A program made the position numbers and the translations under genes. Positions 1-64,000 of a stretch of DNA of 64,000 nt are shown here, in pieces; position 1 is the stretch's first letter, and each line of letters opens with the position of its first letter. The stretch is from Filosporella fistucella (taxonomy: Eukaryota > Ascomycota > Leotiomycetes > Helotiales), in the NCBI GenBank assembly GCA_030077755.1, contig JAQJZZ010000019.1, forward strand, positions 1,562,501 to 1,626,500. The letters are read 5' to 3'. The notes beneath the pieces were generated by a model, which did no database searches, had not been told where the DNA came from, and was given only the letters and a program-made list of their open reading frames with translations.

Positions 1-1078
1 TGAGAAGTAGGTGAGCGGGAATAGGAAAGCATTCATGGGTGGCGTTCTGGCGGGAAGAAAATTAGCATTTTTGGAGTTGGTGGATTTCTGGAGTTTTGAA
101 ACCAGCTGTCTATAACTCAAATTTTGTTGAGACCTGGGACATTTGCAAGACGTCAAATCAATGTATTTCCCATCTCCGTTGCAGAAATTCTTGGTGGGCT
201 TTGGGCTATGCCTAAGCTGTCTTGGGGAGTCAGAGAAGCATTGGTACTGGGCAAAAAGATTATGCTTCAGAAACACGATTTGAAAGTAATGAAAGCTTTT
301 CAACCTTGTACATTTCGTATTTACATTTCGTGTTGAAAGTTGCCACTTCAAACCGTGCTCTCAAACCTATCGGATTTTCAAAGAACACGTTTTCTCTCTC
401 GAGATGGCTTTCAGAATCCACAATTTCCCGTTGCTGTAATTTTCGCTTTTTCTCTATTCGGACCATAGACCATTTCCTCATCCACGACATGTGGTAGGAT
501 TATTCACCAACTATCTTTTTTCTTCGGGTTTCAGCAGGATTGCTTGAGACGGTGAGTCTCCCTAAACACGTATAGTCAGGGCTCAAATGATACACTGTAT
601 CATATTAGATCTTGATGATAGCTTGTATCTAGGTAGTAATAGAATATGATACGGAAGGAGTAAGGAGTAAGGGGAGTTACTGGTAATCGCATCAAATATA
701 GGTAGTAAACACATTCTTTCAGCTAGCTGTGCAGTCATTTGCTTTCTGTAAATCTCCAAGTCACTCGTGCTAACTAGCAAGCTTCGATTTTAGAACTCCG
801 CTCTGAACATTGCATACCAAGAATATACACATCTCTGCGTGCACGAAAACATATTCACCCCTTGGGAATAGTCCTATTTTCACAATATGCGGAGCAGCAG
901 ACAGATTTCGAAATAATCAACACTTTCATATCAACCTTGGTAATCATACCATCTATTGATCCCATCCCAAACCCCGTAGACCACAATACAATCACGCGAA
1001 TCTCACTCCCATAAAAGAAATACTTGCTATCATACTTTATACACATCTGCATCAATACTCTCTTACAAGATCATTTCT
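1..1078. other. Left-edge intergenic stretch, no supported gene
   Basis: Short open frames occur on both strands but none has a convincing start, splice structure or recognisable motif. The stretch is AT-rich towards its right end, where it would hold the 3' flank of the BIG1 gene. A neighbouring gene may lie just outside the left edge, but I cannot support one here. Confidence 0.5.
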
Positions 1079-2105
1079 CTACTGCTGTTTCTTCTGTGCA
1101 GCTGGTCCCATCTCCTTGTCAAAAGCTCCGTAGCTGACTTCCAAACTGCCGAGTGCACTCATTCCAACGCCGAGAATAGAGAGGAGAATGGCTCCCACGA
1201 CGAGTCCATGGAAGATACCTGGTTATGTGATTAGTTTGTATAGCAAACCCAAAAGTATTCGGCTTACCAGGTGATAGGAACTGATACTTTTCGAATAGAG
1301 GTCTTGTATCAGTACTATTTGCAAACGCTGGTTCATGCCTGGCAAACATATCTCGCTTCAGATCCATACGGAAAGGTTCATCGAATGCCGCTTCGTAAGT
1401 AACAGGATTGTCTTCAGTGGATGGTGTAGTTGTGTAGATAACTGTATACTTGTATCCCTTTGGCAAATCCTTCAACACAGCGTTGAAGAGCTCGTTGTCT
1501 ATTACTTATCAGCGAGAGCTCCTTTGTAATTGACGACTTCATACCTCTATCAGCCATTGTGCGGATATCATCAGGTCGCTCAGCCCATCTTACAACCATA
1601 GCCTCGTTTCCTTTTCTCGCAGCAAATACCTCTGCTGGATAGACGTGATTTGTAATTTTAGCAGCGCATTTCTCCTCGAGATACGCAGCCAGATCATCTG
1701 CATCCACTCTTTCCATTCCCATAACTTCTCTCACCAGCATCCTAGTCTGTACGGCTGGATTCGATATCGCTTTTGCAAGATGGGGAGCATTCAATGATAG
1801 CTCAGAGGGAGAGACTGAAGGGGTCGAGATGATGTAGTAGATTTCGGAGCTGCATTCTGAAAGCACCTCTCTAACGCTGGAAAGAAGCTGACTTTTCGAT
1901 TGTAATTGCAAAGTTGATTCCTGCCTCAATTTGCTCGAGATCTCATTTCTGCTCATCTGCTATCAGCCATGTCCTAGATTCATACTCTGTCAAAAGCTAC
2001 TCGAGATACGTACGGGCTGTTGGAGAACAGTAAAAACGGGCTCGTATCTTTGAATGCATGTGCCGTAGCCAACGTGGCTGCTACAGCAGCTATCGAGAAA
2101 CGCAT
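1079..2105 (-). CDS. BIG1: BIG1-like ER membrane protein (beta-1,6-glucan synthesis)
   Basis: Four exons on the minus strand: 2105-2014, 1948-1545, 1498-1268, 1218-1079. All phases close, giving 288 residues. The small first exon (MRFSIAAVAATLATAHA, then FKDTSPFLLFSNSP) is a classic cleavable signal peptide followed by the D-T-S-P-F segment seen at the mature start of BIG1 proteins. The body is a lumenal domain, and the last exon gives one transmembrane helix (about residues 246-266) followed by a short tail reading SYGAFDKEMGPAAQKKQQ. The V-ATPase subunit S1/BIG1 family has this single C-terminal helix with an A-F-D-K-E-M-G-P tail. BIG1 works in the ER and is needed for normal cell-wall beta-1,6-glucan. 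The second intron acceptor is the AG before AATGAG; the upstream CAG would give an early stop. The gene is divergent from RRP17 with about 220 bp between starts. Confidence 0.85.
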
Positions 2106-2324
2106 TGTTGCTATCCTGTGCTGGGTTGATAGACACAAGTGAGGTCAAGCTTGAGCTGGGTTCACGATTGATGCAGCCTTGAATGACAGACGCCTCCAAG
2201 CTAGCCCGGCAAGTTCCGTCGAAATTCCCCTCCAGAAAATATTCAAGGTCACATCGAGAAACGTAAATCAGCAACTCACCTCAACTTCTTCCAATTCACT
2301 GACGATTGGATCTACGCTTTCAAA

Positions 2325-3041
2325 ATGGCGTCTATGATGGAACCAGGCATATTTCTGCATCCGCGGCCGAAGAAATCGCTGCTCCCTCCCCCCTCGAAGA
2401 AGCGCAAAACAGATCACAAAATTGAAGCTATTTCTTTCGATAACGATGCGCGGGCCGATTACCTGACCGGGTTTCACAAGAGAAAAGTGCAGAGGATAAA
2501 GAGGGCACAAGAAGAAGCTGCCAAGAAGGCAAAAGAGGAGAAGCTGGAGATGCGGAAACAGGTTAGTAGAGCCCAGGTTCGATCCAGGGTCCGAATTGAT
2601 AGGATCTAGTTGAGAGAAGAGAGAAAACAAGAGCTACAGGAACATGTCGATGCTATTAATCGAGCGCTGAGGGAAGTGGGGGATCCTGCGGCGTTAGAGA
2701 GCGACGACGATAGTGATGCGTGGGGTGGAATTGAGGATGATGAACCACAACCAGAAGTCCTAGATCACGAAGAAGAATATGTGGATGAGGATCGATATAC
2801 GACTGTCACCATAGAAGCAGTTGATGTGTCGAAAGAAGGCTTGCACAAAGTCAAGGATGATGACGAGGAGGAGGAAGTGGCTCCAAAATTAGTCCAGAAA
2901 GAGGAAACCAAGAAGAAAATATGGCCCAAGAAACCCAGGAAACAGAAATTCAGGTATGAAAGCAAAGCAGAGAGAAAGGTCACAAGGGCCAAACAAAAAT
3001 CAGGGAACAAATCAAAAGCAGATGCTAGGAAAGGAGAGTAG
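2325..3041 (+). CDS. RRP17: Ribosomal RNA-processing protein 17 (Nop25 family)
   Basis: Two exons (2325-2561, 2610-3041) with a 48-bp phase-0 intron; 222 residues. The N-terminal half has the Nop25/Rrp17 signature: K-K-R-K basic patch, then IEAISFDNDARADYLTGFHK, then a long K/E/R-rich helix (RKVQRIKRAQEEAAKKAKEE). The middle is acidic (DDDSDAWGG; DDDEEEE) and the C-terminus is very basic (KKIWPKKPRKQKFRYESK), which fits a nucleolar RNA-binding protein. In yeast the family member is an exonuclease-like factor for 5' processing of 5.8S and 25S rRNA in pre-60S particles. Length matches the family. The family assignment is strong; biochemical detail is inferred from yeast. Confidence 0.88.
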
Positions 3042-3250
3042 TTGAATACAATCATTCCTGACTCCTGCATGCTATGATTTGTGACAAGTCCATTGATATC
3101 AACTAATAGCAAAGCGTTCTGTAAAAACAGCGTACAACCGCCAACGCATACGGAGCCTAACTGTGTTCAATTATGCCACTCCATTTCATCTTTGTCAACC
3201 TCGATGAATGTACCTTCGGGCCTCGACCTCCAAACCTCATCAGCACCAGA

Positions 3251-3917
3251 TTAGATGTTGCCAATCTCCATCTGGAAATCCTCCAACTCCTTCTGAACAG
3301 CAGCATATTTCTTAGCCATCTCCTCGTACTTTAGCTCCCATGAATCGCGATCTTGTTCGAGAGCTTGGACTTTGCGTTCGAAGTGGCCTGCCTTGACATC
3401 GGTTTGACGGAGCCTGCGGATATCAGTCCAGAGTCATGGAATAGCACACAATGGAAGAAAATTAGCAGTATACATACTTGTCGTTTGTTTCTCTCAAATT
3501 CTTATCGGCCTCCTCAGCTTCCTCCTCGAGAAGTTGCAGTCTTCGTTGAAGTGTCTCATTCTGTGTAGCATGCTGACCACCCTCCTCTGCTCCTTGCTTC
3601 AAGTCTTTAAGCTGTGCCTCGAGTTTGTCGACATCAGATTCCAACTGGCCATTTTTGTGGGTAAGGGATGTGATTTCATGCTCCTTGGTGAGATTCTCCT
3701 GCTCCAGGGCCTTGATGGTCTTTTGGAGTTCCTCGACTTTGGCAGAGGCTTCATCAGCTTCGACACGGAGAGCGCTCATTTTCTAATGGGATTACTCATT
3801 AGCTCGGGTCTACGGGTCGCAGGCAAACCAGTTGAGGAAATGTAGAGCATTTCGAGGTATTTCCCACCAAATGGCGGGGTTGAGGTGGGATGGACTTACT
3901 TCCTTGATGCGATCCAT
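3251..3917 (-). CDS. TPM1: Tropomyosin
   Basis: Three exons on the minus strand: 3917-3900 (only six codons, MDRIKE), 3782-3478, 3413-3251; 161 residues, the standard length of fungal tropomyosin. The start MDRIKEKMSALRVEADEA matches the conserved tropomyosin N-terminus (M-D-x-I-x-E-K). The whole protein is a continuous heptad-repeat coiled coil with no prolines. It ends LEDFQMEIGNI. Tropomyosin dimers polymerise head to tail along formin-nucleated actin cables and favour myosin V transport and the cytokinetic ring. The tiny first exon is easily missed: an annotation starting at the internal MSALRV would lose the N-terminal residues that are acetylated and needed for end-to-end overlap. Confidence 0.93.
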
Positions 3918-4275
3918 GATGGCTGTGGATTGTTGTTTGGTAAAATTTGGAGACTATGTAGAGTCAAAGAAGCTCGATATTGCTCTTGTTGATGTAGAAG
4001 GTTGAACTTGGATGTGTGGTTGGTGACGCGGAAGGGAGCGATGAGTTTGAAGGGTCGGATTTCAGACACGAGGCCCCGAAAGTTAGGAGACCGCCCGACA
4101 GGGGTAAGGGATGAAGCTGCCAGATTCGGTTGCTTCGACAACTGACCAAAACAGAAATCACGGGCAAGGCACGAACATCGAAATTAAATCACGGCACATA
4201 CCAACAACACACGATTTACAATTTCAATGTAATACGAGTCCCATCACTTGATTATTGCTGCGAATAGCTACGAAA

Positions 4276-5677
4276 ATGTTGGCCGCACGAGACCAGGAAA
4301 ATCTGGTTCACGGTCACCACCAAGCTGCTGCGTCCAAACCTCTGAATCAAAGTACCAGAGGCTTGCAGCCGAAGACACCCGGAAATAAATATCCCAAGAC
4401 ACCATTTAAGATCCCTCTCAACGACGAAAATGCGCCTACAGGTTTTGGAAAGACTATCAAGGGCAAGGGAATAGAGAATCTAGTCACAGGCGGAAAGAAG
4501 AACGCGACTTTCGACAAGAATGCCTTCATTACTCCTATGGGTACGCGTTTCAGGGTGTAAGTCGATTTCACGCTGACTATCTACAGGTCCTCGGACTCGA
4601 GCTCCACTTGGTATGAAAACAACCAATGCAAAGGCTAAAGCATTTCAAACACCAGCGGGGCCTGCTCCAGAGAAAGAGCTTGAGAAGACTCAACCCAAGC
4701 AGCAAACAAGTGCTCGTCGACCAAAGAAGAATCTCATCCATGCGGATCAAGTCAAATTGGAAGTTCATGGAGATGAAAGTCCTCTCACAGATAGGGATGT
4801 GGAGTATTGTCCCCCGAAACCAAAAGACCTTCCATACCAATCAGAAGATTTCCCAGACAATTGTCTCGATTACCGGCCATTGCAACGAGGTAATCTGATG
4901 CGCGGGATCTACGATACATATTACCGCAATGTGGATGAGAATGGAACTTCGAAACTAGAACGGAAACATGAGGAAGCATATCAGAGATCAGCACAAAAGG
5001 CGGACGAGCAAATTCTGGCTATGTTGGAGGAAGAATGGACCGTAGGCGATGTACCTGAGACATTCCGACATCTTCGGAAGAAGCAAGCACAACCTCTAGA
5101 GCCAAAACCCAAGGCAGATGCAACAATCAAAAAACAAACGACAATGACTACCAAAGGGCCTGCAACAATTGCCTCGAGAAAGGCTGCGTCGGCTCTTTCA
5201 GTCGCTCCTAAATCTGCACCACTTGCACCAAAAACTACCAAACCGGCATCCAAACCATTCTTTCTCTCCCGTGCTAAGCCGGCCCCCGCCCCCTCCAACC
5301 CCAGCAATGCATCAACTATGCGCCACTCAGCAGCTGTTGCCGCATCACGAAGCACAATTGGTTATACCAAGGGTCGCTCTGCATCAGGAGCTCTCAGTAC
5401 CAATACGTTCAGAAAGCCAGAGGCCAAGCCGGAGCGACGCCCAGAGAGAAGTGGCTTTGCGAGAAGTGTCAGCAACATGAGCCAAGCATCTGATACCACC
5501 ATTACTCCAGCTCGTTTCAAGGAAGAAGAAGAGTGGCGTAATCCCAGCTTCATGAAGGCATTTGAGGTTGATGATGAGGATTTGGAGCCAGTTTTCAGGG
5601 GGGTCTTGCCAGAGAGCTTAAGAAGAAGCGATGATGATGAGGAAGAGTGGGTTATGACTTTAAAGTCAACTGAGTAG
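4276..5677 (+). CDS. Probable securin (separase inhibitor, Pds1/Cut2 type)
   Basis: Two exons (4276-4540, 4587-5677), 451 residues; ATG at 4276 is the first ATG in frame. Most of the chain is low complexity, rich in K, A, P and T, so global similarity is weak. Three short motifs make the case. First, a destruction box R93-A-P-L-G-M-K-T-T-N102, created exactly across the splice junction, matching RxxLxxxxN. Second, KEN-like elements (DQENL near the start, DENAP around residue 50). Third, D159-V-E-Y-C-P-P165, matching the ExEYxPP-type pseudosubstrate segment that sits in the separase active site in Pds1. A conserved acidic C-terminus follows (WRNPSFMKAFEVDDEDLEPVFRG). This order (degron, inhibitor segment, acidic tail) is that of securins. 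The role would be to hold separase inactive until APC/C-driven destruction at anaphase. Family assignment is inference from motifs. Confidence 0.72.
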
Positions 5678-7411
5678 AATGTTGGAATAGAAGGATAACA
5701 ATTGGAATGGGTTGGAGTATGGAGTTCTGGCACGCTGTCTTTACTCCAATGATGGTCTACAGCACAGCTCAGGTGGAACTGGAGGATAGATTACACTTTA
5801 AACTTTATTGGGACGCTCACTCTTGTATGAATAATATTGCCTTGAATACAACATACTAGAAGTAGCCTGACTTTTTTACAACTTCCTACAGACTTGCTGG
5901 GAACAGATGCCCTCCAAAGTAACCTGGATGTGACGTTTGGATGTTCTTCTTTGATAATATGATGACACAATCTTGCTCTCCTTACTTTTTCTGAGTTAAC
6001 AATCGAGTGGAAAGTTTCCCGCCAACGCGATTCTATCTTTCCTTGTTGGTTTTCTTGCCACTTGGTGAGCATTGCCGTTCAATCAGTTCTGCTTTTACTT
6101 TTCAAGCTCCTCGCTCTATCAGCCATTAGGTAGAAGATGTTTTTTCATTCAAAGCACATTAAATCTCTTTTAGTTAGTGCTCAGCACAATGAATGTAGTA
6201 TGAGATAATGACCAGTCAAATGACTAGAAATAATGATGCATATGTACACTATCAGGGCAAGACTCCGCAAAACTATAATATGCGTCAAACCTTCAAATAG
6301 GCGCCTCAGGTTTGAAAGAATATACAGTCTTTAGTGGGGACAACAGCGCTGGGAGTAATGTGATGTGCGACAAACGTCGACGAAGTCCATTATATTGAGG
6401 GATACATACTTCAGCACATGGCCCCGCAAAACTGCGATGTGCGTCAAAACTTCCTAATCTATAGCGCCTTAGGCAAGAATACACACATTCCTTTAGTCAC
6501 AGTGACAATGTCGGGGTCTATGCGAAGTACGACAAAAGCCAAAGATTTCGATTACAGTTATTACAGGAACTATGATCTGATTTGACAAAGTATCTGTAAT
6601 CGTGGTGGTGACATTTGTAGTGACAGTCCCTGGGAGATATATTCGTTGCAGAATTTGCTCCCAGAGGCAATGCATGCGAATTGAGTGCATGGAAACGGTT
6701 ATATTGAATACAAGCTATATATATCAGAAGAGGAGCACTTGTTTGCAGCAAGGAACAGAAAGAAATACGATGTTATTGAGCCGCTCTTCGAATATTTAGA
6801 CCTAGAGCAGCTAATATTGCGGTGAAGAGGGAGAAGGCAACGAGGATGACATGTTGCAAGTGTTAGTACATTAATACTATTCAAAGTCTCTACTTGGTGT
6901 TTCTACTTATTAGTGAAAGTTGTCTTTGAAAGTCAAGTCTAGAAGCCAAGACCATTATTAGAGTACTCCTCGATGTTTGTACTAGTGTGAGATTTTATGC
7001 TCAGCCAATTATATTGCGGTACAAAACTGTTTCAAAGCTTATTTAGAGATGTTTGAATTGCCTGGCAAAGTAGAGTCAGGTTTTATCATAGGTAGATTCG
7101 GCATGTGTGCAGTCTGTAATCAAGGTAGGTCGTTCGGCAACGCCAATGAATTGATTGGTGGCACGAAATCTAATTGCTGTCTGCCGATACTTTGTTACTC
7201 CGAACGTCGGAGAATTGACCTTCGAACTTCGAATGAGCCTGCCTTAAAATTCCGAACTTCATGTCATGTTTGATTGATATCATAAGCTCAGCCACAAGTT
7301 CAGTTTTATATCAGGTTGACGTCGTCTTCGCCCATTTCCCTGTTAAAAAAGACAAATGTTTAGCCATTAATTCATTCCGCAATGTAGTTCACTATAGAAG
7401 ATCTCCACCTA
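5678..7411. other. Gene-poor stretch with a degenerate tandem repeat
   Basis: No coding region is supported. The short ORFs lack coding character. The only structure I see is the imperfect 159-bp-period duplication at about 6250-6560, listed separately. The last kilobase is AT-rich. Confidence 0.55.
6250..6560. repeat. Imperfect tandem duplication, period about 159 bp
   Basis: Two head-to-tail copies. Copy A starts around 6255 and copy B around 6414. Shared landmarks in the same order: CCGCAAAACT (6265 and 6424), TATGCGTCAAA / TGTGCGTCAAA, GCGCCTCAGG / GCGCCTTAGG, AAGAATA-ACA, TTTAGT, GACAA and GTGCGACAAA / GTACGACAAA. Differences are mostly transitions with small indels. No open frame spans the copies. 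Confidence 0.7.
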
Positions 7412-8248
7412 TTATACAGCACCCGGACTTGTTTCATTCATGCCCATCGCTCTCAAACAAACATCGAAGTCTGAAATTGTCGCATTCCTTTCCGGCAGAG
7501 CATCCTGCAAACACTTCGCTAGATGCTTTAGTGCTCCAGGCGTATCGATTTTCTCGTGGAACTGCATCCAAGTCTTCTGCTTGGCAACGACATCAACCTC
7601 TTCCCACCCACTCCAAAACCAACAAATGCCAAAGAACGTCAGCCAGAATCCCCAAAACACCACAAACACTCGTCCCACTGCAAGAGGCCCTGTTTGAGCT
7701 TCTGAAAGCTCAGTGATCCATCTAATCGATTTGAACTTTTCGACAACGGCTTTTTCCACAGCCACCTATGTTCACATATGTGTTAGTAACTAATGGTTGG
7801 CGTTTTTACCAATAATCTGATAGTTTGACAGATTCGCGGCTTCACTTACAAGAGCAATTAAGAATACGACAAAAAACATCATCGCAACCTCCATGGAGAA
7901 TGCCATAAGAGAGAACATCAATGGGTCTTTGCCAGTTAAAATCAAGAGAGGAAACAGTCCAAAAGGAGCCAAGAATAACATAGCATAAGCTAGGCCTTCA
8001 CAAGTCTCTTTGAAACTCGGTGGTGGCTTTACAGCCTCAGTTGTCGTCGGAATTTGTGCTTCGGTATCGTTGTTATTTCCTAACAAGAGAGGGTCTGAGG
8101 AATCGTACGATGGAGGCGAAGTGAGAGTTTCTTGCACATGGTCTTGTACTGCTGCTCTAACTTCAGCCCTGATAAAGCGAGCCATTTCTGCGTCGACACT
8201 CGAGGCATCGTCGTGCGGACTGGTCTCGAGCGGTATATACTTTGCCAT
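7412..8248 (-). CDS. Orphan three-helix membrane protein
   Basis: Two exons on the minus strand (8248-7850, 7765-7412) with an 84-bp intron that has a strong GTAAGT donor and a TTACTAAC branch site; 250 residues. An apparent extension of exon 1 past 7850 ends in a stop and is intronic. Residues 1-75 are soluble and polar. Three hydrophobic segments follow: about 86-105 (AYAMLFLAPFGLFPLLILTG), about 109-133 (PLMFSLMAFSMEVAMMFFVV) and a third encoded by exon 2 (VGRVFVVFWGFWLTFFGICW). The C-terminal roughly 60 residues are soluble. I do not recognise a family. The well-formed splice sites and the continuous helix pattern across the junction support a real gene. There are no close neighbours that suggest a function. 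Confidence 0.6.
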
Positions 8249-8796
8249 TTTTATATCAATATGAGCAAATAGGAAAATGTGTGGCTATTTCTGGGTGATA
8301 ATAGGAAAGAAATATCGGAATATTGGGAATCAGGCAGCTGCCGTCCGTTCTGGTCGGGCATACAGATGGTTGTGGCTGATAGCGGGGTTGATTGAGGCCG
8401 CCTTACGCCAAGGACTGCATATAAAACGATTGCATCTCGATACTTTCAAGGTCATAAGAATCTGAGAGCCAGGCACCGTACAAAAGTAGTTTTAACAACT
8501 TCTTGAAGTTTTGTCTCTATTTCAAAGAGTTGTTTTAATGTCGAGTGGTTACAAGTTTATCACATACTCTGGAGTTCGGTGAGAAGAAGTGGCTAGCGAG
8601 GACATTGTCTCACTCAAAAGTACGGCAGAGCCTTAATTCTGCTACGTCTCCTCCCTTCCTCAAACTTCCCTTCTTGTCGGCGATCTTATATTTGTCCTTG
8701 AGCTCGGACAACGTACCCTATCTTCATTTCTATTGCAATATCGAAACCCTCAATTGAGTACTTAGGTGGAGGTAAATTACTCTTACCTGCCTGACA
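8249..8796. other. Intergenic, nothing recognised
   Basis: Divergent promoter space between the minus-strand membrane protein and the plus-strand F-box-like gene. No repeats, RNA genes or coding signal seen. Confidence 0.5.
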
Positions 8797-9822
8797 ATGA
8801 CCTCAACGTCGTCGCTAGAATACAGGACTCCATCCGAAGTAAATCTAGCAACAACACCTCACGTCAATGACCCTCATTCATTTCCGGATTATATACGTGT
8901 AATCATGGTATCATCTATTAAGGCACCCACAAGACCCCGGAGTCTCTCTGACTTGCCATACGATATACTCCACCAAATTAGCGAAGAAGTATTATGGAAC
9001 CATATTCAGTGCGACGAGGTCATACTTTTGAGATGTGCATCCCGAAGGTGCTCCCGGTCTACAGATAACGCAAGATTGAAAACAGACATTCCATCCCGGC
9101 CCACCAAGTCGAGCAAAATCCAGTTACACCGCACATTACTTTCGGCACCATACGCAGCCGTAAGTCCATGGTACGCAGGCAAGAACGAGAAAAGGAATCA
9201 CATCCCTTTACTATGGACATGCAAGAAGATACAACGAGTCATTCAAGAGCTTCTATATTCTTACCAAGTATTCCATATTCATGTGGCAGGCCTTGATACC
9301 ATGGGGTGGCGCCCACTAGGTCAATCTCTTCAGACCGAGTTTCTCAAAGAATACGGCTACAAGATCAGGAATGTGATGCTTCTTTACCAACTCAACACTT
9401 TCACTAAAAGCACAAAGATGAATCAGCATGGTCCCAACTTGCCTCCTGGTGGTTTCCGAGAGTCGTTGGGGCGATTGAAATCGAGTGGTGCGGCTGTAGA
9501 GGAGAGCACGAAAGAGCTACGAAAAGTGGTAGAGATGTTAACAGAAGGACGCGAAACCACCATCCTTGATTTCGCTCATAGTATTTCTGTCACACCTGCA
9601 GAAAATTCCAATCCAGAGACTCCGTATCCTGCTTGGAAATTGAAATTGCTTGAAGGTGCACTTCGGCCTTTAGCGGAATTGGCGGGTTGGGTGGCTGGAA
9701 CTTCGGAGACTCCAGTTGAACACCAATTTGGAAATTGGGACGCAACTTTCTACGGGAGAGGGCGAGATAGAAGACTGAAGGATTTTTCAAATGCTATGGC
9801 GGACAGTCTTATTCTTGAATAG
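8797..9822 (+). CDS. F-box-like hypothetical protein
   Basis: Single uninterrupted frame of 341 residues. A second in-frame ATG (MVSSIKAPTRP, around residue 37) directly precedes RSLSDLPYDILHQISEEVLW, which looks like the first helix of an F-box (L-P-x-D/E-I-L-x-x-I). This makes the later ATG a possible true start. The rest is the loosely conserved tail seen in large fungal families of F-box-like proteins that start with a short F-box and continue with no known domain. The role, if the F-box is real, would be substrate choice for an SCF ubiquitin ligase. It is convergent with a second F-box gene 207 bp downstream; the two share no obvious sequence beyond the F-box idea. Confidence 0.55.
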   Translation: MTSTSSLEYRTPSEVNLATTPHVNDPHSFPDYIRVIMVSSIKAPTRPRSLSDLPYDILHQISEEVLWNHIQCDEVILLRCASRRCSRSTDNARLKTDIPSRPTKSSKIQLHRTLLSAPYAAVSPWYAGKNEKRNHIPLLWTCKKIQRVIQELLYSYQVFHIHVAGLDTMGWRPLGQSLQTEFLKEYGYKIRNVMLLYQLNTFTKSTKMNQHGPNLPPGGFRESLGRLKSSGAAVEESTKELRKVVEMLTEGRETTILDFAHSISVTPAENSNPETPYPAWKLKLLEGALRPLAELAGWVAGTSETPVEHQFGNWDATFYGRGRDRRLKDFSNAMADSLILE

Positions 9823-10029
9823 GACATTGAATGGAGGGACACGGCATATCTCAGGCTTTCACATTTAATTAGTTAAGAGGACTCCGAAGCTGCCGTTGAG
9901 AAGGCTTGTTGATATGTTCATTTGTTTTCCCACAAAATTGACACCACAAAATCTACAACTCCTTCGCTCAGATGAACATAAATGCGTCAGTCGTCAATCA
10001 TCAGCTATATACAACCCATCAACCTAGCG

Positions 10030-10812
10030 CTAATCAATCCAATTGATAATCAACGGTTCATATCCCTCACTCCGAAACCCCTCTAAAGATGGGCCTTCAA
10101 AATCAAAAAACGAAACCACATGGGTAATTCCCAACTTGATACTCCCTCCTTTATCAAGTGGGGCGCCCGCGCCCGACCATCTTGGGAATACCCATTGTAT
10201 CATCATGTGGTGAAAACATTGATTTGCTGCATGCTGCGCAAGATCATACAGCGGGCCCATCCTTAACCCATCTCCCAATGCCCCAACTCCAAAATGTATA
10301 TTCCGGCTTCCTATTCCGTCGTATCTTCGTTCAATCGTCAGTTCCGTCGTCACAGGACTTGTAACAAACATTTTCCTCCAGCTCGCCTCTTTCCGAGCAT
10401 AGGCTTCGCGTTTGGGAACACTCTTGTTCCAATCCAGCAATTTAAAATCATTCCGCGAGATGTCTCCTCCATCCCGTACCTTGACGAAAGACCGGAACCA
10501 GGGCAGAAAGGACCATAACAGTAGCGGGTTGACTTGGTATCCAGTCACATGACTTTGAGCTTCTGGCAAAAAATAAAGAAGTCGTTGTAACGATGGAGAC
10601 CTTTTGATAATTGCATTCCAAAGCCGACTAACTCTCAAAGCTGAGACAAGGATATCGCGTTGTGGTAGGAAAAGAAGGATGTTTTCCAAGAGCTCGGGAT
10701 TGTAGAGCACGCATTCGGTCACGCTGGCAGCTGACGAGTTACTTCGTCTCACGGAAAGGTACTTGAAATGCAAGTTCTCAGATGCAGCTCTCTTGCGCGG
10801 AATCGTATGCAT
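10030..10812 (-). CDS. F-box domain protein
   Basis: Single-exon frame of 260 residues. Residues about 38-80 (YNPELLENILLFLPQRDIL, then VSALRVSRLWNAIIKRSPSL) form a good F-box: the hydrophobic first helix, then the R-V-S/C-x-x-W-x-x-x-I motif and SPxLQ. The remainder is the C-terminal region typical of filamentous-fungal F-box proteins of about 250-300 residues, with no repeats. The expected role is linking an unknown substrate to Skp1 in an SCF ubiquitin ligase. Confidence 0.72.
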   Translation of the reverse strand: MHTIPRKRAASENLHFKYLSVRRSNSSAASVTECVLYNPELLENILLFLPQRDILVSALRVSRLWNAIIKRSPSLQRLLYFLPEAQSHVTGYQVNPLLLWSFLPWFRSFVKVRDGGDISRNDFKLLDWNKSVPKREAYARKEASWRKMFVTSPVTTELTIERRYDGIGSRNIHFGVGALGDGLRMGPLYDLAQHAANQCFHHMMIQWVFPRWSGAGAPLDKGGSIKLGITHVVSFFDFEGPSLEGFRSEGYEPLIINWID

Positions 10813-12303
10813 TCTTGCGATAATAATGCAGTTCGTAAAGACATGTTATATTCTCGATATCATATATACGAGCCAAAAGACGCGCTCGTAAACAGGAATG
10901 GCATCGCGTTGATAGCTGATGGGAGATACATGTGTATTTATAGATGACGTGGTGGATGACACAGAGGTGCATTACAGCATCGCGAATGAAATGCATGATG
11001 TTCATGTAAACAATCGCGAGAGTGAGACTTTTTGTGCCTGGTGCTCCTTTTTAGGCATGCTTACATGAGGTCGTACTACGGCCCGCCTGCAGGAAGCTGG
11101 TCATGTGATGCTCATTGGTTGAGAGGCAATGGTATCGATCTCGCGGCCAAAGATAGGTGCTCTTGGCTTGGCTAGAGAGTCAGTGAGGCAAGAGAAAGAA
11201 AACATTGTCAATTGAAAAAGCGTCGATTTGGACTCGAGGTTGCTCGCTTAGGATAGGGGGCAGAGGACTGGACATGTACTTATACTTCAAGGGATGTAGA
11301 GTACCTACGAGTGCGCAATTGACTCTGTGGCTTGAAGTTCTTGTCTCTTCGCGCATTGAGATTACCCGACTGGCGATGTCTTGTAAGGAAGGAGGATAAA
11401 GAGCGTCACACTATATAACGAGGTTAGCAAATAGGCAAGTGCCGGGTCTACACGGAATAACCCACCTCATTCGAATCTCCAACAAACTCAAAGGACAATG
11501 AGGCAGTGAAAATACTCCCAAGGGACTCTCTTACATCTTTGCAGAATGGAGTTGCAATGTTCCACATCATTTATAAATGCTGAGGCTCATGTTGAAGACC
11601 CAGCATCGACCGTCAAGCAAGTACCGTTTTTGTCCGTGCGCGCAAACTCTATGTGCGCATTGAGAATCTAGCCGCAATACCGCCGGACCAAGCACGGCAC
11701 TACTGTGATTTGAATACGAAATGCGAGGCATTTATTCAGGAACGAATAAGACTTCGTTGACTTGTCCTGCAAGTTGCTGATGCTCTACATGGAAGATTTC
11801 CGGCTAATATTCGGATTATACTTTAAGTCTATTATAGAGTATGCTTTTAGCCCCAGAACTCTAACCATTTTGACACTATGATCTCCCCCCTTGATTTCAC
11901 AGCATCTTTCCCCGCACTTTCCCCATCTTTTCGCTTCGAATTTTCTTGTTCAATAGAAGTTTTCGGTATAGTCCTCTCCGAATGCCTACCAGGATACTCG
12001 TCTTTTGCTTGTCCGAAATGATTGTACCTTGCAATACTTTCCGGCTCTTGGTCCAAAACAAGCAGCTCAGTAAAATCTACAGCTTCTTGAATTCTCCTAG
12101 CACATTTGGGACCTGTCGATCCTTGAAGAATATGTTTGGCGAAGGAGGGTGGACGATGAGTGCTAAGAATGTTTCGCCATCTTGAAGAGAGTATGAATAT
12201 TAAAAAGGCTATGCTTCTCCAATTGCTCTTGTTTGTACTTGCAAAGATACATTGACATTTGGATCTACCTTCTTCATATTTTTTTTAGAACATCAAGTCA
12301 TCC
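10813..12303. other. Intergenic, about 1.5 kb, no supported gene
   Basis: One minus-strand frame from about 12190 to 11847 stays open for about 110 codons but has no ATG and no recognisable motif, so it is not called. The rest appears non-coding, and the part just before the rhamnosidase start is AT-rich promoter sequence. Confidence 0.45.
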
Positions 12304-14449
12304 ATGATGCGGTCCATATTCAGCCAGTTGCTGGCATTTACCATTCCTATCTCCGCCACACAATTCAGTCAATACATTCTTGCCCCGAACTACCGCTCCG
12401 TCACTCCTCCAAAGCTACTCGCATTTGATGGCTCAGTCACAAATCCTGATGCGCTCTGCACGAATGTCCACAACAGTCAAGGAGTAACTTTTAATGGTGT
12501 AAACTCCTCGATTACTCTGGACTTTGGCTACAATATCGGCGGAACAGTCCAATTCGATGTCAGGTCTGTAACTGGTGGTGATGAATACATCGGCTTCACT
12601 TTCACTGAGAGTTCAATGTGGATCAGCCCTTATAAATGCGACTCGGCTTCAGCTGCGATATTCGATAGCCCATTATGGTTCAAGATCCCTTCCAAGGGCA
12701 GGTACGCGGCGGAAAAGAAACACCAAAGAGGTGGGTTCAGGTATTTGAGCATATGGCACAATTCAACTGGAAGGGTGACGCTTGGAGATTTCTCTGTCAA
12801 CTTCACAGCTTCTCCAGAAATGAAGGATCTCAGAGATTACCCTGGTTACTTCAATAGTGACAGCGAGAAGTTGAATCGAGTTTGGTACGCGGGTGCTTAT
12901 ACGAATCAGCTGTGCAGTATGGATCCTGCGTATGGAAATGCTCTGGGTGTACCTGGGACGGACTGGTATTATAATGCAACCGTTGCCAGTAAGTCCATAA
13001 TTCCTTTGTCAAGGCATACATTCCCAAAATGGCTTCATTCAGATCTCCATCTGGAGGTCAGTCTCTAACAATAATCAGGTGGCACATCTGTACTCATTGA
13101 TGGAGCCAAACGTGACCGTTTGGTTTGGCCAGGCGACATCGCCATTTCAGGTCCTTCCATTTTCGTATCTACGAACAGTCTTGATGGAATCAGAAACGGC
13201 ATCGACTCCTTATTTGCACGTCAGCAAACGGACGGAAGACTCCCTTGGGCTGGTACTCCTTTCACAATCAGGGGTCAATTTCCATTCAGTTTTACATATC
13301 ATTTATACACGCTTCTCGACCTTTACTACTACTATACCTATACTGGTGACCTGCAGTATCTCAACAAATATTGGCCACAGCATAAAATGGCAATGGCATG
13401 GTCGTTGGCAACGATTGATGGATCGGGACTTGCCAATGTTTCCAGTTCCAATGACTGGCTCAGATCTGGGATGGGAGGACACAATATCGAGGTAAGTTTA
13501 CTCAAATGCACAACACCAGGCAGAAGAAAAATTGGAAATTTGCTAAAGTAAATTCTTTCCATAGGCAAACTCAATCTTATATCATACCTTTGATGTGAGT
13601 CTGAAACTGGCTGAAGCAGTAGGCGATAATAACGTGACAAATATCTGGACAACTGCCATGGCAGGAATCAAGAAGTCTGCCAATGATCTCCTCTGGGATC
13701 CCGCTCAAAATCTATTCCTCGACAACGATACAACCACCACCTTACATCCTCAAGATGGGAATTCCTGGGCAGTAATCGCCGGGATAGTCGATGCCTCACG
13801 TGCCTCAGCCATCAGCATATCTCTCGCAAATCGCTGGATTAGACCGTATGGCGCTCCAGCCCCAGAAGCAGGCGCAACGATCTCTCCGTTCGCATCCGGT
13901 TTCGAGGTACAAGCACACTATTTGGCCGGTCACCCCGAACGCGCAGTGGACTTGATAGAATTCATGTGGGCAGATTTCATGCTCGACGACCCACGTATGA
14001 CGAACAGTTCGTTCATAGAAGGATATTCCACAAATGGAGATTTGCATTATTCGCCTTATAGTAATGATGCGAGAGTCAGTCATGCTCATGGATGGGCTAC
14101 CGGACCGACATCTGCTTTGACATTCTATGGCGCTGGATTACAGATTACTTCTGCTGTGGGGAAGACTTGGCTCGTTCAACCTCGGCTTGGGGGGTTGAAG
14201 AGGGCTACTGCTGGATATGAGACTCCGCTTGGAGAGTTTTCGGCCACTTGGACTGCAGCTGGAGATGATTTCATTACTGGAGTGTTTGAGACTCCTGTTG
14301 GATCGACTGGAGTCTTGGTTCTACCGGGGGATGGTAGCAGTATCACTGTGAGTGGACCCGAGGGCAAGGTTTTACCAGCAACAGTATCAAATGGTACTGT
14401 TACTTTCAATGAGTTACTAGGGGGTAGGTATACTATCAAGAGTGGTTAG
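12304..14449 (+). CDS. Secreted GH78-type alpha-L-rhamnosidase
   Basis: Three exons (12304-12988, 13079-13491, 13565-14449), 660 residues. Signal peptide at the start (MMRSIFSQLLAFTIPISATQ); the second ATG at 12307 is equally possible. An N-terminal beta-sandwich (FDVRSVTGGDEYIGFTFTES, WFKIP) leads into a six-hairpin catalytic domain. The key motif S-V-L-I-D-G-A-K-R-D-R-L-V-W-P-G-D (residues about 232-248) matches the DGxxRDRxxWxGD signature that carries the general acid in GH78 enzymes. A later SGFEVQAHYLAGH supplies the Glu of the expected base region. The C-terminal beta-domain ends with a Gly-rich strand. Many N-x-S/T sites fit secretion. It would remove terminal rhamnose from plant glycosides or rhamnogalacturonan. 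A transcription factor gene follows 381 bp downstream on the same strand. Confidence 0.82.
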
Positions 14450-14830
14450 CTTATTCATATAAATATGGCCAACTCAAGCATGCCAATCCTAAGTTTTAAG
14501 TAATCACCAAATGTTGTACCGTCCCTGGTGTGAGTTGCCTTCACGTGATATGACAATTTTTCTCTGGTGAGCCAAATGGCCCGTTTTCATTTGCTTCTGC
14601 CGCAAAGAAATATGCCTTCAGTCTTGATTTGCCCTTATTGAGTATGCTCCTATGATTCAAATGCATGGATGCTCTTGGTGGTAATCTTTCTGCTGCCAAG
14701 AATTGTCCAAAACGGCCAAGTGCTTACCCGACATCTTTCGTCCTGCAAGCTACTACTGCCACATGATATGGTGATTACCGACTCCCACTAAACTTAAGAC
14801 TGATCTTGATCAAGCTTAGATGCAAACATC
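14450..14830. other. Intergenic between rhamnosidase and transcription factor
   Basis: Short spacer of 381 bp; no repeats or RNA genes seen. It must hold both the rhamnosidase 3' end and the promoter of the factor. Confidence 0.5.
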
Positions 14831-16353
14831 ATGCCCTCAACTCGGAGCTCGCAAAGCAATGCAATCGTACACCATTCCAAGTGTCGTATATGTGGGAAGT
14901 CATGCCAGAACAGTAACTTTAACCCCTCATCATTAACTCTACGTCCTAACAAAATGCCGTTACAGTTTCCTCTATGAGAAGACATGAGAGATACTGCAGA
15001 AGTAGACTTACCAACCCGGCACCACCCCGGCGAAAGTCTTGTCTTGCTTGCATCCGTGCGAAATCTCGTTGTGATTCGGGCATCCCCATGTGCGGACAAT
15101 GTCAACAGAGAGGGAAAGATTGTATGTACTCTACTGAGTATCTCTCCTCAAAAAAAGGACAGTCTTTCATCTTTCAGCCCCACGCTGGCACTCAGAACCA
15201 GTCACCAGATTCTGCGGGAACCTCAACAGTCTCTCGGAAAGCTCTACGGAACAGTGTTGCAAGCGCTGACAACTTCATATCACCTGAAGCCTCATCGTTT
15301 GAGCTAGCTCCAAATAATCCCAGAAACTCTAGCCCAGATTCTGGTAACTTCGATTCTGCACAAGATGCTGCACTCTCACGATTTGCGATGATACCTTCTG
15401 ACGCACTTTTTCCATCAACCGAACAGGGACTGATCCGTCGCTTCTCTTCCCACATACTACGACCTAGGGAACGACGCCCAGCAAGTCTAGAGCTTGTTTG
15501 TAAGCTTTTAGCTCAAACTTTATGTTCTTTCTCTGAGAGACGCATCGATGAAGGGCACTATCCACCATTTATTCATCACTCAGCCGGCAGCAACCGTCCA
15601 GACCCTACCCTAGAAGATCCCATCATAATATGCCAAGCTATCACCCAACAACTTGCTGAGCAAAAACATAGAGGTGATTTGACAGTCTGGAATCTCATCG
15701 CTGCTGAGCAGGAAAGAATCTATGACCATCGTGATTCCTTTGATAAATGGTTGCATCTCTCGTCGGCGCAGGCTACGACAGTTTACCTTCTCATGCTAGC
15801 TGCCGAGGGAGAGAGTGTACTAGAGCATCATCCTCATCTCCCAATCACTCTCCTATATACACTGGGGTCCCTTTTTGGGAAGCTGAATCAAATTCACCTT
15901 GGTTTCACAGCGTCCAACGAGCAGGGTAGAGATATACCAACATGGCAAGATTGGATATTTGCGGAATCGAAGCTACGTATGGCGGCGATTTACTTCATTT
16001 TCGCATTACACTTCGACGTTAACTTCGGCATTCCTTGCGATCGTGATACGGATTATGCTTTTGAAGATGTGAACCTCCCAGCTGCCAAAGTGCTTTGGGA
16101 GGCAAAAGATGAAGCATCTTGGACTCGAGAATTCAACCGGATACAAAAGGGGGAAGAATATATCGGCCCTATCAGTAGCAACAAGTCTCCGTTGAATTAC
16201 GGAGACTTGTTGAAATCGAACAAACAAGAATATGATTATAGCCAACATGATAGCCAGAAAAAGGACTCGACATTGGTAGACAGGGTCCATGAATGGCAGA
16301 AAGGGATGGATGAGCTCGGCATGCTTGTTGCATTGTGTAGCACTATGGAGTGA
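14831..16353 (+). CDS. Hybrid C2HC / Zn2Cys6 transcription factor
   Basis: Two exons (14831-14912, 14966-16353), 489 residues. The first exon is only 82 nt (MPSTRSSQSNAIVHHSKCRICGK...) and begins at ATG 14831. Splicing joins it to exon 2 and completes a zinc finger C-R-I-C-x12-H-x3-C (CRIC...RRHERYC). Fifteen residues later comes a full Zn2Cys6 binuclear cluster: C-L-A-C-x6-C-x6-C-x2-C-x6-C (SCLACIRAKSRCDSG, MCGQCQQRGKDC). This C2H2-plus-Zn2Cys6 order is a known class of fungal regulators, which normally continue with a long fungal-specific middle homology region. Here the protein stops at residue 489, shorter than usual, so the C-terminus may be truncated or split. It is likely nuclear and DNA-binding. 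Its position next to the rhamnosidase suggests a local regulator, which is inference only. Confidence 0.8.
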
Positions 16354-16463
16354 CTGAACCGACAACCCGTACTCCAGTCGAGCAATACGAATAATGGTAT
16401 GACTATACAGTGAGATATGGAGCTCAGAGACAGTACAAGAATTGTTTCAGTGCATCTGTAACA

Positions 16464-17519
16464 TTACTGGACTCGACTACTTGGGAGTTTAAGCCCTGCA
16501 TCAACCTTCAAGAACTCTTTCAACATTTCGTCCCAGAGCCTTTCTCGAATTTCCACACCGATCGATGTTTTTGTTATTGCTGCACGACTACAATAAGTTA
16601 GCACAATCCTGAATCAGAGCATACCCCACCCAAAAAGAACTTACCTAGTAATCTGATTGTCGCTCAGATATGATCCATGCGACTCCTTTCCCGCGATACC
16701 CAAAGCATGCAGATATGTCTTCGCCCCTTCATCCGCCGCCCTTGCCTTCAAGCCAAACATAACGGCGAATATCCCTCTGAACCAAATAGGGTACTCTCCG
16801 AACCCGGTTTTCACCATGCCTGGTGACACATCATTGACAATGACCTTCGCTGGGTCAATAAATTTCGCCAATTGCTCAATAAACATCGTTCCCAACAGCT
16901 TCGAGTCAAAGTACCGATCCGTAGCCGATCCTATCTTTTCATCATCGAAATGACCTAGAATATTTCCCGTATCCCTGATGGGACTTTTCTCCAGCGTGTG
17001 ATCAAATTGCACAAAGCTGCCCACCCATGTAAGCCGTGATGCCACACTTTTTCTCGCGGCTGTCTTTTCCAGATGTGGCAGAAGCTCTAACGCCAGGAGA
17101 GCAGGAGAAACAAGGTTGACTTGCATAGTCTTCTCATGGCCCGTTTTTGTAACAATCTCCCATTTCATACTCCCTGTCCCTGCATTCAGGAGCACCATGT
17201 CTAGATTGCCATCGTATCGCCTCCCGACCTCTTTCACAAACTTGATGACACTATCATAGTCCTCAAGGTCGATATGTAGGACAGTGATGATAGCGTTGGG
17301 ATTCGTCTTCTTGATTTCGGGATTGGAGAGGATGGTCGATTTCGCTGCTTCCCCTTTTGCGACATTTCGTACGCCTGCAATTATCTCTTTGGCACCGCGC
17401 AGAAGGAGAAGTTGAGTTGCTGCGAGACCGAGACCGGCAGAGGCGCCTGTGATGAGGATGGTTTTGTCATGGAAAGAAAGGGAGGGGGGAAGGGTGAGTT
17501 TAGGTTGGAAGTAAGGCAT
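16464..17519 (-). CDS. Short-chain dehydrogenase/reductase (SDR)
   Basis: Two exons on the minus strand (17519-16645, 16587-16464), 332 residues. The start is ATG at 17519 (MPYFQPKLTLPP); the upstream frame has no ATG. Cofactor motif T-G-A-S-A-G-L-G at residues 24-31, L-N-A-G-T near residue 108, V-N-L-V-S-P, then catalytic Tyr and Lys in Y-F-D-S-K. The second exon adds the amphipathic tail (ERLWDEMLKEFLKV) that is standard at the end of this fungal SDR subfamily (retinol dehydrogenase/WW-oxidoreductase-like); without it the protein would end right after DNQIT. It oxidises or reduces an unknown alcohol/ketone with NAD(P)(H). It is convergent with the transcription factor, with only 110 bp between stops. 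Confidence 0.85.
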
Positions 17520-18535
17520 CTCAAAGAATATTCCAGAAGAGCACAAGTTGTAAATACTTCGTGGAGATGGTCAGGCGCTGTTTTGGAGAGGGGAAAAGGA
17601 CTTAAGACTAGAAATGTTCTTGTTCCGGTCAATGAGTGAGGGGTGAAGGCAGCAGCATAGATATATACGCGTTGGGAACCAAAGAAAATGCATAGTGGTA
17701 TGTGAGCAAAGGCATCATTATGCATACGAAGTTTTTCTAGTTGTGCGTCATTGAGGTAATTTTGGCTCGAGGTTGAGAGAGCTGAGGAAGGCAAGGAACT
17801 CCGTGTCGTCTTTCTAGGCGATTTCCCATTTTTGAATGCGTGCCAAGCATAACAGGGAGGTTCGGAATTCCTTGCCCACCAAAAGCTCAGCATCCGAACA
17901 TGATGAATTGGGCATCAGGAAATTCCCGATTAGTTCCTCGTTTAGAAACAATCCTTTCTTTAGATGGCCGTCATAATCCGATACAACTCAATGGAACCGA
18001 AGTAAGCGCAAAGAGACGTAACAGAGCAAGTTTGATGTTCAAGATTGGAGAAAGAGCAGTTTAAAGGAAAGGAAACAAATGATACCCTGACCATTGCGCT
18101 GTAAGCTATAATAATCGGCCGAGTACAAGGATCGTTTGTAGCTATCCCCAGGCTTCCGAAAAGCAGTGAAGAATATTTTACACAGTAGAGACATGTGATG
18201 TATCACGTGAGCCGGATTGATGCCAAAATCCCAAGTATTTCCGTTATAGCTAGAGAAGTTCTCCACACAATTTTTGAAACTGTCTGTTAAGCTGGATTCA
18301 AAGTGATATGTTGCCTAATGACATGCTGGTCTTTCTAGCCTTCAGACTTCGTGCAATTCCTATATTAACTGAAAGGAGCTGACTGAAACGCTATAAGTGA
18401 AAACCCTTTGGTTTGCCACTTTCAGATTTAGAACCATTCGCTCAAAGCATCAGACATAGTTGAGGAAATTGAGGGATAGATTCGACCTCTCCTACTAGCA
18501 AATCAGAATTGTGAGCATGAAGATATTTGGCAAAT
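17520..18535. other. Intergenic with left copy of a dispersed element
   Basis: The first 600 bp are the SDR upstream region. From about 18130 the sequence becomes the left copy of the diverged direct repeat described separately. Confidence 0.5.
18130..18520. repeat. Diverged dispersed element, left copy
   Basis: Homologous to about 21710-22080 in the same orientation, offset about 3.56-3.58 kb. Shared landmarks in order: TTTGTAG, GACATGTGA-ATCACGTGA (18190 and 21770), GGATTGATG/TGATTGACA, TTCCGT, TAAGCT, CGTGCAATT (18350 and 21931), AACCATTCGCTC (18432 and 22000), CTACTAG-AAA (18492 and 22050) and ATTGTG-GCATG. Differences are largely transitions. Neither copy has an open frame, so it looks like a decayed non-coding mobile or duplicated element. 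Confidence 0.7.
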
Positions 18536-19178
18536 GAAAACAAGTGAAGAGCGAGCCGAAGATCCAGATACAGCCGTCAAATGCGGCTCCATGGTCAGTG
18601 ATGATCCTGTTACGAGTCAACCAGGTCACAGCACAAGTTCAGCAATCAAAGCAAACTGAATATAGAGGAGACTCAATCCATCCAGGAAACCCAACCGTCC
18701 AGAAAAGCTCAATCCCTCCAGGAATGTGAGGAAGATATTCCGAAGACTATCATCAAGAAAGTTCCCCCGGAAAAAGCGAAACCGCCCACCATTGACAATT
18801 CAGATACTGCAAATACCAATCGAATCACGACCACAAGTCAACCCATAAAATTTGTGATAGCCTCATTACGGAGGAAGCTCAATCGGGTCAGAAATTCCAG
18901 CCGGTGCGGAAAGTCCAGTCTTTCCAGAAACGCGAAGAAGATATTCCAGAAATTGTTGTAGGGATGAAGCTCAGTGATAATTGTCAGTGGCTATAGAGGA
19001 CGCGACCGAAAATAGTCAAACTACACGTTTAACTTCTTTACCAAGCGAGGCCGAACAGAGAGGGACTACCTCGCCAGAGATCGATGAAAAAGCATCCGGC
19101 GGTCAATATTCATCAACCACCTTCTCGCCGCAATGCCCAGGACCATATGAGACACTAGATAAGAGCCACCCTGTATAG
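18536..19178 (+). pseudogene. Decayed coding region with internal repeats
   Basis: From ATG 18536 (MKTSEERAEDPDTAVKCG) a frame runs 42 codons to a stop. Shifting frame, coding-like sequence resumes with EETQSIQETQPSRKAQSLQE and CEEDIPK. About 206 bp later there is a second, clearly related unit (EEAQSGQKFQPVRKVQSFQK, REEDIPE). A third open stretch (ATENSQTTRLTSLPSEAEQ) follows to 19178. The period (206) is not a multiple of three, so the two units cannot both be read in one frame without a shift. I read this as a pseudogene of a polar, repeat-containing protein of unknown family. The alternative is a gene with unusual introns. Confidence 0.45.
18665..18956 (+). repeat. Two-copy direct repeat inside the decayed coding region
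   Basis: Unit 1 begins GAGGAGACTCAATCC at 18665 and unit 2 GAGGAAGCTCAATCG at 18871. They align over about 85 bp through CCAGAAA and GAAGATATTCC. The translations share an E-E-x-Q-S ... R-K-x-Q-S ... E-E-D-I-P pattern. Confidence 0.7.
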
Positions 19179-20193
19179 GTGGGCGCGGAGCCTGAGCTGG
19201 TTGCACTATTGACCGCCAAATATCGACGAAGGATGCTCCGATCGGTCTCGCTTTCAAAATGATAGTACATCAAAACTGAGGCTTTCTTGCCGTAATAAGG
19301 CCAACGTCACACTACCTACATGCAAAAATGAACCCTATTATAGGTTTATTATCCTATAAGAACAAAAGAAAGAAGCACTTCCTGGAAATTAAGAAAAATT
19401 CACATAAATATCATGCAATGATTTGCATATAAGTCTGATGGATTTCAGAAATTTCAACGATACAAACCGGGGTAAAGGCAAGCCACCCAAATGCGAATGC
19501 GAATGCGTCAAGTTTGCAAGCCCCTGAAATCCAGATGCAAATGCCAAGTGCGAGTGCGAAAATTTGAGTTTGGAAGCTCCAGGTACTGCAAACGTTCGAT
19601 AGTATTATGCTGCTGTGAGGCGCGAAGGTATCCTTGTGGGTCTGTAAGACGTTCTTAATGGTGGATATTTGTAAGGGGAGCAATGGAATCTGAATTAATT
19701 TTTGAATAAGGCGATGGGTATACAGAGTATGTAATGCCACCTCCAGCAAAGTCCCATTAGGATTAGCAGAGTCACAGTGGTGATAGTGGTGGGATGTGAT
19801 ATTGCTTTTGTGGAGTGTTTTCAGGTTGTCTGGTTGGTACGTACACACTGCTTGTTGAGAACAAGATAATCTCATGATAAGAAAGGGGTAGTGAAATGAC
19901 CGATGTACATAAGTGATTGGATTAGCCTGAGAGAATCCTTCCAGTCGTGCGCAGTAGAGCATTTGTCGAGGAAGTATAAAGGGTTGACCGTTTCCACCTT
20001 GTCCTCTCGGTATCTAACTTTTGAGAAGAGTTCGACAAGTAACAACTTCTCTGACCTCAGTCCAATCAACTTTGGCTGTCATTGCCTGATCAATTGTTTA
20101 TGTATTTGTGTCTTGGTAAATCTGTCAAGGGTGAGCACGATGTCTGAAACCTTGGGAACTTTAGCTTACTTAAAACAAGATAATTCCGTTACA
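19179..20193. other. Intergenic, effector upstream region
   Basis: Promoter side of the Hce2 gene. A minus-strand ORF of 183 codons (19962-19411) lies here but lacks recognisable features and contains simple GCGAATGCGAATGCG-like repeats, so it is not called. Confidence 0.45.
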
Positions 20194-21024
20194 ATGCTCG
20201 TCTCAATCATCCTGCCGATCACACTTTTGTTGTCCTACTCGGTCAACGTCTATGGAGTCGCTGTACTGGAAGGTAATAGCAGAAGATCGGCACCAGCCAA
20301 GAATCTACCTGACCTATCCACTCTTCCCCCTCTGAAAACCCCCCATTTCATCAACAATACAAGTCCCGAAGGCTATAAATATACGATAGATATGGCGAAT
20401 GCCATCGGGCTTGACACCTCTAAAGATGTCAAGACTGCAGGTTTCATCCACCCGGAAGTCAGCCCTAATCCTGCATTCGAAGTCGGAAAACTCTTGACAA
20501 GGCAGAGAGCTAAGCCTCAGGGAGAGAATTTATGTGGCGACAGCAGTTTTATCAACAAAAGCTCACCAGGTTCTCCATTGGCCGACGACTGTTGGGTTAT
20601 TGCAGATACAGCGCAGCACTGGCTCGTGACCAACGAGATCAATGGTTTCGAGATCGTTCCAACCGGTGGCAATAACTACTGGATTGGTCTTATGTGGTAT
20701 GGTACCTGTATCTTTGGAGTGCATACCGACTTTTCTGCCGGTGTTACTTGGGTTGGGATAGAGGACGTCAGAGATGTGGTTGTAGACTCGATTAATCGAT
20801 TCCAGTATGTGGCTTTTGCTTTTCCATTTTTCCTTCCCTCAGGGCCATTTGCCGTCAAGCACTGTTCTTCCAAGGGCTATGACCAGACAGTTAGTGAGCC
20901 ATTACTAACTTTGAACAGATGGTGGGATGGTGCTTGGAAAGTTGGGGCAGAGGGTGAGATGGGTTGTGTAAATGCATTGTTGGTGACTCCGAGTAATGTG
21001 AAATGGGCTGTATTTCATACTTAG
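20194..21024 (+). CDS. Secreted Hce2-domain protein (Ecp2-like putative effector)
   Basis: Two exons (20194-20804, 20919-21024), 238 residues. I start at ATG 20194 because it gives a compact signal peptide (MLVSIILPITLLLSYSVNVY); ATG 20140 is in frame and adds 18 residues. After a variable region comes the Hce2 pattern: N-L-C-G-D-S-S-F-I-N, S-P-L-A-D-D-C, Y-G-T-C-I-F-G-V, W-V-G-I-E-D-V-R-D-V-V-V-D-S-I, then WKVGAEGEMGC. The four cysteines should form two disulphides. Hce2 proteins are homologues of Cladosporium fulvum Ecp2, a secreted effector or necrosis-inducing factor. The 114-bp intron has a TTACTAAC branch site, but it is also free of stops and in frame. Removing it joins NRFQ to WWDGAWKVG, as expected for the domain. 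The gene sits between two copies of a decayed direct repeat. Confidence 0.8.
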   Translation: MLVSIILPITLLLSYSVNVYGVAVLEGNSRRSAPAKNLPDLSTLPPLKTPHFINNTSPEGYKYTIDMANAIGLDTSKDVKTAGFIHPEVSPNPAFEVGKLLTRQRAKPQGENLCGDSSFINKSSPGSPLADDCWVIADTAQHWLVTNEINGFEIVPTGGNNYWIGLMWYGTCIFGVHTDFSAGVTWVGIEDVRDVVVDSINRFQYVAFAFPFFLPSGPFAVKHCSSKGYDQTVSEPLLTLNRWWDGAWKVGAEGEMGCVNALLVTPSNVKWAVFHT

Positions 21025-21709
21025 ACTAGTCTTGAGCCTTAAGCGTGGTGGTACGAAGAGAAAAGTGTAACGGGGTTGGAGTCGGTGAGGTGGTTAGAGA
21101 TAGCTCCATTACCATGGTTCGCTTATTGCCTTACGACCACGGCATCCATCGTGCAGGTACCAGAGCAGTGCCCAACACAAGCCAATTTATCATCATATCC
21201 AGTTGTTTGGTTCAACCCCGTTCCTTCCTTAAAATATTCAACGCTCGCGACCAAGGTGCTGTCAAAAAGTCCGGATTTGTAAACGGCCGGCTCGTCCTAG
21301 ATGGCGTGGCATGGTCTTCAGGTGTCCACTACTCTTCAAACGAGACGATGGGTTCAAGAAGAACCCTTGTTCGGTCTGGGTCATATTTTCGACGAGATCA
21401 GGCTTGTCCTTCCAAAGTGTGATACTACTTTGATATGCTAATATTCTTAGTTAAAGGATACTAAAACTGTTATCGATATGGTTTACTTGGGTTAAAGACT
21501 TCTATTAGAGTCTTGATAATCAATCGAAGGATTGCTGTTTCTCCGCTTCCTCAAACTTTCATGCGTCATCTGTCTTTGCGGTTGTGCCGTGATCTGGTCA
21601 TTCCACCAGCCGCGTGAGTTGACGTTGAAAATCGAATGAAGAGCATTTCAAGAATACAATTGAAAAACTTGGAGATATCATAGACAATTTTATTTATTTA
21701 TTAATATGT

Positions 21710-22080
21710 TGCATCCTTTGTAGGTATTCCTAGCCATCTGGAACCGCTGAAGGTAGCTCGCACTGCGAAGACATGTGACACATCACGTGAACGTGATTGA
21801 CACTGAAAGCACAAGTCTTCCGTCACCGCTGGAAAAGTGAATTCTATGCTACTTAAGCTAGGTTGAAGGTGTTCTATAATAGGACGATATGCAAGTCTTT
21901 GTGAGTTGCGACACCATAGCCAGTCGACATCGTGCAATTACCTTCTTAAGTAATAGGAGTTGATCGTGCCAGAGGTTTTGGTTTGCCTCTTTGTGGAAAA
22001 ACCATTCGCTCGAAGGGTCAGACACCGTCAAAGGGTGAATCTAAGTATACTACTAGTAAACCAACATTGTGGGCATGGCA
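21710..22080. repeat. Diverged dispersed element, right copy
   Basis: Direct-orientation partner of 18130-18520; see that entry for the shared landmarks. Together they bracket the decayed repeat-coding region and the Hce2 gene. Confidence 0.7.
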
Positions 22081-22523
22081 AGACTGGTAGAGATTCACTT
22101 CATCCGCTACCAATAGCTGAAAGGGGGTCAGGGGTTGATTGGGTATTAGCAAGAGCTATAGCACGACCCAGTTCGAGGCCTGCGCTGGCCTTATACTTGG
22201 ACTGCTGAAACATGATATAAATTGCCACCACTTTTGTGCTAGGATTGGATGTACAAGGAGGGATAGAACGCGTCAAATTCGAGGATATAAACATTGCTAG
22301 ATTTTCGTGATACATTCGCGTTCCACATCTTCGCCTGAGGGTGACGCAACTTCGGTCCTGGACATCTTCCATTTTGACCCTGCTCTGTGGACGCAAAACC
22401 ACTTTGAAGATGAAGAGATAATTCAATCAAAAAGTGAATTCAATGACAAAGTACAATAGTAAGATCTGGCAATATTGTTCTATTCATAAATTCACGGAGT
22501 CAGCGACAGCGATAATAGTATGT

Positions 22524-22547
22524 ACGCTAGCCTTAATCGGCTAGCGT
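22524..22547. repeat. Perfect 9-bp stem inverted repeat, 6-nt loop
   Basis: ACGCTAGCC, loop TTAATC, GGCTAGCGT. It lies about 375 bp upstream of the SET1 start and may fall in the promoter or leader. It could be a palindromic protein site or an RNA hairpin. Confidence 0.6.
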
Positions 22548-22920
22548 GCTTTCCTTCAACCTTCGCCAGAAACCGAACTTCCAGCATTCCCATCAACGAC
22601 ATCAACCTCAACTACCCAAGCAACGACGTCTCAACACCGCCTCCTTCATACCTCGAGCTCATATCGAAGACACATCTACCTCATAGTCATCTACCTTGTT
22701 TTGCGATTCATTCCCAAGCGCCCTACCCCTAATTCCGACATTCGCGCAAGCAATCTGTCCCTCGAGACATTCAAGCTGGTCGCGTGAAATTATCAACTCG
22801 CCTTCGCGCATACACATTCATCGCCATTGCTGCTCTTATGCATGCTGTTTCTCGCTGATAACAACACCAGAGATGCTGGTTGGCAGAAGGGGGGTGTGGT
22901 AGATCGATCATTCTATCAGG

Positions 22921-25900
22921 ATGTCTGCGAGTTTCTCGCAGTTTTTCCCATCTGCACCTCGGGCAGCCAAAGAAAAAGCCAAAGAGAGGGAGAAACAAAA
23001 GTCGCAAAATCTAGAGTCGCCAAGCATACGTCCTGTTGCTGACACAAAGATCATTCTCACAAATACCCGGATTGAGGGGGGCATGGTTACTTTCTCTGCT
23101 CCAAGCCGAGATAGTATCCCTGCCAAAGATACTCTGCCTCCTCTACCTGAAGACAACGAGTTTGCACAAGGAGATACAATGAATACAGTTGGATCAGCGA
23201 GTTCGCACAGTACAGTTTCTTCCATCTTCAGCACGACTGCTCAGCAACCCAACTTGTCGACATTGGGTGGGCCAAGCAATGTTAGCAGTCTAACACCGCT
23301 GACGAACAACGATTCCTCTCCCAATCGCATCCCGAGTCCCAAACAATCAAAGCCTAGCATATCTGCTGCACAACTGCCCAGCATCCCAAGCAGTCATACT
23401 GTCGTTCAAGATGAAGTTGCGCAAGCACAACCTGTCGAGGCAGACCAACCTCCTGCAGACCCACGAGTCTACGCTCGAAATCCCAATAGGGTTGTGAAGG
23501 GCAGCAAATGCATATACGATCCTTTGACCGACAAGAAACTTTCCTCGAATGACAAGAAGAAGGCAAAACCCATATACAAGGATTTTGGTTTGGTACGTAT
23601 ACTACAATCCGCGGGGAGCGTCATCTTGTTTGTGTGAATGTCTGGCTAATAGCTGTTCAGGAAGAAGATGACGCTCCCCCGGCGGATCCACGATTGGCAA
23701 AGCCAGGTGGAAAGTTGGATTATATCAATGTTGATTTCCATCATCCGAAATCTCGTCTGCGCCATGCACCATACCTTCTCAGACCCTATACTTACGACCC
23801 CAAATACTCTCTCGGTCCTGGCCCACCTACCCAAGTTGTTGTGTCGGGATTCGATCCGCTACATAATTTCCAAAACGTGTCTGCCATCTTTTCCAGTTTC
23901 GGTGATATTTCAGAAAGTTGCAACAAGCTCCACCCAGATACCGGTGTCTGCTTAGGCTTTGCTACATTCCGTTATCGCGATGCGAAAATGAAGGGATCTC
24001 GGTTTGTGTCTGCAATTGAAGCTGCCAGGACAGCGGTGCGCAAGGGTTCGGGTCTGAAAATCGGTCAAAATAATGTTCGAGTGGAATTTGACCCCGAGGG
24101 AAATAGAAGTCGAAAATGGATGCAAGAAGCCCTGGCCAAGTCTGCGAAGCCAACACCTATTTCGCAGACTGTCAATCCCATTGCGCCTACCACCAAGCTC
24201 GATGGCGCGAAAACCTCCGGCCCACCACCAACAGCTCCAAAGGGTCCTTCTGGCAATAAGACAATATTTCGCCCAAATCCAATCCCGTTTGTCCCACCCA
24301 CAAAGCCAAAGTCCCAAAGAGCCCTCGATGTCCCACTTTTGTCCAGCAAATACACCCATACTCCTTATTGCTGGGTCGACGGCGAGTCTGTTCCAGTCAT
24401 GTCCACAACACCGCCTCATATGTTCAAGCGAGTCAAGCACTTTGAAGCCGAAGGTGTTTACTTCGATAAAACAGGTTATTATATTGTTTTTCCAGCCTCA
24501 TATCGAGGCCAAATCAATTGTGACAGATGTTTTAAACAGCTACACGGATCTTTGATGTTCAACTATACCATGAACATGACCTCTTTCCCTTACGGCAGCA
24601 CAGGTCGTCACCCAAGTACTCATCGAGTGGAGGAATACCCCCACAAGCGGCCTCGAAGTCCCACTCGAAAAGAGATAGAGGATAAAGAGCGTGAGCAAGA
24701 ACAAGAGCGCCAGAAGCGAGAGGCATTGGCACGTAAGCAAGAAGAAGAAAACGATCTTGAGGAGGAAAAGAAAGAGCGAGCAAAGAACTTTGATCCCGTC
24801 AAAGAAGCAATTGAGGTTATTCGGAAAGATTTGATGGAGCAATTGCTGAAGAATATTCGAACCAAAATTGCAGCTCCTATCCTTGACCAATTTATGGACC
24901 CAGCAAACCATGTCGCAAAGAGACGGAAGCTGAATATTCCTGATCCAAAAGATCTGAAACTTCCATTTATTTATGAGGATATCGATGGAGATGAAAGTCC
25001 TTTGGTCGGCACTCCCAATTCTCGGAATGACGCCACTGACCGCCGCGCCATGGGCCCTGGAAAGCTAAATATTTCTGCAATGCCGAGAATCCGGAAGAAG
25101 AAAGTCCAGGAGAAGAATGTTGGATTCAAAGATCCGCACACAAGAAAGCGGCCAGAAGCCCCCAAGCCTGCTATTCGGCCATTATCACATCGTTTCATTG
25201 ATAGTGATGATGAGGATTCGGATGCCACTGAGCCCCGTTCTCGTGCCACTGAAGAACCTGAATCTAGGCCCAGGAGCAGAATTTCAACTGATTCAGAGGA
25301 TTCTGATGATGATACCGATGGATTTGTTGGACGCCGTGCTCAGGATGACCTTATGTCCTTGGATACTAGGGATGATGATTCCATGAGTGAAGCAAATTTT
25401 GGCAAAGACTCTAAAGCGACCTCAAAGAAACGCAAACTAGAGCCATTGCAAGTCGAAGCTGCTAGGAAACGCCAGAAGCAGACAGACGAAGAGCTCTTTG
25501 GTGTTCCTCAAGACAAGATTTTGCAGGAATTCCCATTGTCCGCCAGCACTGTAGATGAAGATGCTGCCATGCAAAATCTTGATTCTATCGTCAAGACCGA
25601 GGCTGAAATGGAGATTGCTCAAAACAAGAAGAAGGCTGCCGCTGCAAGTAAGAAGAAAAAGAAGTCCAAGAAGCAAATATTCGAGGAACGAGAAGCCCTC
25701 AAACGGCAGCAGGAGGGGGTCTACATGGAAGAAGCTGTACGTGAGCGAGAAACCGAAAGCCCCGATGATGATGAAGAGTTCATTGTCGAAACTGCACCTG
25801 TTGAGACTTCGGTTGAATGGGGTATGTCAGGCGAGTTACCGCTTCCCACAGTCGATGACAATCTGGATAATGTCATCGATTTCGACGGATTCTTGAATCT

Positions 25901-26870
25901 CATCAAGGATGACGAAGATTTGCCACCGGCCGATATGTTCCACAAGAAGATGGATTGTGAACCAGGTTGGCTTGAAGCATGGGCATGGAAGCAACAGGAA
26001 GTCAAGTCTCTCAACTTGAATGGTCAGCGAGGTGTGGTCACCAAGGAAATGAAAGTTGATGGCTATTACGTTCCCAATCCTACTGGAAGTGCCCGTACCG
26101 AACCTTTCAAGAAGATTCTCAACTCCGAGAAGTCACAATATCTTCCTCATCGTATCAAGGTCCAAAAGGCTCGGGAGGAGCGGGAGAGGCAGGCTAAGAA
26201 GGCTGGCAAGGATTTTGCAGCTGAAGCGGCAGAGGCTGCCAAGATTGCTGCCGAGAAGCTTGTGGCTAAGGGCAACTCTCGAGCAAGTCGTGTCAACAAT
26301 CGTCGTTTCGTTGCCGATCTCAATGATCAGAAGAAGACACTTGGTGCTGATTCTGATGTCCTTCGTTTCAATCAACTGAAGAGACGGAAGAAGCCTGTCA
26401 AATTCAATCGCTCTGCTATTCACAATTGGGGATTGTACGCCATGGAAAATATCGCCATGGGTGATATGATCATTGAATATGTTGGTGAGAAGGTCAGACA
26501 GCAAGTATCTGAACTGCGAGAACGTCGATACCTACAAAGTGGTATTGGAAGCAGTTATCTATTCAGAATTGACGACTTTACCGTGGTGGACGCAACCAAG
26601 AAGGGTGGAATTGCCAGATTCATCAATCACAGTTGTATGCCCAATTGTACTGCCAAGATCATCTCCGTGGAGAAGAGCAAACGAATCGTCATCTACGCGC
26701 TGCGAGATATTGCCCAGAGTAAGTTATCTGATTGAATCCATTTTCACATGTACTAACTTTTCATAGATGAGGAACTCACATACGATTACAAATTCGAGCG
26801 TGAGATTGGAAGTACTGATCGTATTCCTTGCCTCTGTGGTACAGCAGCATGTAAAGGATTCCTCAACTAA
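22921..26870 (+). CDS. SET1: SET1 histone H3-K4 methyltransferase (COMPASS)
   Basis: Three exons (22921-23592, 23661-26718, 26767-26870), 1277 residues. The N-terminal 250 residues are disordered and S/P-rich. An RRM-like domain follows at about 280-350 ([21 protein letters not shown]), then the Set1-associated second RRM-like region at about 460-525 ([22 protein letters not shown]). Next come a long charged region with KKKKKSKK and acidic blocks, and the N-SET segment. The SET domain spans about 1138-1260 with [22 protein letters not shown] and E-L-T-Y-D-Y. The tiny last exon encodes the post-[16 protein letters not shown]. All zinc and cofactor motifs are intact. As the catalytic subunit of COMPASS it mono-, di- and trimethylates H3K4 at active promoters. 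Both introns close the frame; losing the third exon would remove the post-SET zinc site. Confidence 0.96.
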
Positions 26871-27681
26871 TATTTCCTTCATCTTTGTCATACCAGCATC
26901 GACACTTCTAATACTCACGAGTTGCGCATTTATTTCAGCAAGGAGTTGAGTTTCATCATCATCATCATCATTGGTCTTCTTCACAATGCATACAGATGGC
27001 GGTTTGGGGCGGCAGGATTCTGGGTGGGCAAAAAAATGTACTCTTTCAACCGAGTCTTTTGAGGCGTTTGATCTTTGCAAGCTTTTTTATTGTGAATGGG
27101 GATGATAATGAGCAGCTGCTTCATCAGTGGCTAGATGACGGCGGAAGTGGATTTGTATTATAGGGTGAGCCAGAGACCAAATATTGCAGTCTGGCTGTGT
27201 ACCTCATATGGGATACTTAGGGCATGAGTGCCAGGACGACGATGGTTGCCATTGGCAACGAATAGATCGCCGTCAGATATGAACATTTGTTTCTGCGTGT
27301 GATTTATGTGATACCATTCTTAATTGCTACTATGCCAGCCGGATATGGCTTGCGCAGTCGTTGGCAATAGGCTTCTTGTAAAATCAAATGATACGGTCCT
27401 ACTCGAGTATCACAATGGACATCTTGCAATAAACATATCGCAGTCAACTCCCCTGTGATAAATATGCAGGCATTTCAGACGCCGGTTGAATATCCTCAGC
27501 TCCGTGAAATCACCGAGCCCATAAGTCCACGGGTATCATTTCAAGTCAATCTCGCTCCGACAAACCCTTTCTCTCCTCTACTTGTTGACACCCCCATATA
27601 ACCTGAACATGCCTCCATACCTCTCCTTTGTATCCGACCCTGCAGTAATTGTCTCTTCCTAATGTTTCGATCACAAACCCC
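26871..27681. other. Convergent intergenic between SET1 and TRM112
   Basis: The stops of SET1 and TRM112 face each other. A short CAT trinucleotide run (ATCATCATCATCATC near 26956) is the only pattern noticed. No gene or RNA supported. Confidence 0.5.
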
Positions 27682-28246
27682 TCAAACCAAATGATTTGGC
27701 AACAAGAAATTCGCGATGCCCTCCTTAATCTTATACTCATGTCCACAGTTCCCACATACCAGACTGCCTTCACTGATTTGTGTCTCGAGGAGTAGAGTAT
27801 GTAGCTCTGCCATCATTTTCTCGTCTGCTTCCAGCGCTTCGGGGGTAGGTGGCTGAGGAGGGAGAGTGGGAAATCCGAGCTGGAAGGGGAAAATTAGCAG
27901 ATGTTTGACGATCTTGAATTGAATGTAGATTCTCGCAGAAATAACATGTAAGTTCCCCAACAGAGCCTGGATTGTACCCAGAAAAAACACACACATGCCC
28001 CGCCTCTCCTCTACACGCGCAGAGACAAGCACTCAGAATAAAAGTGACATAGATTCATACCTCCTTAGCAGTTACAATCAACGCCTCCCAATCCACTCTT
28101 GGCAACACATTCGTGAGCAACTTCGGATTCGGCGCTATGGTATCGGATACTAGTTCGCAGTCTTTGGGGTGGAGGGGAAAAGAGGCGGAGGATGATTTGC
28201 AGGCTTTCACTGCACAAGTGAGGAAGTTGAGGGTTAGGACTTTCAT
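27682..28246 (-). CDS. TRM112: Trm112, methyltransferase activator subunit
   Basis: Two exons on the minus strand (28246-28061, 27879-27682), 127 residues, the normal length. The start MKVLTLNFLTCAVKACKSSS is the invariant Trm112 opening (M-K-x-L-T-x-N-F-L-x-C). The end has the zinc-ribbon knuckle and tail: LVCGNCGHEYKIKEGIANFL, then LPNHLV. Trm112 is the common partner that stabilises several methyltransferases: Trm9 and Trm11 on tRNA, Bud23 on 18S rRNA, and Mtq2 on the release factor eRF1. The 181-bp intron is long for this window but both ends and the phase fit, and the joined protein aligns in motif order with the family. Confidence 0.94.
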
Positions 28247-30033
28247 TTTTGTGGCTGTGGTGTTCGCGCAGCTGGTGGGAGAAGAGAGGTGATCGTGGTT
28301 GTGGTTGTGGATGTGGGTGGAGGAGAGGGAAGTTTTTGATGAAGAGAGTGTTAGAGGGGAAGTTGAGCTTGGAAATCTTTTTTGCGGGAGAAATCGTGGG
28401 GTTGTTTGATGGAATGATTGATAAGATTAGATTAGATTAGATTGAAATCTTGAAGAGCTAAGCTTCTTCTGGAGCCGGCTCAGACATGGACATCACCATT
28501 GTTCTTGCCTTGCATTAAATATGGTACTTTGACAAGTTGCTCACTTTTCAAACTTGCAAAAACGTGTGCTTCCTCAAAAGCGTCCTTTCAATAGTTCGAA
28601 AATGACCTACACCGTGGTCGGCAAAGTTTTGCTGCTCCTACCAGGTTAGTCCTCGTCGGCTTGAAGTTCTCCTCAAGTTTCGGAGATCCATGTCACTTGC
28701 AGCAGTATAGCGCTTGAGAATCTCCGCAGGTATCTCCACAGACTCAATTACTCCTCCCGCCATATACGACCAGTATAGATGGCAAAGCTTCATACATGAC
28801 ACATGTTAGTGGGGTTAAACAGACAAAGTTGAGTCATTCCTTCAATCCAAAAGTTTATTTTCCCAGAGCAAGCAATGCCGTCTAGAAGACCATGAAGCTG
28901 GCCCCTTGCTAGTGAAACTCTTGGTGATTCAGTTTGAGACCGCTTGCTTGAGACTATCTACTAATCGTCCGGCGGCATCTCATAACTTAAATTTCAATGA
29001 TTGAAAGATGGGATATCTCACAACCCAGGCTTTAAGTTTTAATCGAAGCGGAAAGATATCCGGGTGCATATTCCGGCCTTCTTTCCTTACCTAGCAGGCT
29101 CAGAGCCAAATTCGATTGTTCAATGCATTGTCAGCGTTTTTTCGTTGTTGTCAAGGTTGAATTGATTGCACTTCCAAATTATCTCTTAAGTTGCGGTGGG
29201 CGATATGGCTGCTAGTAGCTTTGCACCGCTGAACCTGGTCTCCGGAAGGATTGGGGCGGCTAAAAGAGTTGATTCTGAGTTGAATGTTTGACAAATTTAT
29301 TTGAAGAAAGATAATTCCTCTCTGTTTCCATGTTCAAGCATGATCCTGATAGGTGGAAATAGCTATGTCGGCCAATATGCCCAAAGAATCGACTGCACGT
29401 GAAACGCCTCTGCCTGCAATTCCGCTTCCGTAATCGAATTCAAAGAGGTAACTCACCGCTGAAAGGATCATTTACCAACGTGAAGGAGTATGAGTTCTAT
29501 GTCCCTAGCCTAAACGAGGGCTGAAATTTGAGCAGATCTCCAGTCACAAAGCAGGACGACCAAGATCACGTGATATACTCGGTCCCGACGCGAGGTCTTG
29601 TCTCGAAGGTCCTCCCTATTTAAATGTTTGTTCAACATCGATCATGCGCCTAAGCAAACTAATAATCTACCCAGTGTGAAGATATCCCAGAATTTGCAGT
29701 CCAAACGCCTCCATTTATCAACATTTTCCAAAAACGGATAAGCTACTGCCAAGGATTTGTAAGTGCATTAGCTCGGCAATGCCGAGAAGGACCTGGTAAG
29801 CCCCTTTCCTCTGATGACTACGCAGACTATGTCATCCTTACCCAATTACATGGTGACTTTCAAATCCTGAGTAAGTGGCTGTACCTTACATGAGGAATAT
29901 CTCCATTATCTAATCCGGTCAAACTTATACTTCATACTTCTCTCGATTCTAAGATCAGCGAACAGCTACGGCTTGGGGATACCTCGCTACTTGCTCCCTT
30001 AAAACACCAAAATAGCTTCAAAATAACTTCAAA
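28247..30033. other. Intergenic, 1.8 kb, no supported gene
   Basis: Contains a short GATTA tandem run. I saw no RNA gene and no frame with coding character. The last 300 bp before 30034 read as a leader region, with possible short 5'-UTR introns that I cannot resolve. Confidence 0.45.
28425..28443. repeat. Short GATTA microsatellite
   Basis: Nearly four head-to-tail copies of GATTA, about 180 bp upstream of TRM112. Confidence 0.7.
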
Positions 30034-32074
30034 ATGGCTCTTATGAATTTCAGAGAAGAGCACAGAGAGCGAAGTTCGAGCGAGGAAACTGTCAGTACTT
30101 ATCAGACAAGAAGTAACACACCTGAATCGGTACGTGCACAAACTCACCATGTCCAAGATGGGCAAATGATTATGGATCAAGCCCAGTTTTGCTAATGTAC
30201 TCGATCGATCACAGATCGTACCAACAAACGAAAACCATACTTCAAAAAAGCAGCCTCAATGCAGAGTAAGAAAGAGTGACCTCCAATTTGTTAACCTGTT
30301 CGGGACTCAAAAACCTGACGAACACGATCGAAGTACTGTCAAGTCTCATGTAATGAGACGGGTATGGAAGAAGCATAAAGATTCCCAAGCCAATTGGGTC
30401 AAAAGAAAGCAGCCGCCCCCAGTCTTAAGAAAAAAAGGAGACAGCAAACCGGTAAGGGATATCAGCCCACCTGATTCACCTTTGACTGGAATACATTCTC
30501 CTGCTACTTCAAATTTTCGAAGTCAAACCTACTCGGACACGTTTCAAACATCGCCACAACTCACTCCGATAACTGGCCAGTTTGCTGAACTATCAACAAG
30601 TGATCATCAACCTGAATCCGTACCCGCGATTGTCTGGCCCGGGGAGTTTGTAGTCTCTCCTCGGCTGGCTGCAGCAATACGGGGCGGCGACTCGGATCCA
30701 TTCGGTGCCTTTCCAGTCCCGTTTACATCTAGGCTACACCAGCTTATTCATCATGGTAAGACACACTTTCTCTTCTTACCCGTATCCTCGTGCAGCCTTC
30801 CGGCTTCCTTTTCGAAGACACTTACTAATTAAGTCATCCATCAGAAGCAACAAATGCTACTAGAACATCCGTTCACGAGGACGACAATGATACACTCGCT
30901 TCCCATACAGGCAGTTGCAAGGCACTACTGTATGTTACGCTATCATGGGTAGCTGCGAAGCTGGATGGTGGTAGTTTGAATGGGAACTTTGAGAGTACAT
31001 TCTATTTGCAGAGTTCGGTCGCTGCTGTGAACTCGGACTTGAATAATGCCCATCGAAATGGGTTGACGGATGGTACGATTGCTGCTGTTGCATGCATGAC
31101 CAATATGGAGGTAAGTAATCCTCTTTCAGGAAGAACTATCAATCTTTGAGTTCTTACACGTTCGAACAGAATCTGAGCGGCGACCGATCGAGTGCGCTCA
31201 TTCATTTGAACGGTCTACATCAAATGATCAACATAAGAGGTGGACTAGACACTCTTCCTCCCATTCTCCAACGTCTAGTTCTATGGTAAGCCAATGTGCT
31301 TTCAGATGTCCCCAACATTCCACTGATTGTCCCAGGACTGATTTACTCAATGCCACGAGCTGGAAATCTATACCTCGCTTTCCGCTCCTCGACTTCTCCC
31401 ACCTCCAACCACTCTCGACATTCCTTCCACATACCATCCAACGAGCTCATCTCACCATCAATGAAGCTCTCATCCGCGATGCGCTTCAAACCGACAATGC
31501 GGAAATTCTACCCCTCCTCCACGATTGTCACCAACTCGGCCATTTCCTCGACCACACACCTCCAAAAGATATCGCACTCATGAACGCCGCCTCATTTTCA
31601 GATCGAGTTTACACGGTCGAATATCAACTATTGCAACTCCTGAACCGAAACACGAACCAACTTTTCTCCCAAACGATATCAGATACCTCATCATACCCAT
31701 CAATCATCACTCCATTCCTCCACGCCTTACTACTTTATACATACACAAACTTGCGTCTCACACCGGTTGGCGACCAGATCCGCTGCACGCTTGTGACAGG
31801 AGTCATATCCAGTCTCAAACAATCCGACTTATCATCACTTAATCAATGCTTCCCAAAGCAGCTGATATGGATCCTATTCCTCGGCGCAACAGCAGCTGTA
31901 CCAGGCAGCGAAGAGAGAACATGGTTTAAAGAGCAATTATGGTGGGCGATGGTGGTGAATTGCTGGCATGACTTCGAATGGATGAGTATTGGAATGATGT
32001 TGAGGAATATGATGTGGTTAGAGAATGAATTCTATCGGAATTGCCAGATGTTATGGGAAGAGGTGCTGGAGTGA
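30034..32074 (+). CDS. Fungal transcription-factor-domain protein (DUF3468-like)
   Basis: Five exons (30034-30129, 30215-30755, 30845-31110, 31170-31285, 31336-32074), 585 residues. The N-terminus has no zinc cluster. Instead it carries DLQFVNLFGTQKPDEHDRST followed by VKSHVMRRVWKKH, which is the F-V-x-x-x-x-P ... (I/V)-(R/K)-S-H-V-M-R pattern of a large fungal family annotated as fungal-specific transcription factors without the DNA-binding cluster. A proline/serine-rich linker follows, then a helical domain (LLYVTLSWVAAKLDG, INIRGGLDTLPPILQRLVLWTDL) of the kind found in the C-terminal halves of Zn2Cys6 regulators. DNA binding is unproven; it may act as a co-regulator. It lies about 5.5 kb from the polyketide synthase and 1 kb from a secreted protein gene, so a link to that cluster is possible but not shown. 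Confidence 0.7.
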
Positions 32075-33085
32075 TGTGCTGGATCATTGTTATTGGATTT
32101 TAGCGGGCATGGACTACGGTGTTGGAGTCATTCATTTAAATGAATATATGGTTTAGAGAATTATATCAAATTTGCCTACTTACCTTTTCAATTATAGAAC
32201 TTCGGTATCACCACGGTGAATTACTTTGCTTATCTGATGCGAACATGCGGCAGCAGACTCAACACGCATTTCCATCACGATGCGTATTCGGATATACCCA
32301 CGTGACCTGTGCCAAATACCTCTCCCCCTAATTTCTCGCTAAGTACTAGCATGGGACATCTCAAATTCAAGATTTCGTCAACCATGCCGTGAAGACAACT
32401 CGTATCCGATCCAGAGCATGCGGTTAAGGAAGTCATCTCAAATCCACTTTGTATCACTTTCAAAAATAAGCTTACACAAGAATGCAGTGAGCCATGGTCC
32501 ATTACCGCATCGTTACACGACGTGGTATACCGCTTGTTGCGATTTAGTAATTGTGTTTTTAAACCGCCGTGAATCGGGTCATATTCTCGAAGTCGAGACA
32601 CAAACTCCCATGCTCAAGTTCAAAATTATCTGTGCCCACCACGTGTTACCCTTCAAGTAAGAAAATTTGATGTTGACAAACTGAGGATTTCCCCAAATGT
32701 CAATTCACAACACTCAGAATGAATGAATAGCTGAATTACACATGATCCTAAAATAAGATCTTGGCTGAGCTCATAAACATCGTGGCGTTCTTGTTTTTTT
32801 TCGCTCTGGTACTTTAAAGGATTTAACAGTCAAGAACACACACCCCTCGTGCAACGTATGATACCGTTCCTCCTACTTCCATTTCCCATTCCTCACACAA
32901 AATCCAACCGAGTTCAAACCTACTACGAGACTAATGCTTATATCCAAAATTAAAGAAATCTAGAATCTCTCCTGAACTCTAGCTGGGTCAGATATCAAGA
33001 AACAAAAGCTTACCTATTTCTCTCACATCCACCACTACCATTACAACTCACAACCATTTTCCATCACATCAAAACTGCACGTAAA
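32075..33085. other. Intergenic, nothing recognised
   Basis: About 1 kb between two plus-strand genes. The last 150 bp before 33086 are pyrimidine/CA-rich, as expected for a strongly expressed secreted-protein leader. Confidence 0.45.
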
Positions 33086-33981
33086 ATGCAACTCAAAACC
33101 TCCCTGCTGAGCTTCTTAGCTCTAACCTCCTCCGTTGCGGCCCTCGCCCCTGACGCCGAATCATCCCGGAAACCACGCCCCTGTTCCAACACCTCTAAAT
33201 CGCCTTGTTCCTGCCCAGCAGGAACAACATTCGGCAACTCGACCACTTTTGGATATATCGGTGCGGCTGCAATTGATGTGTATAACATCGCTCACAATTG
33301 TGCGTACCAATTCTACCCCGACACTGAAGGCAATCAAGAGGAATAGAAGTGAGTAGCTAAAGGATTGAACGAAACATAGTCTTCGAGACTTCATACCTAG
33401 GATTGACACTCGCTTCTACTTCGGGGAAACCTGATAAAGTGGGGAGTATCAGGACATTGAATGTTACTTATAATAATAGCACTTTTCAACTCGTCGAGCC
33501 CGTATGTTTACCTAACTCCTTCCACCCACGTACGCGCTAATCAGCGCAGCTCAATTTCTACGAACAGTCCCGAGATGGCTCATTTACTCAAGCTTTCAAT
33601 CTGTCAAACGGTAGCCCTGCCCCTGCAAAATGCCTTTAAAAGAAAGGAAGCTAACGAAAAAAGCACCCCTCCAAGTCCCAGCCGCCCAAGGAGGTGGTCT
33701 CTTCGGCGGCTACTGGGTTACGATGCACGTGCAACAAGTAGCGGATCACGTTAGCTGGATGAGCTGGGGTGTGTATCGTTGTGTTGCCGGAAACCCTTTT
33801 GGTATGCTTTCTCTTCCCCTTTCCTATATTTTTGATAAAGAGAGAGAAGTAAAGCTAATGGAGAATAGATTTCACTGGTTTTCATGAGGTTAACATGCAG
33901 GGACTTACGGATAGGTTGAAGAGAGACGGAAAGTTGGTGCATAATAGCTCTGTGCCTTATTCCATTGGGGATCTGAATTAA
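33086..33981 (+). CDS. Secreted protein of unknown function, five exons
   Basis: Exons 33086-33299, 33380-33501, 33550-33610, 33664-33801, 33869-33981; every phase closes to give 215 residues. A signal peptide is clear (MQLKTSLLSFLALTSSVAAL). The mature part has an N-terminal K/P/C-rich patch (PCSNTSKSPCSCPAG), then alternating hydrophobic strands (GLTLASTSGKPDKVGSIRTL, NVTYNNSTFQLVEP). A Gly/Trp-rich core follows (GGGLFGGYWVTMHVQQV, VSWMSWGVYRCVAG), and the tail reads DFTGFHEVNMQGL. Four N-glycosylation sequons lie along it. The strand pattern suggests a small beta-barrel, but I recognise no family. The intron 33611-33663 has a weak donor (GTAGCC) and is the least certain; without it the frame hits a stop at once. 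Confidence 0.6.
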
Positions 33982-34859
33982 GTTGTCAGGAGTGAGTGTG
34001 GGGGGCGGTACGAAAGGAAAAAAACCGGTTCACGATTTCGGGAATGAGTTAAAATATATGTCTTTTGATTTTGTTTTGTTAGTTCGTCAATTTAAAATAA
34101 AAACATAGTTTCCATTTTTCATAAAAACAATTCTAAAATTTTCAAAGAAGTGCAGAGGGGTCGTCTTAGCATCTCACTTTGCTGTGTTCGGATCCTCAAT
34201 GAGTTGACGGTCAGATGACAGCCAGGCTCCTGTATCCAAATTTCGAGGCCACAAATTTTCACGGAACGTCAATTCAGAAGGTAAGTAGAGGAACAAAAAA
34301 ATGGATATTCTAAGAAACCCCAAGAAGTAGTGAAATGAAATAGAATGTTCAACCAAACCCCATGGGTGACAAAGTGTTAGACACTTACATAACAATACTA
34401 GGGGGATTCATTGTTCTCTCAACCATTCTCTCATAAGACGACGTAAGCTGCCTCCGAAGCACTAATTTCTGATTTACAGCCAAGACTCCGACGCCTCCCC
34501 GACCAATAAGCCGCTGCGCGCACCTGTCACACCTGAGAGCAAATCGTTACACGGAATGTCTGCAAAGATAGAACGAGAAATATTCATGCTACACAAATGC
34601 TTGGCCAAGATAAATACGAGAAAAGAAGCAGGGCATAAGTCTGTACCAGCTACCGCCAGTCCACATTTCCCGGTCAGCCACCCCGTTCAACGTCCACCAC
34701 CAAAGGGAAGTTGAATCTCACCACATAGGACAGGGACAGACTTGAAAAGAAGGAACTTCTATTCGAGAAAATTTAACTGAATTGAATAACAAGTAATCTA
34801 GAGCCCCTCATCAAGGTAATACAAACTCCTATAAATCCCAACCCAGATACCTCCAACAT
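33982..34859. other. Convergent intergenic, AT-rich
   Basis: Between the secreted protein and the oppositely oriented FAD monooxygenase. Strongly AT-rich around 34050-34150. No gene supported. Confidence 0.45.
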
Positions 34860-36220
34860 CTAAAGCTCACCAATAACACCCCCAAGCATATTCCTCGCCT
34901 GCAAAACCTGCACCTCCATATCCTGATACCAAATCCAATGAAAGCGCGTGAGAGCATCATCTCTCAACTTCTCCAAATCGTGTCCATATGGGCCTTGAAA
35001 ATTGTACATCTCCCCAGCTTCTCTGCTCGTTCTAACGATCTTCTGACTCCTGGGTCGACGAACGGAATCGTATGCTTTAAACGCTTTAGGGATATCGGCT
35101 GCGGTAAGAATATTCGGGTCAGAGAGAACTTCGGCGAGGATGAGAGCGTCTTCTACGGCTTGGCCAGCGCCGGAACCTTGGTGAGGGAGGGTGGCGTGGG
35201 CGGAGTCACCGAGGAGAGCGACGTTGGATTTGTAGAATGTGGGGATAGGGAGGGTGTCAAAGAGGGCCCATTTGTCGGGTTCGTAGTCTTTGATTGCCTG
35301 GGAAAGGTTAGAATATATGTTATGTATGTAGGAGGGGAGTGATTTACATCAATGACATTCTGAACCTGATCACACCATCCTGTGAAATCCTTCTTCATAA
35401 CATCCAAATCTGGATCTTTCACAACCCAAGTATCATGTTCCCACTCGCCAGTTCCCTTGTTGACGGAAGCAATCACGTTAACTGTCTTCCGGTGATTGAT
35501 GGGATAGCAGAGAACGTGTCCGCCAGGAGCCAGAAACATCTGTGCATTGACAGCCATATCCTCACCTAGTGCCTGTTTTGCCAATTCCATCGGAATGAGA
35601 GCTCGATAAGCAACGGTGCCTGAGAAAGAAAGGTCTTCCTCTGCACTTTTCCGGTGAAGCAATACTTGTCTGACCATACTTCTGATCCCATCGCATCCTA
35701 CTACAGCATCTGCTTTCGCAGTCGACCCATCCGCAAAACTAATTTCAATCTGCCCATCTTCCAATTTCTGCAACCCAGTGAACCTCTTATCGAAATTCGC
35801 AATCTCCTTCGGCACAAGCTTGACGAGCTCATCCATAAATCTTGCACGATGCACACTACTCAGACCGGTGAGATTCGAATCAAATGTCTGAATCTTAGCA
35901 ATCATATCCGTATTATCGCCACCATAGCGGAAATTGATCCAAGTACGAGCAATGCCCTCGCTCTCTTCCTCTTCAGCGTGTGTAGCAAGAGTCTTGAAAG
36001 CAGCGCAGATGCGAGGGTCGACGAGATCCATTGCTCGAGCACTGTTGGGCCCAAAAGCGACACCTTGGCCGATCTCACCAAATGCCTTGGCTTGTTCGTA
36101 GACTTGACATTGGATGCCTCGACGGACGAGACCGAGTGCGAGACAGAGACCGCCGATACCACCGCCAATGATGGCGATGGTCAAAGGTTTGGTTGCGGGT
36201 GGGACTTCAGTTTCGCCCAT
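34860..36220 (-). CDS. FAD-dependent monooxygenase, salicylate hydroxylase-like
   Basis: Two exons on the minus strand (36220-35348, 35297-34860), 436 residues. The start is ATG 36220; the frame upstream has no ATG. It has all three flavoprotein hydroxylase motifs: G-G-G-I-G-G (dinucleotide fold, residues 19-24), V-V-G-C-D-G-I-R-S (the DG motif), and L-L-G-D-S-A-H-A-T-L-P-H-Q-G-S-G-A-G-Q (FAD ribityl GD motif) with Q-A-V-E-D-A after it. This is the salicylate 1-hydroxylase family, which performs NAD(P)H-driven decarboxylative or simple hydroxylation of aromatic acids. It is divergent from a 6-methylsalicylic acid synthase 1.3 kb away, so 6-methylsalicylate or a product of it is the natural guess for the substrate. 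It could equally be a catabolic salicylate hydroxylase. Confidence 0.85.
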
Positions 36221-37530
36221 TTTGCTGTGTTTGTGGAGAAGAATGAGTAGTTCTGGGCGATGATGATAGACAAGAAATTGGTGCTTGATTACAGTATAAA
36301 TCTCCCAGGACCTGGTGTCGGTGGTGCAATTCTGTGCTAGCAACCCACACAGGAAACACTTTCAATCCATCAATCTGGAAGCTTGCATCCATTTTCGGTG
36401 TTGAGTTGCAAGATCTAGGTCGAAATAGGCCAGTTCCCTCAGCCCCAGGATTAGACGCATCCAGAACGAAGACTCGGAGCAATCGGAGAGGAACCGTCCA
36501 CACATAATGTGCTACCAATATGCAATTAGCAAGAAATGCGACAATGAGCGACTTACCTGAGGTTTGGAGGATCTGGAAACAACTTCGTGGAACGTTGTGT
36601 GCTTGTATCGCGTATACGATAAGTGTACCACTACTACTCCTCAAATCACTGGATGGCTTACGACGGATTTAAAAAGGCGGTCCACTGCTTGCGTTACCGA
36701 CTTTAAGCCTCCATCTTATCTGCAACTGTTGCACGATTTGACTTCCCTAATATGAATCAGCCCTACACCGTTTTAACCTTCAGGATCTGATATCAGCAGC
36801 CATCCGAGGAAATGCTAGTATCGAATATATCAAGATTACTGTCAAAATCTGCAATCTTTCGGAATTGGCGTTTTTGCTTAACATAAGTATCTATTTCTAG
36901 TGTTGCACTTTCATTTGGTTGGATGTTGATTTGAAAGTGGACTATGACAATGTGGAGTAGGAGACAAGACTTACCGCTCCTTTCAGACCGAGTAGTCACA
37001 GATACTCCGGCTGATCTGAATGCCCTCTAGAATAATCTTCGCTGTCAGTGATCATCATAATTTCGATTCTTCCATTCATCCATGGCTACACCGCCTCCTG
37101 ATTTCCTATTTTGGGCATCAAGATAGTTACACCTTCATTCACCGATGACTTCGAAATCTCAGCTTCGAGCCTCGAACCGATATACAGCATGAACAAGAGT
37201 AAGATAGCGACAATTGGACTAGGGAAAACAGAGTGGAGGTTCGTAGAGCTGAAGAGCTTAAGTGAGCACAAACTTTAGAGACAAGCAAACTGCTAAAGCC
37301 AAGACGGGAGGGGAATAATGAGCCGAATGTTGTCAAAAGCCAAAAGGTCTTGTATATTAATGCAACCCCCAAGCCCCAAGGCGCATCAGCTTCAATACAG
37401 TACTTTGACATGAACCAATCAGAAATTTGATGATTCTGCTGTTCCAAAACTTTGAGTCAAATCGTCTTTGAAAAAGTCACACCATTCTTTCCTACCTACT
37501 CACGGTGAAAACTCGTCCAAGAATCTTAGC
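36221..37530. other. Shared divergent promoter region of monooxygenase and PKS
   Basis: 1.3 kb bidirectional spacer. Short ORFs on both strands lack proper ATG starts or motifs. It must contain the control sites for both genes; I could not pick out a convincing repeated operator. Confidence 0.5.
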
Positions 37531-40500
37531 ATGGGTCCAACCCTAAACTGGGCTCCAAAGTCCGGCCTCCTTACCCCGCGTACTGAGCCAGTCACGCCGA
37601 GTGCAAGTGATGATGGTCATGGTTATGTCCGTTCCCATCTAACCTATGCTGGATAAACTTGGACTAACACTCGGTATAGCAAATAGAATCCGAGGACATA
37701 GCTGTTATCGGCATGGGCTGCCGCTTGGCAGGGAACAATAACAGTCCAGAAAATCTCTGGCAATCTATCATCGACCGGAAGATTGCCTCAGGAGAGATTC
37801 CTCCATTGAGATGGGAGGCATACGCCAAACGAGATTCAAGGAACCCCAAAGTAGACTATGCCCAGTCAAAGACCGTGGTTCCATACTAACAGCAGCTAGG
37901 CTCTCAAAGAGACTACCTCTCGAGGCTACTTCTTAGAAAAGATCGAGAACTTTGATGCATCCTTCTTTGGTATTTCTCCAAAAGAAGCGACACTCATGGA
38001 CCCTCAGCAACGACTCACATTGGAGGTCACCCATGAAGCTCTAGAATCAGCTGGTATCCCAACCCAGTCTCTCGCCGGCTCCAACACTGCCGTCTTCATT
38101 GGCGTCAATTCGGATGACTACGCAAAACTCCTTTTAGAAGATCTCCCTGGAGTAGAAGCTTGGATGGGTATTGGTACAGCATATTGCGGAGTTCCAAACA
38201 GAGTCTCTTACTTAATGGACCTCCGAGGACCCAGTACAGCTGTTGATGCCGCTTGTGCGAGCTCTCTTGTGGCAATCCACCATGGCCGACAAAGCTTGCT
38301 TGTTAGGGAGACAAACTTGGCTATAGTGGGAGGTGTCAACGCTGTTTGTGGACCAGGACTGACAAAAGTGCTTGACAAAGCTGGAGCAATTTCCAAAGAT
38401 GGGACGTGTCGCTCATTTGACAACGAAGCGAACGGTTATGGAAGAGGAGAGGGTGCTGCCGTCGTCATCTTGAAGCGTCTGAGTGATGCGGTGAGAGATA
38501 ATGACAATGTTATGGCCGTGATAAAGGGTTCTGCTGTTGGGCAGGATGGTCGCACGAATGGCATCATGGCACCAAACGGAGTCGCGCAGGAAGCAGTTGC
38601 TCGAACAGCTTTGGGACACATCGACCCTCTCAGTATTCAATACGTTGAGGCACATGCGACATCAACTTCGGTTGGAGATCCAGTGGAAATCACAGCTATG
38701 TCACACGTGTACGGTGAAAATCGTGCAAAGGAAGAACCGTGCTACGTCGGAAGTGTGAAGCCGAATGTAGGACATCTTGAAGCCGGAGCTGGCGGAGTTG
38801 GTTTCATCAAAGCTGTAATGGCACTTCAAAATGGAGTCATTCCCCCGCAAGCGAATCTCAAGTCTCTTAACCAGAAAATTGACTGGGAGAACGCTGGGAT
38901 CAAAATTCCGTTTGAAGCGACCAAGTGGCCCACACCATCCGGGCCAAAGAGAGCTGCAATTTGCTCCTACGGATACGGTGGAACTGTATCACATGCTGTC
39001 ATCGAAGAGGCTCCTCAGGTACCTGCGTTGAATATCAAATCAGCGGACGATGGCCCGACAGTCCTCCTCCTCTCTGCTCCTCATGAGAAGCGTATTCCAG
39101 GATATGTTGGCATACTTCAAGAATGGATGACTACCGAAGGCTCTCTCATACCTCTTGCCTCTATCGCAGCCACTTTGGCAGCTCGAAGAGCACACCACGA
39201 CTTCAGAGCAGGATTTGTCGCCGAGAGCAAGGAAGAAGCTGTTGAAATTCTGGCGTCTATCGCAGCCGGTTCAAAAACCAGCCAGGTGATCAACAGCAGA
39301 GTCATGGACAAGGCAGACACCAAGGTGGTGTGGCTGTTCTCGGGTCACGGCGCACAATGGCCCAACATGGGCAAAGAGCTGCTTGCCAATGAACCAGTAT
39401 TCCGAAGTGTGATAGAGGATCTCGCCCCAAGAATCCTAGCCGAAGCTGGTTTCTGTCCACTGCAAGCCTTAGAGGATGGCGAAATTTCCAGTACAGACAA
39501 GATCCAGATCCTCACCTACACAGTTCAGGTTGGTTTGGCAACTCTCCTCGAATCAAAAGGCGCACGTCCAGATGCCATTATTGGACATTCAGTTGGTGAA
39601 ATTGCCGCAGCTGTCGTGGCAGAAGCTCTTACCCCTGACGAGGGCGCCATCATTGTCTGCCGACGTGCTGTACTATACCGACAGGTGATGGGCAAAGGCG
39701 CCATGGCGTTGATCAATCTTCCTTTCCACCAAACTTCGCGCGTCCTAGAAGGTCGTCATGACATTTATGCTGCAATCGACTCGTCTCCAAGCTCATGCGT
39801 GGTAGCCGGGTCGGTTCTTGCAGTCAAGGAATTTTCCAAGCATTGTGAACGAGAGAAGGTCAAGGTTTTCCAAGTCAACTCCGACATTGCATTCCACACC
39901 CCACTTCTCAGCTCCTTGGCTGGTCCAATGTCGGACGTCTTAGGTGATATTAATCCCAAGAGCCCAAGAATTTCATTATATTCGACAGCCAGTCAAGATG
40001 CTCGTGAACAGGCTCCTCGGGATTCGTCATACTGGATACAGAACACCTTGTCTCCTGTTCTTCTTCAAGCAGCCGTCCGAGCCGCCGTTGAAGATGGCTA
40101 TCGATTATTCCTTGAGATGTCCAGTCATCCAATCATATCACATTCTGTCAATGAGACTATCATGGATCTGGATATTGAGGACTACCTTGTCGCGCCGACC
40201 CTTTTGCGGAATAAATCGACAAGATCGTTGCTGCTGAAAGCTCTCGTGACGCTGTGGAGTAGAGGCGCAAACATCAATTGGAAGAAAATGTTCGATACTG
40301 TGGAGTGGGCAAAGGATGTTCCAAAAACACTTTGGCAACACAAACCATACTGGAAAGCGGTTGAATCAGGAGCAGCAACTACAAGCCAGGTACATGATGT
40401 CGACAGCCACACTCTTCTCGGACAAGGCATTCCAGTCGCTGGAGAAGAAAAGACAATCTTCACCACACAGCTTGACGACAACACCAAGCCATTCCCAGGA

Positions 40501-42966
40501 AGTCATCCTCTTCATGGCACAGAAATTATCCCAGCTGCAGTCTTGTTCAACACGTTCCTAAGCGCCACTGGTAGCCATTCTTTGAGCAACGTTCATCTCC
40601 GTGTACCAGTCGCAATCAGTGCACCAAGGGATATCGAGATCATTGTTGAAGGTGGCTCTATTCGTATCATGTCACGACTGATCCAAAACGGTGAAGTCAC
40701 CGAATCTGATCTCAACTCCTCTTGGTTGACACACACAACTGCAAGCACTAAGACTGAGACCCTCCTTCAGGAGGAAAAGTTAGACATTGCTAGCATTGAA
40801 GCCCGCATCAAGACTGAATTGAAACCTTCCTTTTCGGTCGATTACCTAAGTGGAGTGGGAGTTCCAGAGATGGGCTTCCCATGGGCTGTTACTCGCCATG
40901 TTGGAAACGCGGAGGAAATGATTGCTCGAGTTGATGTCTGCCCTACTGCCAGTAATAGAGAGACCCTGCCATGGAAAAGATCTTCCTGGGCCCCAATTTT
41001 TGACTCCGCAACCTCAATCGGATCCACTCTCTTCTACGAAACGCCACGGCTCCGCATGCCTGCTCAGGTAGATTATATCACTGTCCATGCCGGCGCAGTT
41101 CCCCCAAAGACTGCGTATATCTATGTGCAGAAGTCAAAGGTTGATTTGGCATCAGATGTCATTGTTGCGGCTGAGAATGGTACTGTTCTTGCCAAATTCA
41201 CAAACATGCGATTTTCAGAGATCGAAGGAAGTCCAGGAGCTAGTGGAAGTGTAGACAGACTAGTCCACAATGTGGCCTGGGTCCCAGCTCGCCTTTCGGA
41301 GACGGCCTCCTCAGTCAAGAGTGTTATCATCGTGGGACCAAAGATGCACCCTCTACTCAAGGGGTACATGCAACAACTTTTAGGCCGCCAAATACCAGCA
41401 GTGACCTGTTCGCTGGAACAATACCTTGCAGAAGGCCAGCTCCATAAGGAGGATACCGTCATATATCTTGCTCGAACACTCGCCAGATCTAGAGATATCC
41501 AAGAAACTGCAGAGACTTCATGTCGTGAACTTTTGAATATCGTCAAACACGTTGCTGCTGAGCAAAAACATGTTCGTATCTTTGCCGTGACGCAAGGTGC
41601 GCTCAGCGGCAAAAGTACGACCGCTCTGGCGCATTCTCCGTTGATTGGCCTGAGTCGCATCATCGCATCCGAGCATCCTGAGAGCTGGGGAGCGTTGATC
41701 GATGTCGATTCCACTGACTTCCCATTCCAAGCTGTGAAATATATTTCGGGGGCGGACGTGATCAAGATTGAGGACTCTGTTGCAAAATGGGGACGCCTTC
41801 GTTCTCTCCCAAAGACAAGCTCAGCCTCCGAACATGGATTCAAACCCCGCCCCGAGGGTACATATTTGATTTCTGGTGGTCTGGGCTCTCTGGGGCTTGA
41901 AGTTGCTGCACATTTGACTGAGCAGGGTGCTCGTAGGATTGTGCTTCTTGCGAGACGATCTCTCCCACCACGAACGGAGTGGAGTTCTTGCACCGGATCT
42001 CTGGCAGACACACTGGCCAGGATCACAAGTCTCGAGCAATCTGGTGCAAGCATTCACAGTCTAGCCCTTGATTTGAGTGCTGCCGGTGCCACATCCGACC
42101 TCGCCCAGAAGTTGGAAAATCTCAACCTCCCGCCCGTACTTGGCGTTATTCATGCAGCTGGTGTTCTCGAAGACGAGCTTGTTCTGAACACCACCGCCGA
42201 GGCTTTCTCCCGTGTACTCTCTCCGAAGATCAATGGTGCCTTGGCTCTGCACAACCTGTTCGCACCTGGTACTCTCGATTTCTTCATCCTCTTCTCCTCT
42301 TGTGGCCAACTCTTTGGATTCCCTGGTCAAGCCTCTTATGCATCTGGGAATGCTTTCCTCGACAGTCTTGCAGAACATCGTCGTCTTGCTGGTGATAATG
42401 CTATCGCCTTTCAATGGACAAGCTGGACTGGTGTTGGAGGAATGGGTGACAATGAGTTTGTGGAGGCAGAGTTAGAGAGCAGAGGCATAACTAGTGTTAC
42501 TCGAACTGAGGCATTAGCAGCGTGGGAGGAGGCTTCGAAGAGAGATGTCTCGCATGCTGTGGTGTTGAAATGCAGAGCACTGGAGGCTGGAGAAGATGTA
42601 CCAGTAGCCATTTTGGAAGACATTGCGATCAGACAAGCGTCTGCTGTATGCTTGAACAACGATGCTGATGTTCCTGGAGCTGGTGGTGAAGCCAGCGGAG
42701 ACAAAATTCCTGCTAAAGGGCTAGAGAGAATCGCGTTTTTGACAGACAAGATTGCGGGCTGTGTCGCTTCGGTCCTTCAACTTGCTGGCGCTAATGAAGT
42801 TGATCCGAAAGCTGCATTAGCGGACTTGGGAATGGACTCAGTGATGACAGTGACATTCAGGAAGGCGATGCAGAATGCATTGAAAGTGAAGGTCCCTCCA
42901 ACTTTGGTTTGGGGTCATCCGACAGTAAGCCATTTAGTGAAGTGGTTCGATGGACAATTAGACTAA
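37531..42966 (+). CDS. 6-methylsalicylic acid synthase-type polyketide synthase
   Basis: Three exons, about 37531-37626, 37680-37850 and 37900-42966, giving 1777 residues, close to known 6-MSA synthases. The first donor is uncertain (GTCCGT at 37627, or GTTATG at 37622 with a shifted acceptor). Domain order is KS-AT-TH/DH-KR-ACP. The KS has D-A-A-C-A-S-S (Cys about 208), the H-A-T-S-T and the K-P-N-x-G-H motif. The AT has G-H-S-V-G-E (Ser about 655). The thiohydrolase/dehydratase-like domain has H958-P-L-H-G-T-E-I-I-P (HxxxGxxxxP). The KR has [10 protein letters not shown] near 1415 and [10 protein letters not shown]-terminal ACP has L-G-M-D-S-V-M (phosphopantetheine Ser about 1736). There is no thioesterase, as in this class, which releases product via the TH domain. 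It is an iterative, partially reducing enzyme making one aromatic ring from acetyl and three malonyl units; the exact product is inferred. Confidence 0.9.
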
Positions 42967-45900
42967 GAAATTGATAACAACGATGGATGGGCGGCATATT
43001 TGACTGGCTTGCGGGAGTTGATCATGTACTTTTAGATTTCCTTGAATTGAATAGAGGTTCAGTTTCCTGGTGGTTATGATTTCGGCATTAAAAATACAGC
43101 ACGTGATACAACAAGTAATCCCGTACCGTCCGGGGTCCACTTCCATTGATTGTCGAGCTCCTTTCTTCTGTCGAGAATAATCTCAGAAGCTTAACTGTGA
43201 GATCAACATCTCTGGGACCACAGAATTGAATTTGCCAAGTGGGCGACGTAGTAAGCAAGAATAGCTGATTTAGTCGAAGTATTGGTTCTTGAAGTCATTT
43301 CCAGCCTTCTGTCTTCATGTACAGCGCCATTGCACAAGCGTTTGTTTTGGAATCTTCGCGTTACATACTATTACTCCACAATTTTAATCTCAATATCTGT
43401 ACGTGAGGGTCAAGTGATCGGCCCATGGACAAAATAATGGCACAATGGCAAAAACAAGGCCAAATTGTGGCTCGAAAAAAGAAGCAGGAAATATAGCAGA
43501 AAAAATCCCCCTGTGCTCACGTTTGAACAAGGACCTAAGCAGCTGCCCTCAGTACCATGCGCGCGACCGCTAACATGCCTGCCCATTAACTGGAGTGTTA
43601 CCACCCCACCACATAGGCTCCGTCAATAGATTCGACCAGCTATTACGATTCATACCTACACATGGAGCTATCCAATCAAGCAAAAGTCAGGTGACAAAAG
43701 TGTTTCGAGAGGGGTTCACGCGATTCAACTGACAGATGGTTATCACTGGCTGGTCAAATACACATTTACCAATGACTAAAAAGATATCGACTTTATCTTG
43801 GATATCAAGCTTCTCGGGTCAGCTAGTTCAACGTATTACGAAGGACTATGCGTCCTTCCTCTCTCCAACACACAACGTTAGGATCTCAACTTGTTTATAG
43901 GACAACGTTGCTCTGATATAATAGCCTTTTCATATTTGGATGTTCCTTTAAGGTGTATAGCAGCAGTGGCTGAGGGGCAAAGTCAAGGCTACTTCATTCG
44001 CTGGTGGTGTGCTGATAGGTTTTCTCTATGCTCATGAGATCAAGAGGTGTTAACACAGAATCTAGACGTGGTCATGTTGCTATTCGTCTTGAGGCCGTGC
44101 GGACCAAAGTGCGATCACTCGGTTTCGACTTGAGCAAATGTCTAGACGCAGTTGTGTTGTCAGTCTGCCAAACCATTTCACGGTCTAGTGCAAATGCCAT
44201 CAGATGGGAGTGGCAGGAAGAAACCTCATTGGTTTGTGATCGGAGGGAAGGGAAACTTGTTTTAAGCAAGGTATACTACGGTATATGCAGCAGTAGCAGT
44301 TGGGATAAGTTTCCTAGCCTTCTGGGCCATTCATAAGTCAGAGGGACTTTTGCTAGAGGCATAACGATGAAGCGGATGAGGCCTTTACGTTCGAAAAAGA
44401 CAAGCAACGAGCAGAGATATTGGTAGCTACTAGATAATTTTTCGGTACAGATTTCTTCTATCTCTACGTTCGATGTATAACATTGTCTATGATTTCGAAA
44501 CTAAGATAGAAAAGAGATGGTGGATCCAGAAGGTCTCGTCCCGTCTGAGGGGGCGGTTGCACGTGACTCGGATGCTCGGATCGAAGTGGATTCCTCCTGT
44601 CAAGATCGGCTTCAGTCTCTTTTTCTTCTTTTCTGCATATTTGCAGGTAGATTTGGAAGATCAGCAATCTCGCACAAAATAAACGACTTTGTAGGACCTG
44701 AAATATTCTCCAATCTGTCGCAGCTTCAGCAATCTTCGGAAGGCAAAGTGCTTGATCTACAGCCTCATGCTTCGACTTGTCACATCCTGGAGCAGATCTT
44801 CATGTGCCAACAAATGAAACTCTAAACGAAGACACCTGCTCTTTTGTTTATCAGATCCAAACTCAATAGGGACACCATCCCACGACGCCTGCGATAGACA
44901 GTCGAGACAATTCTTTTCAAGTATCCCAACGCTACGTCAATCATTGTTGTTTCCGCTGAGTCCGGGTCTTCACAACAAAAATGTGTCAAGTAAGCCTTAG
45001 GACTACCGATTTATTATCATCCAATGGAATTAGTTCTTCAACAGCCAAGAAAAGATAAGGCTATGATTTAGCTAATACGGCGGAGTACGAGACCACGAGC
45101 CTCAATATTCTAGGCCAAATCCCCGGTTCATCGTCATGGTATTCTTTGGCCTTCCGAGTTTCCATTTCGAGAAGTTCCAATTTTATCCATCTCTCCATGT
45201 TGAGTCGTTATGAGTTGCAAATACATCCAAGCAGATCAACTGAGCAATCATGATCGCCATATTCTCGGAACGACAGGAACAATACACTGTTTTTGGTTAT
45301 TCGTGTAGTCATATACATTTTCGAGAGTTTGCAATTCCACTTCGGTTCCATGGTTGATATGTATGGGCCGTCAGTCGATGGGTATTAGCGCCCACTTAAT
45401 GGCAGTCTCGAACACCGACATGGGGAAATTGCTGTTCGTGGTTCACGACACTTGAGGTGGATTTAATTCCCAGACTTAGGGGTACATGCTTCAGTCTTGT
45501 TCTCCGTTACCTCTAGGGGAGAGGAAGCAAGCAATGTCAAGGATACCTACCATTCACAAAGATACGCTCAGGCTTGAATAGAACACTACCCCCATAATAT
45601 CTCACAGTGGTCTACCTTCTCTTTATTTCTCATTGATCAACTTGAACTCCATAATCATTTCCAAATGATCTGCTAGAGGCCTGTTAGTCCAAACACTACC
45701 ATATTATAGCATATCCATCCTCAGATACAATTCTAGAGCATCGCAATAACGGGTCATGACTTCAGCTACATTCTTATTCTTTTCAACATTACAGCTTCCA
45801 ATTAGGTGGAACTTGCTTGTTCTAAATTAGCGGCGGTCATGGCGGCTCTTGAGGTGAGGCCGGTGATAACAATGTTCATCAAGCTTGTTTAGGAAATGCT

Positions 45901-46064
45901 TCGGTGAAAGGTATGAGAGCTAGGGAGAGCTCTGAGGTGCAAAGGCAGCACTATTACCTCCAATAAATTTTCACCACAGCTCACCAGCATCTTCAATCTT
46001 TAAGAACACCCTCTTCCAATCCAGAACCAAACCCAAAGTCAAAAACATTAAGAAATCCTTCAAA
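42967..46064. other. Longest intergenic stretch (3.1 kb), no supported gene
   Basis: I searched both strands for further polyketide tailoring genes (decarboxylase, P450, transporter) and found no frame with their motifs. Frames at 44028-44336 and 44517-44825 are open but have no family features. The region looks like relic or regulatory DNA. Confidence 0.45.
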
Positions 46065-46447
46065 ATGCAATTTTCAACCATCATCGTGGCCCTCTTTGCT
46101 GGCCTTGCCACTGCATCTCCAATGCAGAAACGCGAGGAAAGGATCTGCTCCTCTGCTATAGACACTACTCAGTGTTGCGATGTCAGCATTGATGGTCTCT
46201 TGGAATTGACTTGTGAAACTCGTATGTTTGTTTTCCGTTCTGAGATGACCGTCACGGTTTTACTGACGTGCTGCTCAGCATCTACCACCCCCCTTTCCGT
46301 CAATGAGTTCAAGTCCATCTGCCACGAGAATGGGAAACACGCCGCTTGCTGTGTCTTGCCTCTGGTAAGCTACCTCCATCTCGACTAAAGTATTCGTGGC
46401 TAACATTTTTGCAGCTCGGCGAAGGTGTTGCTTGCACTGACCTGTAA
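46065..46447 (+). CDS. Class II hydrophobin
   Basis: Three exons (46065-46221, 46279-46364, 46415-46447), 91 residues. The signal peptide is MQFSTIIVALFAGLATAS, followed by a likely KR processing site (PMQKREER). The spliced protein has exactly eight cysteines in the hydrophobin order C, CC, C, C, CC, C: ICSSAIDTTQCC, LELTC, EFKSIC, HAACC, GVACTDL. The spacing (8 residues before the first CC, 11-12 to the next C, about 8 before the second CC, short tail) is that of class II. The C-terminal L-P-L-L-G-E-G-V-A-C is also typical. Secreted, it would self-assemble into amphipathic films at air-water or wall surfaces of hyphae and spores. The two introns sit at the usual hydrophobin positions near the fourth and after the seventh cysteine. 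Conceptual translation without splicing destroys the pattern. Confidence 0.9.
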
Positions 46448-48104
46448 ACGTCATGCTATCACACCGCGACGTTTCTATTGAACGATAGAAAATATATAAT
46501 GAGGACATTAGAGGATGAAAACTGAGGAGGCATAGACTGTATATAATTTTTTAACACTACTAGGATTCGAAATCAATTGATATCTTTCCACAATCAATTT
46601 TTCAACCCGTGCAGCCCACGAGTCAAGAGGCGAAAATGCGGTACGCCACCAACTTTCAAGCTGTCATACACTTCCCGAGTTCCCCGCGTCACCAACAATC
46701 CGGCGCATCTTGGGATTTTGGATGGATTAGATGTTCTAATGTGAGGTTACGACGACTTTTCAGGCAGCCGTTGGATTTCGCCCGATATATTGCAGATATA
46801 GGGATTATGATCCCAACAGATACCAGCCCTTACGAAGCGAGAGCGATGGAGTGAGGCATTTATCTTTTGAAACGGGTGCATGACTCTAATTTTGCGAAAT
46901 CGTAGGAATTTGCAAAATTGAGTCAAGGTCGAATGATACTTGCAAAATTAGGCACTCTGAGTTTGAATTAAGTCATACCAATGTTGCGTGCTGGTGTTGT
47001 TGGGAATCAGGGGTGCTCCTTTTGGCGGGGTAGATTGCGAAGGTGAGAAAATCAAAAAGCCCGACCAGAGATTCGCAATAGTGGAGTTTACGACAAGTGT
47101 TCAAAGGCAGCTTTTTAAAGGCCAAGAAGGAAAGAAGTAAATGCAATGCGCTCGAGAAACTCAAATGAGATAAGGTATTCATATTGAAGAAATAAGACAT
47201 CGAGACGTGGCATCTGTTGGGATGGTAGTGATTGAGAATAAAAGCAAAAGCAGATGAACAATTCAATATAATTTCAGGTAAGAAATAGAACATCATACTA
47301 TGACTAAAATATAAGTCAGATTAAAATCATAACAAATGGAAAAGATTGGAAATGGCATACGGATGAATATCCCATTGCTGAACAAATTATTATTATTAGG
47401 TGAGTCAAGCTCAAGCACTTGGAAAAGGGGGTGAAATCTGGGGTAGCTACTGTAGATTGCTGATTTTGGATATTATCAACGGCAACCCTACCCAGCGATA
47501 AGGTATTCTGAATGTGATGTGCAGAACAACAGGAAGAGAACAACTGGATTTAGGCCAAGATAAGCTCAACATACTTTATATACCTGTAAGTACATGCCAT
47601 CATTCTCATCAAAAAGTCTTCAGAGTTATCTTACCCAAGATCAACATCACTTAGTCTCATTCGGCTCAGCATTTCTGCGTTGCGTAGGATGACCGAATCA
47701 CAATCTGACCAAACAATGAAACCACACATCTAAATTATCTAGACACAACCACCCTCCAAATACACCAAACACCGTAGAATTCTATAGCCAAAATAAAGTC
47801 CATGTTGAATGCAAATTTATAGTCGTGCCTCGTCCCGATTTACTTCCTCCGTCACCCATTTTCTTAATGACGTCCCAAACTAGCCTAGCATCTCCCATAT
47901 CCTCGCCTGCCGACTAGAAGCAACGACAAGAGCACTTCAAATTCACGAGGAGCCCGAGAGTCAAAGGTGAACAGCAAAATCAATCGCCGCACCACAAACT
48001 CACGACTTTTCATCAAAAATAATCAGGAATTCATCTCCAGCACCCCCATTAAGGTCGCATTCGCATCCGTTTTCTCGAAAAACGGATGTCGCGATCGCAT
48101 TATT
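46448..48104. other. Intergenic, 1.7 kb, no supported gene
   Basis: The first 500 bp are AT-rich. A plus-strand frame at 46609-46854 and minus-strand frames at 46973-47296 and 47316-47543 have no coding character that I trust. The last 250 bp are the EAF1 upstream region. Confidence 0.45.
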
Positions 48105-51100
48105 ATGAACGAGGTTGGAGCGGCCGACCGCACACGACTCTTACGATCCAAACGCGCTGAGCTCAGGTACGATAATTATTTGCATTGCATCGTTGGAAAG
48201 CGCATTCTCTGCCCTACCGATGCATATATGTATTATGATGCTAATGGTTGCAGTCGAATTGTTACGTCGCGCAAGAGAAAACTTCTCGAGTTCCTCGCCG
48301 TTTGCGACTATGTCGAGCCCATTCCCCAAATCGATCTGTCAAACGTCGACGCGCCGCCCACCAATCTAGAAGCTGCACGATTTCTCGATGCCACTGACAT
48401 ATTGCAGTATGTTATCCCTCTCTATCCATCGTGATTTGAACGTGTTGCGAGTTATGCTCGTCTTGCACGTGTCAATTTGCTAATTGCTTCCCTCAGAAAC
48501 CGACGGCTTGACGAGTCCAATCTTCCAACGCGTAGATTATTAAGGTCGGATACCTCGAGGAAGAGATCTCCGATTAGGAAGGCCAGTCCAGATACACGTT
48601 CGAACGATGCGCCACGGAAAGCAGCCAAATTACAACGCGATGGATCGAAGTCGAGAAAGTCGAGAGCATCTACACCGAGTTCTCGAAGTGACGGAGGATT
48701 ACAGTCTGCATCAACTGAGAATAATCTGGGAAATGGATCCAGCCATGGAGTGTCTATGCAACGATCGTCTTCGAAGGGCTCGCAGACCGATCTACCTGCA
48801 GAATCGGCAGCTGTCTTGGATGAGATAGTTGAGGAAAGCTTTGAGAATGCGACCCGGCCTGAACACTCGATGGCAGATTCTGTCGTACCAGCGAAGGATC
48901 TGGAGAGTGACCGGATACGCACGAGAGTTGAAAGTAGGCCTAATAGTCCTGGTGTTGATCCACGAAAGGCGATGCCAATATCTGCAGAGGATGCTGCAAA
49001 CTTACAGGAACCTCTCGTTGAAGGACTGGGATCTCACGATGTACCTCACAAAGCTACGACTGCTCATCTACCTCCCAGGGAAGTCCAGGAACGAAGATTG
49101 CATCAGGCTGAGAAGGAACATGGGCAGAGACAGGATAGCCTCACGATACATCCGCCTCAACATGGACGACATCCAGAAGCTGCATCCTCCCCCGGATCTA
49201 CGAATGATGCCCAGTCTGCAACGACTCCAGCCATGCATGAAACCTCCGCAGATACGAGCCCGGATAATGAAAGTTCCCGATATGATGTAGTGGAAAACAA
49301 GGAGGATGTATCGACACCTACGGCGTTGAAGCCAACTCCAGAAGAGATTGCGGAGAAGGCTCAGCATGAGCGATTAATGCAAGCTCAAATGGAAGTGAAT
49401 CGTGCAGAAATCCTAAAGGACAGTCCGGCCACAGATCCAAACCACTTGCAGGGAGAACAACCCCAGTCTGTGGAGGCCGACGATTCACGACAGGATGGAG
49501 ACAACGAAATTGAGCAACTCACCAAAGATGCTGATGAAATGGTCCAGGATATTGTCGAAGATGAGGACGAAGTAGTAGGTGTACCTACATCAGAAGAGGA
49601 ACCAACTACAGCTTCTCAAGTGGCCAGCCGGAAGTCACAAGTGGGAGAAAGCAAGGTAGCTGAAATTCCTGATTCTGAGGCCGAAAACACACCGCCGGTT
49701 GATGCTATGGATGTTGATGTGACGACGGTCAAGGATTCATTCGAGAGTGCTCCTGCTGTGTCTGAAGCTCCTGCTTCTTCTCCGGTTGTGGCAGAACCTG
49801 TTGAGTCAAGGGCTGTCAATGATTCAAAGAAGTCCTCTGCAACTCCGGCGGCTTCGACACCACGAAGAACGCCAACGCCGGCTACTCCAGTACTCGAGAG
49901 AATGACGACCCGTGTGGCTTCCGGTGCTATGAGACATAAATCTGTATCAGAGATTCTGGGAGAAACTCCGAAGCCTAGCAATTCCTCTGGTCGTGGCACC
50001 GATTCGGATTCCGCAGGCAACTCACATTCACCATCTAGGAGTACAACTCCACAATCTCCTGGTAGCCGTGTCAGAAGCATTGCCGAGAAGCAAAAGGAGA
50101 AAGAACGAAGCAAACTTTCTACTGTTATATTTCCAGGACGGCCACCCAAACCAGCTCCTCGGGACAACGCCTTGGTACACAGTGGTGAACCTGAGTCGTT
50201 GAAAGATGATTACTTCTTACCCCTATTCCTTGCTTCATCCTCCACCGATAAGAAACTTGACAGCCTCCTCGCTACCGCACATAAAACTATCACCACCTCT
50301 AACGCCTATATTCCGATTGAGGAGAACCAAACAACAAAGGTTCTGAAACGAATTTACAGTCTTCAAAATTCTAGCAAGTGGTCATTACGACAACCGAAAC
50401 GATGTCCGGAACCAATTCGGCCGACTTTCCATTGGGATGTCATGCTCCAAGAAGCAAAATGGATGCGGACAGACTTCAGAGAAGAAGCGAAATGGAAGAG
50501 GACCGTGGCGAGAAATCTTGCATTTGCTTGTGCTGAGTGGGTTGAGGCAAGTCTAGAGGATCGAAAATTGCTCCAAGTGAAAGCCTCATCACCAAAACCC
50601 CTCAACCCTGAGACCCAAGACACAGAAATGGGTGAGGCATCAAGTCATGCTGCGCATCCTACTCCTGATCTTGTTGCCTCAGGTGAGTCTGACTCTCAGC
50701 TTGATGATTTTGACGAAGAACCCCGTCTCAATCTCTTAGAAACCGTTGCTCCTACTGCCATCTTCGGACTGCAATATGACGATGTCGTTTTTGGATTAAA
50801 CAGATCTCCTCTTACCGACAAGCTATTGGATGAATTGCCGATATATGGTGCTCCACTACAGGTACCAAAGATGCCAGATGACTTGCCAACCTCTGAGATT
50901 GACCCGGATCGATTTTGGAAACGGCCGGCATTGCCATTGAGTAAATACGTCGAAGGACGTATGGAGTTGAAGTGGGAAGGGCCGCCCAGAAAAAAGAGTC
51001 GCTACCATTACGACGAGGAAGACGACGATGAAGATCAGGTTGTATTTGGCGAGCAACTCACAAAGAAGCCAATCTTGCCTCCAGAGTCGGCCGATGTTGC

Positions 51101-52894
51101 CCTGTTCAATCCGGACCACAAACATATCAGAGATCGAATCCACTCTTCACATCAATTCCGTCCACCCTCTGAATTTCCCATGCCATTGCAAAGTTTCTTC
51201 GAATGCCGAATTGCTTCTCAATGGACCGCGGATGAGGATATGGAACTTAAAGGTCTCGTACGGGATTATTCCTACAACTGGTCCCTCATCTCAACTATGC
51301 TCAGCACGAAATCACTTTTCGCTGCTGGACCCGAACGTCGAACTCCATGGGAATGTTTCGAGAGGTGGATACATCTGGAGGGTCTTCCTGCTGACATGCA
51401 AAAAACTCACTACTTCAGAGCTTATACTACTCGGATCGACGCCGCAAATCGCAGTGTTGCACAACAAGCCCAAGCACAGCAGCAACAAAACGCAGCGGGT
51501 CAGATGCAACCCATGCCAAGAAAGCGGCCAACTACAAGCGTGCGTGTTGAACGCCGTAGAAATTCGAAACATCTCACTCTGGTTGAATCGATGAGAAAGT
51601 TGGCCAAGAAACGTGAGACCAGCCTTCAAAAGCAGCAACATGCCGCTGGAATGGCTGCAATGCGTAAGGCGAATGAGGCACCACATCCTGCTAACCGCAA
51701 TATGCCTGCAACAACCCCACAGGATTTTAGTAGGATCAAATTTGAGCGAGAGGAACAATTCAAGGAGCGCCTGGCTGAACTTCAACGGCGTCAGGAAGCT
51801 CAGCGAAGGGTACATCTCTCCTAATTTTCTTTCCGTTTCCTGCTTTTACAATTTACCGTTATATATAACTAACACTTTTTAAGGCTGTTTTACTGCAGCA
51901 GCGAAATCTTCAGAATCCTCAACAGCCTGGTGTACCGAATGGTGCGCCTCCTCGCCCACCTACTGGCGCAGTCATGCCCAATGGTCCTCAGCCGAACAAC
52001 CAGAATCTTACTGTTCCTGGTCAAAATCGACCACGTCCAATGCCACCTCAGATGCCAGGACAGCCGATGCAGAATGGTCTTCGTCCTCCTCAAATGGGTA
52101 TGAATGGGGTTCCAGCAGCACAAATGCAAGGTCAACTCCCTCTCCCTAATCCAGCACTTGACGTTGGTCTTGTCACGCGGGCACATCAAATATCTCAACA
52201 TCAACAGGCAATTCTTCGTCAACAACAAGGGCTACCAGGCCAATCTCCACAAATGCACAATTCTCCTCCACGTATGAATGGCATGCCTCAACCAGGGTTC
52301 GCAATGCCACCAAACATGATGCCTCCTTTCAATTCAAATCCAAATGGTATCTCTACACCTCCTCCCAATCATGCACAGTCTCCTATTCAAGGACAAGCAG
52401 GATCTCCCCGTATGGGACAGAATACTACAGGTCTTTCTCACGTTCAGCATCTGGAGCAGATGTACAAGCAGAAATATCCTGGCGCAACACCCGATCAAAT
52501 TACCCGACTTATTTCCGAGCATCTTGCTAAATCTGTTCAACAACAGCAAGCTCAGGCTGTTCAGCAACATCAACAGAGACAAGGTTTGGCGCAAAGTGCT
52601 ATGAATGCTGCCGCTGGGAGTCCTGTTAATGGGGCTCCTGGAATACCAGGAATGCCTGGGATGAATTCGATAGGTGGTTCGTCAAGTACCCCTCAGCTAT
52701 ACGCTCAAATTCTTCGTCAACAGCAAGAGAACCAGTCAAAGCAAAGTCAGGCAGCAGCACAAGCTTCGAAGACCGTTGCAAACGCACAGGGACAGGAAAA
52801 TAGGGTCGTAAACGGGAATGGGACTGGAAATGGAAATGCCGGACAAGGTCATGCTCATCGCAATAGCTCTGGGAGTGTACAAAGTAGCACATAG
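48105..52894 (+). CDS. EAF1: EAF1/VID21, NuA4 histone acetyltransferase scaffold
   Basis: Three exons (48105-48406, 48497-51809, 51884-52894), 1541 residues. The start is ATG 48105; the frame is open further upstream but without an ATG. The N-terminal block (RTRLLRSKRAEL) and a long S/P/E-rich disordered region come first. An HSA domain follows with HWDVMLQEAKWMRTDFREEA, then KWKRTVARNLAFACAEWVEA. A SANT/Myb-like domain has QWTADEDMELKGLVRDYSYN, then WSLISTMLS and a conserved R-T-P-W-E-C-F-E-R-W. The last 400 residues are Q/P/N-rich (QQQQAQAVQQHQQRQG). HSA followed by SANT with a Q-rich tail is the EAF1 layout; EAF1 is the platform subunit that holds NuA4 together, the HSA binding actin and Arp4 and the SANT contacting Tra1 and other subunits. 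SPP2 lies 440 bp downstream on the same strand. Confidence 0.93.
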
Positions 52895-53334
52895 GTCTTT
52901 TGATGGGAGTTTGGGGCTGGATTTGCTAGGATATGGAGCTTTTGGTGGAGGAGTTGGTGGTGACGTGATATATTAGATGGCTGAAGTACCTCAGCGAGCG
53001 TCTGTAGGTTTAACCAGTAGTTAAAGCATGGCTTTAGCGTGCATGAATAAAGTAATAAGCAAAACAATTTTCAAATGAATCGGTGATATGACAATTCTAC
53101 GACTTGAATTCGTACCAGGACTCGAAGACATTTGTCTTTGCTGTCGAATTTCACGATGACCTTGACTCAGAGTGCACTTCGTGGGTAAGTTGAAGCCCCA
53201 CATTCGAGGTCACAATCCGATAAGGCAACAATTCTTATCAAACCGTGCAAATCCAAATAATTCTCGACATCTCGCGCTTCTGCCTTCAACTTGAGACCAC
53301 AATCCCACCTCAACTTCACAACTCAACCTCCAAT
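52895..53334. other. Spacer between EAF1 and SPP2
   Basis: 440 bp, 3' flank of EAF1 and promoter of SPP2. The last 100 bp before 53335 are CA/CT-rich leader sequence. Nothing else seen. Confidence 0.5.
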
Positions 53335-54519
53335 ATGCCCCCTTCAAAAGACGACCCTCAATCCAGCGCTTCTACCCCAAAAATCGCAATGAAAGGCTTC
53401 TCCTTCTCCGCCAAATCCAAATCCACAGACTCGAAACCAGGCGCGCCCAAACCTCCGGCCGCAAAAACTGGCTTCTCCCTCTCCAAACCCGCTCAAAAGA
53501 CAGGAACAGCCTTCTCCTTGACTCCCAAAAATGGCCTCGCGAAACCGAGCTCGAATCTAGGCAAGAGAGGCAGAAATACATTTGCACACGATGATAGTGA
53601 TGACGAGGAAGTGAATGGGAAGGGGAAGCATGAGGTTATTACTGGCTTTGGAGAGGATGGTAGAGCAGTTGTGCATGGTGAGGTTGGTAAGGAGGTGCTT
53701 GTTATTCCGAGTCTGGGGAATAGGGATTGGAGGGGCGAGATGCGCGAGAAGAGGGGGAAGAATCTTTTGCCTCCGGAGGAGGTGGCGAGGAGAGAGGGGG
53801 AAAGGAAGATGAGGGATGGGGAGGTGAAGAAGGAGGGTGTAGATGTGGTTAATTCTGCGGATGGGGAGATTCAGTGGGGATTGAGTGTTAGGAAGAGGGT
53901 TAAGACTGAGGATGCTGAGGGGGAGACTGTTCAGGAGAAATCTGAGGAAGTAACCGAGGATATCAAGGAGGAGTCGAAGGAGGAAACACCCAGAACCGTA
54001 GATCAGGAGGCTATAGACGCGCTCATTGGCGCACAAACCTCGAAGAAAGGACCAGATCTCGTCATCCCAGCTCACCACCACGAACAAGTCTCAGAAGAAG
54101 AAGCCTACCGCCGGGCCATTGCCTCTGCCCCCGATGTCTCAACACTAGAAGATTATGAGCGTGTCCCCGTGGAAGAATTTGGCGCTGCTCTCCTGCGCGG
54201 TATGGGCTGGAAAGGCGAGAAGAAGGGAGGTGTAAAAGAAGTCAAGAGACGGCAGAATCTATTAGGTCTCGGAGCGAAGGAGTTGAAAGAAGCGGAGGAA
54301 CTAGGAGCGTGGGTCAATAGGAGTGATACCAAGAGATTGAATAATTATGGGAGGGGGAGTGGGGCCGAAAGAAGACCGAAAGCTAGTGAGTATAAGAGGG
54401 ATAAGGAGAGGAGAGATGAAAGGAGGGAGGAGAGGAGTGGTGGGGGATATAGGGAAAGGGATAGTGGGAGAGAGAGGGAGAGAGAACGAGAGAGAGATTA
54501 TAGGAGGGAGAGGAGGTAG
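53335..54519 (+). CDS. SPP2: Pre-mRNA splicing factor SPP2
   Basis: Single exon, 394 residues; ATG at 53335. The N-terminal third has repeated G-F-S-F/L-S/K phrases (KGFSFSAKSKS, KTGFSLSKPAQK, AFSLTPKNG) and a basic GKRGRNTF motif followed by DDSDDEE. The defining part is V-E-E-F-G-A-A-L-L-R-G-M-G-W-K-G near residue 285, the G-patch of the Spp2/GPKOW family, preceded by YRRAIASAPDVSTLEDYERVPV. The C-terminal 40 residues are an R/E repeat (RDSGRERERERERDYRRERR). Spp2 binds and activates the DEAH helicase Prp2 through the G-patch at the first catalytic remodelling of the spliceosome. The strand bias to G is strong in the second half of the gene, which leaves large but meaningless ORFs on the other strand. 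Confidence 0.9.
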   Translation: MPPSKDDPQSSASTPKIAMKGFSFSAKSKSTDSKPGAPKPPAAKTGFSLSKPAQKTGTAFSLTPKNGLAKPSSNLGKRGRNTFAHDDSDDEEVNGKGKHEVITGFGEDGRAVVHGEVGKEVLVIPSLGNRDWRGEMREKRGKNLLPPEEVARREGERKMRDGEVKKEGVDVVNSADGEIQWGLSVRKRVKTEDAEGETVQEKSEEVTEDIKEESKEETPRTVDQEAIDALIGAQTSKKGPDLVIPAHHHEQVSEEEAYRRAIASAPDVSTLEDYERVPVEEFGAALLRGMGWKGEKKGGVKEVKRRQNLLGLGAKELKEAEELGAWVNRSDTKRLNNYGRGSGAERRPKASEYKRDKERRDERREERSGGGYRERDSGRERERERERDYRRERR

Positions 54520-55473
54520 ATGGGTTGATATTTTGAGATGGAGATTAAGTCGTAGCGTAGTGCACGTGCGACTTTTGTTCTTCATGGTTTATAGAATTAA
54601 AAGCTCATAGCCATCTGAGCATTTACCATCCCTGCGATTCTTTTAACTGTTTGCGTGATTACTTGGTACGAGATTGGGAAGCTGCAGCTATAGGCAAGTT
54701 ATTTCCGATGCTCTCCCTTTATTTTGAAATATCAATTTTCTGTGAAATAAATCATTTTGACCTCTTAATCCCTCAATCCTAAACCTATTCATGATTTCTT
54801 AACGCTCACATTAAATAAAATAAAATTGATGTTCCAACTAAGCTCTGGCACCTCAGGTACCTCTCTCCTCAGCTGATTATATGAGAAATGTGTGTTGTCT
54901 CTATCATAGTCATCCAGATATTCTTATAATCTCGGAGTAGCAGTGAAATTCTAATTCCTTTCCAATTGTTGGAGTTGCTTGGATTGCAGGCTCTTGCGGA
55001 ATATACAGGATACTTAGTTCTCACTTCTTGTATTCTGTTTGTGTAGTTATTGCTTCGTAGCTGGATATTAGAAAACAAGTATATACTAGCGACGTTATTC
55101 CACTGGGGCGTATCGATTCCTTATATCGTGCTCTGACGAACCGATTTGGGGCTAAGTTGAAGTTCTTCAACTGATTTTGTAAGTTTTGTCAAGAGTAACT
55201 TAGGAGATTCAAGGGATGTGTCGGAAATTTAGACTGGGATAAAGCGTATGGTTCACTTTTAGAATCTTCACACTGTTTCTACTTATTTACTTTGAATTGA
55301 GCCACCATTTTGCTTGGGACATTTACAACCGTTCTGGTCCGCATGGCAAAACCCCCTTTTCCGAATCTTTCTATCGCTTCTCCTTTCCTGAACCTATCCC
55401 GTTCTTCCTACAGTCCTACTCTCCACCTCCTTTTCGTCTTCCAGATCATGCTAGTGCCAAATACTCAGGCATT
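54520..55473. other. Convergent intergenic, AT-rich
   Basis: About 950 bp between SPP2 and the oppositely oriented M20 gene. AT-rich around 54700-54840. No gene, RNA or repeat supported. Confidence 0.5.
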
Positions 55474-56882
55474 TTATCTCAAAAAGCTCAACGCACCCAC
55501 GACCAAAGCATCAACCCCCGTACTCAAAGTCGGTTCTATAACCGGTGCAAAAAACGCACTATGATTGATAGGCAACCCATGCAATTTCCCTTCCTTCTTC
55601 GCCTTCTCCCATTTACCCTCATCCGTACCACCAAAAGTCCAATAACAGTACGGCACACCCTTTCCCCCATCTTTCCTCGGTACTTCCGTGGCCAGGATCG
55701 CAAAATCTTCACTCCCTCCCAACGGCGCAGCTTCTCCATCGAATTTATCTCCAAAAAAGCTCTGAAATGCCTCTGAGATATGAGCTGTAGTAGCAGAATC
55801 ATTAATAGTAAAAGGGAACGAGCTTGTCTCCTCCCATTTCGGCTCCTTAGGTGAACCACTAGCATCACACTCCGCCTTGACAATCCTCTTGATAGCACCC
55901 AGAACCCTCTCTCTCGTCTCAGGCGTAACAGTCCTAACATTAATCTTGATAGCCGCCTCGTCAGAAATAATGTTTTCCGTCATCCCACTTTGTACACTCC
56001 CTACTGTAACCACAGCCGCTTCCCTCGGATCTACCTCTCTGGAAACCACTGTCTGTAACCGAACAATAATATGCGCAGCTAGAACGACGGGATCAACCGT
56101 CCTATGAGGCTGTGATGCGTGACCACCTCTTCCATACACCGTGACGCGAAAACTATCTGCTGCGCTGGCGAAAGAACCGCTTTTTGTTCCAACGGTGCCG
56201 GAAGGGAAAGGCATGACATGTTGTCCCAAAACTATATCTGGGATAGGACAAGCGTGCTTCTTTGGATCGTAAAGGCCGTCTTTTATCATGGCTTTTGCGC
56301 CACCTGCTCTCTCCTCGTTTGGCTGGAAGAGAATTATGAGAGTTCCTTTCCATTCTTTCCTGGCATTAGAAAGCGTCGTAGCAGCAGCCAACATGGCTGC
56401 TACATGCATATCATGACCACACTAGGAAGAATTAGCCCTGCATTTCATAATCTCTCAAGTAGCGAGCAGGATCCAAAGTTTTCTGAATCTGGAAACATTC
56501 GCTTTACAGTAATTTTATGATAAGGAAGAAAGGAATGACATACAGCATGCATAACAGGTTTCTCAACCCCATCTTCGACATCGACTTCTCGCTTCTTACT
56601 CGCATACGGTAAACCAGTCAATTCTTCCACAGGTAAAGCATCCGTATCCGCGCGCAAGAGAACAGTTTTCCCTTCTCCATTGGAAAGAATACCGATTAAT
56701 CCTGTGCCGCCGATTGAGGTGCGGACTTCAAAGGAGGGGAGAGAGCGGAGATGATCTGCTGCGGTGGAAGCGGCGAGGTGTTCTTGCAGGGAGAGACCAG
56801 GATTTTGGTGGAGAGTTTTGTAGATATCTTCATAAGAGGAAAGGGAAGGTTTGTGGGTTGAGAGGAGGGTTTTGATATCCAT
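55474..56882 (-). CDS. M20 family amidohydrolase (aminoacylase/IAA-amino acid hydrolase-like)
   Basis: Two exons on the minus strand (56882-56544, 56421-55474), 428 residues. Exon 1 ends at M-H-A and exon 2 opens with C-G-H-D-M-H, so the metal-binding motif M-H-A-C-G-H-D-M-H is formed by splicing. Other family motifs: A-D-T-D-A-L-P (RADTDALPVEE), Q-P-N-E-E-R-A-G-G-A (metal and catalytic Glu), G-R-G-G-H-A-S-Q-P-H, G-G-S-E-D-F and the C-terminal N-H-S-A-F-F-A-P (last metal His). This is the M20D amidohydrolase group, which cleaves N-acyl amino acids such as N-acetyl amino acids or indole-acetyl conjugates using two metal ions. There is no signal peptide, so it is probably cytosolic. Substrate is not predictable from sequence. 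Confidence 0.9.
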
Positions 56883-57490
56883 TTTTAAAATGTGGATTTG
56901 TTTGTGCGTGAGGGGAGTGAAGAAAGAGAATGTTGACCGAGATGGGAATTTAGAGATGATTACGCAATGGGAGTAATGTGTTAAGACGGAAACAATATCA
57001 TATGTTAAGATAAAGGAATACTAGAGAGTAAGAGCTTAACAATATAAGAAGCATCGTCATCTCGACAATCCTATCTAGGAATAGAAGGTCGTTGCGCTAG
57101 AAAAAGTGAAAGGTGGGGGAATGTGGGGAAGGAAGGGGAAGAGGGGTTGGGCAAAGTAGTAGCTTTTGGGAAGTCTGATTCAGAGTAAGATTTATATAAA
57201 AGAGGGGATTTTGGTTGAGACTCAGAAAATATAATTCAAATGATGTAGCTTGAAATGTGCTCACTGTGATGCAAAAAATAAGTTCATCTAGAGACAATAA
57301 TTTCTTACTGTAGCTATTGTTTTTGGAATTGCACAGTGATGGACAGGTCTGGGGCGTCCACATGAGGAGGGATAGGGTTCTGGGCCTCAGGCAGCAGGTA
57401 ATCAGGCTTGACCTTCCATCTCAGCCTGATGCGAGCCCGAAGTGCAACTTAGATTGGGAGTATTGTGCAAGTTCACAACTCAACTTTGGA
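56883..57490. other. Divergent spacer between amidohydrolase and NLR-like gene
   Basis: About 600 bp. The frame of the NLR-like gene is open upstream of 57491 to about 57317 with an internal ATG, so a longer N-terminus of up to 40-50 residues is possible but has no recognisable content. Confidence 0.45.
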
Positions 57491-60400
57491 ATGGGCCTGT
57501 TCGACAAGGCAAAAAGGGCATTAAAGGGATCAAAGGGGTCCAAGAAGGAGGTATCATCACTTTCCGGAATCGTTTCTACCATCGATGCTACAAATTCTAG
57601 GGATCCTCAAAAGTCGATCACGAATAACACGCCAGGCAAGCCAAGTCGTCGTTTAGGCCCCACTGTTTGGAGTCCTGGAACATCACCTATAGTCGAGTAC
57701 GTAATTGTGATGAAAAGAGAATTCTTGGAACAGATGCTGATATGTATGTTTTAGTATTGTGTTTCTGCACGGCTTGACGGGAGAGCCAGAGAAAACATGG
57801 ACTGCAGATAATGCGACCGAGCCATGGCCCAAGACATTGCTGGCTGAGGATATCACAAATGCTCGGATTATCACCTATGGATATGATGCCGATGTCGTAC
57901 ATTGGTTGGAACCGGCTGGTCAAAATACCGTGAGAGAGCATGCCCAGAACCTCGTCAATGATCTGTGTAGTCTCCGGGCGAGGACGAAAACCTCCAAACA
58001 ACCAGTTTTATTTGTGGCACATAGTCTTGGTGGCCTAATCTGCCAGGATGCTTTGCTTCTATGTGTTAATCCCAATGAAGAGGCTCAAGGTGAGCTGCTA
58101 GATTGCACTCGAGGGGTTGCATTCATGGGGACGCCTAATGCTGGATCTGACTTTGAGATGTTTGCTACGGCGGTTGCCAACGTTATCAGCCTCAGTTTTG
58201 TCAAAAAACCAAACACTCAGCTCCTAGAAGTGTTGAAAGGACGCTCGCAAGTCCTGGCAAATATCAAGAATGGCTTCTTGACGATGGTACGAGGTCGAAT
58301 CCGACCAGGACATCCTGAGATCAAGATACATGCTTTTGTTGAGGAGCTTCCCGTCGTTGCAACTGGCCATGTGAGTACTTCTTGATTGAGTGAGACATTT
58401 GTTGATACATTGACCAGCGTGTGGTTGAACCCGATTCTGCCGTTGTACCTGGCTACAATTCTACAACTATCCCAGCAAACCACATGAACATGACAAAATT
58501 TTCAAGCAAGAGTGAAGTTGGCTATGAAAGGGTACTGGGAAGGTTGGTGAGTTGGGTATCATCAATTGAAAATAAAAGCGGTATATGATCCATACGAGCC
58601 TTCGATTGGTGCGGTCTTAATTCGTGATATGTAGAAGGTCCCAACGTGACTGTCACCAGACGAAGCGCTACCAAGGATCTGTCTGTTCAAGAGGCCATGA
58701 ACGATCCTAAATTGGGCAATAAGTATTACTATCGCTATCCCAAACATGGCGACATTATTCAACGTCCTGAGCTGATTTCTAAGATTACTCATCTTACAGC
58801 CCTAGAACCGGAGGTTGGCCCGCGCATATGTATTCTTTGCGGTATGGGCGGACAGGGAAAGACTGCCCTCGCAGCCAATTTTTGTCGTCAAGCTGAAACG
58901 AAACATCTTTTCCTCGCAATCTTCTGGCTTGATGCGTCTTCAGAGGAGGCTCTAAAGAGAGGCTTAGTTGCTATAGCTGATGTCGTCAGAGAGAATGTGA
59001 CCCAGATCTTTAAGTCGAACGACGAGCGAATCGAATTCTCGTTGCGGATGATTGAAAGTTGGAACCGACCGTGGCTACTTGTACTCGACAACTACGATAA
59101 TCCGTCTCGGTTTCAAAACTTGCACAGCTATATCCCGAATGGTTCCCATGGATCGATTTTGATCACTAGCCGTAATTCAAACCTTGGTTCGCTTGGCGTG
59201 GTAGTTGAAGTACCCCCAATCTCGCAAAAAGAGGCCCTTTCTTTGCTTTATAATCGAATCGGGGGCGCCGATAAGTTCCCTGAGCAAGAAGAGTATGCTT
59301 TGAAGATAGTCGAGCTTCTTGGCTATCTTCCACTCGCCATTGATCAAGCTGGAGCTTATATACGCAGACGAGTCAACTTCCAGCTTTCCAGATTCATTGA
59401 TGAGTACGATGAGAAGAAACAGATCATTTGGTCGAGAGCCCCCACAGTATGGGAATACAAAAATGTTGTCTACACAACATGGGAAATGTCATTTGAGCTG
59501 ATTGATGAGGATGAGGATGAAAGGCTTGAAAAGAGTCAGATCCTTACCATGCTCTCGTTTCTCGACTTTCGAAATATCTCTCAAGAGATTTTCAGAATTC
59601 CTCGTCGCTTTGCTGTCGTTCCCGTCGAGATAGCTACGGAACCCCCAAAGTGGTTGGGAGTATGGCTTACAGAAAATGGAGACTGGGATTGGAGCAAGTT
59701 AGAGGATCTTTTCCTCGATTTTAGAGAGCTGTCACTTCTCCAAATGTCACCTCTTGGCCCGTCCACCCTTCGACTTTCGATGCACCCCCTTATTTCGGAG
59801 TGGATCAAATATCGTGCGGATCTCAAGTCAAGGAGGGAGTGTCTCCTGCAGGCCATCGCCATCGTCAACATGTGCCTTCACGCTAAACTCCAAAGCCTCG
59901 AACGGTATTTGATATCTGATGACGCCCAGCAGCAAATTTTTCAGCACAAAGTTTCGTGTACCAAGAATTTGCATGAGCTGCAAAAGATTGACACAGATTT
60001 TCTGAGCAATCTGAATCCATTCGTGGACACTTCAACACAGGCAGACCAACCCAATAACGAGACAATGCTTGTAGAGAACGATACTGGGCAGGAGGCAGCA
60101 CAAAATTTTAACGAAGCAGGCCAAGCACTCCAGGATGACCTGTCCAAGGTATCTTTCAAATTTCAGAGCCTGCTCGACGACGAAAACCTTCAGTACGACA
60201 GCGCGATTCTAAACTGGCTAGCGCCAAATGATTCACCAGGAAAACAGCTATCCCATAATCTATCTGTGGCTCTCAAGGGCACTGGAAGGTGGTTTATCGA
60301 CCATCCAGTCTTTCAAGAATGGGTTCAGGGCATACACCAAGAGCTTTGGTGTTATGGACATGGTTGTATTCCTAATACCCCTACTTTGGATCATCATGCT

Positions 60401-61944
60401 AACCGACTTCTCCTAGCCGGTAGTGGGAAGACAATGATAGCGTAAGCCCAACCGATCTTCTGAGAGCGAAACTACTAAATTACGCTCCTAGTTCACAAGT
60501 CGCAGAATATCTCATTCATCTCCCGACCTCTCCAGTGGTCATCCTGATCTATTGTGACCATAGACACAGAGAGCAACAGACTATCACGAATATTCTTAGG
60601 AGCTTACTTAGGCAGCTCATCCAACAGATCGGCCTGGTTCCGAATGATGTTCGATCTCACTTTGTGCGTGCACAAGATTTGAAAGTCGAGCCAACGTACG
60701 AGATTGTTAAAAGCGCTTTGCTTGATACATTCCGTAGCACTAACAGAAGCATTCACATCATTATCGATGGCCTCGATGAGCTTGAGCCGCATAGTCTGAA
60801 GGTTTACGATGTACTAAAAGAAGGACTGTCGGAATTAGCCAAATCAGCATCTCCGAGAATTCTGGTGACATCGAGGCTTTTCGATGGCCTTGACCTTGTC
60901 AAACTGCAATCTACTACTGCGACGATTAAAATCACGGCCGCCATAAGTGACAGCAGTTTCAGAAGATTTGTCGTGGCAAGCTTGACAACCAACAACGATA
61001 TCAGTCGGACTATCCACTCTTTCAATCCTGAGTTAAAGAAGAAAATAAAAGATATTGTATTGGAAAAATCGAGGGGAAGGTATGTTTTGTGAGGAAGTAA
61101 ATCCCGAATTTTGTTTTGACAGGTGCATAGCTTCTTTCTTGCGAAGTGGTTGGTCGAGGATCTTTCCCGTATCTGTAGGTACAAGCTAAATGAGGAGGAA
61201 TTTGAAAATGCCCTAGAAAGTCTACCTGATTCTATCGACAACATTTATAAGAGAATAATCCGTGTTCAACCGCCGGAATATTTCACTATTGCAAATCAGG
61301 CCCTCCTGTGGTTGGGTTTCAGTCGCCGGGCAATAAGCCTACGGGAGCTACAACATGCAATCGCTGTCAATTTCGTGGAATCTCTATCCGACGTCATCGA
61401 TCGTGAATGGCTAGTCTGGTCGATGGATGTATCGAATTACTGTTCTGGCCTTGTCAGAATTGACGAAGAGGCAGATGTTGCCTCCTTGACTCACTTCAGT
61501 GTCAAAGAGTATCTTTATAGTATCAAGGACGAAGCATTCCCTGGTGCCCATACAAAGATCACGAAAGACTGCCTTACATACCTATCACTAGACCCATTTC
61601 AAAGTGGACCATGTGACGATAAAATTCTCCCGGACTGGCTCCTCGAGTATCCCCTTGCGGTCTACGCAGCCGAGTTCTGGTTTCAGCATGCGAGGGAGGA
61701 TGAATACAAGCTCATGAATGACATCCTTCCATTCCTGAGATCCGCCGGAAAATACAGGTCTTGGGTTCAAATTCTGAAAAGTGTCGGAGAGTCTAAAGCC
61801 AGATATTTAGATTCCCCACTCGAAGACGAACAATTGCTGAGTGTTAAATTGACTGCATGCAGCACTCCATCGGAAGCAGCTAAGCTCCTGAACCTGGACT
61901 TGGTGGCAGCTGCTCTAGCTGAAGGGAGAGATTTTTGGTGGTAA
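57491..61944 (+). CDS. Esterase-NB-ARC-NACHT protein with two STAND ATPase modules
   Basis: Seven exons: 57491-57696, 57755-58370, 58418-58580, 58635-60362, 60417-60441, 60492-61079, 61131-61944; phases close to 1379 residues. Residues 70-300 are a SesB-like alpha/beta-hydrolase: DIVFLHGLTG, nucleophile A-H-S159-L-G-G, GTPNAGSDFE, and a late His in IPANHMNMTKF (about 296). NB-ARC follows: P-loop G-M-G-G-Q-G-K-T (398-405), Walker B WLLVLDNYD (about 480), GSILITSR (about 505), GYLPLAIDQAG (about 560) and a winged-helix-like part. After a linker (SAILNWLAP, GRWFIDHPVFQEWVQG) comes NACHT: P-loop G-H-A-G-S-G-K-T (903-910), Walker B IHIIIDGLDE (about 1005), RILVTSR (about 1038), SFFLAKWLVEDL. It ends with DFWW where ankyrin repeats would normally begin. 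NB-ARC and the pre-NACHT linker share exon 4, so this is not two merged genes. Likely a cytosolic non-self or incompatibility sensor; function is inferred from family. Confidence 0.85.
60417..60441 (+). other. 25-nt microexon carrying the NACHT P-loop
   Basis: Exon 5 of the NLR-like gene. It encodes the A-G-S-G-K-T-M-I core and is flanked by a 54-bp intron (donor GTTGTA, branch CTAAC, acceptor CCTAG) and a 50-bp intron (donor GTAAGC, acceptor CCTAG). Skipping it removes 25 nt, shifts the frame and destroys the second ATPase. Confidence 0.75.
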
Positions 61945-63221
61945 ATGGGCTTTTGCAGTTATTTGTTTCATCTCTGGGCTAGAATATCAGTCTAATGAAA
62001 ACAACTATATAGTATATCGTACATGAATAACGCTCTAACAAAGACACATTTGTTAGCGGCCCAATTCTTACCCATCTTCAGATCTATCATAATAGTCTCA
62101 AGTAAGTAGGCTATAGAGGAGTGTTATTTCGTGACCCACTGGATGTCATAAATTCATGTTCCGGCCGGTCGAGAGAATTGCACCAGTAAACGCTGCGTAA
62201 TTGCCTATTCATAGTAATCACATAGCTTCTATGTAGCGTGCTGCTTTTAATTCTTATCACAGAATGAGAGGAATAGCAAAAAAAGTCATAATACATGACC
62301 AGGTGACTTCCAGACGCACGCCACAAGAGCCACAACCCTCAACTTCGTACCCGCCCCGTATCCGTTCCCGTATATCGTACCCGTATTTATTTATCACCCT
62401 CCAAATTCGAGGCCGAGGTCCTCGCCTTTTCTCTTTTACCCCCTTCCTTCTTCCCCCCTCTATCAACCACTACCATCCTCCCCTCACCCACCCAAACTGT
62501 CTCTTAAAATCCTTACTAACACCCAAAATACGCCAAATCTGCACCTCCCTCTCCGTTCTCTCACCGCACTATATTCCATCCAATCTTCTTCCCCAGATCC
62601 ACGGGATTTACTTTCTTGAACATATTTGTTGCATATCGCTCAATACGCTCGCGTTCGCTTTCGTTTTTGGATATGGGGCGGCGAATGGGGTTGTTGGTAG
62701 GAGAAGAGTTTTGGGGGCGATACGTGGATACGTTGGGTTAGGGTGATAGCGTATGTATAAGCTCGGGATCGGACTCGGTTACGGATGCTTGGGATTGTAT
62801 ACCCATACCTTGCTATGTCTGCGGTAGGAGGTGGTCATGGTGGGTCGGCGAGGATAGTGGGCATATCCCCAATGATTGGGAGGTGAAATTATGTGAAGCA
62901 CGGGATAGATACGATTGAAAATATTTATAAAAATTGGGTGCTTACTTGTAATCGGTGTCCCTTCATTTTCAAGTCATTCTGCTTATGTTGGAATTAAATG
63001 CCATTGCCCTATTGGACTTAATGGACCTTTTCCCACGAGGGAATATCATAATGGTACTAGTCAGAGACTGAGTAGTAAATATTTTGTGCACATTTAAAGA
63101 TATCAAGACCATGCGCGATTTGAATACTAATTAGTAGGCTATTATCAACTTGCATCTCACAATTCCCGACTCTCTACCACCCTTTGCATACCTTCACGTC
63201 TACTCTTTCATACTTTCCCAC
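61945..63221. other. Intergenic, 1.3 kb, no supported gene
   Basis: I looked downstream of the NLR-like stop for leftover ankyrin, TPR or WD40 units in all frames and found none. From 62320 to 62480 there is a CT-rich block, and around 62330-62390 short runs of CCCGTAT/TACCCGTA. No gene is supported. Confidence 0.45.
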
Positions 63222-64000
63222 CTACCCTCCTCCCTCCAAGCCAGGCCACTCTCTAAAAGCCCTCCTATACCAATCCACCGCCTCCTCACTATTTCCCGCA
63301 TCCTCCAACCCCTCCGCAATTTTCAACGCCTTTCTTCCTCTCTCCTCCCTCCCAAGTCCCACATACAATCGCTCAAATTCAAAGTCCTTCTCCCTCTTGA
63401 ATATCACATCTGTTCGAAGTAAATACTTTACTCCCTCGAATACTTCTTCGCCATCATGCCAGATATTGTCCCTGAAAACTATGGCCTGGCCTAGGACAGG
63501 TGGGATCTGTAGGACAGGCGTGGATGAGGTGTCTGATAGAGAGGGATTCGTGGGATTAGAAGGGGAAGAGAAGAAACGGGTACGTCCTTTCCCAGAGGAA
63601 TCGAGAGAGGACAGGTATATGTTAATCGTCATGAAAGATTGTTCATTGACGGATGAGAGACGCCTGCCGTCGAAGTGAGGTGAGAATTTTCCCCCTACAT
63701 CCTATTAGCAAAATTCTCGTCAATTCTGTTTAGTCTAGATCACTTCTGTTATTTGTACCCATAAATGGATTCCATATATCTCAATTCATGGTCCAAAAAG
63801 GAGGATTGATGGAAGTGCTTACTCACCCGGAACATACCTACACAACCTAAACCTCTCATTCAACCCCTCAACAACCCACCCCTCACCATCCTCATCGAAA
63901 ACTCTCATTCTCTCATACCATTCCCCAATCCTTTCCCAAAGCAAAGTCGCTAAGGCCGCATCATCAAATACCTCTCTGTCTCTAACGGTAGTCGGTGTCA
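63222..64000 (-). CDS. 2-oxoglutarate/Fe(II) dioxygenase, P4H-like, partial (5' end off window)
   Basis: Minus strand, two visible exons: from beyond 64000 to 63827, and 63694-63222. The upstream exon gives FDEDGEGWVVEGLNERFRLC then RYVPG; splicing continues GKFSPHFDGRRL. The P-G-G-x-F-x-P-H-x-D-G block holds the first iron His and Asp. Downstream, FMTINIYLSSL is the conserved strand, and D-N-I-W-H-D-G-E-E-V-F-E-G-V-K-Y-L-L-R-T-D-V-I-F has the second iron His and the Lys/Arg region that binds 2-oxoglutarate (H-x-G-x5-G-x-K-x-x-L-R-x-D). This matches the prolyl-4-hydroxylase-like oxygenases of fungi. A short TPR-like helix pair ends the protein (KALKIAEGLEDAGNSEEAVD). The substrate is unknown. 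The start codon lies outside the window. Confidence 0.75.

What the first reader, a model, noticed from the sequence alone, without database searches (positions are those of the whole stretch)
57491..61944. One polypeptide with a serine esterase and two complete STAND ATPase modules (NB-ARC then NACHT)
Seen: a single spliced frame with two intact P-loops (398-405 and 903-910), two Walker B motifs and an intact esterase nucleophile (Ser159). The end of NB-ARC and the whole linker that normally precedes NACHT in ankyrin-type fungal NLRs lie in the same 1728-bp exon, so the join is not an annotation merger. Known: fungal NLR-like proteins usually pair one N-terminal domain with one NB-ARC or one NACHT and a repeat sensor (TPR, ANK or WD40). 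Inference: here the NACHT module sits where the TPR repeats of a SesB-NB-ARC protein should be, as if one NLR were the sensor of another. The tandem could couple two nucleotide switches to an esterase toxin-like output, or be a recently fused decoy. I know of no described system built this way.
Basis: partly seen in the sequence, partly recalled or inferred. Interest (0 to 1): 0.88.

Follow-up and report, generated by a model that had tools for sequence, protein, structure and literature searches.

The report
Esterase receptor with two ATPase switches
A fungal gene encodes one large immune-receptor-like protein that carries a lipase-like domain followed by two complete, different molecular-switch modules instead of the usual one plus a repeat sensor, and relatives in other fungi keep the same order, so it looks like an old and overlooked receptor design rather than an accident.

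Summary
A seven-exon model at 57491-61944 (+) gives one intact 1379-residue protein: SesB-type esterase (Ser159), NB-ARC module (P-loop 398-405), linker, NACHT module (P-loop 903-910), no TPR, ANK or WD40 repeats found. The NB-ARC/NACHT join lies inside one 1728-bp exon. It is not a recent fusion: the same order occurs in Pseudogymnoascus, Phialocephala, Teloschistes and Xanthocarpia, plus ten partial relatives, seven of which show NACHT by profile. The NB-ARC parts form one clade (99 SH-aLRT), the NACHT parts another (99/96). Identity falls from SesB (median 76%) through NB-ARC (62%) to NACHT (37%), as if the NACHT half had the fast-evolving sensor's role. Unexpectedly, the same esterase clade (100/100) also holds ten proteins with another tandem, SesB-NACHT-NACHT-ANK; 13 of its 17 members show two P-loops. 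Plants have rare NBS-NBS-LRR receptors (BPH18, Pib) with a partial first NBS. My searches of the held library gave no fungal description. Best reading: a two-switch esterase receptor whose second STAND module replaces the repeat sensor. The function is inferred. New variant of a known kind.

The parts
57491..61944 (+). whole gene: 7 exons, 1379 aa, SesB esterase - NB-ARC - linker - NACHT - C-terminal region
   Evidence: gene model; full-length relatives
57683..58570 (+). SesB-type serine esterase domain, aa 65-325 (over two introns); Ser159 codon 58023-58025; His297 in NHMNMTKF
   Evidence: SesB trees
58697..59884 (+). NB-ARC module with winged helix and following helices, aa 350-745; the matching part of a relative's model aligns with Apaf-1 residues 116-495
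58841..58864 (+). Walker A of NB-ARC, GMGGQGKT, aa 398-405
59075..59098 (+). Walker B of NB-ARC, LLVLDNYD, aa 476-483
59885..60277 (+). linker, aa 746-876, wholly inside exon 4; the matching part has low confidence in the model of relative P0004
60278..61134 (+). NACHT (NPHP3_N type) module, aa 877-1110 (over three introns)
60356..60433 (+). Walker A of NACHT, GHAGSGKT, aa 903-910, split by the intron 60363-60416
60363..60416 (+). 54-nt intron inside the NACHT P-loop (GTTGTAT...CTAAC...CTCCTAG); eight truncated relatives lose similarity at the same place
60757..60780 (+). Walker B of NACHT, IIIDGLDE, aa 1002-1009
61135..61941 (+). C-terminal region, aa 1111-1379: winged-helix-like (His1230 kept in 6 of 6) and helical; no Pfam repeat found; alignable to the end in relatives

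Best explanation
A fungal NLR-type receptor with two STAND switches in one chain. Shown by sequence: an N-terminal SesB-type esterase, a complete NB-ARC-WHD module, a linker, and a complete NACHT-WHD module that ends the protein with no detectable repeat sensor; the order is conserved between classes of fungi. Inferred: the esterase is the killing or membrane-modifying output; the NB-ARC half is the Apaf-1-like wheel that clusters it; the NACHT half does the job that TPR or ANK repeats do elsewhere, holding the NB-ARC half closed and letting it open after its own ADP/ATP exchange on binding a nonself or stress cue, or a partner protein. Activation would then need two nucleotide switches in series (a cis version of a sensor-helper NLR pair), which would limit accidental firing of the esterase.
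Against: No expression, biochemistry or phenotype; no ligand. Fast divergence of the NACHT half also fits relaxed constraint; P0005 has lost the NBD2 P-loop and one of the Walker B acids in its model, so NBD2 ATPase may be dispensable, or the model is wrong. The two families compared for rates come from different species sets, and the first NACHT of the control family is itself low (49%). Inter-module placement is not resolved (pTM 0.37). The esterase scores below Pfam's cut-offs.
Confidence: 0.5

Rival explanations
1. The NACHT half is a docking or co-oligomerisation platform: it recruits other NACHT NLRs of the cell into a mixed wheel, so the protein is a hub or helper and not a self-contained receptor.
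For: 33 matches to the NACHT profile in the same genome at E<=0.001, one of them this gene's own NB-ARC part; NACHT Walker motifs kept in 5 of 6; no recognisable sensor at the C-terminus.
Against: The NACHT half diverges fast (median 37%), which fits a sensor better than a shared oligomer surface; no partner known; the genome-wide NACHT search lists no second match inside the window.
Confidence: 0.22
2. The NACHT half is an integrated decoy or an inert spacer that drifts.
For: With the C-terminal region, the lowest conservation of all modules; degenerate NBD2 motifs in P0005.
Against: Walker A and B kept in 5 of 6 and the sensor motif in 6 of 6 sequences from two classes; the C-terminal 270 residues align to the end of the protein; one clade.
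Confidence: 0.12
3. The single reading frame is made into two working proteins, by proteolysis in the linker or by an internal start, so the 'fusion' is a way of co-producing two NLR halves.
For: Poorly conserved linker with low model confidence.
Against: No stop in exon 4; the N-terminal part would lack any sensor and the C-terminal part any effector.
Confidence: 0.08
4. Annotation or assembly artefact: two neighbouring genes merged.
For: A usual explanation of odd NLR fusions; P0006 of Cudoniella looks like such a merger with an MFS gene.
Against: The join is inside one uninterrupted exon, and the same order is found in independent assemblies, including a 1.5-Mb contig of Phialocephala, and in frames of unnamed contigs that reach the start of NACHT.
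Confidence: 0.03

Closest known systems
Fungal SesB-NB-ARC-TPR NLRs (e.g. Pa_2_10340, table seen; L018 in the same genome)
   Same: N-terminal SesB-like esterase followed by NB-ARC
   Different: TPR repeats end the protein; here a NACHT module does. L018 is 34% identical over residues 367-772; its parts lie in adjacent open frames that I did not splice into a model.
Fungal SesB-NACHT-ANK NLRs (e.g. L019 in the same genome)
   Same: SesB-like esterase and an NPHP3_N-type NACHT
   Different: no NB-ARC found between; ankyrin repeats at the end; not spliced into a model either.
SesB-NACHT-NACHT-ANK proteins of Trichoderma, Pseudogymnoascus and Nemania (P0129-P0135, P0137-P0139)
   Same: same SesB clade (100/100) and two tandem NBDs (both P-loops found by pattern in 9 of 10)
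   Different: first NBD is NACHT-like, not NB-ARC; second NACHT groups with single SesB-NACHT proteins (96/93); ANK repeats present in the four scanned. My searches gave no description of these either.
Plant CC-NBS-NBS-LRR receptors BPH18, BPH26, Pib (PMC5041133, abstract and passages)
   Same: two NBDs in one NLR chain
   Different: first NBS partial, lacking ARC parts, P-loops not conserved; LRR sensor retained; four of 480 rice NBS-LRR genes, described there as partial duplications.
Neurospora PLP-1, patatin-NB-ARC-TPR (passage of PMC12881547)
   Same: lipase-type effector switched by an NB-ARC in cell death
   Different: one NBD, TPR sensor, patatin instead of SesB.

Membership tests
Fungal NLR (tripartite STAND receptor) | N-terminal effector-type domain | tested here: met
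   SesB-type esterase aa 65-325, Ser159 and His297 motifs
Fungal NLR (tripartite STAND receptor) | NB-ARC or NACHT with Walker A and B | tested here: met
   both present and over Pfam cut-off; motifs
Fungal NLR (tripartite STAND receptor) | a single central NBD | tested here: not met
   two NBDs of different families with intact motifs
Fungal NLR (tripartite STAND receptor) | C-terminal superstructure-forming repeats (TPR, ANK, WD40, HEAT) | tested here: not met
   none in Pfam at E 0.01 for the whole protein, no family at all for the last exon at E 0.001; undetected divergent repeats cannot be excluded
SesB-like esterase | alpha/beta-hydrolase nucleophile elbow (HSLGG) and distal His | tested here: met
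   HSLGG in 5 of 5 rows that have the region, distal His in 6 of 6; Pfam Abhydrolase_6 and DUF676 below cut-off
SesB-like esterase | lipase or esterase activity | not testable with these tools
   no biochemistry
NB-ARC (Apaf-1 type) module | NBD, HD1, winged helix and HD2 fold (subdomain names recalled) | tested here: met
NACHT (typical) | Walker B hhhhD[GAS]hDE (as worded in PMC12258605) | tested here: met
   IIIDGLDE, aa 1002-1009; 5 of 6 members
Plant NBS-NBS-LRR (BPH18 type) | partial first NBS and LRR sensor | tested here: not met
   first NBD has all motifs and, in the relative's model, its winged helix; no LRR in the Pfam list
Fungal NLR | role in nonself recognition or regulated cell death | not testable with these tools
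   needs a phenotype

The most novel reading that the evidence does not exclude
One esterase lineage in filamentous ascomycetes is tied to two-switch receptors: the sampled members of its clade carry, or are truncated before showing, a tandem of two STAND NTPases, with the first switch being NB-ARC in one branch and NACHT in the other. This would be a distinct class of immune receptor in which one NLR engine is the sensor and safety catch of another within a single chain (an AND gate on a lipase).
Probability: 0.35. Interest if true: 0.8.

Novelty: new variant of a known kind. Interest (0 to 1): 0.62.

Why it matters
NLRs are usually described as one switch joined to one sensor and one output; plants can split sensing and execution over two proteins. 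A conserved chain with two different switches and no repeat sensor lets the sensor-helper logic be tested inside one protein by mutating one P-loop at a time. The tie of one esterase clade to tandem switches hints that this lipase output needs a double lock.

Tried and rejected
Recent fusion or single-genome oddity: rejected by full-length relatives. Annotation merger: rejected. Unfused close parents in the same genome: sought and not found; the best matches elsewhere are 34% over residues 367-772 (C13, L018), 42% over the esterase (C13, L017) and 44% over a short esterase piece (C13, L018); that search scored 34 of 114 candidates. The idea that both tandem architectures inherit the same second NACHT: the free tree puts the second NACHT of the NACHT-NACHT proteins with single SesB-NACHT proteins, but holding it with the window family's NACHT is not rejected (AU p 0.0775), so one ancient tandem with a swapped first switch stays open. 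Family esterases as a clade of their own: P0127 falls beside the NACHT-NACHT group, yet one clade is not rejected (AU p 0.186). My first acceptor for the last intron broke the frame; the next AG restored it with the conserved residues. Solved relatives by sequence: 7 sequences, all matching the NB-ARC half (AfsR, NRC1-3, RPP13-like 4). PADLOC profiles: only weak hits on P0001 and P0003; on P0130 the stronger hits are on its ankyrin repeats. A full-length fold was not tried (1200-residue limit for a single protein); the model is of relative P0004, which lacks the esterase. Rows dropped: SesB pieces under 150 residues, P0005 among them, left out of the SesB tree, and one search used a chosen 41 rows of that set; P0134 left out of the NACHT trees because my pattern did not find its second P-loop; one search used 65 of the single-NACHT rows; one search used 18 hand-picked 'other' rows and left out P0005; one search used the 90 best-scoring NB-ARC rows; P0006 (Cudoniella) left out of A1 and A2. 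All three protein searches scored only the roughly 8000 candidates sharing most words, and searches list only the best 120, so the counts of relatives are lower bounds. The profiles were built from the family itself.
Full report
What is there. The region was read and its frames listed. A seven-exon model on the + strand gives 4140 nt and 1379 residues with no internal stop; all six introns are 47-58 nt, GT to AG (an earlier acceptor for the last intron broke the frame).

Domains. Pfam places NB-ARC at 387-575 (E 6e-16), NPHP3_N at 877-1041 (E 4e-37) and NACHT over cut-off in two stretches; the esterase matches Abhydrolase_6 and DUF676 only below cut-off. The esterase call therefore rests on its relatives and motifs: AHSLGG around Ser159 and NHMNMTKF around His297. 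No repeat family was found in the whole protein, and no family at all in the last exon alone. Exon 4 by itself, with no splicing, matches both NB-ARC and the first 29 positions of NPHP3_N.

Relatives. A search with residues 300-1300 (177 proteins at E<=0.001 among 7993 scored, 120 listed) returned five proteins covering 95-100% of that region: P0001 Pseudogymnoascus sp. VKM F-4517, P0002 Phialocephala subalpina, P0003 Teloschistes cf. exilis, P0004 Wetmoreana brouardii, P0005 Xanthocarpia ochracea. Four of the five carry the esterase in their models (P0005 lacks the part with the nucleophile); P0004 starts at NB-ARC. A profile search (106 proteins at E<=1e-20) added P0121 Gyalolechia marmorata, P0127 Chrysothrix sp. 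TS-e1954 and unnamed, probably metagenomic frames P0122-P0126 and P0128; P0006 of Cudoniella acicularis has SesB and part of NB-ARC only. With profiles built from the family, 12 of 338 proteins (337 fetched plus the window) had both NB-ARC and NACHT; in six of these the NACHT match is only the first 27-28 residues. So of the ten partial relatives seven show NACHT by profile (P0004, P0121-P0124, P0126, P0128), P0125 and P0127 match the linker profile and show the pre-P-loop stretch by eye, and P0006 does not reach it. All eight truncated proteins P0121-P0128 lose similarity after the LWC.G-like stretch and end within 2-13 residues, at the place of the window's P-loop intron, as expected if that intron is shared and was not spliced in those models (inferred from the protein ends, intron DNA not seen). 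Taxonomy look-ups put Pseudogymnoascus and Phialocephala in Leotiomycetes, Teloschistes in Lecanoromycetes and Chrysothrix in Arthoniomycetes; I did not look up the others. P0003, P0004, P0005, P0121 and P0127 are labelled as coming from metagenome-assembled genomes.

Trees. NB-ARC tree, 90 rows: 15 family rows (P0006 included) form one clade, 99 SH-aLRT, with Chrysothrix outermost, then one group holding the lichen proteins and one holding the window with Pseudogymnoascus, Phialocephala and Cudoniella. NACHT trees: 6 family rows one clade, 97 SH-aLRT among 94 rows; 5 rows 99/96 among 37 rows. These fit one old fusion followed by descent, with many losses or some transfer to explain the patchy occurrence (inference).

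A second tandem. Ten proteins (P0129-P0135, P0137-P0139; Trichoderma, Pseudogymnoascus, Nemania) match the window protein at 48-61% identity over 19-27% of it, carry the SesB profile and two NBDs of their own: both P-loops by pattern in 9 of 10 (P0134 shows one P-loop but two NACHT stretches). Of the four scanned with Pfam, three have NACHT in the first place and NPHP3_N in the second, and the fourth (P0129) has two NPHP3_N stretches; all four have GPIID_WHD and ankyrin repeats. In the esterase tree these ten and seven family esterases form one clade holding nothing else: 99 SH-aLRT in 93 rows, 100/100 in 41 rows. Thirteen of the 17 show both P-loops; P0134, P0121, P0127 and P0006 do not, so for these the tandem is partial or inferred. 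The second NACHT of this group sits with five single SesB-NACHT proteins (96/93), not with the window family, but the alternative is not rejected (AU p 0.0775).

Motifs and rates. NBD1 Walker A, Walker B, sensor and GLPL are intact in 7 of 7 rows; NBD2 Walker A and B in 5 of 6, P0005 being degenerate, and its sensor motif in 6 of 6. Median pairwise identity among the window, P0001, P0002 and P0003 is 76 (SesB), 62 (NB-ARC), 44 (linker), 37 (NACHT) and 36 (C-term) per cent. In nine SesB-NACHT-NACHT-ANK proteins it is 74 (SesB), 49 (first NACHT), 57 (second NACHT), 51 (WHD) and 42 (ANK). At about equal esterase divergence, the NACHT half here changes about as fast as the ankyrin repeats do there. 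This is the main ground for giving it the sensor's role, and it could equally be relaxed constraint.

Own genome. Only one copy was found. The best matches elsewhere are 34% (NB-ARC) and 42-44% (esterase) identical. L018 (C13) holds SesB, NB-ARC and TPR and L019 (C4) SesB, NACHT and ANK, each in adjacent open frames that I did not splice, so both single-switch types seem to coexist with the tandem one, but neither is a close parent.

Literature. Dyrka et al. [quoted passage not shown] The 2025 Sordariales survey (PMC12258605, passages and section 13) reports 55 of 4613 NLRs identified as both with close E-values, which it treats as one hard-to-classify NB domain, and describes architectures as tripartite; [quoted passage not shown] In PMC9815663 and PMC12881547 the passages shown for my terms hold no protein with two NBDs. 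Searches for tandem, double or two NACHT, NB-ARC, NOD, NBS or NBD listed no fungal case; one search was swamped by the words 'two stand', and only the top titles of each search were listed. Plants supply the precedent: BPH18, BPH26 and Pib have two NBS domains, the first partial and with unconserved P-loops, in four of 480 rice genes (PMC5041133, abstract and passages); RefPlantNLR lists 488 NB-ARC domains in 479 entries (PMC8559963, passages); one wheat candidate has two NB-ARC domains (PMC10027608, passages). Most subscription papers are not in the library.

Verdict. A real, intact, conserved gene: a SesB-type esterase NLR with two heterologous STAND switches and no detectable repeat sensor. 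The anatomy is near certain; the two-switch mechanism is inference at about even odds.

Noticed in passing
P0129-P0135, P0137-P0139: A second tandem architecture, SesB-NACHT-NACHT-WHD-ANK, in Trichoderma, Pseudogymnoascus and Nemania, with the same esterase clade as the window gene; my paper searches gave no description of it.
   Followed up: partly
L017:531-3710 (G000:C13:2966030-2969209, + strand): One 1060-residue open frame reads SesB-SesB-NACHT-WHD: two esterase domains in a row before one NACHT. A doubled effector in the same genome.
   Followed up: partly
P0005 (Xanthocarpia ochracea), NBD2: NACHT P-loop reads ESPDLGK and Walker B DALNE while NBD1 is intact: either a poor gene model or a natural loss of the second switch.
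   Followed up: no
P0006 (Cudoniella acicularis): An MFS transporter model runs into a SesB-NB-ARC stretch of the same family; looks like an annotation merger.
   Followed up: no
window 57491-57535 and relatives: Proteins begin with MG in 5 of 8 family members and 4 of 10 NACHT-NACHT proteins against 3 of 80 other SesB proteins fetched, mostly followed by a short basic stretch; possible membrane anchoring, untested.
   Followed up: no
window 55474-57020, - strand: Neighbour on the other strand whose frames look by eye like an M20-type amidohydrolase (CGHDMHVAAML); the recognition is recalled, not searched.
   Followed up: no
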